Assembly (NCBI RefSeq): GCF_947496515.1 | Contig: NZ_CANMDB010000016.1 | Coordinates: 1-64,000, forward strand | DNA length: 64,000 nucleotides | Origin: an uncultured Roseobacter sp. | Lineage (GTDB): Bacteria; Pseudomonadota; Alphaproteobacteria; Rhodobacterales; Rhodobacteraceae | Direction of reading: 5' to 3' | Shown: positions 1-64,000 of the stretch, piece after piece | Numbering within the stretch: position 1 is the first letter of the stretch | Layout: each line of letters begins with the position of its first letter | Notes under the pieces: model-generated | The model's database searches: none | Seen by the model: only the letters and a program-made list of their open reading frames with translations | Told to the model about the DNA's origin: nothing | Position numbers and translations under genes: made by a program

Positions 1-1
1 C

Positions 2-340
2 GGCGCTGGTGGACAAATTTTCATCCGCGCGGCGCGAGACAACTGGCACATGCTGACGGATGCAGTGCTTTTCGATCTGGAGGCTCAAAGACGCCGAGAT
101 AGAGAGGATGCGCTCAGCGGCAATGGAGAACCTGAGTTCGGCTCTGAAGAGTGGATTGAGTAGAGTATCGCCGACTCACTTCGATCGCCACCATCCCGCA
201 ACATCCAGTTCTTTGATATGCAGGGGCTGTCGGAGAACGCGATCTACCTCTGCGGCAAGACCGGTCCCGGCACCAAGCCCGTGCTCTGCTAACGGGACGG
301 CGAGACGCTCTGCTACGCGTTTCTGAAGGGCGTTGTATGA
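2..340 (+). pseudogene. 3' part of an unrecognised gene with two in-frame stops
   Basis: One reading frame runs from the window edge to a TGA at 338. It is interrupted by a TAG at 161-163 and a TAA at 290-292. The three pieces read as ordinary protein (for example ENAIYLCGKTGPGTKP before the second stop, then RDGETLCYAFLKGVV). The frame continuity across both stops suggests point-mutation decay of one gene. The family is not recognised. The small genes that follow overlap or nearly touch, so it may have been the effector gene of a toxin/immunity pair, but that is only inferred from the neighbour. Confidence 0.35.
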
Positions 341-371
341 GCCCGAATGGACAACCGCTTGGAGCACCGCA

Positions 372-473
372 ATGAGTAGCGATCTCGACTTTGGAGGCAT
401 TGATTTCGACGATCTATCGTCAACCGATGAAGCGCGACCGTTCAGCCAAATTCTGACCGACCTAGGCCAATGA
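372..473 (+). CDS. 33-residue peptide, possible small gene
   Basis: A short frame begins MSSDLDFGGIDFDDL and ends at a TGA that overlaps the ATG of the next gene (ATGA at 470-473). It is very acidic. The overlap suggests translational coupling with the GAD-like gene downstream. It could be a genuine small protein or the surviving tail of a larger one. No family is recognised. Confidence 0.3.
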   Translation: MSSDLDFGGIDFDDLSSTDEARPFSQILTDLGQ

Positions 474-958
474 CCCATGTTATGCCCGTGGTTCGTGAAG
501 AAGCAGATAGGTATCGCGGCCGACTACCGGACGGGCTGCTTGATTTCTGGGTCCAGAATGGGCGCGGCGCTTGGCTCGAAGACTACGCGTGGCTCTGTGA
601 TCCTGAATTTCTCCGTCCCGTGGTCGAGGCTGTGTTTGAGGGGCATCCTAAATTCGAAGCCAACGGCTTCGACTGCTACATGTACACCTTTGACAGACCG
701 ATCTACGGCTGGAGTGCCGCGTATGAGCATTTCAATTTCGATTTGACCGCGTTTGACCACAGCAAGGTATATGTCCAGGCCGGCAGCGCGCGGCAACCCG
801 ATACGCCAGATGCCCAAAGGTCTACCGTCCGCCGTCGCACTCTCTGCGACTGTTATCTAGTGTCTGGGAGTCCGGACCTTAGTTCTTTGGCTCAAGATTG
901 TGACCTTCTTAATGGACAAGTACGGCACCCACATAGCCAACTCCTGTTTTACCAGTGA
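470..958 (+). pseudogene. GAD-like (DUF1851-type) immunity protein, 3' end probably frameshifted
   Basis: The first 100 residues fit the GAD-like family often encoded beside type VI or polymorphic toxins: a YRGRLPDGLLDFWVQNGRG stretch, then LCDPEFLRPVVEAV and a following Phe/Asp-rich segment. After about residue 103 (near position 780) the protein turns into Arg/Ser/Cys-rich sequence unlike the family, which suggests a frameshift. The start overlaps the preceding small frame by four bases. In this family the protein is thought to neutralise a cognate effector; no intact effector is present here. The family call rests on motif memory only. Confidence 0.35.
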
Positions 959-1513
959 TGACTCCCCGATTTGTGATCGAGCCAACCCGGATGATATGGA
1001 TTGGAATGGACCAGATAGGCAGCTATTGGAGTTCGGATGTCTTTGGGGCTCATATCCGTACTATACTTGCTATAAGCGGCTATCGAGTTCCCGAAATCCG
1101 AAAGAAGATCCTTTTGGTTTCGCTCTGACTTGTTCAGCTCGAGTTTTTCTCCGGGTGTATTGGGTGGTCGAACTCCAGCTAGCTATCGCTTCGCCTTGAC
1201 TGTTCGAATACAGGTCAGGTCTGGGTATTTCGAAGCCGGACCAGTTTTGGAAAATCCAATTATATCCTCCGAAGAATAGGGAATAGTATTTCGGACAGTA
1301 ATGAGCTTCTTTAAATCCTTCCAAAATTCGCAAACAAATCGGACGTGGACAACAATGCTGGTCAGCCGATCTTAAGGTCGGTCGGTAGTTTTGACGTCGT
1401 GGAGAATTCGCTCCACTATCTTCACAGTCATTCTTGTGGGATTTGACGTAAGGCTTCACGAACTAAGGTGGAACCGGGCGAAACTCGTGCCAAGGATCTA
1501 ACCGCATCCGCGC
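959..1513. other. Gap with no supportable gene
   Basis: Open frames on both strands here have atypical composition and match no family I recognise. The stretch lies between the immunity-gene remnant and an IS110 transposase remnant, so it is probably degraded sequence. Confidence 0.5.
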
Positions 1514-1694
1514 CTACGGTTGCGACCCGCGACAGTCCTCCATGCCAGTTATACAAAGCGGCAAATAAGCGAAAAACCGTACAACAGTATCGCGGCGCAT
1601 TGTCTTCTTTAAAGGCCACTTTGCCTTGAGCGTCGACGCTATGGACGTCAAAGACGGCCTTCGCCAGATCCAATCCGCGCGGTTTCCGTAACAT
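1514..1694 (-). pseudogene. IS110-family transposase, N-terminal remnant with frameshift
   Basis: Reading leftwards from an ATG at 1694, the protein begins MLRKPRGLDLAKAVFDVHSV, which matches the IS110 N-terminal signature (GLDLAK..F.VH..D). After about 30 residues the match moves to another frame, MRRDTVVRFFAYLPLCITGME, equivalent to the usual LRR..V..FFA.LPPC..GME. It then ends at a stop. Only the first quarter of the roughly 340-residue transposase is present. A separate C-terminal remnant of the same family lies at 10332-10950. Confidence 0.75.
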
Positions 1695-1799
1695 GTCTCC
1701 GTGCTTTGCAAATGTGCGATCGTCACCGCTCGAAGGCGGTGGTATCCATGCCGTTGGCTTCTGCATAGCAAGAGGTTTCCCTGATCGCGATGGTCTGTC

Positions 1800-1966
1800 A
1801 GCGCAGCCATGTGTCGGCCTGTTTGCGGCGGGGTTGCCACTGACCTGCCCTCTCAGAACCGTGCTCCGCGATGCCCTGCTGGGCAATAGATGAGTTCCGC
1901 GAGCACGGTTCTTATCGGCTAAACGACCTCAATGGCAGCGACATTGGTCGGAGTGTCCTTACTCTT
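1800..1966. repeat. IS110-associated leader repeat, copy 1 (inverted relative to 48870-49010)
   Basis: The reverse complement of 1925-1964 matches 48870-48909 with one mismatch over 40 bases. Similarity continues more weakly through the segment holding ctgacagaccatcgc in both copies. Copy 1 lies directly upstream of the IS110 transposase start, so the repeat is probably the left part of an IS110-type element. The copies are in opposite orientation, about 47 kb apart. Confidence 0.7.
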
Positions 1967-2056
1967 GGGGGGGGCCTTGTTTCAAGTTATCACATCAAGC
2001 GTCTTGCATCTCGAAGCAGGATCAAATGATCAGCTGCCGGTATTATTCCCGCGTCA

Positions 2057-3079
2057 TCAATGTACATTCACCCCTTTCATACCTTCCATCGTATAGCGCT
2101 CGCCCGTGGCAGCTCCGACTGGGATCGCTCGGTGGAGGCGGCCCAGATCATCAGCCGTCAGCCGGACCGAGAGCGCACCGACGTTCTGTTCCAGATAAGA
2201 GGCACGTTTCGTGCCGGGAATGGGCACGACGGGCAGACCATGAACCTCGCCCTGCGCGATTACCCATGCGAGCGCGAGCTGTGCAAGCGTGCAATCCTTC
2301 TCCATCGCTATCGCCTTCAAGGTCTCGACGATCGCGAGGTTGGCGCTCAGCGCGTCGTCCGCGAAGCGTGGATTTGTACGGCGGAAGTCATCCTCCGCAA
2401 GTCCGTCCGTGGACGTGATCGCCCCTGTCAGGAAGCCTCGCCCGAGCGGCGCGTAGGGAACAAAGCCGATACCAAGCTCACGGCAGGTGTCGATCACCTC
2501 GCCTTCAGAGTCGCGTGTCCAGAGCGAGTATTCGGATTGGAGCGCTGCGATCGGATGGACGGCGTGCGCGCGGCGAAGCGTGGCGGGGGACGCCTCGCAG
2601 ATGCCGACATGGCCGACCTTGCCCTCCTCCACGAGACGGGCGAGTGCTTCCATCGGTTCTTCGATGGGTCGGCCTGCCTCGACCCTGTGAATGTAATAGA
2701 GGTCGATATGATCCGTTCCAAGCCGACGCAGCGACCCCTCGCACGCCTCGCGCACATAAGCAGGATCGTTTGAAATCCCGCGGGCATAGGCTCCTGGCTC
2801 GCGGCGGATGCCGAACTTGGTGGCGACTGTCACAGCGTCCCGACCCCGTTCCGCGATCAAGCGTCCAACTAGATCTTCGTTGTGACCCAACCCGTAGGTC
2901 TCGGCGCTGTCGAGGAACGTCACGCCCAGATCAAGGGCGCGGTTCAACGTGGCGAGCGACCGCGCGTCGTCGCGTGCGCCGTAAAATTCGCTCATTCCCA
3001 TGCAGCCGAGCCCGAGGGCGGAGACCTCAAGGGCACCGAGGCGGCTGGTTGCGACAATGTCGGGGGGTGTAGCGTGCAT
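2057..3079 (-). CDS. Aldo/keto reductase
   Basis: A 340-residue NADPH-dependent oxidoreductase of the aldo/keto reductase superfamily, acting in the cytoplasm on carbonyl substrates. The (beta/alpha)8 family signature is complete: [13 protein letters not shown] near the N-terminus, catalytic Asp and Tyr in FLDSAETYG, Lys in VATKFGIR, and His in DLYYIHR. The C-terminal cofactor-binding part VPIPGTKR is also present. The length fits the AKR13-like/Tas-like bacterial group. The start is preceded by GGAG at a suitable distance. It is divergent from the LysR regulator with about 94 bp between them, so that regulator probably controls it. The substrate cannot be told from sequence. Confidence 0.93.
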
Positions 3080-3173
3080 GACGGTCTCCGGTGGCGGGTT
3101 GGTTCGATATCGGGAGCCTACTACTGCGCAAACATGCGTTGAACGCCGAAGGGCGCAGTTTTACATTGCATAA

Positions 3174-4118
3174 ATGCAGTACCGAGCCTCGTTAGACTGG
3201 AATGCCGTGCGCGACTTCCTGGCCGTTGCGCGCAGCGGCAGCCTGAACCGGGCTGCGGCGACGCTGGGAGTGAACCCGACCACCGTGGGACGACGGATCG
3301 AGGCGCTGGAGGCAACCCTCGGCACGCGGCTTTTCCAGCGTGCGCAGACAGGCTTCGCCCTGACCGACGAAGGCCGCGACTTGATCGAAAGGGCCGAGCG
3401 GATCGAGGCGGCCGCCGTCGCCTTTGAACGCCGGGCGGATACCGGCGACCATGTCCAGGGACGCGTCCGACTGGCGACTGCGGAGAATCTGGCGAACGTC
3501 GTTTTGATCCCGGCGCTGCCCGACCTGCGTGCCCGCCATCCCGACCTCACGGTTGAGATCGCCACCGACATACGTACGGCCAACTTGCACCGACGCGAGG
3601 CGGACCTTGCGTTGCGGGTTGTGCGCCCGACCCAGGGCAACGTCTCCATCAAGCGCGTAGGGACCATGCGCTACGGGCTTTATGGGTCGGCGGACTACAT
3701 CGCTCGCAGAACCGAGCGAGCGCGGAACGCGGTGCGATCCGACCACCGGTCGCGCTTCGAGGCAGACGATCTGATCGCTTGGTCCGAAACCTATGCGGAC
3801 CTACCGGCCGCGCAGTGGATCGAGCGAACCTTGGACGGGCGTCCGCCTGCACTCGTCGCGACGAGCCTCTATGCGCAGGTAGTCGCTGTTCGGCACGGCA
3901 TAGGGCTTGCCGTCCTGCCCTGCTTCATGGCTGCCAGCGAGCCCATGTTACAGCACATCCCCAGCCAGGCAGACATGATGGCTCAAGAACTCTGGCTCGC
4001 TGTCCACACCGATCTCACCGCATCAGGTCGCGTGAGGGCCGTCTCGGACTTCGTAGAGCGGACCGTCAAAGCGAACGCGGATCTGCTGGCAGGAGCCGAC
4101 GGTGCATCGGATCGATAG
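3174..4118 (+). CDS. LysR-family transcriptional regulator
   Basis: A 314-residue DNA-binding regulator. The N-terminal winged helix-turn-helix is clear (residues about 8-65: FLAVARSGSLNRAAATLGV followed by VGRRIEALEATLGTRLFQR). It is followed by a periplasmic-binding-protein-like effector domain to the C-terminus. The family usually activates a divergent neighbour in response to a small ligand. The neighbour here is the aldo/keto reductase, with both genes reading outward from a 94-bp intergenic region that should hold the operator. The ligand is unknown. The start has no strong ribosome-binding site. Confidence 0.93.
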   Translation: MQYRASLDWNAVRDFLAVARSGSLNRAAATLGVNPTTVGRRIEALEATLGTRLFQRAQTGFALTDEGRDLIERAERIEAAAVAFERRADTGDHVQGRVRLATAENLANVVLIPALPDLRARHPDLTVEIATDIRTANLHRREADLALRVVRPTQGNVSIKRVGTMRYGLYGSADYIARRTERARNAVRSDHRSRFEADDLIAWSETYADLPAAQWIERTLDGRPPALVATSLYAQVVAVRHGIGLAVLPCFMAASEPMLQHIPSQADMMAQELWLAVHTDLTASGRVRAVSDFVERTVKANADLLAGADGASDR

Positions 4119-4779
4119 GTTGCATCATCCAAGCCAGCATTGTGACATGGTTACAGCGGTTTACTTGCTTCCTGCCTTGCTTGCAAAACGCCCAAGCAAG
4201 TGAGCCGGGGCCCTACGGCAAACGACGCCAAAACACCGCGCGACCTCGCTGAAGCCGACGTTCGTTCACCCCGCCGCATTCGGTTCACTGCCGACTGCTC
4301 TTGCGCCAGGGACACGTGTCTCGCCGGAACGACACGAGCCGTCGCGCGGTGAACCAAGTTTCTGATCCCGCGACCACGCACAAAGATCGCGCTCACTGCA
4401 ACCGCGAGGGCCGAAATTCGTGATGCTGGCTGCGAAACCCAAAGATAACCGGTCATTATCCAATGCCGCGCCTTTCAAGAAGGGTGGCTTCGGGCACGCG
4501 CCCATCCCGGGTCGAAGGAAGCGCAGGACAAGGATTAAATACCACAAGCCAGATCCAGTGAGCACCCTTCCACATATAGAATTGCGTCTTCTCAGAGCGC
4601 TAACCTCGAAACGGGCCCGGCTGGTCGAGACGCGCAAATGCCCCGTGCAAAGCTCGCCAGAAGTGGACACGTCAACCGGCATGGGAAATACAGTTGCTAG
4701 ACAAAAGCGTGCTGTTGCTACATCTCGCGTCAGACGGGGCAAGGCTGATACCGCGCACACGGAGATCAATGTTTAAACG
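4119..4779. other. Intergenic stretch without a supportable gene
   Basis: About 660 bases between the LysR gene and the rhomboid gene. Open frames on both strands show no family features, signal peptide or good ribosome-binding site. No tRNA or clear terminator is visible. Confidence 0.5.
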
Positions 4780-5379
4780 ATGATCGTTCAAAGAGACATG
4801 CGTGTGGTTCTTGCGCGGCTTGCAGCGCTCAGCCTGTTTGTCGGGGCCCTTTGGGTCGTCCAGGCGCTGAATTGGGCAACGGGTTACCAGTTGAATCTGG
4901 CCATCGGCCTCATCCCGCGGCAAATCGACGGTGCGGACGGGATCATCGGAATGCCCTTTCTCCATGGCAGCGCGGCGCATCTGATGTCGAACACGCCGCC
5001 GCTGTTACTCATGGGTGCGCTATTGGCGGCGACGGCGACACGCGCACTGGTGGTCGTGAACGGGATCATCGTCATCCTCGGCGGCGGGCTGGTCTGGCTA
5101 TTCGGCAGTTCTGCGATCCACGTCGGCGCCTCCGGTCTCGTGTTCGGCTGGTTCGGTTTTCTCATCGTGCGCGGACTGGTAGACCGCTCGCCCGTTACGC
5201 TCGGCGCAGCTTTGGTGGTCGGGTTTCTCTACGGATCCATCATCTGGGGGGTGCTGCCCGGGCAGCCTGGTGTGTCCTGGGAAGCCCACCTGTTCGGCGC
5301 CTTGGCCGGAGCGACGGCGGCGGTCGTCATCCGCACGCACGTACACGCTCCGCGGATCCGAAATGTCGAACGGCGATAG
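4780..5379 (+). CDS. Rhomboid-family intramembrane serine protease
   Basis: A 199-residue polytopic membrane protein with the rhomboid fold. The expected motifs are present: HLMSN (oxyanion His and Asn) in the second helix, the catalytic Ser in HVGASGLVFG, and the partner His in WEAHLFGALAG near the C-terminus. Five to six hydrophobic segments are visible, in line with the short six-helix bacterial form. It would cleave transmembrane segments of substrate proteins. The substrate is unknown. It is followed about 130 bp later by the hydrolase operon, and could be separately transcribed. Confidence 0.88.
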   Translation: MIVQRDMRVVLARLAALSLFVGALWVVQALNWATGYQLNLAIGLIPRQIDGADGIIGMPFLHGSAAHLMSNTPPLLLMGALLAATATRALVVVNGIIVILGGGLVWLFGSSAIHVGASGLVFGWFGFLIVRGLVDRSPVTLGAALVVGFLYGSIIWGVLPGQPGVSWEAHLFGALAGATAAVVIRTHVHAPRIRNVERR

Positions 5380-5506
5380 ATTTTAGAGCGCGTCGCCACA
5401 GGCTATCACCATCCCGCGTCTTCGACTGCTGTTGAGGCGCCCAGCCTCTTGTGACCGCTCGCCGCAGACCGCTGGCCACGGCGCTAACGAAAACTATCTG
5501 CGGAAC

Positions 5507-7033
5507 ATGAGCGAGCTTACTGACCCTCCCAGCCGCGCGGCCTCCCGCTGGAGCGGCGCCCACACCCGAACGGTTTGCGCGGTTCTGCTGTCAGTCGTGG
5601 TTATCGCGTGCATCGCCTTGCTTGAGGCGCGCTTTATCGACTTGGAAATTGACGAGATCCGAGTCGGTGAAACCCCTGTCACTTTTTACCGCCTGCCGGA
5701 TGTTGCGTCGGCACCGCCCGTAATCGTGGCACACGGTTTTGCGGGCTCGCGCCAGATGATGGACCAGATCGCGGTGTCGCTGGCGCGCCAGGGCTTCGCG
5801 GTCGCCTCGCTCGATCTGCCGGGTCACGGCCGACACGACGGGCGGCTTTCCCCCGACATCAACAATCTCGACGGGACGACCGCACAACTGGTACGCACCG
5901 TAGAAGAGGTCGCCAGTGCCATCGCGGCGCGGGATGATACGGTCGGGCCGGTCTCCTTCGTAGGACACTCCATGGCGACGGATGTCGTCATCCGCGCATC
6001 TCGGGCGCGTGAGGATGTCGGAGGCGTCGTCGCCATCTCGATGTACTCGCCTGCGGTAACGGCAACCGAGCCGCGTGCGCTGCTGATCGTCAGCGGCGCC
6101 ACCGAAGGGCACTTGCGCGGCGCGGGGCTTGATGCTGTCCGGCTGGTCGATCCGCTGGCCCGCGAAGGCAACACCGTTCGCCGCGATGATGTGATACGCC
6201 GAACGGCAGTCGCACCTTACGTGGGCCATCTCGGTGTACTTTACGCGCCGATATCGCTGACGGAGATCACCCGCTGGCTGCGCGAGAGCACGTCGACCGG
6301 CGCGCCTGCGCCGCTTGACCGCAGTGGCTGGGTGGCGGCAGTGCTTTTTGCGGGGCTGGTGCTTCTGGCCTGGCCCGCCGCATCGCTGGTGCCCCGCCGG
6401 TCAACCACCGCTTTAAAACCGGTCCCGCGGCGTACCTTCTTCTTCTGTCTCATCGTACCCGTTCCCGCCGCATTGCTCATCGCGCTCATGCCCACCTTCG
6501 GGATCGCGGGTAATGCGGGCTTTGGGACGCTGGGCGCCATCTTCGGTGCCTGGGGCTTGACGCAAATCGTGATCCTGCACCGCGCAGGGCACCACGCGGC
6601 GCAGCCAGACCCTGCGGGGACGCTGATCTATCTGGGGCTTTCGCTGACCTTTGCGGTGGCGCTCGACAGATACGGTGCGGCTTTCCTGCCCTCAGGAGCG
6701 CGCGCGCTTGTCTTCATTGGTCTGCTGGTCGGCACCGTGCCCCTGATGATGGCTGACACGATGCTGGTTCACGGCGCGTCGATCCTGCGCCGCTTGCTGG
6801 CGCGGCTTTCTTTCCTCGCGACGCTCTCGGGTGCCATGGCCATAGCACCCACCCAACTCGGCCTTGCGTTCACGACGCTGCCCGTACTCGTGCTATTCTT
6901 CCTCGTCTACGGCACGATCGCCCGCTGGATCGCCGCACGCCGCGGCGCTGGCGCCGTGGCCATCGGCAAGGGCGTCATGCTTGCCTGGGCCGTCGCCGCC
7001 TCCACCCCGCTCTTCGCCGTCGCGAGCCTTTAA
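5507..7033 (+). CDS. Membrane-anchored alpha/beta hydrolase
   Basis: About 508 residues from the ATG at 5507. After one N-terminal membrane segment (residues about 18-38) comes an alpha/beta hydrolase domain with an oxyanion motif VIVAHGFAGS, a nucleophile elbow GHSMA, and a candidate catalytic His in PYVGHLGVLY. From about residue 285 onward the protein is highly hydrophobic, with six to seven predicted helices, which is unusual for this family. It would act at the membrane with the catalytic domain probably outside the cytoplasm. It is the first gene of an overlapping operon (TAATG with the next gene). An upstream in-frame start at 5432 is possible but lacks support. The substrate is not predictable. 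Confidence 0.75.
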   Translation: MSELTDPPSRAASRWSGAHTRTVCAVLLSVVVIACIALLEARFIDLEIDEIRVGETPVTFYRLPDVASAPPVIVAHGFAGSRQMMDQIAVSLARQGFAVASLDLPGHGRHDGRLSPDINNLDGTTAQLVRTVEEVASAIAARDDTVGPVSFVGHSMATDVVIRASRAREDVGGVVAISMYSPAVTATEPRALLIVSGATEGHLRGAGLDAVRLVDPLAREGNTVRRDDVIRRTAVAPYVGHLGVLYAPISLTEITRWLRESTSTGAPAPLDRSGWVAAVLFAGLVLLAWPAASLVPRRSTTALKPVPRRTFFFCLIVPVPAALLIALMPTFGIAGNAGFGTLGAIFGAWGLTQIVILHRAGHHAAQPDPAGTLIYLGLSLTFAVALDRYGAAFLPSGARALVFIGLLVGTVPLMMADTMLVHGASILRRLLARLSFLATLSGAMAIAPTQLGLAFTTLPVLVLFFLVYGTIARWIAARRGAGAVAIGKGVMLAWAVAASTPLFAVASL

Positions 7034-7737
7034 TGAGCCTCTTCGTGCTCTCCCCTGACACGGTATGGAACCCCGGTATCCTCAGTTTTCCCACCGCACC
7101 GCGCAAGATACTGGAGCGCGGGATGATCCTGCCACGGCGCGACGTCAGCTGGGGCTTTATCGGCCGCGTGATCGTTGAAAATCAGGTGCTGCGCTTTTTC
7201 GTGGCGCTCTTGCCCTTTGGCGTCGCGGCCGTGGTCTGGCCAGCGGCGGCTCTACCCGTCAGCCAAGCGCCCATCGCCATGCTCATTGTCATCGGGTTTG
7301 TGGAGCTGCGCGTGCTGCGCATCCCTCGGGAAAAGCGCGAAAGCATGGCGACCGAAGCCGAAGCAGCGCGTGCGCTCGATACTCTGCAATTTCGCGGCCG
7401 CCGCATCCTCGCGCAATTCGCTGCGCGACGCGGGATTGAGACCGGGACGATTTATCTGGTGATCGAACAATCGGACATGGTCCGCATCCCGCCGATGACG
7501 GTAGTCAGCCTGCAGCTTGATCACGGCACCTCTCGGCTGATCCCGCTGAGCGCCGAGGAGCGTGCGCTGATCCGCGACACACTTTTCGATGCGGAATTCA
7601 CCGAACGCCAGCTTCATCTTGCCAACCAACGCGAGGGGGTAACGCTGCGCTCCGTGGCGTTCGAGGCGCGCGGCGTGTCGGCGCACGCACGTCTGGCCGC
7701 GTTTCTGGACGCGCCCGAGAAACCGGCGCCAGTATGA
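7033..7737 (+). CDS. Unknown membrane protein in the MoxR/VWA operon
   Basis: A 234-residue protein with two adjacent hydrophobic helices (residues about 48-92) followed by a soluble C-terminal domain of about 130 residues. The family is not recognised. The start overlaps the hydrolase stop (TAATG) and the end overlaps the MoxR start (ATGA), so it is translated from the same message as both. The arrangement (membrane protein beside a MoxR ATPase and a VWA protein) suggests a membrane-associated partner of the MoxR-VWA machinery, which is an inference from context. Confidence 0.7.
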   Translation: MSLFVLSPDTVWNPGILSFPTAPRKILERGMILPRRDVSWGFIGRVIVENQVLRFFVALLPFGVAAVVWPAAALPVSQAPIAMLIVIGFVELRVLRIPREKRESMATEAEAARALDTLQFRGRRILAQFAARRGIETGTIYLVIEQSDMVRIPPMTVVSLQLDHGTSRLIPLSAEERALIRDTLFDAEFTERQLHLANQREGVTLRSVAFEARGVSAHARLAAFLDAPEKPAPV

Positions 7738-8831
7738 GCGTCAACGCCCAGATTGTCAGCGCCGGTGATGCGCTGGAGACGCTGTTGGCCGGCTGGGAAG
7801 CTCAATGCAAAGGGCATCTGACCGCTTCGTGGATGCTGCACGGGCGTCCGGGTGTTGGCAAGACCCAGCTGGTGACCGAGCTGGGCCAGCGTATCGGCGC
7901 GCGGCTCTTCGACATCCGGCTGACAACCATCGAACCTCAGGATCTGCGCGGCCTGCCTTACTACGATCACGACGCGCACAAGACGGTCTGGTACCGCCCC
8001 GAAGATCTGCCGGATGATCCAAGCGCGCCCTCGATCCTCTTTCTCGATGAGCTGACGGCAGCCTCGCCCCATCTGCAACCGACGGTCTACGGGCTTTTGC
8101 AGGAGCGGCGCGTGGGCCGTCACCAGCTGCCTGCCTCGGTATTCAGCGTCGCGGCGGGCAATACGGTCGATGACGGTGCCATCGCCTACGAGATGGGCAC
8201 GGCGCTAGCCGACCGGCTGATCCATCTTCAGGTCAATGCCGATGCCAAGGATTGGCTGGAACGCTATGCGGTGGATCGCGGGTTGTCGCCGATGGTGACG
8301 GCATTTCTGCGCGCGCGGCCGGACCTTCTGGACACGACCGAAGGCGCGCTGCGCCGCGGTGAGATGATCGCTTGCACACCGCGGTCCTGGGAGCGGGTGA
8401 GCGACATAGTCTCCGCCATCGAAGACAGGCGCCTGCGCCACGCGATGATCGCTGGGACCGTCGGTACGGCTGCCGCCGCAGAGTTCGCGCAGATCGCCGC
8501 CGAGATCGAGGCGCTGGTGTCGGTGCAGGAGATCTTGGACACATCACCGGCCAAGCGCCGGGCGCTCTACCCTACCTCGATCAACGGTCTGGTGGGTCTG
8601 ATCTATGCGCTGGTGGCGCGTACCGATGCAGACACCATCGGTCGCGTGATCGACATCATGGCCGACCTGAAACAGGTCGAGGCGCCCGGCCTGCCACTGA
8701 CTGAGCTGAGTACCTTCGGGTTCGAAATCCTCATCCGCAAAGCAATGGCGGAAGGGCTGGCCGAGGCGTTCAGAACGTCCAAAGCCTACCGGGAGTACGC
8801 CGCGGAGCGCGCCGAGGCAGGCGCGCTCTGA
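7734..8831 (+). CDS. MoxR-family AAA+ ATPase
   Basis: A 365-residue AAA+ ATPase of the MoxR type. The Walker A motif GRPGVGKTQ lies near residue 40 and Walker B ILFLDEL near residue 102, followed by a sensor region with VFSVAAGN. MoxR proteins act as chaperone-like partners of von Willebrand factor A domain proteins, helping metal insertion or complex assembly. The gene directly downstream encodes exactly such a protein. The start overlaps the previous stop by four bases. Confidence 0.9.
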   Translation: MSVNAQIVSAGDALETLLAGWEAQCKGHLTASWMLHGRPGVGKTQLVTELGQRIGARLFDIRLTTIEPQDLRGLPYYDHDAHKTVWYRPEDLPDDPSAPSILFLDELTAASPHLQPTVYGLLQERRVGRHQLPASVFSVAAGNTVDDGAIAYEMGTALADRLIHLQVNADAKDWLERYAVDRGLSPMVTAFLRARPDLLDTTEGALRRGEMIACTPRSWERVSDIVSAIEDRRLRHAMIAGTVGTAAAAEFAQIAAEIEALVSVQEILDTSPAKRRALYPTSINGLVGLIYALVARTDADTIGRVIDIMADLKQVEAPGLPLTELSTFGFEILIRKAMAEGLAEAFRTSKAYREYAAERAEAGAL

Positions 8832-8838
8832 TGTCCCA

Positions 8839-10107
8839 ATGATGCATTCGGTCCGCGCAAGCCAAGCACTCGCCCGGCTGCCGGAGATCGACCCGGCGAT
8901 TGCGGCGCTGGCGCTTTGGTGCAGTTACCGTGATAGCGACTGGCCCACCACGACCCAGGGCGAGACCATCCATTTGGGACCGGAGTTTCCCCTGCTGCCC
9001 GTCTCGGAACAGACGGGATTGATGGCGCATCATGTGCTGCATGTGGCCCTGCGCCATTCCGCGCGGCGGGAGGCAGCGCGCGAGCGCTATGGGCCGCATT
9101 TCCGTGCAGAAATCTACGATCTCGCGTGTGACGCACTGGTCAACGAAGCACTCCTGCAAGGGGGACATGCGCTGCCACGCCCCGCGGTGCGCGCGGCGGA
9201 GATCGTGGCGCTGCTGCCCGCGGACGAGCGGCCCGACAATGTGCTGGCGGATTTGGACAGTGACAAACTTTATGCAGTGCTTGCCGCGCAGACAGCGGAA
9301 CGCGCAGGCGGCGACGGCGACCCGGTGGCGCGCTACGCACAGACGCAGGGCTTTGTACCCGATCTGAAGGGCAGCGCATCCGACACGGGCGAGGCCGACG
9401 TGTGGTCAGGCCGAGTGGAACAGGCGATGCAGGCGGGCCGAAGTGCGGGGAGCGGCATCGGTGCGGCGCTGAGCGGGTTCGGGGATCTGCCGAAGGCGGT
9501 CATACCATGGGACATCCGGTTGCGGCGCTTGCTGGGCAGGGCGCTCGCTCAGCACCCGCGCCTCAGCTATCGCCGCCCGGCCCGTGTTTGGCTGGCTCGG
9601 GATGCGCTCGCCCGGCAGACGGGCGGCGTGCAGCCAGCGTTTGAGCCCGTGCGCACGCGCGCCACGCCGAGACCGCGTCTTGTCATCGCGCTCGATACCT
9701 CCAGTTCGATCCACTCCACCACACTGGACATGTTTGCTGCAGAGGCGATGTCGATGATCCGCCGGACGGGTGCCGACGCGCATCTCCTTGGTTTCGACAG
9801 CGAGGTGCACAGCAGGCACCATCTGCGCAGCGCCGATGCGCTCTCTGCGCTAAAGATGCGTCAAGGCGGCGGGACAGATTTCGCGGCGGTACTCGACGAG
9901 GCGGGGGCGCTGGATCCCTCTATGATCGTGGTGCTGACCGACCTAGATGCCCCGACAGGCCGCGCCTGCGCCGCTTCGGTTTTATGGGCCGTCCCCGTCC
10001 GGCCAATCACGCCGCCGAGCTTCGGCGAGGTTCTGATCATGAACGATCTGGATCAGCTGTCACCTCGAACTTCTGTGGGTGCCGCCCGAGTGACGGGAAG
10101 TCTCTGA
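8839..10107 (+). CDS. Putative metallopeptidase with VWA-like domain (DUF2201-type)
   Basis: A 422-residue cytoplasmic protein. The N-terminal half holds HHVLHVALRHSARR followed by YDLACDALVNEAL, a zinc-peptidase-like HxxxH pattern typical of the putative metallopeptidase domain found with DUF2201. The C-terminal half starts with a VWA-like metal site (LVIALDTSSSI, a DxSxS motif) and continues to the end. MoxR ATPases and these proteins are regularly neighbours and probably work as a pair. It starts seven bases after the MoxR stop. Peptidase activity has not been shown for the family as far as I know. Confidence 0.85.
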   Translation: MMHSVRASQALARLPEIDPAIAALALWCSYRDSDWPTTTQGETIHLGPEFPLLPVSEQTGLMAHHVLHVALRHSARREAARERYGPHFRAEIYDLACDALVNEALLQGGHALPRPAVRAAEIVALLPADERPDNVLADLDSDKLYAVLAAQTAERAGGDGDPVARYAQTQGFVPDLKGSASDTGEADVWSGRVEQAMQAGRSAGSGIGAALSGFGDLPKAVIPWDIRLRRLLGRALAQHPRLSYRRPARVWLARDALARQTGGVQPAFEPVRTRATPRPRLVIALDTSSSIHSTTLDMFAAEAMSMIRRTGADAHLLGFDSEVHSRHHLRSADALSALKMRQGGGTDFAAVLDEAGALDPSMIVVLTDLDAPTGRACAASVLWAVPVRPITPPSFGEVLIMNDLDQLSPRTSVGAARVTGSL

Positions 10108-10331
10108 CCTTTGCTGACGAGTGATCGAGTTCGGTCTTGTGTCCGGCCTTTTCGTTGCGGCGCTTGCGAGTGCCGGCGTCGCAGCTTTTCGACTGTGCAT
10201 CGTTCTTTCTCTGCGGGGTGGGTTTTGAGCGCTGAGTTTGGTGCTTGCCGGGATCGAACGTGCCGCCCCATGAGGGCTTTGGTGACAGGAGGCCTTTCAG
10301 AGCTCCGATGATAAGGCGCAGCGACTTTGCA
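10108..10331. other. Non-coding flank of an IS110 remnant
   Basis: Between the metallopeptidase stop and the end of the transposase remnant. No gene is supportable. It probably includes the 3' untranslated end of the IS110-type element and its junction with the operon. Confidence 0.4.
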
Positions 10332-10950
10332 TCACGAGGTCCTCCGCCCCAATCGGGCCAGTTTTCCGCGGTTTGCGGAACTCCGCATTTCCATGTCATA
10401 CGGACAAAGCCTCCTGTGTCCGGCCACGCTCACTGTGCCATCCTGCCAGAGGCGCGTCAGGATGACCGTGGTCTCGGGCGGTGTCGCGATCGTCGCCTTT
10501 TTGAGCCCACTGCGTTGTCCAAACCGCACTGCCCAACCCTTTGACGAGCTGAAAGCGTGACATACCGGATCAGCATGGTCGCCGCGTCATGGAGCAGTTT
10601 GCGCATGCTGCAGTCCCCGTGCGGGAATATTCGTCCGGAGCAATCGATCTCGCCCGATTGGCAAGGTCCTGCGTTGAACCAAGTTACGCACGGACATCCA
10701 CCGCGCAGCCGGAAACGGATTGCATCGTCGATGGCGGCAATAGAGCTCAGGGCAACGATGGGCCCGACCCCGGGCACCTGTGCCAGACGCCTCCAGCGGG
10801 CATGCCTGTGCGTATGTCTGGATCCGGGTAACAAGGTCGGTGGTCTTACTGCAGACTGTCTCACCCACCTTGATCAGCGGTGCGAAGACGGTCTCCGGGA
10901 TCGGGTCGCCTGAGACACTTTCGCTGAGCTTATCCCGGAAGTCGCGTCGG
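10332..10950 (-). pseudogene. IS110-family transposase, C-terminal remnant in several frames
   Basis: Reading leftwards, three frames in turn carry parts of the IS110 C-terminal domain. They are a [18 protein letters not shown] stretch, then [18 protein letters not shown] with an IS110-type [12 protein letters not shown] motif and [13 protein letters not shown], and finally GLKKATIATPPETTVILTRLW. At least two frameshifts separate them, so it is dead. Its 5' edge abuts the ABC ATPase remnant at about 10950, where the Walker-region protein stops making family sense after LFISYN. The element or its deletion therefore truncated that gene. Confidence 0.8.
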
Positions 10951-11582
10951 GTGGGATTATACGAGATAAACAGTGACGTCATGCGAGGACGTTCTGCGTG
11001 AAGCTCCTTCAGGAACTCAAGGATTTGCGCCTGAACCGAGACGTCCAAAGCGGAGGTCGGTTCATCCAGAAGCAATAGATCAGGGTCAACGGCCAGCGCA
11101 CGGGCGGTCGCAACGCGCTGCCTTTGACCGCCGGACAATTCGTGCGGGAAGCGATGCAAAAACGGCCGGGGCAGGCCAACACGTTCCGAAAGTTGTGCGA
11201 CCGTGTTGTCCAATTCCCCGCCGCGGACTTTGGTGTGGATGATCAGCGGTTCTCCGACGATCCGTCTGATTGTCACGCGCGGGTTCATCGACGAATGCGG
11301 ATCCTGAAAGATCAGTTACGCCTTGGTGCGCATATCTTTCAGGTCGCGCGATTTCGCGGTGGTGATGTCGACGCGATCGATTCTGACCTTTCCCCCGGTC
11401 GGATTGACCAGACGCAGAGCCGCCCTGCCCACGGTGGATTTCGCTGAGCCGCTTTCGCCAACCAGCCCAAGAATATTGCCCTGCTTCACGGACAGGCTGA
11501 TCCCGTCGACGGCCCGGACGATCCCGCCTTTGGTCGGGAAGTGGATCTCCAGATCCTGCAAGGTCAGCATCGCGTCAGACAT
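10950..11582 (-). pseudogene. Dipeptide ABC transporter ATPase (OppF/DppF type), broken
   Basis: This ATPase would energise oligopeptide uptake together with the permeases and binding protein encoded upstream. It begins MSDAMLTLQDLEIHFPTKGG, has a damaged Walker A (GESGSAKST, Ala for the usual Gly), an in-frame TAA at 11316-11318 just before the [10 protein letters not shown]-loop region, then an intact signature [15 protein letters not shown] and Walker [13 protein letters not shown]. The 3' end is lost at the IS110 junction. The premature stop, altered P-loop and truncation show it is non-functional. Confidence 0.9.
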
Positions 11583-11717
11583 GGGCGCTGTGGTCCTCGT
11601 GCAGTGTACAAGCGACAGCATGTTTCAAAGCAATCTGGCGTGGGGTGATCCGACCCTGCAGCAGGCATCGCTGACCTGCGCACAACGCGCGGCAAACCGG
11701 CATCCCACGGGCCGCTC

Positions 11718-12155
11718 TTAGAGATTTGGAAGGGTGCCGGGAATACCGCTCAGCGAGGCGGCGGGATGGAATGGATGGGGCACCGCGGCCAGAAGGCCTC
11801 GGGTGTAGGGGTGCGCAGGGTGCCCGAAGATGCGGGCGACGGACGCGTCTTCGACAATCTGGCCAGCCTACATCACCGCCACGTCGAATCCGCGCATAGC
11901 GCGCAAGTCCTTTGGCGGCAGACCCAGAATGCTGCGCCCGAGAAAGTCGACCATCCCGCCGGTGATGGTGGCGGGCGGCATGGGCACGAGACCAAAGGCG
12001 GCACGGGTCAGCACTAACTTGCCACAGCCCGTTTCACCGACGATGCCCAAGGTCTCTCCCGGCGCGAGGTCAAGTGAGACAGTGTCGACGGCCTTGTAGA
12101 CTCAATCGAAAATGCGGAACTGGAGCGACAGATCCCTGATCGACAAAAGGCTCAT
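11718..12155 (-). pseudogene. Dipeptide ABC transporter ATPase (OppD/DppD type), internally deleted
   Basis: The frame starts [13 protein letters not shown] and carries an early in-frame TGA. It keeps a Walker A-like GETGCGKLV, then after RAMRGFDVAVM reaches a stop and resumes in the C-terminal tail (GQIVEDASVARIFGHPAHPYTRGLL, here split by nothing but the stop). About 150 residues including the signature motif and Walker B are missing. The start overlaps the stop of the dppC-type gene (ATGA), showing the original operon order B-C-D-F. Confidence 0.85.
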
Positions 12156-13037
12156 GAGCGTTGTTTCGCATCGAGCATATCGCGCAACCCGTCCCCAAGC
12201 AGATTGAAGCCAAGCAGCGTCAGATAGATCGCACGGCTCGGGAACAGCGAGTACTAGCACCAATCAGGCAGGTAGTTTTTGCCGATGGAGATCATGCCAC
12301 CCCATTCGGGTATGACGGTTGTGCGCCGGGGCCCAGAAAGCCGAGAGAGGCAGCACCGAGTATCGCGACCCCCATGTCCATGGATGCTTTCACGATGATC
12401 GGCGAGGTGCAGTTTGGCAGGACGTGCAAGAAAAGACGATCCGGGTTTGAGACGCACCGATCGAGCGGGCCGCCTCCACACAAGTCTCATTGCGCACGGA
12501 CAGGACCTTGGCCTGCACCAGCCGCGCATAGCCCTGCCACCAGACCAGTGCGAGGGCGAACATCGCATTCATGATGCCGGGTCCCAGAGCCCCGACAATT
12601 GCGATGGGAAGGATCAGGCCGGGGATCGACAGGAAGACGTCTGTGACGCGCATGATGACCTCACACAACCAGCTGTCGGACATCCCTGCCAGCAGTCCCA
12701 AGGGCGCACCGATCAGCACGGCGATCCCAGTGACAGTGAGGCCGATCCAAAGCGTCGTGCGGTCACCAATGATGACGCGGGTGTAGATGTCGAGCGCGAC
12801 CTCATCGGTGCCGGACCAATGGGTGGCATTCGGCGGCTGGAGTTTCCGCTCGAAATGCACCGCGCCGTAGGTGTCTTTTGGAAAGGGCAGGATCCACAGA
12901 CCGATGGCGGCGAGGGTCAGAAGGCCCGAGACAATGCAGAGGCCCAGGATCGCGGACTGCGAGAGTCGAAAGGTGACCCACATGCGGCGGTATTCGCGCC
13001 AGCGATCCGGTTTGGCGAAATGATCGGCTGTGATCAT
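12152..13037 (-). pseudogene. Dipeptide ABC transporter permease (DppC type), frameshifted
   Basis: The N-terminal 190 residues are intact in one frame: a hydrophobic helix, then the permease core with LGLLAGMSDSW and the EAA-like EAARSIGASQTRIVF. From about 12470 the match moves through two further frames (LHVLPNCTSPIIVKASMDMG, then WGGMISIGKNYLPDWC), and finally reaches [15 protein letters not shown], the usual C-terminus. At least three lesions are present. It overlaps its neighbours at both ends by four bases, as in a working operon before decay. Confidence 0.88.
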
Positions 13038-14090
13038 ATCTGCGCCCTGACCCTCGGATCAAGGGCTGCATAGGCGAGGTCGATCAGCAGGTTCACAATC
13101 ATGAAGGACGCACCAAGAACCAAAGTAACGGCGATGATCGGGTCAAAGTCGGACGAGACCGCCGCATTGGTCGCATCGAGACCAAGCCCGGGATAGTCGA
13201 AGACGCCTTCGACCAGAACCGTGCCGCCCAGCATCCGGCCAACTCGTAGGCCGATCATCGTGAGCGTCGGCAGGATCGCGTTTTTGAGCGCATAGGCTGC
13301 GACGATGCGGAAGGACCCGATGCCTCGCGCGCGCGTTCAGGATGTAGTCCTTATCCAGCGTTTCCAGCATCTCAGCCCGGGTCACGCGGATGATGGAGGC
13401 AAGCGCAGAGAAGCTGAGCGCGATGGCAGGCAGGACCATGTGCCAGAGCGCCTCTGCTGCGATATCGGGCCGCCCTGCGAGCAGCGCGTCAATGGTGATC
13501 AGGCCGGTGATCACCTCAGGGCGCGGCGTCATGATGCCAAACCGCCCGCCCAGGGGGAAGAGATCAAGCCCCAACGACAGATACCCTTGCAGCATGAGCA
13601 TGAGCCCAAGCCAGAATATCGGCAAAGCAACACCGGAAATCGCCAGCGGGCGGATGGTCTGGTCCGGCAGCTTGTTGTGATAGACTGCGCCCAGCATGCC
13701 AAGCGGCACACCCAGGATGACGGCGAGCCCGATGGACACAAGACCCATCTCAAGCGTGACGGGGAAGAAGCGCGCGATGTCGTCCAGGACCAGTCTTCGG
13801 GTCAACAGCGAGGTACCCAGATCACCGGTTGCAAGGTTCCCGATGTAATAACCAAAGCGAACGATCAGCGGCTTTTCCAGGCCCCGATCCAGCCGGATCA
13901 CCTCGACCAGTTCGGTGCTGGCATCCGGTCCGACGGCCGGTCGTGCAGGGTCACCGGGCGCGATACAGGCAATGACAAAGACGATCGCCATGAACCCGAT
14001 CAGCATGAAAGCTATAGTCACAAGACGACGGAGGATCAGGCGGCGCAACGAGTGTCTTCTTTTTGATTGGCAAGTGAGGCGGCTCAACAC
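13034..14090 (-). pseudogene. Dipeptide ABC transporter permease (DppB type), single frameshift
   Basis: An inner-membrane permease with the DppB layout: N-terminal helix, a PGDPARPAVG loop, and core helices up to DKDYILNARA. At a gcgcgcgcg tract near 13320-13328 the frame changes. The remaining part (IGLRVGRMLGGTVLVEGVFD and the terminal YAALDPRVRAQI) continues in another frame to a stop at 13034. The dinucleotide-repeat context points to slippage. Apart from that one lesion the gene is well preserved, so this may be the most recent damage in the operon. Confidence 0.88.
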
Positions 14091-14121
14091 AGCTGCCCCA
14101 AATCAGCACGACAAGTTGTGC

Positions 14122-15385
14122 TCAGGGTTCGAGATATGTCCGGTAGAAATCAATCTCGCCTTCCATGCGGATCGGGCTGTCGGTATAGCCTTTGACCCAA
14201 GTCTGATGCACCGTGCCGCGATTGCGCATCATGCCGAATATCTCGGGCTGCAGGTCAACGATCCTTTGTTGGATGTCTGCATACATGGGTTCGCGCACGG
14301 GCCAGTCGGTCTCGGCCAGGGCTGCTTCGATCATGGCGATCAACTCGGGGTCCTCAAGGAAATGCGACCCGTAGGATTTGCCAAAAGACACGGGATGATA
14401 CCGGATCGCTACCGCATCCGGGTCCGTCGAGACCGGAGTCGTAAAGATCGTCATGAGATTGGGAGACGTCTCCGGTGACGATCCACGTGCAACCATGTTG
14501 GCCATGTCAGCGGCGTCAGCTTGACCTCGACGTTGATGTCGCGAAAGGCGTCAATCATGGAAAGGGCCATCTGGCGCTGCAGCTCAAATCCCTTGACGTA
14601 GACGAACTCAACCTCGAAACCGCCGTCGGGCTAGTCAGTCTTTGCCAGGTGTTCCTTGGCCTCGTCGATATCCCGCCTTGGCATGTCGTCGATTGTCACA
14701 TAGCCTTTGATGGCTTCGGTGAAGGGGCTGGTTTGCAGTTTGCCTTCACCGTTCAGGATCTGGAGAGACGAGACGTAATTGTACGCATAAGCGAGGGCCT
14801 TGCGGATATTCAAATCTGCGGTGATGCCCTGCTGCGTGTTCATCTTAATCCCGAAAGACGTCAGCGACGGGATGGTCGAGATCGTGATGTCGTCATTGTC
14901 GGAGACGGCCTGGCGCTCCTCGACACCAAGGCCGGTGACCAGATCCGCTTCGCCTTTCAGCAGCGTGGCACGCTGGGCCGAGCTTTCGCGGATCAGACGA
15001 TAGATCACGCCTCCCATGCGGTCGTTGTCGTAGGGAAATCCCTTCCAATAATCCTCATTGCGTTTCAGGACGCAAGAGTTGCCTGCCTCGAACCGCTCAA
15101 GCATATAGGGGCCTGAGCCAGTGGCATTTTCTAATAGGTAAGATCTGCCGAGGTCGTCGCCCCGGTTGGCTTCGACCACTGCGGGATTGACGATGTACCA
15201 CCAAGGCAGGAACGACAGGAAGGCGGCATAGGGGGTGTCGAGTGTACACTCGACAGTTGTCGCATCAACGGCCTTGATGTTGTCCGGTGACACAAAGCCT
15301 TCGAGCATCCAGGCCGGACCCTCGTGGATCTCCATCGTGCGTTTGAAGGAATACCGGACTTCCTTTCGATCGCGATGGGTGGGGG
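14122..15385 (-). pseudogene. Dipeptide ABC transporter substrate-binding protein (DppA type), broken
   Basis: Periplasmic binding protein family 5 sequence. The middle part (14631-15335) is continuous, with GSGPYMLERFEAGNS and LNIRKALAYAYN. It stops at a TAG at 14631-14633, continues in the same frame with FEVEFVYVKGFELQR, then shifts to the frame of 14122-14505 that ends IDFYRTYLEP. The N-terminal signal peptide and first domain are missing because the sequence abuts an oppositely oriented hydantoinase fragment near 15390. It would have captured peptides for the permease encoded downstream. Confidence 0.85.
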
Positions 15386-15419
15386 TACCAAAATATCAGC
15401 CGATGCGCGTGAGATCGCC

Positions 15420-15969
15420 CCATAGCGTCGGCTACAAACTGGGTTCGGACGCGTTGGTTTTTGGTGGTCAGACCCTGACCTGTACCGATATCGCCGTGGC
15501 AGCCAGACTTGCTGATGTGGGCGACAGGTCGTTGGTCAAGCATCTGAACAAAGACCTTGCAAAGAGGGCCTTGGCGACTGTTCGCGAGCGCATTTCCGAG
15601 GCCGTCGACCGGATGAAAACCGATGCGATGCCTGTTCCGCTTTTGGCTGTGGGCGGTGGGGCAATGCTGATCCCGAAAACAATGCCCGGCATCAATGAAG
15701 TAGTTCATTTTGAGCATGAAGCCGTCGCAAACGCCGTGGGTGCTGCGATTGCCCAGACTTCCGGTGAGACCGACCGCATCTATCGCGATGTGAGCCGCGA
15801 GGAAGCGATTGAAAGCGCAAAATCCGCCGCCATCGCTCAGGCAATCAAATCCGGCGCATCGGCTGATATGATCAAGGTGATTGAGGTCGAAGGCCTTCCG
15901 CTCAGCTACCTGCCCGGCAAAGCCCTCCGCGCGCGGGTCCCTGTGGTGGGCGAAGCCGTCGCAAGGTAA
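15420..15969 (+). pseudogene. Hydantoinase/oxoprolinase A subunit, C-terminal fragment
   Basis: The frame matches the C-terminal third of HyuA-type ATP-dependent hydantoinases/oxoprolinases: DALVFGGQTLTCTDIAVAA, VPLLAVGGGAMLIP, and the AVANAVGAAIAQTSGE segment, ending VPVVGEAVAR. The N-terminal 400 or so residues are absent. It abuts the reversed binding-protein remnant, so a deletion or inversion joined two unrelated genes. Such hydantoinases are often encoded with peptide ABC systems, which suggests both pieces come from one former catabolic cluster. Confidence 0.8.
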
Positions 15970-16010
15970 CTTCTGATAGTCTTGGGACGGGAAGCCATGA
16001 GACGCTTCAC

Positions 16011-16025
16011 GGTTCTGTCGCAAAG
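16011..16025 (+). repeat. Solitary IS6-family terminal inverted repeat
   Basis: The sequence ggttctgtcgcaaag is the typical outer end of IS6-family elements. The same end occurs at 63703-63717 and in reverse at 59000-59014. No IS6 transposase follows here, so it is a relic end. Confidence 0.55.
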
Positions 16026-16117
16026 TATTCTTGCTTGGATCCGCATTAACCAAACTTGATTCATTCATAGTGCTCGGTGTGGCAACAGGCGATAAGACGG
16101 AGCTGGCTCACAATCAG

Positions 16118-16254
16118 ATCTTCAGGATGGGCGTCTTCGTCAACAACCTCTTGACGAGCGCTATCAGACATTCACAGCGGCGGCGCATTTTGGCGGGCTG
16201 ACTATCGCTGGAAAGCCAAGGACAGTAGGAGTGGCGGCGACGTGGCTTTTCTGA
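16118..16254 (+). pseudogene. TonB-dependent receptor, C-terminal scrap
   Basis: After one frame correction in the NNL(F)DERYQ region, the sequence reads as a receptor tail: DERYQTFTAAAHFGG, then GKPRTVGVAATWLF and a TGA at 16252-16254. The last beta-strand ending in an aromatic residue is characteristic of outer-membrane receptors. Only about 45 codons remain. Confidence 0.6.
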
Positions 16255-16332
16255 CAATCTCACCCCTCAATCGGATGGCGTGGCCAAGCACGTGAGACCG
16301 CAAATGACCAAGGGGACGCTATAGTGCGGTAG

Positions 16333-16755
16333 CGCATCCTCTCTGTGATCGGGCTTCTTTACTCCGCCCAGTTCAATCCCTTTTTCTATGCTGTTTTGGC
16401 ATTGCCAGATGTCCTGCGTCAGCAAAGCCATTCCGGGACAACCATTGGTCTGGTTCAATTTGCGGCAATCCCATACGTCGTTAAGCTCCGATGGGCAGCC
16501 CTCATTGATCGCTGTAAGCTCGGACGTCATCGATACGCATCCTAAATGATCCGTCTGTCGGTCATCCATGTCCGTGGCATCGTCGCTTGGCCTTCACGTA
16601 CTCCGGGCGCAGCCTCGTTCCGCTATTTATCGCGCTGATCGCGGTGCTTTCGGTCAGTACCCAAGACATCGCGGTCGATACCCACGCCCAAAATGTCATC
16701 CTTGCGGGTGACGCAAACGGGCTACCCCAAATTGCCCACGTGACAAAGAGTGTAG
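16333..16755 (+). pseudogene. MFS siderophore exporter, degenerate fragment
   Basis: Pieces in two frames match the intact MFS gene at 21369-22583. One contains VIGLLYSAQF and VQFAAIPYVVKLRWAALIDR (compare AVIGLLYLAAIPYTLRFVWAPVIDR), the other LIAVLSVSTQDIAVDTHA. A stop after the first piece and loss of the rest of the protein show decay. It sits between receptor and reductase scraps, as in the intact locus downstream. Confidence 0.65.
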
Positions 16756-17060
16756 TCGGAGAGATCACAGGCCATGTCTTTGCGGCAGCACCCAGCCAGG
16801 CAGCACTGGAGGCCCATTTGCCAAAATCGAAAATGAGGGTTTGCGCGCTGAACCCGGATGCGTTCTCTAAGGAGATGGCGGAACGTCTGGAGCAATGTCC
16901 GTCTGAGCCATTCAGCTATGGCTCGTTGGTGGGGGAGTTTGAGGCCGCCCAATCTGTTGAGACTGTTTTCAAGCAGACCTTTGGCTTGGATAAACACACT
17001 CAGTTGAGCATCGCTTATTGGAGGGCGGGGGCTCCGGGTCATCACTCCCGTGCATTCTGA
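16756..17060 (+). pseudogene. Siderophore-interacting protein, C-terminal fragment
   Basis: The end of an open frame that is otherwise MFS-derived matches the C-terminus of the intact SIP gene: HVFAAAPSQAALEAHLPKS, then a GEFEAAQSVETVF...GLDKHTQLSIAYWRAG pattern equal to GEFENAQALRKHF...GFDKTTQISAAYWRRG at 18160-18270. It is in frame with the MFS scrap only by chance or by a fusion deletion, and has no FAD-binding part. Confidence 0.7.
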
Positions 17061-17063
17061 TCA

Positions 17064-17105
17064 TTGCCGGTGGAGAAGCATGCTCACCTGATCCTCCACC
17101 GGCAA
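17064..17105 (+). terminator. Perfect 11-bp inverted repeat, possible terminator
   Basis: ttgccggtgga (17064-17074) pairs with tccaccggcaa (17095-17105) across a 20-base loop, directly after the SIP fragment. No T-run follows, so intrinsic termination would be weak; it could also be a protein-binding site. Confidence 0.4.
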
Positions 17106-17213
17106 GCGTTGTGACGGCGCAGCAAAAGCGGTAGGCTATGACCGCCAGCAAACTTTGCCGCTTCAGCGTTGCAAAGTGCCAGCATGCTCCCCGGAAACGA
17201 CAGGATCATTCCG

Positions 17214-18281
17214 ATGAACACGCATGCGTCCACCTCCCAAGCAATTGTGGCAACGGCACAACCCCAGAACCTGCTGGACATGTTCTTGTCACACGCACGT
17301 GACGATCACGACATGGAATTCTCCGTCGCGCCCGATGGCACCCACTTTATCGAACAAGAGCTGTTCAGGATTGAGTTTGGTGTACGCGACGACGGGCTAT
17401 ATGTCCGACTTGCCGGGCCAAATGAAAATGCGCTGATCTTTTTCAAGGAAGAGATTGTGCATCACATTGCGGATATCGATTCAGACGCCGCTGCGCGGAT
17501 CCGCTGGGATGAAGAGGGCATGCGCGCCCGCGCAGGGGATCTGCCGCCGAATTTCCATGTGCTCACCGTTCTGGATAGCTTCGAACTCTTTGAAGGCATG
17601 CAGCGTGTGATTGTCCACAGCCCCGAGGTGGTCGCGGGATACGAAGACGGCCTGCATCTGCGGTTGATCCTACCATTGGACCCGACCCGACCGCCGGTCT
17701 GGCCGAGGATGGGGGCAAACGGGACACCGGTCTGGCCACAAGGTGCAGACAAGCTGCATGCGCGTTTTGTCACGATCCGGCAGGTTCGGGCAGAAAGCAA
17801 TGAGGTCGATCTTGATATTGTGCGCCATGGTGACGGTTTGATTTCGCAGTTCGCACAAGTGGCTGAAGCCGGACAGGAGATTGGCGCAATGGGGCCTGCA
17901 GGAATGCGTGTCCTGCCGCATCACAATCAGTACTTTATTGCTGCCGACGGCACTGGCCTGCCAGGTGTGGCGCGGCTGCTGGAAACACTGGCCCCCACGG
18001 CGCAAGGCGATGTGGTCGTACCCTTGCCGGATGGTGTGGATTATCTGCCGCCGACCTCTCTGCGCATACATCGGGTCCCGCCGCCTGATTTCGAAGCAGA
18101 CGTGATGCAAAAAGCCATGCAGCTGACGGTGCGGGGAGAAACGGAATACGCTTACTTCGCTGGAGAATTCGAAAATGCTCAGGCGTTACGCAAGCATTTC
18201 CGGCATGGCCTCGGATTTGACAAGACCACACAGATCAGCGCGGCCTACTGGCGGCGTGGCAAACCTGGTTTTGGAAGCTGA
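17214..18281 (+). CDS. DUF2218-siderophore-interacting protein fusion (ferric-siderophore reductase)
   Basis: About 355 residues from the ATG at 17214, which has AGGA eight bases upstream. Residues about 15-105 form a DUF2218-like domain (FIEQELFRIEFGVRDDGLYVRL). The rest is a siderophore-interacting protein with an FAD-binding part (RQVRAESNEVDLDIVRHGDG) and the NAD(P)H-side C-terminus ending AYWRRGKPG. The family releases iron from ferric siderophores in the cytoplasm by reduction. It heads a run of iron genes: AraC regulator 3 bp on, then receptor and exporter. A degenerate paralogue lies at 16756-17060. Confidence 0.85.
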   Translation: MNTHASTSQAIVATAQPQNLLDMFLSHARDDHDMEFSVAPDGTHFIEQELFRIEFGVRDDGLYVRLAGPNENALIFFKEEIVHHIADIDSDAAARIRWDEEGMRARAGDLPPNFHVLTVLDSFELFEGMQRVIVHSPEVVAGYEDGLHLRLILPLDPTRPPVWPRMGANGTPVWPQGADKLHARFVTIRQVRAESNEVDLDIVRHGDGLISQFAQVAEAGQEIGAMGPAGMRVLPHHNQYFIAADGTGLPGVARLLETLAPTAQGDVVVPLPDGVDYLPPTSLRIHRVPPPDFEADVMQKAMQLTVRGETEYAYFAGEFENAQALRKHFRHGLGFDKTTQISAAYWRRGKPGFGS

Positions 18282-18284
18282 CCG

Positions 18285-19202
18285 ATGTCCAAGATGCCAG
18301 AATTTCCGCATGATCTTACGCTGTCGCGCGTGGCAAGCTTGGATGAGACGGTCGAGATAAAATCCCTGAACACGCGCGGGCCGGTGCTGGGCGTGGGACG
18401 TCTGGAAAGCATTCGGTTGTGGCCGGGCATGCAATTAATGCGCGCAAACCTGCGCGGACAGGCGGCGTATGACGCCATGATCCGCGGGACGACAGGGCTG
18501 GTGGTCGAGGTGCGGCTGCATGGCGAAAGCCTTTCGCGCGAAATCGGGGGGCCGCGCCGTGCGCACCTGCAAAGTGGCAGTCTTGAGATCGCAGGGTGCC
18601 CGACACCGGCGCAGTGGCACGTACAGGCCCCCGCGCAAGAGGTCTTTGCCACCGTTGCGATTGCTTACGATGGGCCCTTCATTGAGGGGTTGGGCGACGC
18701 GGCGCCGGAGTTGGCAGCCCGCTGTACAGCGCTGATGGAACGTGAAGGTTTAATAAATGCACAAGCGTCGCAGCACAGCTTGTGCATCGCACAACGCTTG
18801 CTGGATACGGACATCCGTCATGGTTCGGCAAAGCTGCAGTTGGCTGCAGGGGCGATGGACCTGCTCGCATCGGCCTTTGATGAGTTGAAAGGCCCGGCGC
18901 TGCAAGATGACCGAATGAGTTTTGTGCGGGACTACATCGCTCAGAACCCCGGTGCAGATGTCAAGATCGCGGATGTCGCGCGCGCCGCGCGTATGTCGCC
19001 CACCACGCTCAAGGCCCGGTTTCGCAGCATTCATGGCCGCTCAATTGGAGCAGTCATGAAAGAGCGCCGATTGCGGCTGGCACAGGAGATGCTGGAAAGC
19101 GGCTGTGGCGTGAAGGACGTGGCGCACAGGCTGCACTATAGCAGTTCGGATTCTCTCACGCGTGCATTGCGTCAGGCGAGTGAGTCCGAATTGTCGGACT
19201 GA
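18285..19202 (+). CDS. AraC-family transcriptional regulator
   Basis: A 305-residue regulator with the C-terminal double helix-turn-helix (residues about 205-300: KIADVARAARMSPTTLKARF, then GVKDVAHRLHYSSSDSLTRAL). The N-terminal half is a ligand-sensing domain of the kind seen in siderophore-sensing AraC regulators (PchR-like). It starts 3 bp after the reductase and is followed by the receptor, so it probably activates the locus when the cognate ferric siderophore is present. The start has GGAAG at good spacing. Confidence 0.88.
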   Translation: MSKMPEFPHDLTLSRVASLDETVEIKSLNTRGPVLGVGRLESIRLWPGMQLMRANLRGQAAYDAMIRGTTGLVVEVRLHGESLSREIGGPRRAHLQSGSLEIAGCPTPAQWHVQAPAQEVFATVAIAYDGPFIEGLGDAAPELAARCTALMEREGLINAQASQHSLCIAQRLLDTDIRHGSAKLQLAAGAMDLLASAFDELKGPALQDDRMSFVRDYIAQNPGADVKIADVARAARMSPTTLKARFRSIHGRSIGAVMKERRLRLAQEMLESGCGVKDVAHRLHYSSSDSLTRALRQASESELSD

Positions 19203-19287
19203 ATGTCTCTTTTGTTGGCTGATGATCGTATTCTCCCCTGGCAATTAACCCTACTAAAACAATCGGGAATTATTGGTGGGGATTACA

Positions 19288-21375
19288 ATGAGATTGAAAC
19301 TGGCGTTGGGCGCCACCTTTTTGATCGGCGCATCGCAACATGTGGTCGCGCAAGATGGCGAGGCCTTTGATCTGGGTACGATTGTGTTCGGTGAACGCAA
19401 GGACAGGCCGCTCTCAGAGACTTATGTCGGGGCCTCTGTCTTGGACGAGGACGCGCTCGATGATGCGTCAGCCGGGGAACATATCAACGAAACACTGACG
19501 GCGACGCCCAACCTGTTTGTCGAAGGCAAGAGCGAGGTGCCATCACTACGGGGTGTTCATGGCGGCGGCCCTGGTGGCACTGTTTCCGCCAGCCTGACAG
19601 GCGCCGTCCCACGTCTTTCCTTTGTGATTGACGGGGTGACCCGCCCTGCAGTTCTGCCGAACTCCAGTGGGTCATCTTTATGGGATGTCGAGCAGGTAGA
19701 GGTGTTACGAGGTCCGCAGTCGCTTTTGAGAGGGCGGTCTGCCTATGCCGGCGCAATCATTGTCAGCACCGCTGCACCGACGTTTGATCCTGAGGCCGCT
19801 TTCCAGTTTGGCATCGAACATGATGACTTTCATGGTCTCAACTATGTCACGAATGGCATGTTTTCGGGGCCATTGTCGGACACTGTTGCGGGGCGATTGA
19901 CGTTCGAATTTGCGGATGGCGCTGATCCTCGCCGGGCCACCGATGTCGATGATGACTGGATTGTGGAGTACGACAATATCCGCCTGCGCGGCAAGCTTCT
20001 GGGTGAGTTCGAAACTGATGCAGGTGAATTGACGCTGAACCTGCTGGCAGAGCATCAGTCGGGGCAGACACCCCAGACCCGCAACAATGTGATGACGCCA
20101 CTGCTGACCGGGCGTCCGCTCGAGGATCGGGTGCTGGTGAACGCCGCCGCTGGACCCCAGGGTATCCCGGCGCGGACCTTCGATACGGAAACCAATGTGC
20201 TGTCCTTTGATGCAGCATTGGTGACCGGTCGCGGCACACTCCGCTGGATCACATCCTATGTGGACGACAGTTACGTCTCGATCCCAGAGCAGGTCTATCC
20301 GTTCCCGTTCGATGTGGAGGAGCAAAGTATCACGCAGGAGTTGCTCTATGAATTCGGACCGACCGACCGTGTGCGCGCCGGAGAGTTTTCCGGGCTTGTC
20401 GGGCTGGCCTATGAAGACCGGAAACAGGATACCCGGATCGGGGGGCTGTTTACGTTTTCCAGTGATGTAGAGACCACGTCGAGTGCTGTTTTTGCAGATC
20501 TCCGCTATGGGATCAGTGATCAATTGACGCTCTTCGGGGGTATGCGAATACAGCGCTACGAAGACGAGCGTTTTCAGGTATCGACGTTTGGAGCGACCAC
20601 GGGCACACAGATTTATGATGAGGCAGAGACAGTTTATCTGCCTGCTGTCGGTCTGGCCTACCATTTTGATGAAACCCGGGTGCTCAGCGGATCGGTGCGC
20701 AGCGGTTTCAACCCCGCCGGGTCTTCGGTCAATATCTTTGACGGAACGCCTTATACCTATGAAAGCGAAAGCGTTGTCACCGCAGAGCTGACATACCGGC
20801 AAGAGGCCCTCGACGGGCGGTATAATTTTGGCATCACAGCCTTCTACAACGACTTTGACGACCCGCAACTCTTTGCGGAGCAGATACCCGGACGACGCGC
20901 GACGCTTCAGGTCGTCAATCAAAAGGCAGGGCGGAGCTATGGGCTGGAATTTGACGGCAACTGGCAGGCCACGGAGCGGCTGCTGCTGAGCGGGGCTTTG
21001 GGCTTTCTCGATACGGAGATCACCGAAGCCCAGGACGGACGCCCCGACCTTAAAGGGAATTCATTTGGTCAGGATCCCGACCTGACGCTCTCCGTTGGCG
21101 CAGACTACCGGATAAACGATGTCTGGAGCGTTGACGCCCGCGCGACCTACCGTGGTGAGAGCTTCAATGACTTCAATGACATATCGACAGAAAAGGTCGG
21201 TGACTACTGGATCACGGATGTTGGTCTGACGGCCCGGATGGGGAGTATGGAGCTGCGCGGCTACGTGAAAAACCTGTTCGATGAGACCGGCGTGACCCGA
21301 TTTATCGGCGCGGCACAGTTTGCCGATGTCACGGATCCGCGCACGGTTGGCATCACGCTGACACGTCGATGGTAG
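19288..21375 (+). CDS. TonB-dependent siderophore receptor
   Basis: About 695 residues from the ATG at 19288, preceded by ggtggggat. A signal peptide (MRLKLALGATFLIGASQ, cleavage near AQDG) is followed by a plug domain with VEQVEVLRGPQSLLRGRSAYAG, then a 22-strand barrel ending in the aromatic terminus TLTRRW. It imports a ferric siderophore across the outer membrane using the TonB-ExbB-ExbD motor encoded at 23413-25874. The downstream MFS gene overlaps its end by seven bases. An upstream start at 19273 would spoil the signal peptide. Confidence 0.92.
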   Translation: MRLKLALGATFLIGASQHVVAQDGEAFDLGTIVFGERKDRPLSETYVGASVLDEDALDDASAGEHINETLTATPNLFVEGKSEVPSLRGVHGGGPGGTVSASLTGAVPRLSFVIDGVTRPAVLPNSSGSSLWDVEQVEVLRGPQSLLRGRSAYAGAIIVSTAAPTFDPEAAFQFGIEHDDFHGLNYVTNGMFSGPLSDTVAGRLTFEFADGADPRRATDVDDDWIVEYDNIRLRGKLLGEFETDAGELTLNLLAEHQSGQTPQTRNNVMTPLLTGRPLEDRVLVNAAAGPQGIPARTFDTETNVLSFDAALVTGRGTLRWITSYVDDSYVSIPEQVYPFPFDVEEQSITQELLYEFGPTDRVRAGEFSGLVGLAYEDRKQDTRIGGLFTFSSDVETTSSAVFADLRYGISDQLTLFGGMRIQRYEDERFQVSTFGATTGTQIYDEAETVYLPAVGLAYHFDETRVLSGSVRSGFNPAGSSVNIFDGTPYTYESESVVTAELTYRQEALDGRYNFGITAFYNDFDDPQLFAEQIPGRRATLQVVNQKAGRSYGLEFDGNWQATERLLLSGALGFLDTEITEAQDGRPDLKGNSFGQDPDLTLSVGADYRINDVWSVDARATYRGESFNDFNDISTEKVGDYWITDVGLTARMGSMELRGYVKNLFDETGVTRFIGAAQFADVTDPRTVGITLTRRW

Positions 21376-22583
21376 CCGGGCCGACAAAAGCCGAACGCGA
21401 CGTTCTTTGGAGCGTCGCCCTTCTCACCTTTGCTGCCGGGTTCGTCGCACAGTTTTTTGCGCAGGGCGTGGTTCTTTTTCTGCGGGAAGCGGGCGTGTCT
21501 TCTGCGGTGATCGGCCTGCTTTACCTGGCCGCCATCCCCTACACGCTGCGCTTCGTCTGGGCGCCGGTCATTGATCGCAACGACCTCGGCGGCGGGGGCC
21601 GTTTCGAGCGATGGATATACCTGTGCTGTCTGGCGCTTTGCTTTGTCCTGTGTGTGCTTTGGCTCTTCGAACCAGCCCGCCATGCGGCACAGATCTTGGT
21701 CTGCGTCAGCTTCGGTATGGTCGTGCTTGGAACCCTTCAAACAGCGCTCGGCGGGCTGCTGGTGGAAGGGTTGTCGGAGCTGTTTTATCCCAGGGGGGCA
21801 TCGCTTCAGGCGGCTGTGTCAGCTTTGGCCGGTATGGTTCTGGGCGGTGCCGTGCTGTTTCTACTCGGCCCCTTGGGGTGGGGACCGGTTGTTCTGGCAC
21901 TTCTTGCGGTTTGCGTCGTGGTCGCAGGACTTGCAGGCTTTGCCCTCAATCTCAGTCACCGCGCCAAACATGTATCTGCCAAGCCTCCCAAACTCTGGGA
22001 TCAGTTTTCGATTTTCAAAGCAAGGCGCGCCCGCCGCCTGTTGCTGGTGTCACTGTCTGCCAGCGCCGCCTCGGTTCTGCCCTATGCGACCAAATCCGTT
22101 TTGCTCATCGATGCTGGGTTTACGATTTCTCAAAGCGGCCTGATCGGAGTCGTTGCTGGAAACGCAACCGGCTTTGTCGGAGCGTTGGCGGCGCGCCCGC
22201 TTGTAGAGCGTTGGGGAGGCATGCGCGTGTTGGCGGGTCTGGCTGTTCTCAATGCGACAGTGGTTGCGTCGATGACCTATGTGCTGACCTTCGGTCTTAA
22301 TCCCATCGCGATCGTCGGCCTCATTCTCTTCGCAAATTTCAGTGTGTTTGGTGCCTACACCGCCAGTCGGTCCGTTCTGATGCCCCTGTGTGCGGCAGGG
22401 CACCAGGCAACCCATCTGGCCAGTTTTGTTGGTGTTGAGGCGATGTGTTTTCTGGTCATCGCCGGAGTGGCGGTCTCTGGCGTGGATCAGGTCGGTCTGG
22501 TGCCTCTGCTCTTCGGTGGTGCCGTGGTTTCATGCTTTGGTGCCGCGCTCGCATTGCGCGAAGCCAATGAATTGAGAAAGTGA
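21369..22583 (+). CDS. MFS transporter, probably siderophore-related
   Basis: A 404-residue major facilitator protein with about 12 hydrophobic helices. It begins with the VALLTFAAGFVAQFFAQGV helix and contains the AVIGLLYLAAIPYTLRFVWAP segment seen in RhtX/FptX-type inner-membrane siderophore permeases as well as in exporters. It overlaps the receptor gene by seven bases, so the two are coupled. RhtX/FptX proteins import intact siderophores as single-protein systems, which would explain why this locus has no ABC importer. Import rather than export is therefore the likelier direction, on context. Confidence 0.85.
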   Translation: MVAGPTKAERDVLWSVALLTFAAGFVAQFFAQGVVLFLREAGVSSAVIGLLYLAAIPYTLRFVWAPVIDRNDLGGGGRFERWIYLCCLALCFVLCVLWLFEPARHAAQILVCVSFGMVVLGTLQTALGGLLVEGLSELFYPRGASLQAAVSALAGMVLGGAVLFLLGPLGWGPVVLALLAVCVVVAGLAGFALNLSHRAKHVSAKPPKLWDQFSIFKARRARRLLLVSLSASAASVLPYATKSVLLIDAGFTISQSGLIGVVAGNATGFVGALAARPLVERWGGMRVLAGLAVLNATVVASMTYVLTFGLNPIAIVGLILFANFSVFGAYTASRSVLMPLCAAGHQATHLASFVGVEAMCFLVIAGVAVSGVDQVGLVPLLFGGAVVSCFGAALALREANELRK

Positions 22584-22975
22584 TGGGTCTGAAATTGTTG
22601 TTCGGTCTCCGCATCTCCGGGATCGGATCGAGGATGGCTCAATCTGACTCTGATCCCCGACTTTCAGAGGTGGCTGCGCAGTTGATCATGGCTCTTTCGG
22701 TTCGGTCTTCTCAGTCTTCAACGGTTTGGGTAGCATCATTTGGCAACGATCTTCGGGTTGATTTCGAATGTGCGGGATGGCTTCCGCGACCAAGGCTTGT
22801 GATCGCGCTATGCGCCCCGTGAAGACGCGCACAGCGGTGGCGCTCACATCAAAAACCTGTCCCATAGAGCATCCTTCCGATGGGACTTGCGCCGCTTTTA
22901 CAGACATGTATTTTTCGTGCACATACGAGCTTCCAGCTACCGCCAGATCGCTCGCACACGACTTGGGAGTGCGAC
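22584..22975. other. Intergenic stretch before the ExbB operon
   Basis: About 390 bases. A frame beginning GTG at 22580 could encode 80 residues, but it has no family features. No convincing promoter or iron box was found by eye. Confidence 0.45.
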
Positions 22976-23413
22976 ATGGACAGATTTGGCCTGGGCTTTT
23001 TGACAGGATTGGCGGCAGCAGCTTTCTGCGCCACGCCTATGATGGCGGATGAAATGGCTGCCGGCGGCACCATTGCCATCGAGCTGAATGCCGTATCAGA
23101 CGACACAAGCGGGTGCACGCTGACGTTCGTGATCGAAAACAATCATCCGGTCGGGATTGATCAGTTGATCTTCGAGACAGTGCTCTTTGACGCAAGCGGC
23201 GGGGTCAAGCAGTTGACCCTGTTCGACTTTGGAGCACTGCCTGCCGGACGACCCCGTGTCAGGCAGTTTGCGGTGCCCGAAACCACCTGCGGAAGCCTCG
23301 GGCGCATCCTGTTCAATGGCACGCACACCTGCAGCTCCGATGGGTTGAGCGCGGAGGCCTGCGCGACCGAGCTGCGCGCGACGACACGGACAGAGATCGA
23401 GGTGTTGAGCTGA
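22976..23413 (+). CDS. Secreted protein of unknown function in the exbB operon
   Basis: About 145 residues from the ATG at 22976. A signal peptide (MDRFGLGFLTGLAAAAFCA, cleavage near MMADE) precedes a small beta-rich domain with Cys residues at CTLTFV, TTCGS, HTCSS and ACATE, which could form two disulphides in the periplasm. The stop overlaps the exbB start (TGATG), so it belongs to the same operon. No function is recognised. Its position suggests a periplasmic accessory of the TonB motor. Confidence 0.72.
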   Translation: MDRFGLGFLTGLAAAAFCATPMMADEMAAGGTIAIELNAVSDDTSGCTLTFVIENNHPVGIDQLIFETVLFDASGGVKQLTLFDFGALPAGRPRVRQFAVPETTCGSLGRILFNGTHTCSSDGLSAEACATELRATTRTEIEVLS

Positions 23414-24072
23414 TGTTTGATACCCTCCGAGCCCAACTTGTTGCAGTCTTTGATATTGGCGGGCCAGTTGTCTTGCTGTTGCTTGCCATCTCTGTGCTGA
23501 CGCTGGCTGTCGTGCTCTACAAACTCTGGCAATTTTCGGTTGCGCATGTGGGCAAACATGGCGCGTTACGGTCGGCGGTTGCTGCCTGGGATGCCGGAGA
23601 TCGAGCCCGCGCGCACGCCGAGCTCACGCGCTCAAGGAGCTATCTCGCCCCGGTCGTCGCACAGGCCTTTGATGCGGGAGCACATGGTAAGGACAGGTTG
23701 CAAGCGCAGGCCGAGGAGCGGTTTGCCACACTGGAGCGCGGGTTTCGGTTTCTCGATTCCGTGGCACAGCTGTCGCCCCTACTGGGATTGTTCGGCACCG
23801 TTCTTGGCATGATCGAGGCTTTTCAGGCGTTGCAGTCAGCCGGGTCACAAGTGGACCCTTCGCTGCTTGCAGGTGGGATCTGGGTTGCTTTGCTGACAAC
23901 GGCCGTGGGCCTCGTGGTTGCTATGCCAACCTCGGTGGTTCTGTCCTGGTTCGAGAGCAGGATGGATGCAGAGCGGGTGGTTTGTGATACCTTCATCCTG
24001 ACGGCCCTGTCACCGAAAGGGCGGGCGCCTACAGCCGCGCCTGACCCCGACATGGTACCAGCCCATGGCTAG
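23413..24072 (+). CDS. exbB: ExbB/TolQ-family proton channel protein
   Basis: A 219-residue inner-membrane protein of the MotA/TolQ/ExbB family. It has an N-terminal helix (VFDIGGPVVLLLLAISVLTLAV), a cytoplasmic domain and two C-terminal helices. The family signature is present: FLDSVAQLSPLLGLFGTVLGMIEAF and then GLVVAMP. With ExbD it forms the proton-driven motor that energises TonB for outer-membrane receptor uptake. It overlaps the upstream gene and the first exbD gene. Confidence 0.93.
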   Translation: MFDTLRAQLVAVFDIGGPVVLLLLAISVLTLAVVLYKLWQFSVAHVGKHGALRSAVAAWDAGDRARAHAELTRSRSYLAPVVAQAFDAGAHGKDRLQAQAEERFATLERGFRFLDSVAQLSPLLGLFGTVLGMIEAFQALQSAGSQVDPSLLAGGIWVALLTTAVGLVVAMPTSVVLSWFESRMDAERVVCDTFILTALSPKGRAPTAAPDPDMVPAHG

Positions 24073-24457
24073 GGCAGCGCGCGCGAGGCGGCGTCTGTCC
24101 ATGACGCCGCTCATTGACGTGATTTTCCTGTTGCTCTTGTTCTTCATGCTGACCTCGACGTTTTCCAAATTCTCGGAGGTCGAACTGGTGTCAGGTGGGT
24201 CGGGCGCCGTGGCTGCGCCATCAGATGTTCCGCCAATCTTCCTGCAAGTGGGACCGGAGGTGGTGACCTTGAATGGCAGCGCCGTTGCACTTGACAGCCT
24301 TGCTGCTGATTTGCGCGCGCGCGCGTCTGGCGAGACCCCGCACTCCGTTTTGATCAGTCTGAAAGGCGAGGTCAGCGCACAGCGGTTGACCGACCTGCTT
24401 GTCATCCTGCGGCAGGTGCCAGGCCTCACGCTGACTGTTCTGGGAGGAGGCGTCTGA
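24065..24457 (+). CDS. exbD: ExbD/TolR-family protein (first copy)
   Basis: A 130-residue protein with a short cytoplasmic N-terminus, one transmembrane helix carrying the proton-conducting Asp (MTPLIDVIFLLLLFFML), and a periplasmic domain. This is the standard ExbD layout and length. It overlaps exbB by eight bases and the second exbD-like gene by one base. It would pair with ExbB in the motor. Confidence 0.92.
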   Translation: MARAARARRRLSMTPLIDVIFLLLLFFMLTSTFSKFSEVELVSGGSGAVAAPSDVPPIFLQVGPEVVTLNGSAVALDSLAADLRARASGETPHSVLISLKGEVSAQRLTDLLVILRQVPGLTLTVLGGGV

Positions 24458-24843
24458 TGCGCAAAGCGCCTCTGAGACGCAAGCGGGAGCCGACAATTGC
24501 CCTGATCAATATTGTCTTTCTCATGCTGGTGTTTTTCCTCGTTGCAGGCACGCTTGCGCCACCGCTTGATCCGTCTTTGAGCTTGGTCAAGACCCGCGAT
24601 CTTGAGGGGCGGCCTCCACCGGATGCGTTGATCATCCACTCCGATGGCACGCTGAGCTTTCGAGGCGCGGATCAGTCAGACGCCGAAACCTACGTGCAGT
24701 CTCTATCTGACGACGCGCGCGCGGTTGTCCGCATTCTGCCGGATCGCGACCTGCCAGCCGCAACCTTGGTCGCAGTGGGTCGCGCTTTGTCGCGAGGTGG
24801 CGCAGGACAGGTGATGATTATCACCGAACGGGGGTTGCAATGA
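24457..24843 (+). CDS. ExbD/TolR-family protein (second copy)
   Basis: A 128-residue ExbD-like protein directly after the first. The helix reads IALINIVFLMLVFFLVAGTL, so the position of the conserved helix Asp (LIDVIF in copy 1) is Asn (LINIVF). That residue carries protons in the family, so this copy may be a structural partner that cannot conduct on its own. The periplasmic part matches copy 1 only loosely. Both copies are in one operon with exbB and tonB. Confidence 0.88.
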   Translation: MRKAPLRRKREPTIALINIVFLMLVFFLVAGTLAPPLDPSLSLVKTRDLEGRPPPDALIIHSDGTLSFRGADQSDAETYVQSLSDDARAVVRILPDRDLPAATLVAVGRALSRGGAGQVMIITERGLQ

Positions 24844-25874
24844 TCCTTCGCTCTCACCGCATAGGCTGTCTTGCGCTGATTGCGGCGGCGTGTTTGCATG
24901 CTGGCGGGTTGGTTCAATGGGATATCACCGACGATATCGAAATTGCAGGTGGATCCGCCAGTTCCGTGCAAGCGTCTCTGGGGGATTCCTTTGCTGATCT
25001 CGCCGCGGGAACGCTGACACCAATCGAGGCGACGGAAACGCTGGATACGGTCAAACCACCTGATGAGATATCGCCCGTGCCTGTCGGCCGGGAAACGCGA
25101 CAGCCACCGGTGGACACCCGGGTAGACCCCGTGGATGTCGAGGCTGAGACATCCGCGCCGCGAGCGCCGAACCAGGTGCAGCGCCCGACTGAAGCCCAGG
25201 CGGTGCCGACGCCTGTTCCGGAAACGGCCCGCTCGCCGCGGCCCACTGTGCCGGTTCTACGGGCCGCAACGCCCTCCGCGCAGCCGCAGGTTCAGGCAGC
25301 TTTACCGCCTGCGCTGCCGGCACGCCCGCGTCAGACGGTGTCACCATCGGTACCGACTGACACGCTCACAGCCAAGGATCCCGCTGCCGAGGAGGACACC
25401 GCTGTTGCGCGCCCGCAACTACGCCCAGCATCGATCGCCGCGCAGGCGCGCGAAGACCGGCTGCGAGAGGCGGAACGACGCAGGCAGACTGCCTCTGCCC
25501 CGGCGGGAAACCAGGCCGTGACGAATGCACGCACGGGTCAGGCGGACGGACGGGAAACGGCTCCACAGGCGCGAAACACAGCGGGCCAAACGGCGCGGGC
25601 CGACGCGGGCAATGCCGCCGTGTCGAACTACCCCGGTCAGGTCGCGCGAAAGATCCGCGGGGTGCGCCACCCCCGGATCGGCACGCGCGGAACAGCAGTG
25701 ATCGCGTTCCGAGTGGCGGACAACGGTGGGTTGGGCACTGTTTCGGTGGCGCAGAGTTCGGGCTCGGCCCGCCTTGACCAGGCGGCCGTCCAGGTGATCC
25801 AACGTGCAGCACCGTTCCCGGCACCGCCCTCAGGCGCGCAACGTCAGTTTCAAATCCGGATCACTGGGCGATAG
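24840..25874 (+). CDS. tonB: TonB-family energy transducer
   Basis: A 344-residue protein with an N-terminal membrane anchor (IGCLALIAAACLHAGGLV), a long Pro/Ala/Arg-rich spacer (residues about 60-255) and a C-terminal TonB domain (YPGQVARKIRGVRHP to the end, with FRVADNGGLGTVSVAQSSG). The spacer spans the periplasm and the C-terminal domain contacts TonB boxes of receptors. It overlaps the second exbD-like gene by four bases, giving a complete motor operon that probably serves the receptors in this window. Confidence 0.92.
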   Translation: MILRSHRIGCLALIAAACLHAGGLVQWDITDDIEIAGGSASSVQASLGDSFADLAAGTLTPIEATETLDTVKPPDEISPVPVGRETRQPPVDTRVDPVDVEAETSAPRAPNQVQRPTEAQAVPTPVPETARSPRPTVPVLRAATPSAQPQVQAALPPALPARPRQTVSPSVPTDTLTAKDPAAEEDTAVARPQLRPASIAAQAREDRLREAERRRQTASAPAGNQAVTNARTGQADGRETAPQARNTAGQTARADAGNAAVSNYPGQVARKIRGVRHPRIGTRGTAVIAFRVADNGGLGTVSVAQSSGSARLDQAAVQVIQRAAPFPAPPSGAQRQFQIRITGR

Positions 25875-26086
25875 ATCCAAGCCCGTCGGCTGTGAGGGTG
25901 CGGCTGGCTTTGACAGCAAGCGCAGAGGGTGAAGGCGCCGCGGTGTCTGTGCAGCGTTGAAGACCGCAGGCCGAAGGCAGCATTGACTCGTCAAAGCGGT
26001 TTCTCTTTAAACTATTGCACCAAGCGATCAGCCTTTCCGGTGCCTGCCAGGTGACATCATCTGGCTTGGGGGAAGCACGATACGCC

Positions 26087-27016
26087 ATGACCTTTGTTCC
26101 AAAAATGACGGCAGAGACGCGTGCCATAGAGGTGCTTCGCCCTTTAAAATGGCGGTCATGGTCCGGGGTTGTGGCCGACGTTTGGCATGCGCGCGGGCAA
26201 TTGGATGGCGGCGGGCATTATGTGTCGCCGGATCCCCGGTTGGTTGTGTTTTTGGATCAGCCGAAGGATTTGATCCTCCTTCGCACTCCGGCTCAGACGG
26301 CTTGGATGAATGATATTCAGGCGTTCTACGTTCCCGGTGGTGAGCCGCTGTGGGGCCGAATTGTGCGAGAGTGTGACTACACCCACCTCGATATCCATCT
26401 GGAGGCGCGGGGGCTGGAGCAGCGGCTTGATCGCTTTGGTGCAAGATCGGCAGCATCAGCCGCGCAGTTCTTGCGAGGCAGCCCCGCGATTGATGCGCTC
26501 GCCCGCTTGATCGTGGGCGAAGTCCAGATACCAGCCCGTCCGGACTGTATCCTTGATGGTCTACTCTCTGCCTTGCTGGCCGAGGTGTTTGATCTGCGCT
26601 CCAACGCGCGGGTGGATCGACCGCAAACCGGTGGGCTGCCCCCTCATCAGGTTGCGCGCCTGATGAAGTACGTCAACATGCGGTTGCATCGACGCATCAA
26701 TGTGTCGGAGCTGGCAGAGGTCGCAGGGCTGTCGGACAGCTGGTTTACCCGGGCCTGCAAGCAGACCCTTGGCACAACCCCGCAACGTTGGGTGCAACGA
26801 CAGCGACTGATGGCGGCCCAGGAGTTGATGCAGCAGAGCGGTTTTGATCTGGCGGAGATCGCCGTCATCACCGGTTTTTCAGATCAGGCGCATCTGACCC
26901 GGGCCTTTCGCGGGTTCACCGGCCAGACGCCGGGATCCTGGCGACAGTCCAGAATGCGCGCGGATCGTTCAAAACACGACAGTCTGGTACAATCAGCCCC
27001 GCTGCTATCCCGCTAA
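26087..27016 (+). CDS. AraC-family transcriptional regulator
   Basis: About 309 residues from the ATG at 26087, which has gggggaa 11 bases upstream. The C-terminal domain has two helix-turn-helix units (INVSELAEVAGLSDSWFTRAC, then FDLAEIAVITGFSDQAHLTRAF). The N-terminal part is a sensing domain without recognised motifs. It reads toward the receptor gene at 27052, 35 bp away, and probably regulates it. A longer start at 26015 is possible but has no ribosome-binding site. Confidence 0.87.
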   Translation: MTFVPKMTAETRAIEVLRPLKWRSWSGVVADVWHARGQLDGGGHYVSPDPRLVVFLDQPKDLILLRTPAQTAWMNDIQAFYVPGGEPLWGRIVRECDYTHLDIHLEARGLEQRLDRFGARSAASAAQFLRGSPAIDALARLIVGEVQIPARPDCILDGLLSALLAEVFDLRSNARVDRPQTGGLPPHQVARLMKYVNMRLHRRINVSELAEVAGLSDSWFTRACKQTLGTTPQRWVQRQRLMAAQELMQQSGFDLAEIAVITGFSDQAHLTRAFRGFTGQTPGSWRQSRMRADRSKHDSLVQSAPLLSR

Positions 27017-27051
27017 GACAGATAAAAGGCGTCTTAACGGAAGGAGTCCCC

Positions 27052-29155
27052 ATGCAGACGGCAACGCAGCTGGCACTTTATTCGGGCATAGGTGTCGCAT
27101 GTCTCGCAACAGGGGGTCTGGCACAATCCACGGCGGATCTGTTTGATCTGGGTGAATTGGTCATTGAAGGAGCCGCAGATCCCACGGCGCCTGTGGCAGG
27201 CTATGTCGCGCCAACTGCGCAGACCGCGACAAAGTCGGGCCGACCGGTGCTGGAGACGGCGCAATCCATCTCGATCGTTACAGGTGAACAGATCGAGGAT
27301 CAGGGGGCCACCACATTGGGCGATACGCTGAATTACAGCGCAGGTGTCCTTGGACAGCCATTCGGCACCGACCCCCGATTTGACAGCCCGACCATCCGCG
27401 GCTTTGACGCGGGCAATGCACAGTACCTCAACGGGCTGCGTATCCTGCGCGACTTCGGCGCGCCCTCGTTCGAGATCTATTCGCTGGAGCGGGTCGAGAT
27501 CCTGAAAGGGCCGGCCTCGGTACTTTATGGCTCAGGCATTCCCGGGGGGGCTGATCAATCAGGTTCAGAAACGAGCGCAGCCGCTGAGTTTTGGCGAAGC
27601 CGGCATCGGCTTTGGCGACCCAAATGCCAGCGAAGCCTTCGTGGATTATAACCACGCGTTTTCCGATACGTTCGCCGCGCGGTTCACGTCGGTGGTGCGC
27701 GACAGCGAAGAGGACATTTCCGAACTCAGCAACACGCGCGGCTATCTTGGTTTTGCGACACTCTGGACACCGACGCGGGACACCCGGCTGCAGTTCCTGG
27801 GCTCCTACCAGCAGGACAATCCGATCACACCCCCCGGAGCCCCCTTTGGCCTGGTCGGGCTGGTCGACGCGGATGAGCTGCGTGAGTTCTACTTTGGCGA
27901 TCCGACCGATGACCGCAGCGACCGAACGACGGTCAACCTTGGCTTTGAGTTGGAGCATAGGTTTGAAAGCGACTGGACGCTGAATGCAGGCTTTCGCTAT
28001 CAGAACTTCGATTGGGACTACCGGGGTTTCTTTGTTCAGAACGCGGTGCCAAATCTGAACACGATCAATCGAGGCGCCATCGACCAGTTCGAGGAGAGCG
28101 AGACCTACAACCTCGATCTGCGCCTGGGCCGCCGCTTCCAGACTGGTGCAGTGGATCATGACCTGTTGGTGGGGCTCGACCTGCGCAAGTACGATGTCGA
28201 GGATATGACGGTATTTCGCTCAGCGGATTCCATCAGTTTCCTGAACCCTGTCTACAATGGCGCCAACGTCGGGGCTGCAACCTTTATCGGGTCCAACGAT
28301 CTAAAACTGGAGCAGATCGGCCTTTATGCGCAGGATGAGATGAGTTTTGGCAACTGGCGCGCTTCGCTCGCTCTGCGGCGCGATTGGGCCAACGAAAAGG
28401 GTACAACATTTTCAAGCGTTGTGGGGACTCCACAGGATGTCGACCAGTCGGATGCAGCCACGACGGGGCGTGCCGGGCTGCTGTATCTCTTCGACAATGG
28501 CGTCGCGCCCTACATCAGCTATGCGACGTCATTCGATCCTCTCATCGGAACTGATGTAAGCGCGAACCGGCTCAAACCGACCAAAGGCAAGCAGTGGGAA
28601 GTCGGCGTAAAATATGAGCCGGCTGGGTTTGACGGGTTCTTCTCCGCGGCGATTTTCGACCTGACGCAAAGCAACCTGACCTCAGCGGTCACAGGTGGTG
28701 TTGAGCAGTTTGGTGAAGCCCGGTCCCGCGGATTGGAACTCGAAGCCTCCGCCAGCATCACCGAAAACTGGAACATCCGCGCGGCCTATACCTACAACGA
28801 GACGGAGCTGACCCAAGGAGATAATCTGGGCAACGAGTTTCCGAATGCACCAGAGCACTTCGCAGGTCTGTGGGCCAACTATACCTTTCCGAAAGGGACG
28901 GCTCTTGAGGATCTGACACTTGGCGGAGGCGCACGCTTCATCGGAAATCGGTTTGGTGATGCCGAAAATACGTTTGATTTGGAAAGCGTGAAGTTGATTG
29001 ACTTGCAACTGGCCTACAAGCTCACCGATGATGCGCATCTGTCGCTGAATGTCACCAACGTCACGGACCGAACCTATCTGGCAAATTGCAGTGGCTTTGG
29101 CTGCCGGTTTGGTGACGGTCGGACAATTCAGGCGCGTTTGACCTACAAATGGTAA
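27052..29155 (+). pseudogene. TonB-dependent siderophore receptor with a homopolymer frameshift
   Basis: A ferric-siderophore receptor of about 700 residues if one base is removed. The 5' part (27052-27550) has a signal peptide, a TonB-box-like region and plug motifs (SISIVTGEQIEDQG, ILKGPASVLYGSGIPGG). At a run of seven G (27544-27550) the frame is lost. Removing one G restores SGIPGGLINQVQKRAQ and the rest of the barrel to the aromatic end ARLTYKW. Everything else is intact. It may be phase-variable, a recent null, or a sequencing error. A good ribosome-binding site (ggaagga) precedes the start. Confidence 0.9.
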
Positions 29156-29239
29156 GGCAGTCCAAGTCTCAGGCCCTTTAGCCAACCAATCCAGAAATCT
29201 TGGAGGGCTTTGATTGCCGTCTGATCGTAAGTCATCAGC

Positions 29240-32044
29240 CTAGTCGCGTGCGACCACACGAGCCGCCGAATATTTGAACTCCGGGATTTTTCCGAAGGGA
29301 TCAAGCTGCGGGTTGGTCAGAAAGTTCGCAGGCGCTTCGACGAAGCAAAATGGAATAAACAGCATCCCCTGTGTGACATCTCGATCCGCGCGCAAGGCGA
29401 GCTCAATCGCGCCTCGGCGGGTTTCCACGCTGACTTTCTGACCACGCTCAAACCCCATGCGCCCGATATCCTTGGGGTGCATTGAGACGACCGCTTCGCT
29501 TTCCTGCGCGTTGAGATGCGTTGCCCGGCGGGTCATCGCGCCGGTGTGCCAATGTTCCAGCATGCGGCCTGTTGTGAGGACCATGGGATAGTCTTCGTCT
29601 GGCAATTCATCGGGCGGCACCAGATCGGTTGGCACCAGCCTGGCGCGCCCATCCGCTGTCGGGAAGCCGTCATAGAAGATGATCTCCTCGCCCGGCCCGT
29701 CCTCGGATTTGGCCGGGTAACAGACAACGCCTTCGCGCATCAGTCGCGCCCAGCTGATGTTGTCGAGCGAGGGCATCATGCTCGCCATCTCGGCATAGAC
29801 TTCGCCAACATCCTCATAGGTCCAGTCGAGGCCTGACCGCCGCGCCATCTCTTGCAGCAGCTTCCAGTCCTGCTGCGCCTCTCCGGGCGGTTTGCGCACG
29901 GGCAGGCCAATCTGCACCTGGCCGTTGGAATTGGTGTAGGTGCCCGGTTTCTCCGGTTGCGCCGAGGCGGGCAGGATCACATCGGCGAACCACGCGGTTT
30001 CGGTCAAGAAGATGTCCTGCACCACCAGATGATCGAGCATCGACAGCGCCTTGCGTGCATGGTTCTGGTCGGGGTCCGACATCGCTGGGTTCTCACCCTG
30101 CACATACATGCCGTTGATCGTGCCGGCTTCGATCTCGCCCATGATCTCGACAACCGTAAGGCCCTTGGCCGGGTCCAGTTTTCGGCCCCAGGCATCTTCA
30201 TACTTCGCACGGACATCCGGGTCTTCCACCGATTTGTAATCGGGATAGACCATCGGGATCAGCCCAGCATCGGAAGCGCCCTGCACGTTGTTCTGTCCGC
30301 GCAGCGGGTGGATGCCCGTCCCGGGGCGGCCGATCTGCCCGGTAATCAGGCTGAGCGCGATCAGGCAACGCACATTGTCGGTGCCATGCACGTGCTGGCT
30401 GACGCCCATCCCCCAAAAGATGATGGCCCGCTCCGCAGTGGCAAAAGTACGCGCGAGATCCTTGAGATATTCTGCCTCCACACCGCAGATGTCGGCCATG
30501 GCCTCGGGCGAGAAGTCCTTTGTCTTTTCCGCCAGCGCATCGAACCCGTCTACATTGGCCTGCACATATTGTTCATCATAGAGCTTTTCCTGAATGATCG
30601 TATGGATCATCGCGTTCAACATGGGCACATCGCGGCCCGGTTCAAAAAGCACCGGATGGGTGGCATGGCGCATCAATTCCTGTTTGCGCGGATCAAACAC
30701 CATCATCTTGGCACCGCGCTTGGCTGCCTGTTTGAAGTAGGTCGCCGCGACGGGGTGGTTTTGCTCAGGCCGACAGCCGATGGTCATGATGCAGTCACTG
30801 TCATCGGCAGCCGTGAAGGGTGCCGAGACAGCGCCCGACCCGACCCCCTCCATCAATGCCGCCACCGATGAGGCATGACAAAGCCGCGTGCAGTGATCGA
30901 CGTTGTTGGTGCCAAACCCCTGCCGGATGTATTTCTGAAAGAGATAGGCTTCTTCGTTCGTGCCCTTGGCCGATCCAAAGCCCGCAATCGCCTGCCCGCC
31001 TTTGGTATCGCGGATCTTGGTCAGACCACCTGCGGCCAAATCCAGCGCTTCCTCCCACGTCGCTTCGCGGAAAACATCGTCGATGTCGGAAAATGTCATC
31101 GCCGCCTTGGGGTCCTTGGGCACGCCGTCGCGCCGAATGAGCGGCCGGGTCAGACGTTCCGGAGACATGACATAGTCCAGCCCGAAGCGCCCCTTGATGC
31201 AAAGCTTGCCCCGATTGCCGGGCCCGTCGCGCCCATCGACCTTGACGATGTCATTGCCCACAAGGCTCACGTCCGTCTGAGAGCCAACACCACAGAACGG
31301 ACAGACCGAGGGTTTTATCTCCTCCGCAACCACCGCACGCTGAGTGGCACTGTCATCCAGCAGGGTCTTCTCCATCAAGGCGGCGGTCGGGCAGGCCTGC
31401 ACACATTCGCCGCAACCCACGCAGCTGGACAGACCCATCGGGTCGTTCACGTCAAACACGGGGCCCGCCGCCATGCCGCGATCCGCCATGCCGATCACGT
31501 CATTCACCTGCACGTCGCGGCAGGCGCGTTCACATAGACGGCAGGCAATGCACGCATCAAGGTTGACCGCGATGGACGGGTGCGAGGCATCATGAAAAAC
31601 GCTGTCGACGGGGATCTCTTGTTTCGCGCCGGGTCGACCCGACGGATAGCGCGGGCCATCACATAGACCGACAAGATCGAACTGCTGCCAGAAATGGCTG
31701 TCCGGATCGGGGCTGTCATCGCGCGCGGGCATGTCGGAGGCAAGGAGTTCAAACACCATCTCGCGGTTCTTTTGCACGCGGGGATTGCCGGTGTTGACGA
31801 CTATGCCGTCGCTCGGCTTGCGCATGCAGGAGGCCGCCAACGTCCGCTCCCCTTCGATCTCAACCACACAGGCGCGGCAATTTCCGTCCGCCTTGAAATC
31901 AGGGATATCGCTGTAACAGAGGTGCGGAATGTGCTGGCCAAGCCGTTTCGCCACTTGCCAGATTGTTTCTTCGCCGTAGGCGGTCACCTCTTCGCCGTCG
32001 AGCGTGAAGGTAACAGTGTCGATGTTGGTGAGATCAAGGCTCAT
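29240..32044 (-). CDS. fdsA: NAD-dependent formate dehydrogenase, catalytic alpha subunit
   Basis: A 934-residue molybdenum/tungsten enzyme that oxidises formate to CO2. In order: an N-terminal [2Fe-2S] domain (PHLCYSD, NCRACVVEI), two 4Fe-4S ferredoxin sites (CIACRLCERAC, CVGCGECVQAC), the molybdopterin-domain 4Fe-4S site (CPFCGVGSQ), and the metal-ligand Cys in HCTRLCHASS, so it is a Cys rather than Sec enzyme. The C-terminal dinucleotide-binding domain is complete (GRMLEHWHTGAMTRR). It overlaps the diaphorase subunit by four bases and is translated after it. No separate FdsD or FdsC gene is visible. Confidence 0.94.
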   Translation of the reverse strand: MSLDLTNIDTVTFTLDGEEVTAYGEETIWQVAKRLGQHIPHLCYSDIPDFKADGNCRACVVEIEGERTLAASCMRKPSDGIVVNTGNPRVQKNREMVFELLASDMPARDDSPDPDSHFWQQFDLVGLCDGPRYPSGRPGAKQEIPVDSVFHDASHPSIAVNLDACIACRLCERACRDVQVNDVIGMADRGMAAGPVFDVNDPMGLSSCVGCGECVQACPTAALMEKTLLDDSATQRAVVAEEIKPSVCPFCGVGSQTDVSLVGNDIVKVDGRDGPGNRGKLCIKGRFGLDYVMSPERLTRPLIRRDGVPKDPKAAMTFSDIDDVFREATWEEALDLAAGGLTKIRDTKGGQAIAGFGSAKGTNEEAYLFQKYIRQGFGTNNVDHCTRLCHASSVAALMEGVGSGAVSAPFTAADDSDCIMTIGCRPEQNHPVAATYFKQAAKRGAKMMVFDPRKQELMRHATHPVLFEPGRDVPMLNAMIHTIIQEKLYDEQYVQANVDGFDALAEKTKDFSPEAMADICGVEAEYLKDLARTFATAERAIIFWGMGVSQHVHGTDNVRCLIALSLITGQIGRPGTGIHPLRGQNNVQGASDAGLIPMVYPDYKSVEDPDVRAKYEDAWGRKLDPAKGLTVVEIMGEIEAGTINGMYVQGENPAMSDPDQNHARKALSMLDHLVVQDIFLTETAWFADVILPASAQPEKPGTYTNSNGQVQIGLPVRKPPGEAQQDWKLLQEMARRSGLDWTYEDVGEVYAEMASMMPSLDNISWARLMREGVVCYPAKSEDGPGEEIIFYDGFPTADGRARLVPTDLVPPDELPDEDYPMVLTTGRMLEHWHTGAMTRRATHLNAQESEAVVSMHPKDIGRMGFERGQKVSVETRRGAIELALRADRDVTQGMLFIPFCFVEAPANFLTNPQLDPFGKIPEFKYSAARVVARD

Positions 32045-33741
32045 GAGTTTGTCTCCTGACAGGCGAATTCATCCGGGAAATGCTGCATCAGGTGCTTTAC
32101 GCAGTTTCCTGCCGCCTGACCGAGCCCGCAGATGGAGCTGTCGCGCATTACCTCAAGCAGGTCATCGAAAAGCTCGCGGTTCTGTTCGCGCGCTTCCATC
32201 ATGCGGACAAATTTGTCGGTGCCGGAGCGGCAGGGTGTGCATTGCCCACAGCTTTCGTGCTTGAAAAACCGCATGGTGTTGAGCGCTGCCGCGCGCACGC
32301 TGTCTTGATCGGATAGGATCACCACCGCATGTGAGCCGATGAACCCGCCTTCCTTTTCCCAGGTGCCAAAATCCATGGTCCGATCCGCCATATGCGCCGG
32401 GAAAATCCCGCCCGACGCACCGCCCGGAAGAAGGGCCTTCAGTTCATGCCCGTCGGCCATGCCGCCGCAATAGTCTTCGATCAGGCGAATAAGCGGAATG
32501 CCCGCAGGCGCGATCTTCACACCCGGCTCTTTCACGCGGCCCGAGACGGAGAAGGAGCGCACGCCCTTGTTCTCCTCGGTCCAGCCTTGCGCTGCAAACC
32601 ACTGCGGCCCGTGCTCGACGATCTGCGGCACCCACAGCAGGGTTTCGACGTTGTGGTTGAGCGTCGGACGTCCGAAAAGCCCAACTTCCGCGATGTAGGG
32701 CGGGCGTTGGCGCGGAATACCACGCTTGCCCTCGATGCTCTCGATCATCGCGCTTTCCTCGCCGCAGATGTAGGCCCCTGCCCCGCGGCGGATCTCCATC
32801 GGTGTGACCATCAGACCTGCGCGGGCCAGCGCGTCGATCTCGCGGCGCAGGACTTCCAGAACGTTCGGGTATTCATCGCGGACGTAGATGTAGATGCGAT
32901 CGCAGCCTACCACATGGGCCGCGATCTGCGCGCCTTCCAGCATGCGGTGCGGGTGCCGTTCCAGCCACCAACGGTCCTTGAACGTGCCGGGCTCGCCCTC
33001 ATCGCAATTCACGGTCATCAGCCGGGGACCCGCGTAAGACCTGACAAAGCCCCATTTCTTGCCCGCAGGAAACCCCGCGCCGCCGAGGCCACGCAGCCCG
33101 GCATCCGACATCTGCGCTGTCGCCTGATCGGCGCTGATCTGGCCTGACATGATCTTGTCGAGCACGTGATAACCGCCTTCCGCACGATAGAGGGCCAGCC
33201 CCTCATAGTCGGGCAACTGCGGGGTGCTGTTGTCCTCAACCGTCGCGCGTAGCAGGCGCTGGACGGTTGCATGGCGGTAAATGCGCTTGCCGATCCAGGC
33301 GACAGGTGCACCATCGCACTGCCCCATGCAGGGCGAAGGCACGATGCGGACTTGCGCGGGATCGACCTCCTTTTCCAGCCCCTTGATCAACTCATATGCG
33401 CCAGCCAGCTCGCAGGAGACGCAGGTGCTGACACGAATTGTCACCGGTGGTGGCGGGGTCTCGCCTTCTTTGACCACGTCAAAATGGTGGTAGAAGCTCG
33501 CCACCTCATAGACCTCAACTTGTGCGAGGCGAAACACCTCGGCCATTGCCGCGATACGGGTGGCCGAGATATGGCCGAAACGGTCCTGAATGACATGCAG
33601 CCCTTCGATCACCATATCGCGGCGTCGCGGCATATCGCCCAGCAGTGCAGCCATTTCAGCCACATCCTCATCCGAAATCTGGCGGCCCTTGGGCAGCGAC
33701 GGGTCGCGGCGCTTGAATTTGGCTGGGGCGATCTGGTCCAT
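32041..33741 (-). CDS. Formate dehydrogenase diaphorase subunit, NuoE-NuoF type fusion
   Basis: About 566 residues from an ATG at 33741 (gaagggg upstream). Residues about 20-150 are a thioredoxin-like NuoE/FdsG domain with 2Fe-2S ligands (STCVSCELAGA, PCMGQCDGAP). The rest is a NuoF/FdsB domain with the FMN/NAD-binding GLGGAGFPAGKKW, NCDEGEPGTFKDR, and the 4Fe-4S motif SCGQCTPCRSG. It passes electrons from the catalytic subunit to NAD+. In many bacteria these are two genes (fdsG, fdsB); here they are one polypeptide. It overlaps fdsA by four bases. Confidence 0.92.
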   Translation of the reverse strand: MDQIAPAKFKRRDPSLPKGRQISDEDVAEMAALLGDMPRRRDMVIEGLHVIQDRFGHISATRIAAMAEVFRLAQVEVYEVASFYHHFDVVKEGETPPPPVTIRVSTCVSCELAGAYELIKGLEKEVDPAQVRIVPSPCMGQCDGAPVAWIGKRIYRHATVQRLLRATVEDNSTPQLPDYEGLALYRAEGGYHVLDKIMSGQISADQATAQMSDAGLRGLGGAGFPAGKKWGFVRSYAGPRLMTVNCDEGEPGTFKDRWWLERHPHRMLEGAQIAAHVVGCDRIYIYVRDEYPNVLEVLRREIDALARAGLMVTPMEIRRGAGAYICGEESAMIESIEGKRGIPRQRPPYIAEVGLFGRPTLNHNVETLLWVPQIVEHGPQWFAAQGWTEENKGVRSFSVSGRVKEPGVKIAPAGIPLIRLIEDYCGGMADGHELKALLPGGASGGIFPAHMADRTMDFGTWEKEGGFIGSHAVVILSDQDSVRAAALNTMRFFKHESCGQCTPCRSGTDKFVRMMEAREQNRELFDDLLEVMRDSSICGLGQAAGNCVKHLMQHFPDEFACQETNS

Positions 33742-33842
33742 CGCACTGTCCCCTTCGCTTTCAAGTTTGGGAAAAAGGGCGGGTGCACGAGACACCCGCC
33801 AGGCCTGCGGCCTCATCAAAAGAGGCCACAGAACAGGGAGCG

Positions 33843-35546
33843 TTACTCCGCCGGAACGGCTTCCGGATGCGTGTTGTCCACATGATGGTGATCACGCACC
33901 GGGCGCACCATCAGGTTGGCAAAGAAGGCGATCACCAACAGCGCGGCCATGCAGTACATCGTGGTGTTGTAAAGCGTGGCCGTTGGGTCGACAGTCCCCG
34001 CAGGGGCCAGATCCATGAGCCCTGCAATGGTCACCGTATTTGCCGCGACAAGATCACCAAGCTGTGAGACAGGCGCCCCGAATTTCTCGACAAAGGCCGC
34101 CGGATCGACCGCTGATGCGAGATCTGCGATCGCGTTCTCTGTCGAGATATTGCGCAAGTAGGTAATCGCAAAGGGCCCAAGTACCCCAGCGGTGGACCAA
34201 GCTGTAAGCAGACGCCCGTGAATGCCGCCTACATGCATGGTGCCGAAGATGTCCGCGAGGTACGCCGGGATGGTCGCGAACCCGCCGCCATACATGGTGA
34301 AGATAATCATGGTGGCGATGTAGAAGCCAACCAGCGCCGTCAGGCCACCAGACGCGGCCCAGAAGGGGATGGTGCAATAGAGGATCGTGCCAATGATGAA
34401 GAAGCAATGGTACGTGTTCTTGCGGCCGATGAAGTCGGACGTGGAGGCCCAGAAGAACCGACCCACCATGTTGAAGACGGAGATCATCAGCACGTAGGTG
34501 CCTGCAAAGGCGGCTGTCACAAGCGCCAGATCGCCAAAGATCTCATTGATCATGGTCTTCGCCACGCCAATCACGCCGATCCCAGCCGTCACGTTGAAGC
34601 ACAGCACCACCCAGAGCAGCCAGAACTGCGGGGTCTTGAGCGCCTGATCAATATGCACATTGTTGCGCGTGACCATGCCGGACGCCACCGGTTTCGGCTC
34701 CCAGCCTTCGGGTTTCCAACCGTCACGCGGCACCCGGTACTGGAAGGCCGCAAAGACCATGACGCAGAAGTAGACGACGCCGAGTGTGGCGAAGGTCGCG
34801 GCAGCACCCGTATTGCCGGTGCCCACCACATACACACCCGCCTCGCCACCAAACACCGCAGCTTGCTGCGCTGAGGCAACGACCACTTCGACCTTACCGG
34901 CTGCAGTTTCAGCGAAGCGGCGCCCGCCTTCGGTGACCAATGTGACCGCGCCCGCCGCGCCCAGGAAATCGGGGGCCGTTTGGTAGAGGTTCAATAACCA
35001 CTGTTTCAACGGCGCTCCGATCATGGCGCCCCCACCAAAGCCCATGATGGCCATGCCGGTTGCCATGCCGCGCCGGTCCGGAAACCAGCGGATCAGTGTT
35101 GAGACAGGGGAGACATATCCAAGACCCAGACCTGCGCCGCCAAAGACGCCGTAGCCCAGATAAACCATCCACAACTGATGTGTTGCGATGCCCGCAGAGC
35201 CGATCAGGAACCCGCCACCCCAGAGACTCGCCGCGACGACGCCGACGTAACGTGGACCAACCTTTTCAAGCCATTTGCCACCGAAGGCAGCGGCGAGGCC
35301 AAGTACGACGATGGCCACTGAAAAAATCCAGACCACCGATGACAACGTCCAGTCACTGCCCGAGGAGGTGACAACACCCAGCTCGCGCGTCAGCGCAGGG
35401 TTGAAAACCGACCACGCATAAACCGAGCCGATGCACAGGTGAATCGTAATCGAAGCAGGGGGCACACGCCACCTGTTGTATCCTTCAGGTGCGACGATGT
35501 TTTCCTTTCGCAGAAACCCCAATGGGCCATGTGCTGCGTCCGACAT
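33843..35546 (-). CDS. MFS transporter, oxalate/formate antiporter type (OxlT-like)
   Basis: A 567-residue MFS protein with about 12 helices plus two inserts. It opens with a WRVPPASITIHLCIGSVYAWSVF-like first helix typical of the OxlT group, followed by ADIFGTMHVGGIHGRLLTAW in the C-terminal half. An insert of about 60 residues (residues about 195-255) is longer than in OxlT. The start has gggagg at good spacing. It precedes the formate dehydrogenase genes on the same strand with about 100 bp between, so it probably supplies formate or a related carboxylate. Confidence 0.88.
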   Translation of the reverse strand: MSDAAHGPLGFLRKENIVAPEGYNRWRVPPASITIHLCIGSVYAWSVFNPALTRELGVVTSSGSDWTLSSVVWIFSVAIVVLGLAAAFGGKWLEKVGPRYVGVVAASLWGGGFLIGSAGIATHQLWMVYLGYGVFGGAGLGLGYVSPVSTLIRWFPDRRGMATGMAIMGFGGGAMIGAPLKQWLLNLYQTAPDFLGAAGAVTLVTEGGRRFAETAAGKVEVVVASAQQAAVFGGEAGVYVVGTGNTGAAATFATLGVVYFCVMVFAAFQYRVPRDGWKPEGWEPKPVASGMVTRNNVHIDQALKTPQFWLLWVVLCFNVTAGIGVIGVAKTMINEIFGDLALVTAAFAGTYVLMISVFNMVGRFFWASTSDFIGRKNTYHCFFIIGTILYCTIPFWAASGGLTALVGFYIATMIIFTMYGGGFATIPAYLADIFGTMHVGGIHGRLLTAWSTAGVLGPFAITYLRNISTENAIADLASAVDPAAFVEKFGAPVSQLGDLVAANTVTIAGLMDLAPAGTVDPTATLYNTTMYCMAALLVIAFFANLMVRPVRDHHHVDNTHPEAVPAE

Positions 35547-35571
35547 GAGAAGACCTCCCGCTTCAAGTTAA

Positions 35572-35589
35572 GAGGGCCTCCTCGCCCTC
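35572..35589 (-). terminator. Short hairpin in the transporter leader
   Basis: gagggc and gccctc form a 6-bp stem around a 6-base loop, followed on the minus strand by tt. It lies about 25 bases before the transporter start. It could be a weak terminator or a structured leader. Confidence 0.25.
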
Positions 35590-35684
35590 AGATCCTCCGA
35601 TACGATCTGCGGCTGTCTACAATCGCATGCATCGGATTAACTTTTTGTCTGACGCTTGAAACCTGTATCTGTCAACATATTTAA

Positions 35685-35696
35685 TGTTTTAAAACA
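35685..35696. promoter_or_regulatory. Perfect palindrome TGTTTTAAAACA, possible operator
   Basis: A 12-bp perfect dyad sits in an AT-rich patch about 140 bp upstream of the OxlT-like gene and 10 bp upstream (minus strand) of a TTGACA. Its position fits a regulator binding site. The protein is unknown. Confidence 0.35.
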
Positions 35697-35793
35697 GTAT
35701 GTTAGAATACTTATGCTGCAGTGCGGAAAGGTCAATATGTCCCTGACGCAAGCACGCGGCTCGAACAGCGACGGACAAAATGTCCACTTTTTC

Positions 35794-37770
35794 TCAAGGG
35801 GTGTCGGGCGTGTCGGACAGATTGTCCGCGGCAGGACACCAGATAAAAAATTCTGACCCTTTGCCCTCATCGCTGCGAACGGTGATAAATCCGCCTGCAC
35901 GGGCAATCAGCGCCTGGCTGATCGACAGGCCCAACCCGCTGCCCTCGCCGGGCTTTGTGCTGAAGAACGGGTCAAAGATTTTTTCGATCTTGTCTTTCGC
36001 AATACCCTTGCCCGTGTCACGCACCTTTATGGCGGCGCCCGACTGACCATCATGGGTCCAGGCATGGGTCTGCAGGGACAAAACACCGCCAGACCCCATA
36101 GCCTGACTGGCGTTGATCATCAGATTGACCAGGACCTGCGTAAGTTCGGTCTCGACAATATCTATGGCAGGCGCAGGATCATGGGTGGTTTCGGTTGAGA
36201 CGCTGTGTTGGCGCAGATCAGCGGCGACAAGAACAAGTGCATCCTCGACCACCTTGGCCACGTCCACGCGGCTGGCACTGTCAGAAATCTCGCTGGGCCG
36301 CGAGAACTTCAGCAGCTTGCCGACGATCACATTGATCCGGTGCGTCTGGGCGTCGATAAGCTCAATCTCTGTCTTGAGCTCTTCCGCCACCTCGGCAGGA
36401 AGGCCTGCCCGCAACACTTCCAGATTACCCTGAATGACCGCAACGGGGTTGTTGATCTCATACGCCACCCCGGCGGTCACCTCACCCAGTGAGGCGAGCT
36501 TTTCCGCCAGTACGAGTTGTGCGAAGGTCGCCTCCAGTTTCTTGTTCGCCTCGCTCAGCTCTTGCGTGCGTTTGTCGACCAGCTCATTGAGATTGGTGGC
36601 ATATCCGCGCAGCGCTTCGTCGCGGTCTTGGACCTGATCCAGCAGCCGGTCGAGATGGCGAGCCACGGTCCCAATCTCATCGTTTGCGGACACCGGACCA
36701 ATTCGGGCGTCAAGTGTACCTGCCTCGACCTGGGCCATCGTTTTGGTCATTTGCTCCAACGGGGCGAACACACCGCGCGCCAGACGCAAAAACAGGGGTA
36801 CCGAAAGGCCTACCACAGCGACAAATGCGAGGATCAGAGAGAAAATGGTCGTGTTGCGCTGATTGATGAAGGGTGCCTCGAGATATCCGGTGTAGAGCAT
36901 CCCGATGCGTGCGCCATCGGCATCCGTCAACGGCACATAGCCCGATATGTACCAGTCGTTTACGACAAAGGCGCGGTCGAACCACGGCTCGCCCACATCC
37001 ATGACCTGATGCCAGACGGCTTCGGACACCCGGGTGCCAAGTGCCCGGGCCCCTTCGAACAGCCTGACGTTTGTGGAGATTCGAACGTCGTCGAGAAACA
37101 GGGTGGTCGTTCCACTCCGCACCTCACCACCCGCCGTCTCACGATAAATCAGGTCGTTCATCGTATCGATGACGTCCAGATTTCTGTTCAGCAGTCGCCC
37201 GCCAAGCAGGACAGCGCTGCCGTCTTCGGTTCGTGCCGCCGCGAGAATGACCATGCCACGGGTCTCCGCCTCACGCGAGATCGGGCGCGCGGCCTCGGTT
37301 GGGACAAGGGGCAAGGCCGCGCGGGCGGCAAGCTCAGGCGATATCGCGACCAGATCTGCCTCCGATAAAACTGAAAGGCCGGCTTGTGGCGCATCCGGGC
37401 GGGCGGCGGTCACAATCGTCTGCGCCGCCGCCGGCAAATCAGGCACGAGCCCGGTGTCATAGATAAAAAAATCCAAACCCAACCGGTCCCGTTCCGACAA
37501 AAGATGCCGATCAAGGGCTGCGCTACTCTCTGCAAGCGCCTGCTCAAAGGCAGCCGATCTGGCGAGTGCTACAAGATCCGCTGCCTGACCCGCTTCGATC
37601 TGTTCGAAGTATTGCTCGGCCACCCGCAAATCGCTGGCCACCTTCGACAGTAGGAGATCATCGAACTTGTTGATCCAGCGGATCATGGTGATACCGAGGA
37701 GCATCGGCAGAAGCACAACCAACGGCAGCAAGGCCAGCAACAGCAGCTTGAGCCGGATGCGGGTCATCAC
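35794..37770 (-). CDS. Membrane sensor histidine kinase lacking the phospho-acceptor His
   Basis: A 658-residue sensor with an N-terminal helix, a periplasmic Cache-like domain (residues about 35-300), a second helix, HAMP (about 330-385), a HisKA region and a C-terminal ATPase domain. The ATPase boxes are intact: VNLMINASQAMG (N), IKVRDTGKGIAKD (G1), GEGSGLGLSISQAL (G2). The H-box reads AGVAYEINNPVAVIQG, so the usual His of AHEINNP is Tyr at residue 437 (codon TAT at 36460-36462). It starts 3 bp after the regulator gene. It may be a phosphatase-only or pseudokinase sensor for formate or related acids. Confidence 0.88.
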   Translation of the reverse strand: MMTRIRLKLLLLALLPLVVLLPMLLGITMIRWINKFDDLLLSKVASDLRVAEQYFEQIEAGQAADLVALARSAAFEQALAESSAALDRHLLSERDRLGLDFFIYDTGLVPDLPAAAQTIVTAARPDAPQAGLSVLSEADLVAISPELAARAALPLVPTEAARPISREAETRGMVILAAARTEDGSAVLLGGRLLNRNLDVIDTMNDLIYRETAGGEVRSGTTTLFLDDVRISTNVRLFEGARALGTRVSEAVWHQVMDVGEPWFDRAFVVNDWYISGYVPLTDADGARIGMLYTGYLEAPFINQRNTTIFSLILAFVAVVGLSVPLFLRLARGVFAPLEQMTKTMAQVEAGTLDARIGPVSANDEIGTVARHLDRLLDQVQDRDEALRGYATNLNELVDKRTQELSEANKKLEATFAQLVLAEKLASLGEVTAGVAYEINNPVAVIQGNLEVLRAGLPAEVAEELKTEIELIDAQTHRINVIVGKLLKFSRPSEISDSASRVDVAKVVEDALVLVAADLRQHSVSTETTHDPAPAIDIVETELTQVLVNLMINASQAMGSGGVLSLQTHAWTHDGQSGAAIKVRDTGKGIAKDKIEKIFDPFFSTKPGEGSGLGLSISQALIARAGGFITVRSDEGKGSEFFIWCPAADNLSDTPDTP

Positions 37771-37773
37771 CGG

Positions 37774-39153
37774 CTAGAGGCCCCAGGCCTGACACTTGCG
37801 ATCAATTGTCTTGCGCGCAACGCCTAGCCTGCGCGCAGCCTCCGCCCGGTTTCCTTCGCAGGCCTCAGGTACGTTCAGAATATGTCGCTGTTCCATGGAG
37901 GCCAAAGTTTCCGTCTCATGCGTATTGGCGGTGACCAACGCCTTTTCAAAACTACCCTGTATCAGCGCACGCTCCACCGTATTGCGCAACTCCATCACAT
38001 TGCCTGGCCAGTCATGGGCCATCAATTTGCGCCGTTCAGGCTCGCTGATTTCGGGTGGCGCGATGCCCATCCGCAACGCCAGTGTGTCCCGAAAGAAAGC
38101 CACAAGTTCCAGAATATCTTCTGCGCGTTCCCGCAGGGGCGGCAATGTGATCTCATGAACGTTGAGAAGGTAGAACAGATCGGCGCGGAATTGTTTTGCC
38201 TGAACACTGTCATGTAGGGCGCGGGTGGTCGAGCAGGCCAGCCGGATGTTTAGCGGGAAACTGCGCTCCGCATCCACCGGCCGGTAGCGCCACGTCGACA
38301 AAAGCTCCATCAGCAGATTCTGACACCGCGCGTCCAGTTGATCAACATCCTCCAGAAACAACGTACCACCCGCCACATTGCGCAGCATGCCATCCTGTCT
38401 GGCCTCGCGACCATCCGGGCCAGCACCGATATGGCCAAACAGACGCGTGCGCAGTTCCGGTTCCGTCACGCCATAGCACTGCAGCCAGACAAAAGGCTGC
38501 GCGGCGCGAGACGAATAGGAATGCAGCATACGCGCTGCGATCTGTTTGCCAGATCCAACCTCGCCCCGGATCACCACATGGGCCTCGATGGCGGCGGCCA
38601 TCTGGATCGATTGGCGTGCGGCCTCGATCGGCCCGGATGGCCCCAGAAGCGCATCGCGTTGACGCAAAAGGTCGTTGCCCACCTCCAGCTCGTGACGCAG
38701 GACCGAGTTCTGCCGCCGCAGTTTGATGCGCGACAGGCTTTGCGAAATGGCGTTCAGGATCTGATTGGAGCGGAAGGGTTTAAGCAAAAAGTCTGATGCC
38801 CCGGCACGAATTGCGGAAATCGCCGTATCAAGATCAGCATAGGCTGTCATCAGGATCACATCGGAATGCAGGCCGATGCGTTGTTGGGCCGCAAGCCAGT
38901 CCAGCCCACTTTGATTGGGCATGATGTTGTCGAGCACCACGACATCATAGTTGTTGCGATCAAGATAAGCCGAGGCTTCTTCGGTATCTCCTGTCACGTC
39001 GACGCGGGCACAGGACGGGGACAGTGTCTTGTCCAGAAAATTGCGCATGCCCGGTTCGTCATCCACGATCAGAACAGAGGCGTTCGCCAATTCTGCTCCG
39101 AAACCCGGCATCACGGATGTCACCCCTTGCACCGAGTTATTTGCCTCCGTCAT
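37774..39153 (-). CDS. NtrC-family response regulator without GAFTGA
   Basis: About 459 residues from the ATG at 39153; a start at 39111 with aagggg upstream is also plausible. A receiver domain with phospho-acceptor Asp (VVVLDNIMP) is followed by a sigma-54-type AAA+ domain (Walker A GEVGSGKQ, Walker B-like GGTLFLEDVD) and a Fis-type HTH (NRAEAARRLGVARKTIDRK). Where GAFTGA should be, the sequence is LFGHIGAGPDGRE, so contact with sigma-54 is unlikely. Regulators of this kind (HupR and NtrC of Rhodobacter capsulatus) work with sigma-70. It is paired with the adjacent kinase and near the formate genes. Confidence 0.88.
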   Translation of the reverse strand: MTEANNSVQGVTSVMPGFGAELANASVLIVDDEPGMRNFLDKTLSPSCARVDVTGDTEEASAYLDRNNYDVVVLDNIMPNQSGLDWLAAQQRIGLHSDVILMTAYADLDTAISAIRAGASDFLLKPFRSNQILNAISQSLSRIKLRRQNSVLRHELEVGNDLLRQRDALLGPSGPIEAARQSIQMAAAIEAHVVIRGEVGSGKQIAARMLHSYSSRAAQPFVWLQCYGVTEPELRTRLFGHIGAGPDGREARQDGMLRNVAGGTLFLEDVDQLDARCQNLLMELLSTWRYRPVDAERSFPLNIRLACSTTRALHDSVQAKQFRADLFYLLNVHEITLPPLRERAEDILELVAFFRDTLALRMGIAPPEISEPERRKLMAHDWPGNVMELRNTVERALIQGSFEKALVTANTHETETLASMEQRHILNVPEACEGNRAEAARRLGVARKTIDRKCQAWGL

Positions 39154-39562
39154 ACCAAGCTGCAGCCGGTTCTGGAGCAGCCATGCGGGCTGATTTGCCC
39201 TCTCTCTCGACGTTCCATGGCGCCCCCCAACTCCACAATGGGTCGACCGACAGTAATGTGGACCAAGCCAAAGGATCAAGCTGCAAGGATATCAGATACA
39301 CGCGACGCGGTTCTCCGAAGGTTGAGTGATAGACCCGTCGTTCGGCCTGAGCAGGACCGCGTAGATCAAGAGTGCTCCAATCCCGATGACCACTTTCGAA
39401 AGCGCCGACAAGACGCGTCATGCATCCGGATTGTTGGCGCTAGAGAGAGCCGTTTTGCGGTAATCACTTCATTACTGACGCACACACTTGCTTTATCTTA
39501 TTATTTTTGTCAAGTAATGGAGACCCAGCCCTCCCTACTCGGATTCGCCCGGTGATCATCCC
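39154..39562. other. Intergenic stretch between divergent genes
   Basis: About 400 bases between the response-regulator start (minus) and the next plus-strand gene. Small open frames on both strands lack family features. The promoters of both units should lie here; an AT-rich patch at about 39480-39515 (tttatcttattatttttgtc) is the most promoter-like part. Confidence 0.4.
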
Positions 39563-40171
39563 GTGAGAATCCATGTGGGTTCTTCCATCACATTGCTGCC
39601 TTGTCGGCTTAGCCGCACGGCGTACGCACTGACACTTCAATTGCAGGAGGGCCCGCTTTTGAAATTGACCCGCAAACGCGATGGTTGCCATCGCAACGCA
39701 GCCAGAAAAGAAGACCTGGTCGAAAACGCCGGGCTTGATGCCCGCGAGATCGCCTGCCTCGGAATTCTGCGGCTTTTCATCAGCACGTTTGCGGAGCCGA
39801 AATCGCAAAACTGGATGCGTGCCTTAGGTCAGGCAGATGATGCTTTTGGTATCGTCGAAGGCCCGGTCATTGCGCGGAGGCTGATCTTGCTGCTGCAAGC
39901 GGTTCGGTGCAGCCGCCGGTCTGTTTTCATGTTCAGCAATCCCGACTGCGACGGATGTGCCCGCGTTCTGACCGAACATGAACGACGATTGATCAGTGCG
40001 ATCCAGAGCTTCCGGTTGGGGCGGCCTGAACAGGCACAATTGCAATTGATGATGTTGTGCGAAGGTAACTCCACGCGGCTCGCCCTTGATCGGCTCGCTG
40101 ATTTGATGAAGGTTCTGGATCCTCGCACCACCCCAAGAGCCTTCGAGATCCTTGATCGGGGTACCTTTTGA
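39563..40171 (+). CDS. Hypothetical protein with a CDGC motif
   Basis: A 202-residue protein of unknown family. The C-terminal half looks like real coding sequence: a FSNPDCDGCARVLTEHERR motif, then a helical stretch with LLALDRLADLMKVL-like content to the end. The CxxC-like pair (DCDGC) could bind a metal or be redox-active. It is divergent from the response regulator. The first 30-40 residues are less convincing, and a later start is possible. Confidence 0.5.
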   Translation: MRIHVGSSITLLPCRLSRTAYALTLQLQEGPLLKLTRKRDGCHRNAARKEDLVENAGLDAREIACLGILRLFISTFAEPKSQNWMRALGQADDAFGIVEGPVIARRLILLLQAVRCSRRSVFMFSNPDCDGCARVLTEHERRLISAIQSFRLGRPEQAQLQLMMLCEGNSTRLALDRLADLMKVLDPRTTPRAFEILDRGTF

Positions 40172-40172
40172 G

Positions 40173-40397
40173 ATGAGCAAAACCCTGATTGATCTTTTGT
40201 CAGTAGACCAGCTGTCGCATCAGTACGGATGCGGGTTGAACCCGCTGCTCCGAAAAGCCATCGAGCAGGACTTGCGGTTCCCGGCTGTGGCCACCTCGCC
40301 TCGATCACAGTCTCTCGACCTGACCGAGCCAATGCCGCCGCGGGTCTTGCTGTTCAAGCGTGCCGCAGGAAAATACGACACTGAAAAGGCTGGGTGA
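40173..40397 (+). CDS. Small hypothetical protein following the CDGC gene
   Basis: About 74 residues from an ATG at 40173, two bases after the upstream stop, beginning MSKTLIDLLSVDQLSHQYG. The tight spacing suggests one operon. No family is recognised. The frame ends on the edge of a DMT pseudogene reading the other way, so its 3' end could be lost. Confidence 0.4.
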   Translation: MSKTLIDLLSVDQLSHQYGCGLNPLLRKAIEQDLRFPAVATSPRSQSLDLTEPMPPRVLLFKRAAGKYDTEKAG

Positions 40398-40399
40398 GC

Positions 40400-41182
40400 A
40401 CGCCTTTCAGTAACCGCAGAAGGATCACGGATGCCAGCAAAAGGATGGGTGATTTCGCCTCACAGCTTCTGCGCAAACGGATTTGGAAGCGCCTTACCAA
40501 ACGGCGCGCGCCACCAGGACCACAAGGGATCCGCCAATCATCAGAAGGCGCAGTCAGGAGCACACCAAGCGAGATGACCGTGATCCGTAGTATGGGGTCG
40601 AGGATCAGCAAAGGGGTCTCAACGCATTTTGGTATGCTGGCCTCAGTTGACGCCGCATCCGGTATGATTTGCGCCGGACCGCTCAAAGCCATTGTAGCGA
40701 ATAGGATCGTACCGGCACTGGCCAGAGGAAGGGGCTCGTTCATGGTCATGAACACAAGGGCTGGGTTGCGAAATCCATCCGGCAAAGTGGCAGCACGTGC
40801 GATCAGGCCAACAAGGATGAGATCGTGCCCAGACAATTCCCGGGGTTTTGGGTGTTTTTGACCAAGCCAGTACAAAGACAAGCGCACTTGTTGGCACAGG
40901 CAAAATGGCCGGGAATGCGACAGTCGTGGAAGTGGCACACACCAAGGCGGCCGTGAAAAGAGCCGCCGTCGCAAGCCGCAAACTGCCGTAAATACATATC
41001 GCTGGCTGCTGTAGCACCGACGAACGCCACTGCACTTTGCCCGAGACCATGATCAGAAAAATCCCACCGACCATCATCTGATTGAAGGTGAACAGCCAGG
41101 GATCCATTGCAAAGTTTACAGGGATGATCAGAAGGACAGACCAGCCAATCAAAGCCAAAAGAGCACCCAAGAGCGACGTCAT
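40400..41182 (-). pseudogene. DMT/EamA-type transporter, frameshifted
   Basis: Read leftwards from 41182, one frame gives two or three clear helices (MTSLLGALLALIGWSVLLII, then MMVGGIFLIMVSGK and a following LATAALFTAALVCATSTTVAF). Around 40850 it shifts to another frame that continues with hydrophobic segments ending in NEPLPLASAGTILFATMALSG and LLILDPILRITVISLGVLL, like the second half of an EamA transporter. No single frame spans the gene, so it is inactive. Confidence 0.6.
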
Positions 41183-41189
41183 CTACCAA

Positions 41190-41507
41190 ACCTTAGGTGA
41201 CAGCGGCATACTCACTTAGTGAAGCACGCAGTGCAGAGCGGGCAATAGGCTGGCGATACCGCGATGGCCTTAAGTGTCTTCTGATACCATGGAGAAAGGC
41301 AAGCTTTGCTGACTGCTTCAGCTGTCCGGTGAGAGGATTGCCAGAGCCAGCTGGGCACGCTTGACATGAGCAATTATTCATATTAGCCGGATTGCAGATC
41401 AACGATACCTGCCAGGTCGGTCGAAGACTTCACCTCCCAGCTTTCATTGAAAACCCGCGATCTCACGTGAGGGCGCGGCCCCTTTCGTATGACTGCTGGA
41501 GACCACT
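41190..41507. other. Upstream region of the third receptor operon
   Basis: About 320 bases without a supportable gene, between the DMT pseudogene and the receptor. The receptor promoter must be here. A TTGACA near 41360 is followed by an AT-rich stretch (caattattcatatta), but spacing to a -10 is not convincing. Confidence 0.4.
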
Positions 41508-43739
41508 TTGACCCGCGACACTGCCCGCTTGCACCATGCGCTTATGGTGACCCTTATCGCTTCCTACTCTTGGCCCGCGCTGGCGCAGGACCAAGATGAC
41601 GAAGCTTTTCTTGGAACCATCGTGATACAAGCCATCAATGACGGCGGCGAGGGTGTCTCTGATGTCGAGGCTGCGAACTCCGCCGGCGCGCGCGTGCCGG
41701 TTGATCCAGGCGCCCTGCCGCGTTCCGTCACGATCCTGCCAAGGGAACTATTCGAAGCCCAGGGCGCGCGCACGATGGAGGAAGCCGTTGCCTATTCGCC
41801 GGGCATTGCCACGGAGACCTTCGGCCAGGACAACCGCTACGACGAATACATCTTGCGTGGATTTGAGGCTCAGATCGGCGGCACCTACCGCGATGGCATG
41901 CCGCTACGCACGTTCGATTGGGCTGCCTGGCGAACGGAGCCCTTCGGGTTGGAAAGCGTCAATATCCTGCGAGGCCCGACGTCCGACCTCTATGGCACAA
42001 ACCAGCCGGGCGGCTTGATCAACGGTGTGACGAAACGCCCGCAATTCAGCTTTGGCGGCACTGTTCAAACCACTGTGACGAACGAGGGGGGGACCGAAAT
42101 CGGTCTGGACGTCACCGGGCCGCTCTCAGACGCGGTGGCATACCGTTTCGTTGGTCTGCTGAACCGGTCCGGCACGGTCTATGACGAGGTCGACACGGGC
42201 CGCACTTATCTGGCCCCCTCTCTCACCTTCGCGCCGACGGATGCCACCACGCTCACCGTTTACGGACAGTATCAAAAGGATGACATCGGCGACACTTACG
42301 TACTTGTTCCGCAATATGGCTCGCTTCTGCCCAACCCGACGGGGCAGTTCGGGCCGGGAACCTACACAGGCAACCCTGATACCAATACCGTCGAAAGCAC
42401 CCAGAATTATCTGGGCTATGAGCTGGATCACCGCCTGTCGTCGTCCTGGAGCCTGATGTCGCGGCTCCGCGTTTCCGAAAATGACTGGAACAATGAAACC
42501 GAATTTCCTGCGGCCTTCGTCAATCTGAACAGCGTTTTGGGTCTGCCCGGTGCCCAGCCCGAGGCCATCGACACGGCCATCATGACGAAATTCGACGTGG
42601 ATCAGGATTTGCGGCAGCGCAGTGCAGACAACGCGCTGCGCTACCGCTTCGAAACCGGTCAGACGCGCGGGCAGATGGCCTTTGGTCTGGACTACTTCGA
42701 CCTCGACAGCGACACCGCCTTTGGCTACGGCTACCGGGGAGAGCGCAACCTGTTGACGGGCGCCATCACGAATTTCCTGGCAGCCAGCGTTCCCGCAGAG
42801 CTACCCGCAGAACGACGCACCGAGTTGGATCAAGTGGGCCTCTACGCAACGGGACATATGGAAATTGACGACCGCTTCATCGTGTCCGGCGGTGTGCGCC
42901 ATGATCGTGTCAGCTTCAAACAGCGGGGTTTTACCACCGGCCTATCGGGCGTGCTGAATTTCGACACGGCTGTCGAGCAAAGTGCCAACTCGGTGAATGT
43001 CGGGTTTGGCTATCGTGTCACCCCTGATCTGATGGCTTACGGATCCCTGGCGCGATCCTTCGATCTTCCGCCGGGCGGGACCACATCCTCCGGTGCTGCA
43101 CTCGATCTGGAAAGCGCGAAATCGGCTGAGCTTGGGCTGAAGTTCACCGCTGCCGACGGCAATACAGGATTTAATGCCGCACTGTTCCAGATCACCAAGA
43201 ACGATGTGGCCTTCGATGATCCCAGCACCACCGCCCCGTTGGTCTTTACGCAAGTTGGACAGGTCCGGACCCGTGGGGTCGAACTGGAGATGACCCATGA
43301 CTTCCAGAATGGCTTCAGCCTCTTCGGCAGCATGACCTATGTGGATGGAGAAATCACGCGGGATGCCAGTTTTGCCGGGAACCGGCCTGCACGGGCGCCT
43401 GAGTTGTCGGCCGCCCTTTTCCTCCAGTATGAAGTACCGCAGGTTGATGGCCTCTCGTTTGGCGTTGGCGCGCGCTACACCGGCTCTCGCTTCTCTGACA
43501 TCGGCAACGAGCTTGAGGTCGCGTCGGTCACGCTCTTCGATGCCTCCGTCAGCTACAAGGTCAATGACTGGCAGATCAGCCTTTCGGGGCGCAATCTGGC
43601 CAACCGCGAGTACATCGGATTTTGTGGTGATGCGTTCTTCAGCCTGCCCCCTGCTGGCAACCCGCTCAACCAATTCTCGGGATCTTGCGTCTATGGCGCC
43701 GGACGCGAGATTGCCTTGTCCGTGCAACGGACCTTTTGA
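41508..43739 (+). CDS. TonB-dependent siderophore receptor (ferrichrome/FecA type)
   Basis: A 743-residue outer-membrane receptor starting at TTG (41508), with ggaga five bases upstream; this start gives a full signal peptide ending WPALAQ. The plug has RSVTILPRELFEAQGARTMEE and VNILRGPTSDLYGTNQPGGLING. The barrel ends in the aromatic QRTF. It imports a ferric siderophore and is followed by a binding protein 3 bp later, two permeases and an ATPase, giving a complete uptake route. The adjacent TetR gene is a likely regulator of the unit. Confidence 0.93.
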   Translation: MTRDTARLHHALMVTLIASYSWPALAQDQDDEAFLGTIVIQAINDGGEGVSDVEAANSAGARVPVDPGALPRSVTILPRELFEAQGARTMEEAVAYSPGIATETFGQDNRYDEYILRGFEAQIGGTYRDGMPLRTFDWAAWRTEPFGLESVNILRGPTSDLYGTNQPGGLINGVTKRPQFSFGGTVQTTVTNEGGTEIGLDVTGPLSDAVAYRFVGLLNRSGTVYDEVDTGRTYLAPSLTFAPTDATTLTVYGQYQKDDIGDTYVLVPQYGSLLPNPTGQFGPGTYTGNPDTNTVESTQNYLGYELDHRLSSSWSLMSRLRVSENDWNNETEFPAAFVNLNSVLGLPGAQPEAIDTAIMTKFDVDQDLRQRSADNALRYRFETGQTRGQMAFGLDYFDLDSDTAFGYGYRGERNLLTGAITNFLAASVPAELPAERRTELDQVGLYATGHMEIDDRFIVSGGVRHDRVSFKQRGFTTGLSGVLNFDTAVEQSANSVNVGFGYRVTPDLMAYGSLARSFDLPPGGTTSSGAALDLESAKSAELGLKFTAADGNTGFNAALFQITKNDVAFDDPSTTAPLVFTQVGQVRTRGVELEMTHDFQNGFSLFGSMTYVDGEITRDASFAGNRPARAPELSAALFLQYEVPQVDGLSFGVGARYTGSRFSDIGNELEVASVTLFDASVSYKVNDWQISLSGRNLANREYIGFCGDAFFSLPPAGNPLNQFSGSCVYGAGREIALSVQRTF

Positions 43740-43742
43740 CCA

Positions 43743-44720
43743 ATGTGGCGCACGCTCTTGCCTCTCATCGCGGTTGCGACATTGAACGCCGCATCGCCGG
43801 GACAGGCCGAGCCGCGTCAGATAGAACATCGCTACGGGATCACCGAAATCGACGGCACGCCGCAGCGGGTCGTCTCGCTGTCCTTCATCGGCCATGACTA
43901 CCTGCTCGCCCTCGGTGTCAAACCGGTGGCTTTGCGATTTTGGTACGGCGATCATCCCTTTGGCGTTTGGCCCTGGGCGTCAGAGGCCTTGGGCGATGCC
44001 GAACCAACAGTGCTGTACGGCGACATTGATATCGAACAGATTGCCTTGCTCAAACCGGATCTGATCGTCGGCCAATGGTCTGGCATGACCGAGAGCCAGT
44101 ATCATCTGCTGTCCCGGATTGCGCCGACACTGCCCCCCGAGCCGGGTGAAAGCGACTACAGCTCGTCCTGGCAGACGGTGACCGAAAGATTGGGTGTTGC
44201 CTTGAACAAACGCGACGAGGCCAAAACCGTGATCGATCGGCTGAACGCCCGGTTTGAGGATCTGCGGCAAGCCCACCCGGACTGGGCCGGGCAAACCGCC
44301 GTCGTGGCCTGGCCTCCTCAGATCGGCGTCTTTACCAGCCACGACTTGCGCAGCCGATTTCTGCACAATCTCGGGTTTGTCTCACCGCTAGCGGTCGATG
44401 CGATGTCCGGCGGGAACGCGTTCTTCGTCACTTTGCCGCAGGAGGATCTGTCCCCCCTCGATAGCGACCTGTTGCTCTGGGTGCATACGGGCAACCTGAA
44501 GGCAGCATTGGACGGGATTGTGCTACGTCGCACCATGCGCAGCTACCGGGAAGGGCGCGAGGTCTATATCGACTACAATCTGACCGCCGCGCTAGCGCAC
44601 TCCAGCCCGCTGTCTCTGAATTATGCGCTGGATCGCCTCGTTCCGCTGATCGACGCGGCCATGGACGGTGACCCCAGCACTCCGGTATCCAGCATGGTGG
44701 CAGAAGGGGTCGCGCCATGA
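43743..44720 (+). CDS. Periplasmic iron-siderophore binding protein (FecB/FepB type)
   Basis: A 325-residue binding protein of the class III metal-siderophore family. A signal peptide (MWRTLLPLIAVATLNAASPGQAE) precedes the mature protein, with RVVSLSFIGHDYLLALGVKPVAL, then ALLKPDLIVGQWSGMTESQY. It collects the ferric siderophore after the receptor and hands it to the FecCD-type permeases. It starts three bases after the receptor and overlaps the first permease by four bases. Confidence 0.92.
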   Translation: MWRTLLPLIAVATLNAASPGQAEPRQIEHRYGITEIDGTPQRVVSLSFIGHDYLLALGVKPVALRFWYGDHPFGVWPWASEALGDAEPTVLYGDIDIEQIALLKPDLIVGQWSGMTESQYHLLSRIAPTLPPEPGESDYSSSWQTVTERLGVALNKRDEAKTVIDRLNARFEDLRQAHPDWAGQTAVVAWPPQIGVFTSHDLRSRFLHNLGFVSPLAVDAMSGGNAFFVTLPQEDLSPLDSDLLLWVHTGNLKAALDGIVLRRTMRSYREGREVYIDYNLTAALAHSSPLSLNYALDRLVPLIDAAMDGDPSTPVSSMVAEGVAP

Positions 44721-45727
44721 GATCGCACACACACCGGCGGTTGATCGCTCTTGCGGTCCTTGCTCTCGTGACGCTTGCGCTCATCCCCCTGTCTGTCGGT
44801 TTTGGCGTGCGCAATCTTGGCTGGACGAATGTGCTTTCGGCGCTTGGGCGTGATCAGCTCGGGACGACAGCCCATCTGGTGGTGTGGGAACTGCGGTTGC
44901 CTCGGACCCTCGCAGCCCTGATTTGCGGTGGTGCTCTGGGTCTGGCCGGAGCGTTGATGCAGGTGTTGACACGCAATCCGCTGGCTGACCCGGGCCTTCT
45001 GGGCGTCAATGGGGGCGCGGCCATGGGTGTGGTCTTGGGGATCTGGGGGCTTGGCATCTCTTCGCAGACCGGGTTGATCCTGCCCGCGCTCGGCGGTGCA
45101 GGCGTTGCGGCTGCCCTTGTGTTCCTGCTGGGCGGTACACCACGTGGTCAAGGGCCGGACCCGATGCGACTAATCCTCGCGGGGGCTGCTGTGAGCGCAC
45201 TTTTTCTTGCCCTCACATGGGCCATCCTGATCCTCAGCCGCGAGAGCCTCGACGTCTATCGCTTCTGGGTGCTTGGCGCTTTCAGTGATATTCGCATGGC
45301 GGATCTTCTCAGCCTCTGGCCAGCTTTTGCGATTGCCCTGCCGTTGGCCGCTGCGGCCGCGCTGCTCCTTGATCCGCTGACTTTGGGCGATGATACAGCG
45401 CGAGCGCTTGGGGTTCGGGTTGGGTTGGCGCGCGTTATAACAATACTGGCGATTGTTGGGCTTTGCGGAACAACGGTCTCGCTGGCGGGCCCCATTGCCT
45501 TCATCGGCCTCGTTGTGCCGCATCTGATCCGTCCACTGTCAGGGGCCGATGTGCGTCTGCTGGCCTTGGGGTCGTTCCTCGCAGGCGCTCTTCTGGCGAT
45601 CACAGCAGATACCCTTGGCCGCGTCCTGCTCCCGGGGCGGGAGATCGAAGCAGGCGCAATGATGGCGCTGATCGGTGGGCCGACACTTGTTCTTCTGGTG
45701 CGTCTCCGGCGAGGGGTGGCCCTATGA
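44717..45727 (+). CDS. Iron-siderophore ABC transporter permease (FecCD family)
   Basis: A 336-residue permease with about nine or ten helices and the FecCD motifs: LPRTLAALICGGALGLAGALMQ, NPLADPGLLGVNGGAA, and GTVSLAGPIAFIGLVVPHLIRP (here GTTVSLAGPIAFIGL). It forms a heterodimer with the next gene product in the inner membrane. It overlaps its neighbours by four bases at both ends. Confidence 0.94.
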   Translation: MRSHTHRRLIALAVLALVTLALIPLSVGFGVRNLGWTNVLSALGRDQLGTTAHLVVWELRLPRTLAALICGGALGLAGALMQVLTRNPLADPGLLGVNGGAAMGVVLGIWGLGISSQTGLILPALGGAGVAAALVFLLGGTPRGQGPDPMRLILAGAAVSALFLALTWAILILSRESLDVYRFWVLGAFSDIRMADLLSLWPAFAIALPLAAAAALLLDPLTLGDDTARALGVRVGLARVITILAIVGLCGTTVSLAGPIAFIGLVVPHLIRPLSGADVRLLALGSFLAGALLAITADTLGRVLLPGREIEAGAMMALIGGPTLVLLVRLRRGVAL

Positions 45728-46752
45728 CAGCCCTGACCCTGCGCGGCTTCGGCCTGTCCGCGCGTCTGCCCTGGCGGCTCATTGCAGTCAACGCGTTCCT
45801 GATGGTGTGTGTCCTGACCTTGGCGGGTCTCGGGCTATTCCGAGGCGCCTATCCCATCACATCACAGGACATTTGGACGACAATCACCGGTGACAGCGAT
45901 CCGATCCTATCCATGATTGTGCTGGAGTATCGCCTGCCACGGCTCGCCACTGCCCTGGGCGTTGGCCTAGCTCTCGGTCTCGCGGGCGAGATGATCCAGA
46001 CACTGCTCCGGAACCCGCTGGCCTCCCCCGATATCATCGGGTTCTCGGCCGGCGCGTCGGGTGGCGCGGTACTGTCCATTGTGCTCTTGGGCAGCACCGC
46101 AATGGTCGCTCCCGGTGCGCTTGTCGGCGGGCTTCTGGCCGCAAGCCTTGTGCTCGCGCTCAGCTGGCGCCGGGGTGTGTCGCCCGGCCAACTGATCCTG
46201 ACCGGCATCGGCATCATCCTGACGCTTGGGGTCATGACCGACCTGATGATGACACGGCTCGACACGACCTCTGCTGCCGATGCGGTCAAGTGGCTGGTCG
46301 GCTCCTTGGCCGCGCCAACCTGGCAGGAGGCAGGCCTGCTCTGGGTCGGTTTGGCCCTGCTCGTGCCCCTTGCCCTGCTGCATCAGTTCACGCTGAGCCG
46401 CACCGCCCTTGAAGAAGACCTCGCCGTCAGCCTCGGGATGCGCGTGACCAGGTGGCGGGTCATGACGCTGCTTCTGGCCGTCTCGCTCGTGGCGCTTGCC
46501 GTGGCGACCACCGGCCCTCTGCCTTTTGTCGCCTTTGTCGCGGGCCCCATTGCTCATGGTCTGAACGGCGCGCCGCGTCCCAGCCTTGTCACTGCTGCTC
46601 TTGTCGGCGCATTCGTGGTGCTGTGCGCCGATGCCGCCAGCCAGTCTTTGCCTGCCGCTCTGGCCCTGCCCGCAGGGGTGTTCACAGCTCTCGTCGGTGC
46701 GCCCGTCCTGCTGACCGTCTTGTTGATGTCTGCCAAAAGAGATCGCTTGTGA
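45724..46752 (+). CDS. Iron-siderophore ABC transporter permease (FecCD family, second)
   Basis: About 342 residues from the ATG at 45724, which overlaps the previous stop (ATGA). The FecCD signatures are present: YRLPRLATALGVGLALGLAGEM, NPLASPDIIGFSAGAS, and VATTGPLPFVAFVAGPIAHGL. It partners the first permease. An open frame extends far upstream but has no coding character there. Confidence 0.94.
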   Translation: MTALTLRGFGLSARLPWRLIAVNAFLMVCVLTLAGLGLFRGAYPITSQDIWTTITGDSDPILSMIVLEYRLPRLATALGVGLALGLAGEMIQTLLRNPLASPDIIGFSAGASGGAVLSIVLLGSTAMVAPGALVGGLLAASLVLALSWRRGVSPGQLILTGIGIILTLGVMTDLMMTRLDTTSAADAVKWLVGSLAAPTWQEAGLLWVGLALLVPLALLHQFTLSRTALEEDLAVSLGMRVTRWRVMTLLLAVSLVALAVATTGPLPFVAFVAGPIAHGLNGAPRPSLVTAALVGAFVVLCADAASQSLPAALALPAGVFTALVGAPVLLTVLLMSAKRDRL

Positions 46753-47525
46753 CCCCTCCCCTTTCCTGCGAAAATCTATCTTTGAGCTTTGGGGTAAAGC
46801 CCGTTTTAACCGACGTCACAGTCGCCCTGCCGCGCGGCCAGATCAGCGCCATCGTCGGTCCGAACGCCTCGGGCAAAACGTCCCTCTTGCGCTGCCTCAG
46901 CCGGTTGCAAACCCGCACAAATGGTCGTGTTCTTCTGGACGGAGCCCCCATCGACAGCCTGAAAACCCGCGATGTCGCCCGGCGTATCGCACTGTTGCCC
47001 CAGACCACAACTGCCCCCGCCGGGATGCGGGTGCAGGAGCTGGTTCTACATGGCCGAACCCCGCACCAATCCCCATTTCGGCAATGGAGCGCTGAGGACG
47101 AGGCCCTTGTCACCGACGCGCTCGCCGCTGTCGGGCTGGCAGATCAATCCGACCGGTTGCTCAGCGATCTCTCTGGTGGTCAGCGTCAGCGCGCATGGAT
47201 CGCCATGGTACTGGCGCAGGACACCGATATCCTGTTGCTGGATGAACCCACCACCTATCTCGATCTGCCACACCAGCGCGACGTGCTGACCCTTGTGCAG
47301 CAACTGCAAAAGGAACGTGGCCTCACCGTCGCCATGATCCTGCACGATATCAACCTCGCGGCGCGCTACGCGGACCGGATCATGGCACTGAAGGACGGAC
47401 GGTTGTTGCACAACGGCCCGCCCGCTGAAGTAATCACACTTGAAACCATGCAGCAGATCTACGGGCTTGACTGCAGCATCCTGACCGACCCTCACTCAGG
47501 AAAACCCCACATCATCCCCAAATGA
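46749..47525 (+). CDS. Iron-siderophore ABC transporter ATP-binding protein (FecE/FepC type)
   Basis: About 258 residues from a GTG at 46749 that overlaps the permease stop (GTGA). The ATPase motifs are intact: Walker A GPNASGKTS, signature [17 protein letters not shown], Walker B ILLLDEPTTYLD, and an H-loop in MILHDINLAARYADRI. It powers the FecCD pair. It is the last transport gene, followed 37 bp later by the TetR regulator. Confidence 0.95.
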   Translation: MTPPLSCENLSLSFGVKPVLTDVTVALPRGQISAIVGPNASGKTSLLRCLSRLQTRTNGRVLLDGAPIDSLKTRDVARRIALLPQTTTAPAGMRVQELVLHGRTPHQSPFRQWSAEDEALVTDALAAVGLADQSDRLLSDLSGGQRQRAWIAMVLAQDTDILLLDEPTTYLDLPHQRDVLTLVQQLQKERGLTVAMILHDINLAARYADRIMALKDGRLLHNGPPAEVITLETMQQIYGLDCSILTDPHSGKPHIIPK

Positions 47526-47562
47526 CACCCACCTCGACAGCGGCAGGATCAGGTTAGAACAG

Positions 47563-48225
47563 ATGAGCAACAGCCCCCTTTCCCCGCGCCGAGAAGCCCA
47601 GCAAAAACGCTCTCGTAAGAAGGTCGAACAGATCCTCGACGCGACAATGGACATGCTGTCGGAGGGTCCGGCGGATCAGATCACCACCAACAAGATCGCA
47701 GAGAAAGCGGGTATAAGCGTCGGCACCCTTTACCAGTTCTTTCCCAACAAGGAGGCGATTTTCTACGAGCTCTTCCGGGACTGGCTGTCGCGTACCTTGG
47801 CGGCGTTGGATGACATCCGCGATGGTCTGGCCCCGGACGCCTCGAAGGAAGACTGCATCGCCGTTTTCCTGGATGCGTTGACCGAACCGGAGCTGAACTC
47901 ACAGAAGAACTGGAAGCTGCGGTGGGCGATGAGCACGTCACCGCAGCTGCTGGCACTAGAGGCCGAACATAAGCGCGAGGTGCTCAGCCGGATCCATGAT
48001 TTGCAGAGCCGGCTCGGGCAGAGCCCACCCGCCAAAGTCATCCCAGACTTCATGCTGCTGCAGAACGAGCTCACGATTGCCTGCCTGTTCAGCCTGTCCC
48101 GCCTGCAACACTCGCCGAACAGAGACCAGCTGCATGATCTGTGCAAACGGCTGTTGGGTGTGATTTATGACTATCCTGCCTGGACAGCTCTTGGCGATGA
48201 AACGGGCGGGGAGACAGAACCATAA
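47563..48225 (+). CDS. TetR-family transcriptional regulator
   Basis: A 220-residue regulator. The N-terminal HTH is typical (RKKVEQILDATMDMLSEG, then ITTNKIAEKAGISVGTLYQFFPNKEAIF split at the usual turn). The C-terminal ligand domain is helical. It lies directly after the siderophore ABC genes on the same strand and probably controls them, though Fur-type control would also be expected and no operator was recognised. Confidence 0.92.
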   Translation: MSNSPLSPRREAQQKRSRKKVEQILDATMDMLSEGPADQITTNKIAEKAGISVGTLYQFFPNKEAIFYELFRDWLSRTLAALDDIRDGLAPDASKEDCIAVFLDALTEPELNSQKNWKLRWAMSTSPQLLALEAEHKREVLSRIHDLQSRLGQSPPAKVIPDFMLLQNELTIACLFSLSRLQHSPNRDQLHDLCKRLLGVIYDYPAWTALGDETGGETEP

Positions 48226-48712
48226 GCCTCTCTCGGCGTCGCTTAAGACCAACGGCCAGACGGGTCGACGCCTCAGATGAAGGCCAGGCCAAATTCACCT
48301 TTGGAAAGGTTAGCGCGTGCATAACCTCAAGACGCGTACCCTTGTTCGGACACAAACGGCTGAGTCCTTGCCACGCAGGTTTGTCGGTCACATTGAACAT
48401 GACCAGAAATATGGCGTTGGTGCCGACACAGCCGATGCGCTCATGGTCGAGGAAAGGAGCTTTTACCAGCCCTTTATCGCTGAACCCGATGGCTGCTGGG
48501 TTGGCATTGCGACGCTCGATGACAACGCATTTGTGATATTGAATGAAGAGACCACTGCGCAGGATTTGCGCAAACACTCCAAGGCAGACCTCAGCCTTAA
48601 AGCAAGCCTGCAGAGGACTGCAGCCTGCTGATGCAGCGAGATGATCGGTTTTGCAGCTTCAGATGGGAAGTGGTTCCACGCCGACCGGTTGCGTAGTCAG
48701 GTGATCGAGTAA
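48226..48712. other. Stretch with unrecognised open frames
   Basis: About 490 bases after the TetR gene. Open frames of 104 residues (plus, 48317-48631) and about 160 residues (minus, ending 48089) overlap each other. Neither has recognisable motifs, a good start site or a clear coding advantage, so none is called. Confidence 0.4.
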
Positions 48713-48867
48713 ATGACTGACCGTTCCGCCGAAAAGCTATTCTGGTTTTCAGTTGGCGCGGTTGCACTGGCCTGCGGCATTGTTGGGGTGGTTCTGCCGT
48801 TTGTGCCCACAACACCCTTTGTCATTCTGGCGGTTTTTGCCTTCAGCAATGCGAAACGAAGTCTCCC
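48713..48867 (+). pseudogene. DUF454 (YbaN-type) inner-membrane protein, truncated by repeat
   Basis: The first 50 residues are a clear DUF454 N-terminus: FWFSVGAVALACGIVGVVLP followed by FVPTTPFVILAVFAFSNAKR. The family is about 120 residues long. At 48868 the sequence passes into the IS110-associated repeat and the match stops, so the gene lost its 3' half to insertion or recombination. A ribosome-binding site (aggtg) precedes the ATG. Confidence 0.75.
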
Positions 48868-49010
48868 TAGAGTAAGGACACTCCGACCATTGTCGCTGCC
48901 ATTGAGGTCTTCTAGCCGATAGGAACCTCGCTTGCGGAACTCAGCATGGCCAGTGACAACCGCCACGCAAACCGGCCGGAGACATGACTGTACTGACAGA
49001 CCATCGCAAG
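48868..49010. repeat. IS110-associated leader repeat, copy 2
   Basis: 48870-48909 matches the reverse complement of 1925-1964 with one mismatch. Weaker similarity continues through actgacagaccatcgc to about 49010. It begins exactly where the DUF454 gene is broken, so the left edge is an insertion or recombination boundary. No transposase start follows as it does in copy 1. Confidence 0.7.
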
Positions 49011-49349
49011 CACGAAAATCGCGTGCAATGCAGGAGCGCTTCGCAGGTGAACCTGAGCAAGCGTCTCTTACTGCGACCGCAGCACGCCGAACCGTCCATT
49101 CGCTGCGAAAGGAATTCGGTACCACAGCTGAATTCCCATTTTAGGAATTCAACTGCGAGGAGCCCCTCTTACTTCATTTTTGCAGTTACCTCAGAGCTAC
49201 TTTCCGAAGATGTTGGAGGCCACATACTCAATGGCTTGATTATTTTGGCTACCTGAGCGAGATCGCCGATGTTCTTCAAAAGTTATGGAATGCAACAGGT
49301 GGATGAACTAGTCCTCCCGCTAAAGTGGCATCAATGCCTCTGGGTATAG

Positions 49350-49538
49350 CCGACCGGACCGTATGACACGCTGGCTAAAGACAGGATTGACGTTATCGAG
49401 CCACCGGCAAACCAAGAGTGGCTCCACAGGACATCGTTTTTCCGCGACCCGGAGCATAACACCATCGAAATCTTCGCCGACATTCACCCACGTGAGACAT
49501 TGGCTCAACTTTCCAGTGCTTATCAGGTTGTCGACTGA
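49350..49538 (+). pseudogene. Glyoxalase/VOC-family protein, C-terminal fragment
   Basis: About 60 codons ending in a TGA at 49536-49538 read as the C-terminus of a VOC metalloenzyme: a WLHRTSFFRDPEHNTIEIFA segment, in which the metal-ligand Glu of IEIFA is retained. The N-terminal half is missing. The opposite strand at the same place is open but without family sense. Confidence 0.6.
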
Positions 49539-49629
49539 TGTCGGTGGATATGAAAGGGTTCTGCATTCCCGGGCGATCCCCTCTTCGCTGAGGTCAAAGG
49601 ACGCGATCAACATCAGCGTCTGCAACCTG

Positions 49630-50057
49630 AACGCCTTCATCAATCGTCGATGCTCAGCATCACCGATGAAGGTATTCAGAACACGATCAATGCGGTTTCG
49701 AAGGTCATTTGCGGAGAGCGCGAACGCGAAGCACCCAAACGCCGGAGCCCTTTCCAGAATCGGGACGCTCACAACGGCGAGGCGATCGGCAACGCTCGTT
49801 TGGAGGAAGCCTTGATGCGCGCGAGCGACACTGGCAAAAGCGCTGACCGCGCCGTCCTGCACAGCCCGTGCCGCATCCGCATAGGTCTCAATCATGTGGA
49901 ACTGGCCAGGCGCTACGCCGAGTTCAAGGCCGGTCACATGCCGTACCTGATCAGCACGTGAACCGCCCCGGATGCAGCGGCAATCAGACGTTCCACGCGC
50001 GATGCGCCATCCTGGAACGGCAGGCATAGTGCACCTGGCGAATAGCCGATGACCCAC
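49630..50057 (-). pseudogene. Family 3 (amino-acid type) solute-binding protein, C-terminal fragment
   Basis: The frame carries the C-terminal lobe of an amino-acid ABC binding protein: a YADAARAVQDGAVSAFASVA segment followed by VSVPILERAPAFGCFAFAL, then LRNRIDRVLNTFIGDAEHRR. The normal C-terminus is replaced by out-of-family residues after LMKAF, and the N-terminal lobe is missing. It is a broken gene with no transporter partners nearby. Confidence 0.6.
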
Positions 50058-50532
50058 GACGGCACTTCGGGGATCGTCTTCTAAAACATGGCCTGCGCAG
50101 CGGCTTGATTGTGAACGACCCAGTCCCTCATCGTCGCACGGCTCGCGCGTACGGGCCCTGTGGCCGACGATCCGAAGTCACGAGAGGCATAGGTGAGGAC
50201 CGCAATGGTAAGGGCCGGGTCCTGGATGGAAGGCCTGGCGCAGGTCAACTCCGAACGGCTTGATCCCAGGTTCCTTCCACCCCCATGACGGCCGTTCCAA
50301 CCAAAGGATGCGTTTGAGATGCGCCAAGAGGATCTCAAATATCTTTCTGATCTTCATCTACATGTCGTACTGGCGGGTCTTGGCGATGTCGCACGCCACT
50401 TAGTGGGATTGCTACAGCTCGATGACAGCAACACATGGGCTCACTTCTTTTTTGCGCTGCAACTCAGTCGTTTTTCTGTAAGGCGGCGCTTCGCGAACCT
50501 CAGTGAAGGTGCGCGAAGCACTTACAATCAGG
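50058..50532. other. Degraded stretch without a supportable gene
   Basis: About 475 bases between the binding-protein fragment and the DnaB-like gene. Short frames exist on both strands but show no family features. A minus-strand AHLKRILWLERP segment near 50310-50345 faintly recalls transposase tails, but it is too short to call. Confidence 0.4.
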
Positions 50533-51246
50533 CTAAGCAGCCTGATCGAATTGAATTCTGCCGTCGTGCAGGAAGAAGAGCTTGCGGAAGACGGACAGAT
50601 TGATCGGATTTGGCAATCGGACATCAGAGATATCTGGCATGAACTTGCCACTCAAATCGAACGACCGGTCGATTTGCGAGATCATGGCACAGATTGCACC
50701 TGAGCCGATCACGTATTTCTGGAGGGACTTGATCTGATCATCGAGGCTTGGGTTGGTGCGCTTCTGATCCAGGATCTGAAGGTAATCGATCACGATGAGC
50801 GCAGGCTCACTTTCGGCCATTAGGCGGCTGATGACATGGTCCGCAGAAACTTCATCAGATGTGTCGATAACCACCGCACTATCGCTTGAGCTTGGATCAA
50901 CACCAATGCTTGACAACCGATCTGCTACGTCGCGCTCATGGTAATCCAGCGTGAAGAAATAGCCTTTGCGGCTGAGTTGCGATGCCCTCGCTGCAAGCTC
51001 AAGCCCGAGAAGCGTCTTGCCTTGCCCTGGTCGTGCTCCGACGAGCACCAGATCGCCGGGCTCCAGTTGCCGCAAAATAGGTCGTGCCGGACTTTTGTTC
51101 AGCGGCGACGACACGAGATGGCTCCAGCTTTGAAAGCCCTCGTCTATGGCGACCTTATCCAGAGCCTGATGCAAGGCGATATCGATGTCCCGCGCCAATA
51201 GCTTGGCATTCCGCTTTAACACGTAAATGGGAGCAGATAACTGCAT
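50533..51246 (-). CDS. DnaB-like RecA-fold ATPase
   Basis: About 237 residues from an ATG at 51246, set by an excellent gaggagg five to six bases upstream. After a helical N-terminus (KRNAKLLARDIDIALHQALDKVA) comes a RecA/DnaB-type core: Walker A GARPGQGKTLLG, a FTLDYHERDVADRL segment, Walker B LIVIDYLQILDQ, and a sensor-like MISQIDRSF. It has no DnaB N-terminal or primase-binding domain. At half the size of DnaB it is unlikely to be the replicative helicase. Its role is unknown. It follows the TIR-STAND gene on the same strand with a 275-bp gap. Confidence 0.75.
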   Translation of the reverse strand: MQLSAPIYVLKRNAKLLARDIDIALHQALDKVAIDEGFQSWSHLVSSPLNKSPARPILRQLEPGDLVLVGARPGQGKTLLGLELAARASQLSRKGYFFTLDYHERDVADRLSSIGVDPSSSDSAVVIDTSDEVSADHVISRLMAESEPALIVIDYLQILDQKRTNPSLDDQIKSLQKYVIGSGAICAMISQIDRSFDLSGKFMPDISDVRLPNPINLSVFRKLFFLHDGRIQFDQAA

Positions 51247-51521
51247 GTGTCTTCCTCCTCTTTCGAGCTGCTTCTGCAATCCCTCCTTATGCTTGCGCTC
51301 GAATGAGACAAGTTGAGACAATTCGGCTCCGCATGATGGATGCTTCCCGGACGGAGGGCGGAGGCCCGAGCAAGGCCTGCGCATAACCTGCTCCGAATGA
51401 ACCGGCAGCTCAAGATGAAAGTGGCCGCTGGCCACTCCCGAATGCTCAGCAGCACGGGCTCACAGCCGTCAATCGGGCGGCCTTCTCCATTCATTCACCC
51501 TTGTCTCTCCAGATGTCCGTC
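51247..51521. other. Intergenic region between the STAND gene and the DnaB-like gene
   Basis: About 275 bases. It holds the ribosome-binding site and probably the promoter of the DnaB-like gene. No gene or strong hairpin is seen. Confidence 0.4.
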
Positions 51522-54500
51522 TCACGAATGACCCGATCCCGACAAAGGAGTTTCCGTGAGGTCGAAAAAATGCACCCCACCAATCGCGTCGCCAAGCAGC
51601 ATTGTTGAGACATGAAATGACGCCGCAGTCACGATCGCGTCGAAGGTCAGGATTGCCGTCTCGGTCCCGGTGATGGGATCCCAGAGACGTGCCGAGCGAT
51701 CGCGTGACATCGTCAGGAGATGCCTTGAATCTGGCGAAAAAACCACGCTCTCCACCCAGCTTTCATGTCTGCTCAATGAAACGACCTCTGCTCCCTTTGC
51801 AACATCCCAAAGGAGAACCGGATTGCCTCGGGATTGTAGCGTAACAAGTCTAGCGCCATCTGGTGAGAAGACCGCTCTCTCTACCTTGTGCGGCAACTGT
51901 GCAATCTTGTCACCCGTGGTAGCGTTCCAAAGATCAGCAACTTGCTGGAGTGTAATCGTCAGCACAGTGGCGCCATCAGGCGAAAAAACCGCGTGTTTTA
52001 CGCCGCCGTGTTCGCTGTCCAGTACCGCAATCTCAGAACCACTGACACTGTCCCAAAGCCGAGCGACTAGACCGGGAACTGAGATCGTCACGACCCGCTT
52101 GCCTTTTGGAGAGAGAAGCGCCTCGCGTATCGTTTCCCCATTCGGCTGAAACACCACGGCCTCTTGTTGTACGTCTGTATTCCAAAGTTTCGCAGCACCA
52201 CCCTCTGAAGTAATCAGAACCTTCAAACCGTCGAAAGAAAAGACCGCATTCGCAATTGGGCGCCCGTGACCGTGTAACGTCACAGCCTCTGATCCAGTGT
52301 TTGCGTCCCAAAGCCGGACGGCGTGGTCTTGTGAGATCGTCAGGAAGCGGTCGCCCGTTGGGCTGGACACGGCATCAACAACGGACGCATCGCCTGCGCC
52401 TAGCCGCCTAACCTCTTCGCGCGAGAACGCATCCCAGAGTCTTGCGACGCCTCCCGAGACGGTGACAATGCGCTTTCCACCCAGCAAGAACTGAGCATCG
52501 GGCAGGCCTACCTCATGCCCTTGCAGAAGGGCTACCTCAGAACCACTGCCAACATCCCAGAGACGAGGGTCGCGGTCGTGGTAGTCCGAGATCGTGAGAA
52601 CTTGCGTGCCGTCGGGCGACATCAATGCGCGCACGACGCCGCTTTTTCCCTGCAGAACCGACGACTGGTTGCCGGTTGAGGGCGTCCACAATCGCGCGGT
52701 GCCATCCTCGGACGTCGTCAAGGCTAAACGACCGTCCGATGAGAACACTGCGCTTTTGACTGTGCGCTGGTGTCCGGGCCGGTCCGTTGGATAGGTGCTG
52801 TTTGCGTCCCAAAGCAAGGCACCGTGATTGGCCGCCGTCAGCACATTCTGACTGTCCGGAGAGAAGACGGCGGCTGTCAAATCACCCTCATGCCGATCCA
52901 GTGTCCCGACCGATGCACCCGTGTCAGCGTCCCAAAGACGCGCAAGGTGGGTCGAACTCGTCAAGACGCGGCGCCCATCTGGCGAGAACTGCGCGTCTTT
53001 CAGCTGCTCCCCGTGCCCGCCCAGCTCTGCTTCCGGGTGTCCGTTGGTCGTATTCAAGAGCAGCGCACAGTCCCATCCACGGGCAAGGATGTATCTGCCA
53101 TCAGGCGAGAAGGACGCAGTGCAGCTCCTCTTGGACCCACTGTTCAGGGATGCTAACTCCGTGGCATTTATTGTGTCCCAGAGCACAAGGGTGCCATCCC
53201 CAAACGTCGCAAACGCCCGATCGTTGTTCGGTGAGTATTGGACGCTCTGCGCCGCGAACTTGCATGCCAGTACGCCCGTCTCTCTTCCTGTGTTAGCATC
53301 CCAAAGTCTGGCGGTCCGGTCTTTGGACGCGGTCAAGACCCTGGTTCCGTCTGGTGAGAACACCGCAATGTGAACACTGGCCGCGTGTCCCTTCAGCTCC
53401 CTCACAAGACCGCCATCGCCGGCATCCCAAAGAGCCGGGTCAGCCGTTTCCCGGCGACCAAGGTCTTCGTCGAAAACGGTCAATACCTGATGACCGTCGG
53501 GCGAGAATGCTGCGTTCTTTACCCAAGCCTCTCCTACCCCAAGCACCGCGGTCTCGTTTCCGGTGACCGTGTCCCAAAGCATCGGATTGCCGTGCCCTGG
53601 CGACAAGGTCAGGACACGGGAGCCATAAGGGGAAAATACCGCCTTGGCAGATTTTCCAAGCGTTGCAGCCTCGACTCCGCTGGCGGCATCATGAAGGCGG
53701 ACGGTCCCGTCCTCTGAGCGGTTCAGGACCCGTGTGCCATCGGGTGAAAAAGTTGCGTTCGTCAGCCCTGGCATTTCGAGTACCGCTATTTGAGCGCCGC
53801 TCGCGACGTCCCAAACACGTGCCGTCCCGTCGTTCGACAAAGTCAGCACCCTATTGCCAAAAGGCGAGAACACTATCGGTGACCAAGCGCCATAGGCCGG
53901 GAGAGATGCAATCTCGACCCCGGTAGCACTATTCCACACTTTCACTTCACTTCCCGCAGCGGCAAAGACACGGGATCCGTCGGGAGAGAACATGGCGCTC
54001 TGGATCGCCATAGTATGCCCAACCAAACCGAACCGCAGCTGGCCAGGCGGGGTCAGACGGGGGCATGTCGGGACCGGCCACAGCGATGGGGTGCTACGTG
54101 CCGACCGAGCAACTTCGACAGCCGCCGGAAGTCCGGCGTCGGCAAGCCGGCCCCAAATCTGGTGGGACAGCTGGTCCGGCGATTGCGCGAGTGCCGGGAT
54201 CGACAAAGCGACAGCGCGTCCGACGAGCTGGGCTGCGGGATCCTCCGGCTCGTCATGCCATGCAGCCAATAAACCTTGTGCGCCGGTCACTGCTAGCCTT
54301 GTCTTGATCCAAATGAAGTCGGTCAGCAGGCGATCAGCCTCCGCACCGCGGCCCGCCGCCCGCAGGTGATCGATGAGAAAACGCCAGCCGTAGGACGCCT
54401 GCTTTGGCATACTTGCCCAGTCGCTGACGCAAGACGCGGCCAGGGCCTCCACCATCTTGCTATGGGCCTCTGTCAGCCCATCTTCTCCCAGCCGGTCGCG

Positions 54501-55937
54501 CAGGAGCCACTTCATGTTATCGTGCAAACGCACTGTGCGGGTGCCGAGATCCAGTTCCTGAAGAAGCGACAGCCCGTCGAGGCGTTCCAGGAGTTCCTCG
54601 GTCTCGAGCAGATCGAACTGACCACTCTGGTTCCAGAGAGCATCGATGATGTCGATGGGCACCGCAACATCCTCGGGCAAGACAGCCAACTCGCGGAACC
54701 TCGGCCGCTCAAGCGCATCATCGAGGTCTTCGGTACTCGCGTCGACGCAGAGCCCGATCGCGCGGTTTCGCTGATCCTCGTCGCGCGCATCGAAGGCGGT
54801 CAGGCCACGGCGGTCGAGGCGGTCCTGAAACGTCCCAAGAGCTTTGTCGACGCTCTCGTGTTTCGCGACCCGGGAGCGGACGAAGCCATTGGCGATGTCG
54901 AGGAGCTGCGCCCATCCCTCGAGACGGCCCGCGAGACTGTCGAAAGCGACGCGCGTGGCGGGGTGTACAACGTTCAAGTCCCAGGACAGCAGCTGAAGTG
55001 CCTCAGTCTGGCGCATTTCGTCGATCCGGATCGGCGTACAATCCTGGGGTAGAACCGACGGTTTCCGCGTTGTGATCAAGCGGACACAGTTTGGTCCACC
55101 ATAGAGAAACGGGCGCAGTTGGCTTTCGTACCAGACATCGTCGATCACAAGCAAAAGTGACGCCTCGCCGATCAGCCCTCCGAGATGTTCACCGGCCATG
55201 GTCTCATCGGTAAAACCGGGACGCGCGCCGTCGGGGTCTAGCTTTTCGATGAGATCGTTGACCAGTCCCAGTACGCTGGGACGTTCCTTGCCGATCTCCA
55301 CGCGGAGTATTCCGTCCCAGAACTGAAAGCGCACCTCCTCGTCGCGACAGAGGTCATTGGCAAGGACGGTCTTGCCGTAGCCGCCGGAGCCGACGAGCGC
55401 GACCGAGCCGCCTCCGGATGCCATAACAGATGTCTTCAGGGCGCCGAACTCGGTCGAACGCCGGACATAGGAAGACGGAAGGTGGCCCTGATGAAAGGGC
55501 ACGCGCCGCCGCTCACCAGGGCCTTCCAAAACCCGGAGAAGCGTGATGAAGCGCTCGGGCTCGCTGAGATCATAGACCTCCGCTCTGCGCAGCCAAAGGG
55601 GAAGATCGCGCTTGCGCAGGCTGGCATCGCCCAGCACAGGGCTGACCCTCTTCCCCTTGGCCCAGGCATGTCTGTATTCCCGCTTCACCCAGTCTGAGAC
55701 GAGCGCCCGCTTGCTCAGCACCAGCACAAGGTGTTCCGCCTGTTCGATCGCCCTCAATGCCTGAAAGCGAACATCATCGCTTTCGATGTCCTTGAGATCG
55801 CGCCAGGACGTCAAGCCCTGCTCCGCGACACGCTTTTCAAAGTCCTCGGCGAATTCCCTGCCGTCAGCGCGCGAGTAGGAGATAAAGATCCTATTGGGAG
55901 AGAACTCTGGATGCGCCTGTTCGATGAGTTTGGTCAC
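51522..55937 (-). CDS. TIR-NB-ARC-WD40 STAND protein
   Basis: A 1471-residue protein starting at GTG 55937, whose GTGA overlaps the upstream stop. Residues about 15-115 are a TIR domain (RIFISYSRADGREF, then SDWVKREY with a candidate catalytic Glu at 87). Next is an NB-ARC ATPase: P-loop GSGGYGKT (183-190), Walker B LLLVIDDVW (about 260-268), an ITTR motif, and RLHDNM (about 470) at the place of the MHD motif. From residue 640 to the end are about 19-20 WD40 repeats with the recurring FSPDG..VLT.S.D..ARLWD pattern. This is an NLR/Apaf-1-like layout. The likely role is infection sensing by the WD40 part, assembly by NB-ARC, and NAD-directed killing by TIR; that role is inferred from the family. 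Confidence 0.9.
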   Translation of the reverse strand: MTKLIEQAHPEFSPNRIFISYSRADGREFAEDFEKRVAEQGLTSWRDLKDIESDDVRFQALRAIEQAEHLVLVLSKRALVSDWVKREYRHAWAKGKRVSPVLGDASLRKRDLPLWLRRAEVYDLSEPERFITLLRVLEGPGERRRVPFHQGHLPSSYVRRSTEFGALKTSVMASGGGSVALVGSGGYGKTVLANDLCRDEEVRFQFWDGILRVEIGKERPSVLGLVNDLIEKLDPDGARPGFTDETMAGEHLGGLIGEASLLLVIDDVWYESQLRPFLYGGPNCVRLITTRKPSVLPQDCTPIRIDEMRQTEALQLLSWDLNVVHPATRVAFDSLAGRLEGWAQLLDIANGFVRSRVAKHESVDKALGTFQDRLDRRGLTAFDARDEDQRNRAIGLCVDASTEDLDDALERPRFRELAVLPEDVAVPIDIIDALWNQSGQFDLLETEELLERLDGLSLLQELDLGTRTVRLHDNMKWLLRDRLGEDGLTEAHSKMVEALAASCVSDWASMPKQASYGWRFLIDHLRAAGRGAEADRLLTDFIWIKTRLAVTGAQGLLAAWHDEPEDPAAQLVGRAVALSIPALAQSPDQLSHQIWGRLADAGLPAAVEVARSARSTPSLWPVPTCPRLTPPGQLRFGLVGHTMAIQSAMFSPDGSRVFAAAGSEVKVWNSATGVEIASLPAYGAWSPIVFSPFGNRVLTLSNDGTARVWDVASGAQIAVLEMPGLTNATFSPDGTRVLNRSEDGTVRLHDAASGVEAATLGKSAKAVFSPYGSRVLTLSPGHGNPMLWDTVTGNETAVLGVGEAWVKNAAFSPDGHQVLTVFDEDLGRRETADPALWDAGDGGLVRELKGHAASVHIAVFSPDGTRVLTASKDRTARLWDANTGRETGVLACKFAAQSVQYSPNNDRAFATFGDGTLVLWDTINATELASLNSGSKRSCTASFSPDGRYILARGWDCALLLNTTNGHPEAELGGHGEQLKDAQFSPDGRRVLTSSTHLARLWDADTGASVGTLDRHEGDLTAAVFSPDSQNVLTAANHGALLWDANSTYPTDRPGHQRTVKSAVFSSDGRLALTTSEDGTARLWTPSTGNQSSVLQGKSGVVRALMSPDGTQVLTISDYHDRDPRLWDVGSGSEVALLQGHEVGLPDAQFLLGGKRIVTVSGGVARLWDAFSREEVRRLGAGDASVVDAVSSPTGDRFLTISQDHAVRLWDANTGSEAVTLHGHGRPIANAVFSFDGLKVLITSEGGAAKLWNTDVQQEAVVFQPNGETIREALLSPKGKRVVTISVPGLVARLWDSVSGSEIAVLDSEHGGVKHAVFSPDGATVLTITLQQVADLWNATTGDKIAQLPHKVERAVFSPDGARLVTLQSRGNPVLLWDVAKGAEVVSLSRHESWVESVVFSPDSRHLLTMSRDRSARLWDPITGTETAILTFDAIVTAASFHVSTMLLGDAIGGVHFFDLTETPLSGSGHS

Positions 55938-56386
55938 CGCAGTGCCTGGATCACCGAGGCCAGCAGGAGAATTCCATAGAGACCGATAAACGCAAATGGC
56001 GCCCATTTCTCAAGCCCAGTGAAGGACCGTCGGCCCATCGCCTTGTAGATCTTCTGTTCGCGCTCGAAAGGCGCGACCGGCAGGCTCTTCTCCATCTCAT
56101 GCAGAACCTGGAATTTTGCGCCATTCAGCTTGGAGTATGAGGCAAGCAGGACCGCCCAGGCGAAGCACACGATAATGCCGGCCGCTGGAATGGCCAAAAG
56201 CCAGAAGCCCTGCTCGAACTCGCTGACCGAAGCGCCCCCCATCTTCAAGTAGCCATAAAGCGCGGAAATCGCGCTGTTGACGCTGAGCATCCAGGTATTC
56301 GCCGCAGCCCTGCGGTCACTGACCTTCTCGGCAGTTGCGAGGTAAATCTTGTAAAGCTCAAAGGTCTGATCGGGCTTATCGCTCAT
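55934..56386 (-). CDS. RipA-like small membrane protein coupled to the TIR-STAND gene
   Basis: About 150 residues from an ATG at 56386 (ggaggaa seven bases upstream). The N-terminus ELYKIYLATAEKVSDRRAAAN and two or three hydrophobic segments (about 50-65, 72-95, 128-148) match the RipA-family octameric membrane proteins. A cytoplasmic loop with PVAPFEREQKIYKAM lies between the helices. The stop overlaps the GTG start of the STAND gene by four bases, so the two are coupled and probably act together. It could anchor the complex or be a membrane effector. Confidence 0.75.
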   Translation of the reverse strand: MSDKPDQTFELYKIYLATAEKVSDRRAAANTWMLSVNSAISALYGYLKMGGASVSEFEQGFWLLAIPAAGIIVCFAWAVLLASYSKLNGAKFQVLHEMEKSLPVAPFEREQKIYKAMGRRSFTGLEKWAPFAFIGLYGILLLASVIQALR

Positions 56387-57100
56387 CCGGCATTCCTCCA
56401 TGTCCTAAGTATGGATTTTGCCCCGTCCGTCTTTCGCGCAAGATCCGGCCAGTTTCGACTTCCGTGTGAGGTGGAACCGCATCTGAAACCATGACTGCGC
56501 AGTCCGGACCAATCACAGGTTCCCCGTTGCGAGCCTCGCAGTCACCAGAGGCAACAGCTTTGCGTTTTTTGGCGGGCGAGAACACGGCGCTACTCAATCC
56601 GTTTGGTTTCAATTGCTCCGGCACTCCAAATTGGCCTTCTTCCAAAAAAGCTTGCAGGTACAAACAATCACGATCAAGCGGGAAATGAGCCAACCGTCGA
56701 CGCCGAATGCACCACTTACAGAATCCCCTTGTCAGGTTACACACACTGCAAAGACATTGCGACGCGCGATCAAAACACAACAGACTGTAAGCTCGGCGCG
56801 CTGCTCCGCGGACAGGCATCCGCCATCGAGCGTCAGAACAAGGCCCGTCCGCACCACAAGCGCCAGCCTGCGTTACCGAACCCTCATGAGGCAGATCCTA
56901 AGCATATTTGGGCGCTGTTGTACCCCCAATTACCATGTATGCACAGACTATGCTGCAGGTCGACACTCGATGTTCAGTGCTTCGTAGAATGGCGACATCC
57001 GTCAGTTTACGACCAGGAGAGAATTGCTCTGAAACCCGATTTTCCTACCATTTGTAGATTAGAGTCTTCGCTCATGTTTTCCTTGGGCTGGGGAGGAGCG
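56387..57100. other. Upstream region of the RipA/STAND pair, no supportable gene
   Basis: About 700 bases before an IS3 element. It should contain the promoter of the pair. A minus-strand stretch near 56575-56600 (SAVFSPAKKRKAVASGD) faintly resembles a WD40 unit but is not supported as a gene. Confidence 0.4.
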
Positions 57101-59191
57101 ATGAAGATGAAAGCATCCAAATTCAAGGACCCGCAAAAGGCGTTCATTGTAAAGCAGGGCGAGGAAGGCACGCCAGTTGCGGAGATCTGTCGCAAGGCTG
57201 GGATCCTTTGACCGGCAGGTCATTTTAAAGCAATCGCCGAGAGGGGGGCCAGGCGACTTACTTCAACTGGAGTGCAGGCGGACAAGAAAAGCGTCCAGTG
57301 GATGTTTTTCCCGCCAAACAATTACGCAGGTCTGATGCCGTCCGAGATGAAGAAACTGCGCGAGTTGAAAGACGAGAACCGGCGTTTGAAGAGTTGGAGG
57401 GGAAAGCAAATTATCCGGGGGATGATTTGCCCTGAACAACCGTCGCGGACCTGATGCTCGACAAGGAAATGGCGAGGTCTTTGTCCGCCATTGGTCCGAG
57501 GACAATGGGCGAGCGGATGTCGTCAAACGAAAGCTTTGAGGTCCGATCGTAAGCGCGAGATCATCGACGGTGTTCGGGAAGATTAGCGCGTCTCTGTCAG
57601 GCGCGCATGCAAGGTAATGCGGTTCGACAGATCGACTTATCAGTGCAAATCCCGACGCCGCGATCCGGCCAGTCTAAAATCCCGTATCAAAGAGATTTGC
57701 GGGACCCGCGTGCCGTATGGCTATCGGCGCGTGCATTATGTGTTGCGACGAGAAGGCTGGGAAGTGAACCCCAAGCGTGTGTACAGGATTTACAAGGAAA
57801 TGGGCCTGCAACTGCAGAATGAGTCCCCCAAGAGGCGCGTCAAAACCAAGCTGCGAGAAGACCGTTTAGATGCTGTTTGCGCGAACGATGTCTGAGCGAT
57901 CATTGCCCGGCAGGAGAATGCATGCATTCACCGAGAGGGAACTTTGTGCACGACCAGTTGGCCACTGAGCGCAAGCTTCGTATCCTGACAGTCGAAGACA
58001 TCTTCTCACGCTATTGTCCTGTCATCGACCCACGCTTCAGCTATCGAGGTGAGGATGTCGTAGCCACGTTGGATCGGGTATGTCGTGACATTGGATATCC
58101 CAAGACGATACGCGTGGATAACGGGAGCGAGTTCATCTCTCGCGACATGGATTTGCGGGCCTGTCAGCGTTGCGTCACTCTGGACTTCTCACGTCCTGGC
58201 CAGCCGACAGATAACTCCTTCATCGAGGCCTTCAACTCAAAGCTAAGAGGGGAATGCCTGAACACACACTCTTCAGGTCGCAAGGCTGATGCAGATCGCG
58301 AAAGAGATCCATCGCCAAGTTGTCCATTTCTGATCATCTGTGCTGTTTCGATCCTATCTCGTGTTGCCGTTCCTGATTTAAGCGATTTGAAGCCCGTCAT
58401 CGGGCGAGGTGGCCCCTTCACGCCACGGTAATCTTGCTCAAAGATGTTGTTGAGATATTTCAATCAGTAGATCTTGATCCGACGCGGCGAGCCGACGTCC
58501 CGCAACGCGGCGCTCACAGCATCGACGCCAGCTGTGTTGGTGCCACTTTGGTCAATTGTACGGGCGCGCGGCGGACTATTTGCTGCGATCGCTTTGGTCA
58601 AAAATCGTAGCACAGCTGCCTCATCGTGATGCTCAGACAGCATGAATCGAGTACTTGGCCGCGCAAATTCACAGCGCGTTAAAGATAGCACCAATCACCT
58701 CGCACTTTCATGTAGGTCTCGTTCAGACGCCATGATCGCGCAATCGGCGACTCCTGTTTTTGCGCAACCTTTGCCAAAGCTGAGGCATATTTCACGACCC
58801 ACTAGTTCAAACTCGCATGGTCAACCTGGACACCGCGTTCGGACAAGATCTCCTCCAGATCTTGGTAGGAAACAGCATAGCGGACGTAGAAAAGGACAGC
58901 ATGCAGGATGACATCTCGCGGAGATTGGGCACCTTAGGACGATACCGTCGGCATGACCTCAGCTGCTTTCGACGCTTCTACATCGGTCACCAGAACAAAA
59001 TTTGCGACAGAACCATATTGAGGGGATGCATATCGCTGAAGAATGAAAATATTGGTTACGATCCTGACCAACTGGGGTTTGGTAACACTTGGTGTAGAGA
59101 CCACAACAAAGAAAGACCGCATGGCGCCATTGGGAACAACGTCCCCGCAGCGCTGATGAAATTGCGAGACGTATCGAGCCCTTTTATGTGA
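57101..59191 (+). pseudogene. IS3-family (IS407-like) element, decayed and split by an IS6 element
   Basis: orfA pieces: MKMKASKFKDPQKAFIVKQG (57101) and MPSEMKKLRELKDENRRLKS (about 57332), separated by a stop and frame changes. orfB pieces: an N-terminal part with IKEICGTRVPYGYRRVHYVL (57617-57895), then the integrase core with VHDQLATERKLRILTVEDIF, GYPKTIRVDNGSEFISRD and the FSRPGQPTDNSFIEAFNSKL segment. At about 58300 it is interrupted by an IS6-type element. The tail WCRDHNKERPHGAIGNN resumes at about 59095. The catalytic DDE residues are mostly readable but the frames are broken. Confidence 0.85.
58300..59014 (-). mobile_element. IS6-family element remnant inside the IS3 element
   Basis: Read leftwards, the pieces match an IS6/IS26-type transposase: SPRDVILHAVLFYVRYAVSY (near 58915), a SWRLNETYMKVRGDW catalytic segment, FMLSEHHDEAAVLRFLTKAI, then KYLNNIFEQDYRGVKGPPRP and ETAQMIRNGQ near 58330. 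Several stops and a frame change make it inactive. The right end is a terminal repeat, the reverse of ggttctgtcgcaaa, at 59000-59014. The left terminal repeat is not found. Confidence 0.82.
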
Positions 59192-59256
59192 TCCAAGGGC
59201 AAAAAACCTAACTCCAAACGCGGGCGCTTCGGGTAGCGCAGTAAACCTGACCAAAG

Positions 59257-62200
59257 CTAGCGTAAATCAGCGGAGTCGTAGGGGGATAGGTCACTGATAC
59301 TAGCACTAATATCTTCTAGAGCTGTCTCTAGCGCAGCTGCGAAAGCAGGAACATTCTTGCCTTTAAAACAATTATAGTGATCACCAGGGGTGTCTATAAT
59401 GCTTGTGAGGTTCGCAATATTTGATAATCCATAGTCGCCACCACGTATGCCAACGGGTGTTTCAGCCGCCCTCACGAGAACAATCCGAATGTCGCTCTTG
59501 GGAGAGTACCCTCGCAAAAGACGGCCGTGCTGGTGATCCGATACGCGGCGGAAACGGCGTCGATCCATCTCCACGGGATCGCTGTCTCCGATCCGGATAT
59601 TGGCATACGTGTCACTGGCCTTTCGAAACGCTACGCGAAAAAAACGCTTTGTTTTGCTCGCCAATCGCATAAGCGCTCCAAAAGTCGATTGGTCGCCAAG
59701 TCCTGCATCCAAAATGATACAGCTTGCACTACCACCATCGTGGATCAGTTTCCGAGCAATTTCATAAACGGCCCGGCCGCCGGCAGAGTAACCAGCAAGA
59801 ATCCAAGGTCCTTCTGGATCAACGCTTCGAATGGCCGCTGCCATGCGAACAGCCAGGTCCTCCATGGTCCAAAGAGTTTCTTCATCATCAAACAATGCGG
59901 GATCAAGCACGCCAAATCCCTGCCAGCGGTCTGTCAAGCGTTCAATAACCGGGGCAAATGGCGCCACGTGTCCACCCCCGCCTGCCACTAAGTAGAACCT
60001 GTTACAGTTAGAATTAGTATCCAGTTTGGTCGGGAACCGTTCGATCAAACGATCCCAATCCTCATTTTTCGCTAGGCACTGCAGAGAGTCTTCGACAAAC
60101 TGTGCGATACCTTCGCGGGTTGGGTCGGCAAACATGCCTGAGGGAGGCAACACGATCTTCAATCGTTCTTCCAGCAGATGTGTTAAACGTAGCATTGACA
60201 AGGAGTCTCCTCCTTCATCAAAGAATGACGTGCCCGGCTTTACAGCAGAGATCTTCAGTGTTTCCTTCCAAAGATCAGAAACGATTTCTTGGATTTCAGG
60301 TTGAACAGGGTTTCTTATAAACGGCGCGAATTCATTTCTCTCGAAACTCTCAACGCCCTTTTTCGCATTTTTCGCAAGAAAACCGGAGAGTTCAGTTTCA
60401 GGGTCTCTCAAAACTTCGGCCATCGCGCTTTCGATCCGTTCGGCAAACAACTCCATTGTCTGTTGGTCGTGCAGGATAGGATCATATATCAAGCGGAGTT
60501 CACGTGTATCAGGGTGATCAATAATTGTTATCCAAAGATCGACCCACGTTGCGTCTTGGTCTGGCGCAATTTCGGTCGATAATAAATCGCCATCTAACTC
60601 TAAGGTACCAAATGACTTGCGATGAGTGAAAAAAATATGTCCAAATGGTGCCGCGTCTATCCTGTGTGGTAGCTTCATGTGCTGAAACAGCGCTTCCGCG
60701 CGTATGTCTTGATGCATCAAATAGTCCAAGACTGTTGTGCGTATCTTCTTCAAAATCGAGGCATAGCTGGAAAATTGATCGATCTGGGACCGCATAACAA
60801 TCGTATTTGTGAACATTCCGATCAAATTGGCTACTTCTGGGCACGACCGTCCCGCAATCTGGGTGGAGATCGTGACATCAGGTTTTCCTGTCCATTTATG
60901 GATCGCACAGATAGTGGCCGCCAAGGTGGTCATGAATGGTGTGGTCTCAGATGCGCGCTCAAGCGCATCAAACTGATTAGTCATGTGCTTTGGCAAAAAA
61001 CGTTTCACAGTTCGGGATGAACCGGGAGCCCTGGTCACAGCGGAGGTTGGCGCCAGCGCGTTGTTCGGGTCAGCGCCATCCAATTCCCCCGCCCAACCAT
61101 CAAGCGCCGCAACCTGCTCCGGAGTTTTGACCTTTTGCCCTTGCAGGGCGGCAAAATCTGGGTATTGAAAAGGCAACCCTACTAAATCATGCGCGACACC
61201 ACGACGAGCTGCACGATAGATTTCGGCAACTTCCGAACGTAAGATACGCATGGACCATTCATCGCTGACAATGTGATGAATGCTTAAGATCAACAGCGAT
61301 TTGTCATTGGCATATCGCAAGAGCCGAGCGCGAAAAGGCGCCTCCGACGAAAGGTCAAATGGACGTGTCGCAGCAGCATTGACTTCCATCTTGGCTGCAT
61401 TGACGTCATCCGCCCACTCGACCTCAAGCACGGGCGTGACCTTGCTGGCTAAACAAACCGGTATCTCTTGGGTGTAGTCGAACCTCAAACGAAGCGTTTC
61501 ATGCCGAATGACAATTTCATCAATCGCATAGCACAGCGCTTCAACGTCCAAAGGTCCTTCCAGCAAGTCAGCCTGTATGAGATTATAGCAATCTGGGTTG
61601 GAGGAAACGAGATGCGCAAAAAGTATACTCTTTTGTGCATCGGATATGGGAAGAGGCGCGTCGCGGGGCAGCAACGGAATCCGGGGTATCTTGGATCTTT
61701 TACGTCGACGGGCCAGTAATTTCGTCTCCAACGCTCGACGCTCTGCAAGCGTATTTACACCTTTGGTTTCGGCACCAGCACCAGTGTGGTGTTCACCCGC
61801 TTTCAACGCTTCAAAAACGGCCTCACCGAGACTACGTATTGTTGTGTTCTGGAAGAGGCTGGCATGGGACGTCGCTAGAGAAATGTCTTCTTCAATTCGA
61901 AAACTGAGCTGCATGGCAAGCAGGGAATGGCCACCAAGATCGAAGAAGTTTTCGTCAATGCCAAAATCATTGCGCTGCAGAACGTCTTCCCACAGACCCG
62001 TCAGCAACTCTTCCACCGGCGTTCGGGGTGCAACGGTCTGTTGAATGGCAGCTGAAACATCCAGCGCCAAAAGAGCGTTTCGATCAATCTTACCATTGGA
62101 ATTAAGCGGAAGGCCGTCAACGATCCGCCACTCCCCAGGTATCATCCAATTCGGCAAATTGGCCCGCAGTGCAGTGCGCAGCGTCTGGACGGCAAGAGTG

Positions 62201-63621
62201 GCTTTACTCTTTGGAACAATAAATGCCGCTAGTGCCGTGACAGTGGTACCAGACCGCCGCGGAATGACGACAGCATCGACTACCTCGTCCAAAGCGCGAA
62301 GAGCGGACTCAATCTCTTGCGGCTCGATTCGAAACCCGCGCATTTTGACTTGCCAGTCCTGCCGACCAAGGAAGTGCAAAACACCGTCTTGGTCCCACTT
62401 GGCCCGATCCCCTGTGCGGTAGAGCCGCGCATCCGCATCATGCTGAAAAGGGTCTGGTACAAAGGCAGCCGCCGTATCCTCCGGGCGGTTCAGATAGCCG
62501 CGCGCAACACCATCGCCCCCAACCCACAAATCGCCCTCAACGCCGACAAGCACCGGGCGCATGGCACGATCCAGCACATATGTAGATGAATTGGCTAAGG
62601 GACGCCCAATCGGAATTGCGCCACAGGCGTGCTCGGGCATGATGCGATGCAAGGCGGAAAAAGTCGTGTTTTCTGTCGGTCCGTACCCGTTGAAAAGGAT
62701 CAAGTCGGGAGCGGCTTCAAATATCTTTTTCACATGATCGGTGGAAAGCACATCGCCCCCTGCCAAAACACGGCGGCGACCAACAAAGCAGTCAGGGCGC
62801 AGATCTACCATCTGTTGGAACAGACCAGCAGTGAGCCAGAGCGTATTGATATCCTCGTCAATGATGAGGTCCGCCAACGCGTTCAGTGATGGCATGCCAC
62901 CGGGTGGCTGGATGAGCTTAGCACCTGAGAGGAGCGCCCCCCAGATTTCAAACGTGGACGCATCAAAACTGGTGGGAGAAAAGTTCAGCATTTGGTCGTT
63001 TGGACCAATCTTCACATCGGTCAAACCACTGATGAGCCGTAGAACGTTGCGATGGGTGACACATACCCCTTTGGGGGTTCCTGTGGAGCCTGAGGTGTAG
63101 CCGACATAGGCCAAAGACTGCGCGGCAATTTCCGGTCGTTTAAACGTCTCGCGATTTCCGCGCAGACCATCGACATCAATGGTCGTCACTGTGTTCTGTA
63201 ACCGTGTCGTGTCTCGGTCAGGCAGGATCACCACTGCCCCGGAGTCTTTCAGCAGCACTTCTAGGCGCTTTGGCGGCTGAGTTGGATCAAGGGCAAGGTA
63301 AGCTCCGCCTGCCTTCAAGATCCCCAAAAGCGCCGCAATGAGCTTTGGCGAGCGTTCCATCAAAGTTGCAACGATCACCTCTGGCCCAACGCCAGACCGG
63401 CGCAACTTTGCCGCAATCCCGTCTGACCATACGTCAAGCTCGGCGTAGGTCAGCCTGGCATCCCCTTGCTGAATACAGACCTTGCTTGCATGTTTTTGAG
63501 CAATGCTGGCAAAGACTTCCGCAATCGAGCTTTGGCGCGGGTAGTCTCGTGCCGGACCAACGGACATTTTCAGTGACTGAACCGCTTCGTCAGCCGGGAA
63601 GCTTGTGTAGCTGGTTGTCAT
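59257..63621 (-). CDS. Non-ribosomal peptide synthetase, A-T-C-T-TE
   Basis: About 1454 residues from an ATG at 63621 (aagga ten bases upstream; 63657 is an alternative). Domain order: adenylation (YVGYTSGSTGTPKGV, GYGPTEN, RTGDRAKWDQDG, NSNGKIDR), carrier (DLGGHSLLAMQ), condensation (HHIVSDEWS), second carrier (DEGGDSLSMLR), thioesterase (LAGYSAGGRA and a C-terminal GDHYNCF). The A-domain pocket read by eye is DAFWLGGTF, close to a published Val code. The second carrier has no A domain of its own. It lies alone, without MbtH, tailoring or export genes. The thioesterase is expected to release a short or cyclic product. Confidence 0.9.
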   Translation of the reverse strand: MTTSYTSFPADEAVQSLKMSVGPARDYPRQSSIAEVFASIAQKHASKVCIQQGDARLTYAELDVWSDGIAAKLRRSGVGPEVIVATLMERSPKLIAALLGILKAGGAYLALDPTQPPKRLEVLLKDSGAVVILPDRDTTRLQNTVTTIDVDGLRGNRETFKRPEIAAQSLAYVGYTSGSTGTPKGVCVTHRNVLRLISGLTDVKIGPNDQMLNFSPTSFDASTFEIWGALLSGAKLIQPPGGMPSLNALADLIIDEDINTLWLTAGLFQQMVDLRPDCFVGRRRVLAGGDVLSTDHVKKIFEAAPDLILFNGYGPTENTTFSALHRIMPEHACGAIPIGRPLANSSTYVLDRAMRPVLVGVEGDLWVGGDGVARGYLNRPEDTAAAFVPDPFQHDADARLYRTGDRAKWDQDGVLHFLGRQDWQVKMRGFRIEPQEIESALRALDEVVDAVVIPRRSGTTVTALAAFIVPKSKATLAVQTLRTALRANLPNWMIPGEWRIVDGLPLNSNGKIDRNALLALDVSAAIQQTVAPRTPVEELLTGLWEDVLQRNDFGIDENFFDLGGHSLLAMQLSFRIEEDISLATSHASLFQNTTIRSLGEAVFEALKAGEHHTGAGAETKGVNTLAERRALETKLLARRRKRSKIPRIPLLPRDAPLPISDAQKSILFAHLVSSNPDCYNLIQADLLEGPLDVEALCYAIDEIVIRHETLRLRFDYTQEIPVCLASKVTPVLEVEWADDVNAAKMEVNAAATRPFDLSSEAPFRARLLRYANDKSLLILSIHHIVSDEWSMRILRSEVAEIYRAARRGVAHDLVGLPFQYPDFAALQGQKVKTPEQVAALDGWAGELDGADPNNALAPTSAVTRAPGSSRTVKRFLPKHMTNQFDALERASETTPFMTTLAATICAIHKWTGKPDVTISTQIAGRSCPEVANLIGMFTNTIVMRSQIDQFSSYASILKKIRTTVLDYLMHQDIRAEALFQHMKLPHRIDAAPFGHIFFTHRKSFGTLELDGDLLSTEIAPDQDATWVDLWITIIDHPDTRELRLIYDPILHDQQTMELFAERIESAMAEVLRDPETELSGFLAKNAKKGVESFERNEFAPFIRNPVQPEIQEIVSDLWKETLKISAVKPGTSFFDEGGDSLSMLRLTHLLEERLKIVLPPSGMFADPTREGIAQFVEDSLQCLAKNEDWDRLIERFPTKLDTNSNCNRFYLVAGGGGHVAPFAPVIERLTDRWQGFGVLDPALFDDEETLWTMEDLAVRMAAAIRSVDPEGPWILAGYSAGGRAVYEIARKLIHDGGSASCIILDAGLGDQSTFGALMRLASKTKRFFRVAFRKASDTYANIRIGDSDPVEMDRRRFRRVSDHQHGRLLRGYSPKSDIRIVLVRAAETPVGIRGGDYGLSNIANLTSIIDTPGDHYNCFKGKNVPAFAAALETALEDISASISDLSPYDSADLR

Positions 63622-63702
63622 AAGGGCCGGGTCCTTGATCACATTAGAAAGGATCATGAAAAACGGTATGTCGCAAACTTCTCCTTTCCGTCAAGAAGTG
63701 CG

Positions 63703-63717
63703 GGTTCTGTCGCAAAG
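63703..63717 (+). repeat. IS6-family terminal inverted repeat
   Basis: ggttctgtcgcaaag marks the left end of the IS6-type element that runs off the window. The same end occurs at 16011 and, reversed, at 59000-59014. It lies about 80 bases upstream of the NRPS start, so the element borders or carries part of the NRPS promoter. Confidence 0.6.
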
Positions 63718-63757
63718 ACTTTGCTTCGCCGGTTGCCAGCGACCGTACGATGCCTTT

Positions 63758-64000
63758 CATACTGCAAGGCTGGCGTAGACTGCGAACGGACAGCCGCGGC
63801 CGAGTTTTCCTTTCCTGATCATGTGTTCCGTTTCAATTCCGTCTAAAGTCGCCGATGCCGATCTGAATGACCTGAAAGTCATCATCGGCCTCGTGCGCCT
63901 CTTCGGCCCCCGGTGATTCTGCTCGGCGATATTGTTGGTATACTTCGACCGGTAGATCCGGATCCGCAGCGATGAATCGACCCTCCACAGCGCATCGTTC
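63758..64000 (-). CDS. IS6-family transposase, C-terminal part (runs off the window)
   Basis: The frame is open from the window edge to a TGA at 63758-63760. It holds the end of an IS6-type transposase: RIYRSKYTNNIAEQNHRGPK, then RRTRPMMTFRSFRSASATLD and IETEHMIRKGKLG. This corresponds to the last 80 residues of a 230-residue protein. Unlike the copy at 58300-59014 it is uninterrupted in the visible part and could be active. Its left terminal repeat is at 63703-63717. Confidence 0.82.

Follow-up and report, generated by a model that had tools for sequence, protein, structure and literature searches.

TIR enzymes are common to plant, animal and bacterial immunity. In the Thoeris system, as described in the excerpted text of PMC12578639, a TIR protein makes a cyclic ADP-ribose, which switches on a second protein. 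For the TIR-NLR found in P4-like satellites, Rousset et al. (2022; PMC9122126) describe protection of E. coli by one gene, which encodes a TIR-STAND-TPR protein and needs no membrane partner. SLATT proteins, in turn, have been predicted to act as nucleotide-responsive pores (PMC7159879, in its excerpted text).

Here we describe a gene pair lying in a stretch of 64,000 nucleotides of an uncultured Roseobacter sp. (hereafter the window), which an earlier note had proposed as a candidate anti-phage system made of a small membrane protein, called 8xMP below, and a TIR-NB-ARC-WD40 protein. Its features and its immediate upstream neighbourhood are the following:

56394..56399, minus strand: GGAGGA, Shine-Dalgarno-like, seven bases before the 8xMP ATG at 56386 (sequence)
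55934..56386, minus strand: 8xMP membrane protein gene, first of the pair, 150 aa (PF24838, E 2e-32, 112.3 bits)
55934..55937, minus strand: GTGA, stop/start overlap of the 8xMP and TIR genes (sequence)
51522..55937, minus strand: TIR-NB-ARC-WD40 protein gene, second of the pair, 1471 aa, GTG start
55560..55889, minus strand: TIR_2 domain, residues 17-126 (E 8.2e-17; fold like those of the SARM1 and SPARTA TIR domains)
55677..55679, minus strand: Glu87 codon (in WVKRE), at the position of the TIR catalytic glutamate (sequence, alignment)
54267..55436, minus strand: region that aligns to Apaf-1 (residues 168-557), with NB-ARC, winged-helix and helical parts
55368..55391, minus strand: P-loop GSGGYGKT, residues 183-190, with Lys189 (sequence, alignment)
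55131..55157, minus strand: Walker B LLLVIDDVW, residues 261-269 (sequence, alignment)
54516..54530, minus strand: RLHDN, residues 470-474, counterpart of the NLR MHD motif (sequence, alignment)
51558..54059, minus strand: WD40 region (PF00400, E 4.5e-65; 20 repeats by eye)
56603..58431, plus strand: transposase remnants (HTH_Tnp_1, weak; HTH_21; rve; in separate frames), upstream of the pair and not part of the system

The two genes overlap by four bases, as had been noticed. Because this overlap reads GTGA, the TIR gene starts with GTG, and this start places the FISY motif at the spacing seen in relatives (alignment consensus MxxxxSPPRIFISYS). Translation of the TIR gene is likely coupled to that of 8xMP at the overlap. 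Overlapping frames are a common layout of toxin-antitoxin genes, and such tight coupling would suit a reading, quite improbable in our judgement, in which 8xMP serves as inhibitor or immunity partner and keeps the TIR enzyme inactive. The overlap, with 8xMP as the first gene in the window, also suggests co-production, which speaks for the main rival to our own interpretation, namely that 8xMP anchors the receptor or senses phage entry at the membrane while the TIR domain kills by destroying NAD+, no second messenger acting on 8xMP.

The second protein is NLR-like in its domains, its motifs and its predicted, Apaf-1-like fold. The TIR domain, the P-loop and Walker B of the ATPase and the RLHDNM motif claimed by the earlier note were all located, with Glu87 and the P-loop Lys189 rightly assigned; of the WD40 repeats, put there at about 19-20, 20 were counted by eye in the sequence and 8 pass individually in Pfam. 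Across 31 aligned sequences, the window's among them, Glu87, Lys189, Asp266/267 and His472/Asp473 do not vary. A glutamate occupies the position of Glu87, the catalytic one in known TIR enzymes, in all 40 aligned TIR-NLR rows and in 13 of the 15 correctly cut TIRs adjoining or near 8xMP. The RLHDN stretch corresponds to the MHD motif of NLRs; together with the P-loop, Walker B, NB-ARC homology and the fold, this MHD-like motif assigns the protein to the STAND/NLR (AP-ATPase) class. In turn, the TIR fold with a glutamate at the catalytic position is the structural mark of TIR NADases and cyclases, and the domain is a candidate NAD+-cleaving enzyme.

The partner proved to be the small multi-helix membrane protein that had been announced. 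It exceeds the curated Pfam cut-off of PF24838 (112.3 bits vs 30), and AlphaFold (AF2, 28 rows, mean pLDDT 87) predicts four helices, at residues 5-48, 56-99, 106-116 and 123-149, three of them long enough for membrane crossing. The label "RipA type" is a database name, taken from NCBI's naming of relatives, some of which, among the matches listed, are called "RipA family octameric membrane protein"; it is this family name that suggests an octameric state. The distribution of charges would place the N-terminus and residues 81-122 in the cytoplasm, with a short loop on the outer side. R25, R26, W77, K91, E99, E110 and E126 are invariant in 41 rows ranging from archaea to the window and other proteobacteria, seven rows of other branches having been removed beforehand. 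The charged residues among them are within or border the predicted cytoplasmic parts, a placement that would suit a ligand site or a gate, and they exceed the needs of an anchor, which argues against the anchoring reading. In a tree of 45 PF24838 rows built by a quick method, a branch carrying the motif "DIRKFEIELYWKR" (6 rows) separates from the remainder (39 rows) with full support. Searches by sequence found no solved relative of 8xMP, and structure comparison returned generic helix bundles only. No PADLOC (2023) model matched the four 8xMP proteins scanned, and NCBIfam (June 2026) gave no match for the three submitted to it. Furthermore, 8xMP was absent from the viral contigs and phage records searched, and the TIR-NB-ARC part from the viral contigs searched.

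Among 53 distinct loci collected by 8xMP alone, 21 carry a same-strand TIR gene directly beside it, a count that may miss further TIR neighbours because our final profile overlooked one (L065) that Pfam caught. TIR calls were made with this profile, which included one wrongly cut row (L094, residues ahead of the TIR domain; its TIR was confirmed by Pfam), and part of the negatives were rescanned with Pfam. Before repeats were removed, the share of loci with a TIR neighbour was 7 of 16 for genome contigs, 8 of 13 for plasmids (13 opened of 16 records, with the near-identical Leptolyngbya records H5-H7 left out), 4 of 20 for the phylum set (all 20 scoring above the Pfam cut-off and coming from 19 of its 398 genomes) and 6 of 8 for the family set (8xMP in 8 of 394 genomes); matches below the cut-off (G016, G371, G120, G255, G076) are not counted. 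By our own rough yardstick of 1-3 TIR genes among about 4000, chance would put one next to 8xMP in roughly one case per thousand, and the observed adjacency is far commoner than this. In the window's genome, moreover, the sole TIR_2 match adjoins the sole 8xMP match. Control loci of other families (15, the window's own locus L113 excluded) showed a TIR gene beside the centre gene in two cases, both DUF4231/SLATT genes of one genus.

The coupling to a small membrane protein extends beyond close relatives: the pair occurs again in other families and phyla, and TIR genes of other kinds also have 8xMP beside them. As for the co-occurrence of RipA-family and TIR-STAND genes that the earlier note wished to see checked, it was found in other genomes, and the window itself did not appear as a defence island (PADLOC, 36 of the 60 listed ORFs).

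The sizes of contigs point in the same direction, an indirect support because only the window's and the Rhodobaculum contigs were read. Between contigs above 4 kb taken from the best rows of the homologue lists (best 120 of 393 and of 539 for 8xMP, best 120 of 195 for TIR-NLR), 10 identical sizes were found, 65 contigs standing in the 8xMP list and 112 in the TIR-NLR list; controls shifted by 1 to 300 bases in both directions averaged 0.36 and reached 4 at most. The first 60 TIR-NLR rows, with 55 contigs, contain all 10, and the remaining 57 contigs contain none; this split is post hoc because we placed the line behind P0180, the last row with a match, the farther part including some partial matches of 48-55% identity. 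TIR-NLR and 8xMP distances correlate over 9 pairs (r 0.63; 6 of 5000 permutations as high), five of these pairs being inferred from equal contig size and the 8xMP of L019 being cut by a contig end. Two different TIR-NLR proteins, P0133 and P0141, come from contigs that both have the size 103335, perhaps two copies on one contig. That the two genes are unrelated and adjacent by chance, for which the existence of unpaired 8xMP genes is the sole point, has in our view a negligible probability: barring an unseen bias in collection, it is already contradicted by the 21 of 53 loci and the 10 exact size matches against a control mean of 0.36, and it fits poorly with the occurrence of both gene orders and with the spread over several phyla.

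In 32 of the 53 loci, some of them contig ends, there is no directly adjacent same-strand TIR gene; this is so for five of the six members of the "DIRKFEIELYWKR" branch, and in three Chlorobi loci (L004, L010, L012), whose 8xMP belongs to the window's own, TIR-linked clade, TIR is absent on both sides. A lipocalin-like gene precedes 8xMP in L004 and L012 (by eye). Three more distant TIR-NLRs (31-35% identity) occur in genomes without an 8xMP match, and therefore a TIR-NLR can do without 8xMP. In addition, the 8xMP gene is broken in 2 of the 21 paired loci (interrupted in L096, in two frames in L079). An inhibitor that holds the TIR enzyme in check would hardly be expected to leave TIR genes persisting beside its broken copies, to stand without a TIR neighbour in Chlorobi or to be missing from genomes with distant TIR-NLRs, and these cases argue against the toxin-antitoxin reading.

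Direct reading showed the TIR-NB-ARC-WD40 protein together with 8xMP at four loci, namely the window and the first three entries below; the further entries give the other kinds of TIR partner:

Rhodobaculum claviforme (L008): TIR-NB-ARC-WD40 and 8xMP, TIR gene first
Rhizobium leguminosarum plasmid (L087): TIR-NB-ARC-WD40 and 8xMP, TIR gene first, annotated one base apart
Acidobacteria MAG (L019): TIR-NB-ARC-WD40 and 8xMP, TIR gene first
Silicimonas (L006), Ruegeria (L007) and L011: TIR_2 partners of 344-524 residues
L065: SEFIR/TIR_2 protein
Archaeal MAGs (L014, L015): ThsB-like TIR proteins, two TIR genes each
Plasmids of Synechococcus, Polaromonas, Novosphingobium, Haladaptatus, Natronorubrum, Natronosalvus and Paracoccus: ThsB-like TIR partners
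Four further genomes (L071, L078, L079, L081): ThsB-like TIR partners

The 8xMP gene comes first in the window and in L007, and the TIR gene in the other 19 loci; as both the build of the partner and the gene order vary, it is the link between 8xMP and TIR itself that is kept. The ThsB_TIR partners, single or double, are mostly of 127-146 aa. All six of those scanned matched PADLOC ThsB models (E 7.9e-18 to 2.1e-5), which places 8xMP where Thoeris has its effector ThsA; the three 8xMP proteins scanned alongside had no PADLOC match. The gene tables for L088, L091-L094 and L099, which are incomplete, name no ThsA, SIR2 or macro gene. On the Paracoccus plasmid (L096:2945-5279), the 8xMP that follows a ThsB-like TIR is split by a transposase-like gene of the opposite strand (by eye).

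These small partners weigh on the reading in which 8xMP is an anchor or entry sensor and NAD+ loss is what kills. The protection conferred by the single-gene TIR-STAND-TPR protein (excerpted text of PMC9122126) favours it, since it means that a TIR domain can be the executioner; against it, 8xMP also pairs with very small TIRs that are similar to the signal-making ThsB and need no receptor scaffold, and on the whole we hold it to be unlikely. The "membrane-tethered NLR-like immune complex" of the earlier note therefore survives in part: there is an NLR-like TIR protein with a membrane partner, and a tether fits less well than a membrane effector of TIR signals, because 8xMP is also found with bare ThsB-like TIRs of 127-146 residues. 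The ThsB-like neighbours and the invariant charges in predicted cytoplasmic parts find their simplest joint account if 8xMP is such an effector.

Our preferred reading of the pair, to which we give about an even chance, is an immune-type module in which the receptor senses, the TIR domain makes a nucleotide signal and 8xMP acts at the membrane. In the course of events that we infer, the WD40 region would detect a signal of the intruder; the NB-ARC would then exchange its nucleotide and form a ring like that of Apaf-1; the TIR domains, now clustered, would make a nucleotide signal from NAD+ (a cyclic ADP-ribose or a similar molecule); and this signal would open or switch an 8xMP oligomer in the inner membrane, which would stop the infected cell and so protect against phage. 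The broader proposal, to which we give somewhat less than an even chance, is that 8xMP may be a general signal-gated membrane effector of TIR enzymes in bacteria and archaea, whose partners range from bare TIRs of ThsB-like build to larger TIR proteins and to TIR receptors that resemble Apaf-1.

If true, the window would hold an Apaf-1-like receptor with a membrane-channel output reached through a soluble NAD-derived signal. Plant TIR receptors signal to membrane-acting helper NLRs, and the module would be a bacterial parallel of them. A small membrane family found repeatedly next to TIR genes, in bacteria and in archaea, makes a natural candidate receptor of TIR signals; the effector reading would give the 8xMP family a testable function and, besides, would provide a bacterial Apaf-1-like receptor with TIR output.

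The genomic surroundings bear on whether the module would serve defence. Its neighbourhood in the window is an iron-uptake region, where PADLOC found no other clear defence system in the 36 of 60 listed ORFs covered. Iron-uptake genes at 17169-63657 comprise a siderophore-interacting protein, a FecCD permease and an NRPS (59257-63657, with adenylation, condensation and thioesterase domains). Downstream, at 50533-51435, lies a DnaB-like ATPase (NCBIfam PRK05973, "DNA helicase", E 2.5e-94), of a type matched in 3 of the 18 genus genomes searched, among which was the window's own. Apart from what the TIR protein itself matched, one window ORF each matched the PADLOC models RtcR/PspF CARF-AAA-HTH (E 1.2e-59) and mads_3 (E 1.5e-18), both probably ATPases of other function. 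The transposase remnants directly upstream are a hint of past mobility.

Such a setting would suit a signalling unit linked to stress or development (programmed cell death or an envelope response) rather than to defence, and so would the fact that NB-ARC-WD40 proteins are common in multicellular bacteria. RipA of another genus, for its part, has been reported to be required for intracellular growth in the host, with LpxA as the site of suppressors. We nevertheless regard this explanation as improbable: the patchy presence of the genes (of 19 genomes of the genus, one has an 8xMP match above the cut-off; TIR-NB-ARC was found in 1 of 390 genomes of the order, with at most three candidates scored per genome), carriage on plasmids, and the presence nearby of, for example, a type I restriction subunit (L091) or HNH and DUF262 genes (L094) suit defence.

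The comparison with the systems introduced above can now be drawn. The pair in the window shares with Thoeris a short operon in which a TIR protein is accompanied by another, separate protein; unlike in Thoeris, this second protein is 8xMP and not ThsA, and the TIR domain is fused to an Apaf-1-like receptor. The window TIR reached at best E 0.035 with the PADLOC ThsB models, ThsB_TIR is not among the 25 of 51 Pfam families listed for it, and no ThsA lies beside the pair, whose neighbours are the PRK05973-type helicase, the transposase remnants and the NRPS. With the P4-satellite TIR-NLR, it shares the union of TIR, STAND NTPase and C-terminal repeats in one protein; that system is a single gene with TPR repeats, whereas the window has WD40 repeats and a membrane partner (PMC9122126, excerpted text). 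The window protein matched the PADLOC TIR-NLR model with E 0.061 and within the TIR only, and is not assigned to that system. The predicted fold of its NB-ARC, winged-helix and helical region is like that of human Apaf-1, from which it differs in being bacterial, in having a TIR in place of the CARD and about 20 repeats, and in its membrane protein neighbour.

SLATT/DUF4231 proteins resemble 8xMP in being small membrane proteins with TIR genes adjoining in some loci, namely 2 of the 6 loci over the cut-off, both of one genus. In these (L103, L104; two genomes), each DUF4231 gene of SLATT type lies beside a TIR-like open frame. They are nevertheless 2TM proteins, against three predicted transmembrane helices in 8xMP, and hhalign gave probabilities of 0.2-0.8% between 8xMP and five SLATT sequences, vs 0.6-1.2% for reversed controls. 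Swarozyc/DUF4062 is alike in that it is a TIR-like NADase family whose human members combine NACHT and WD40; it differs as a separate family, and the word "membrane" occurs 0 times in the text obtained of PMC13174449. The pairing was not found described as a defence system among the papers listed by the literature searches (titles and starts of abstracts, few subscription papers, hence a weak check), in agreement with the earlier note. TIR signalling itself being known, what we rate as new is its combination with an undescribed membrane partner, here on an Apaf-1-like receptor.
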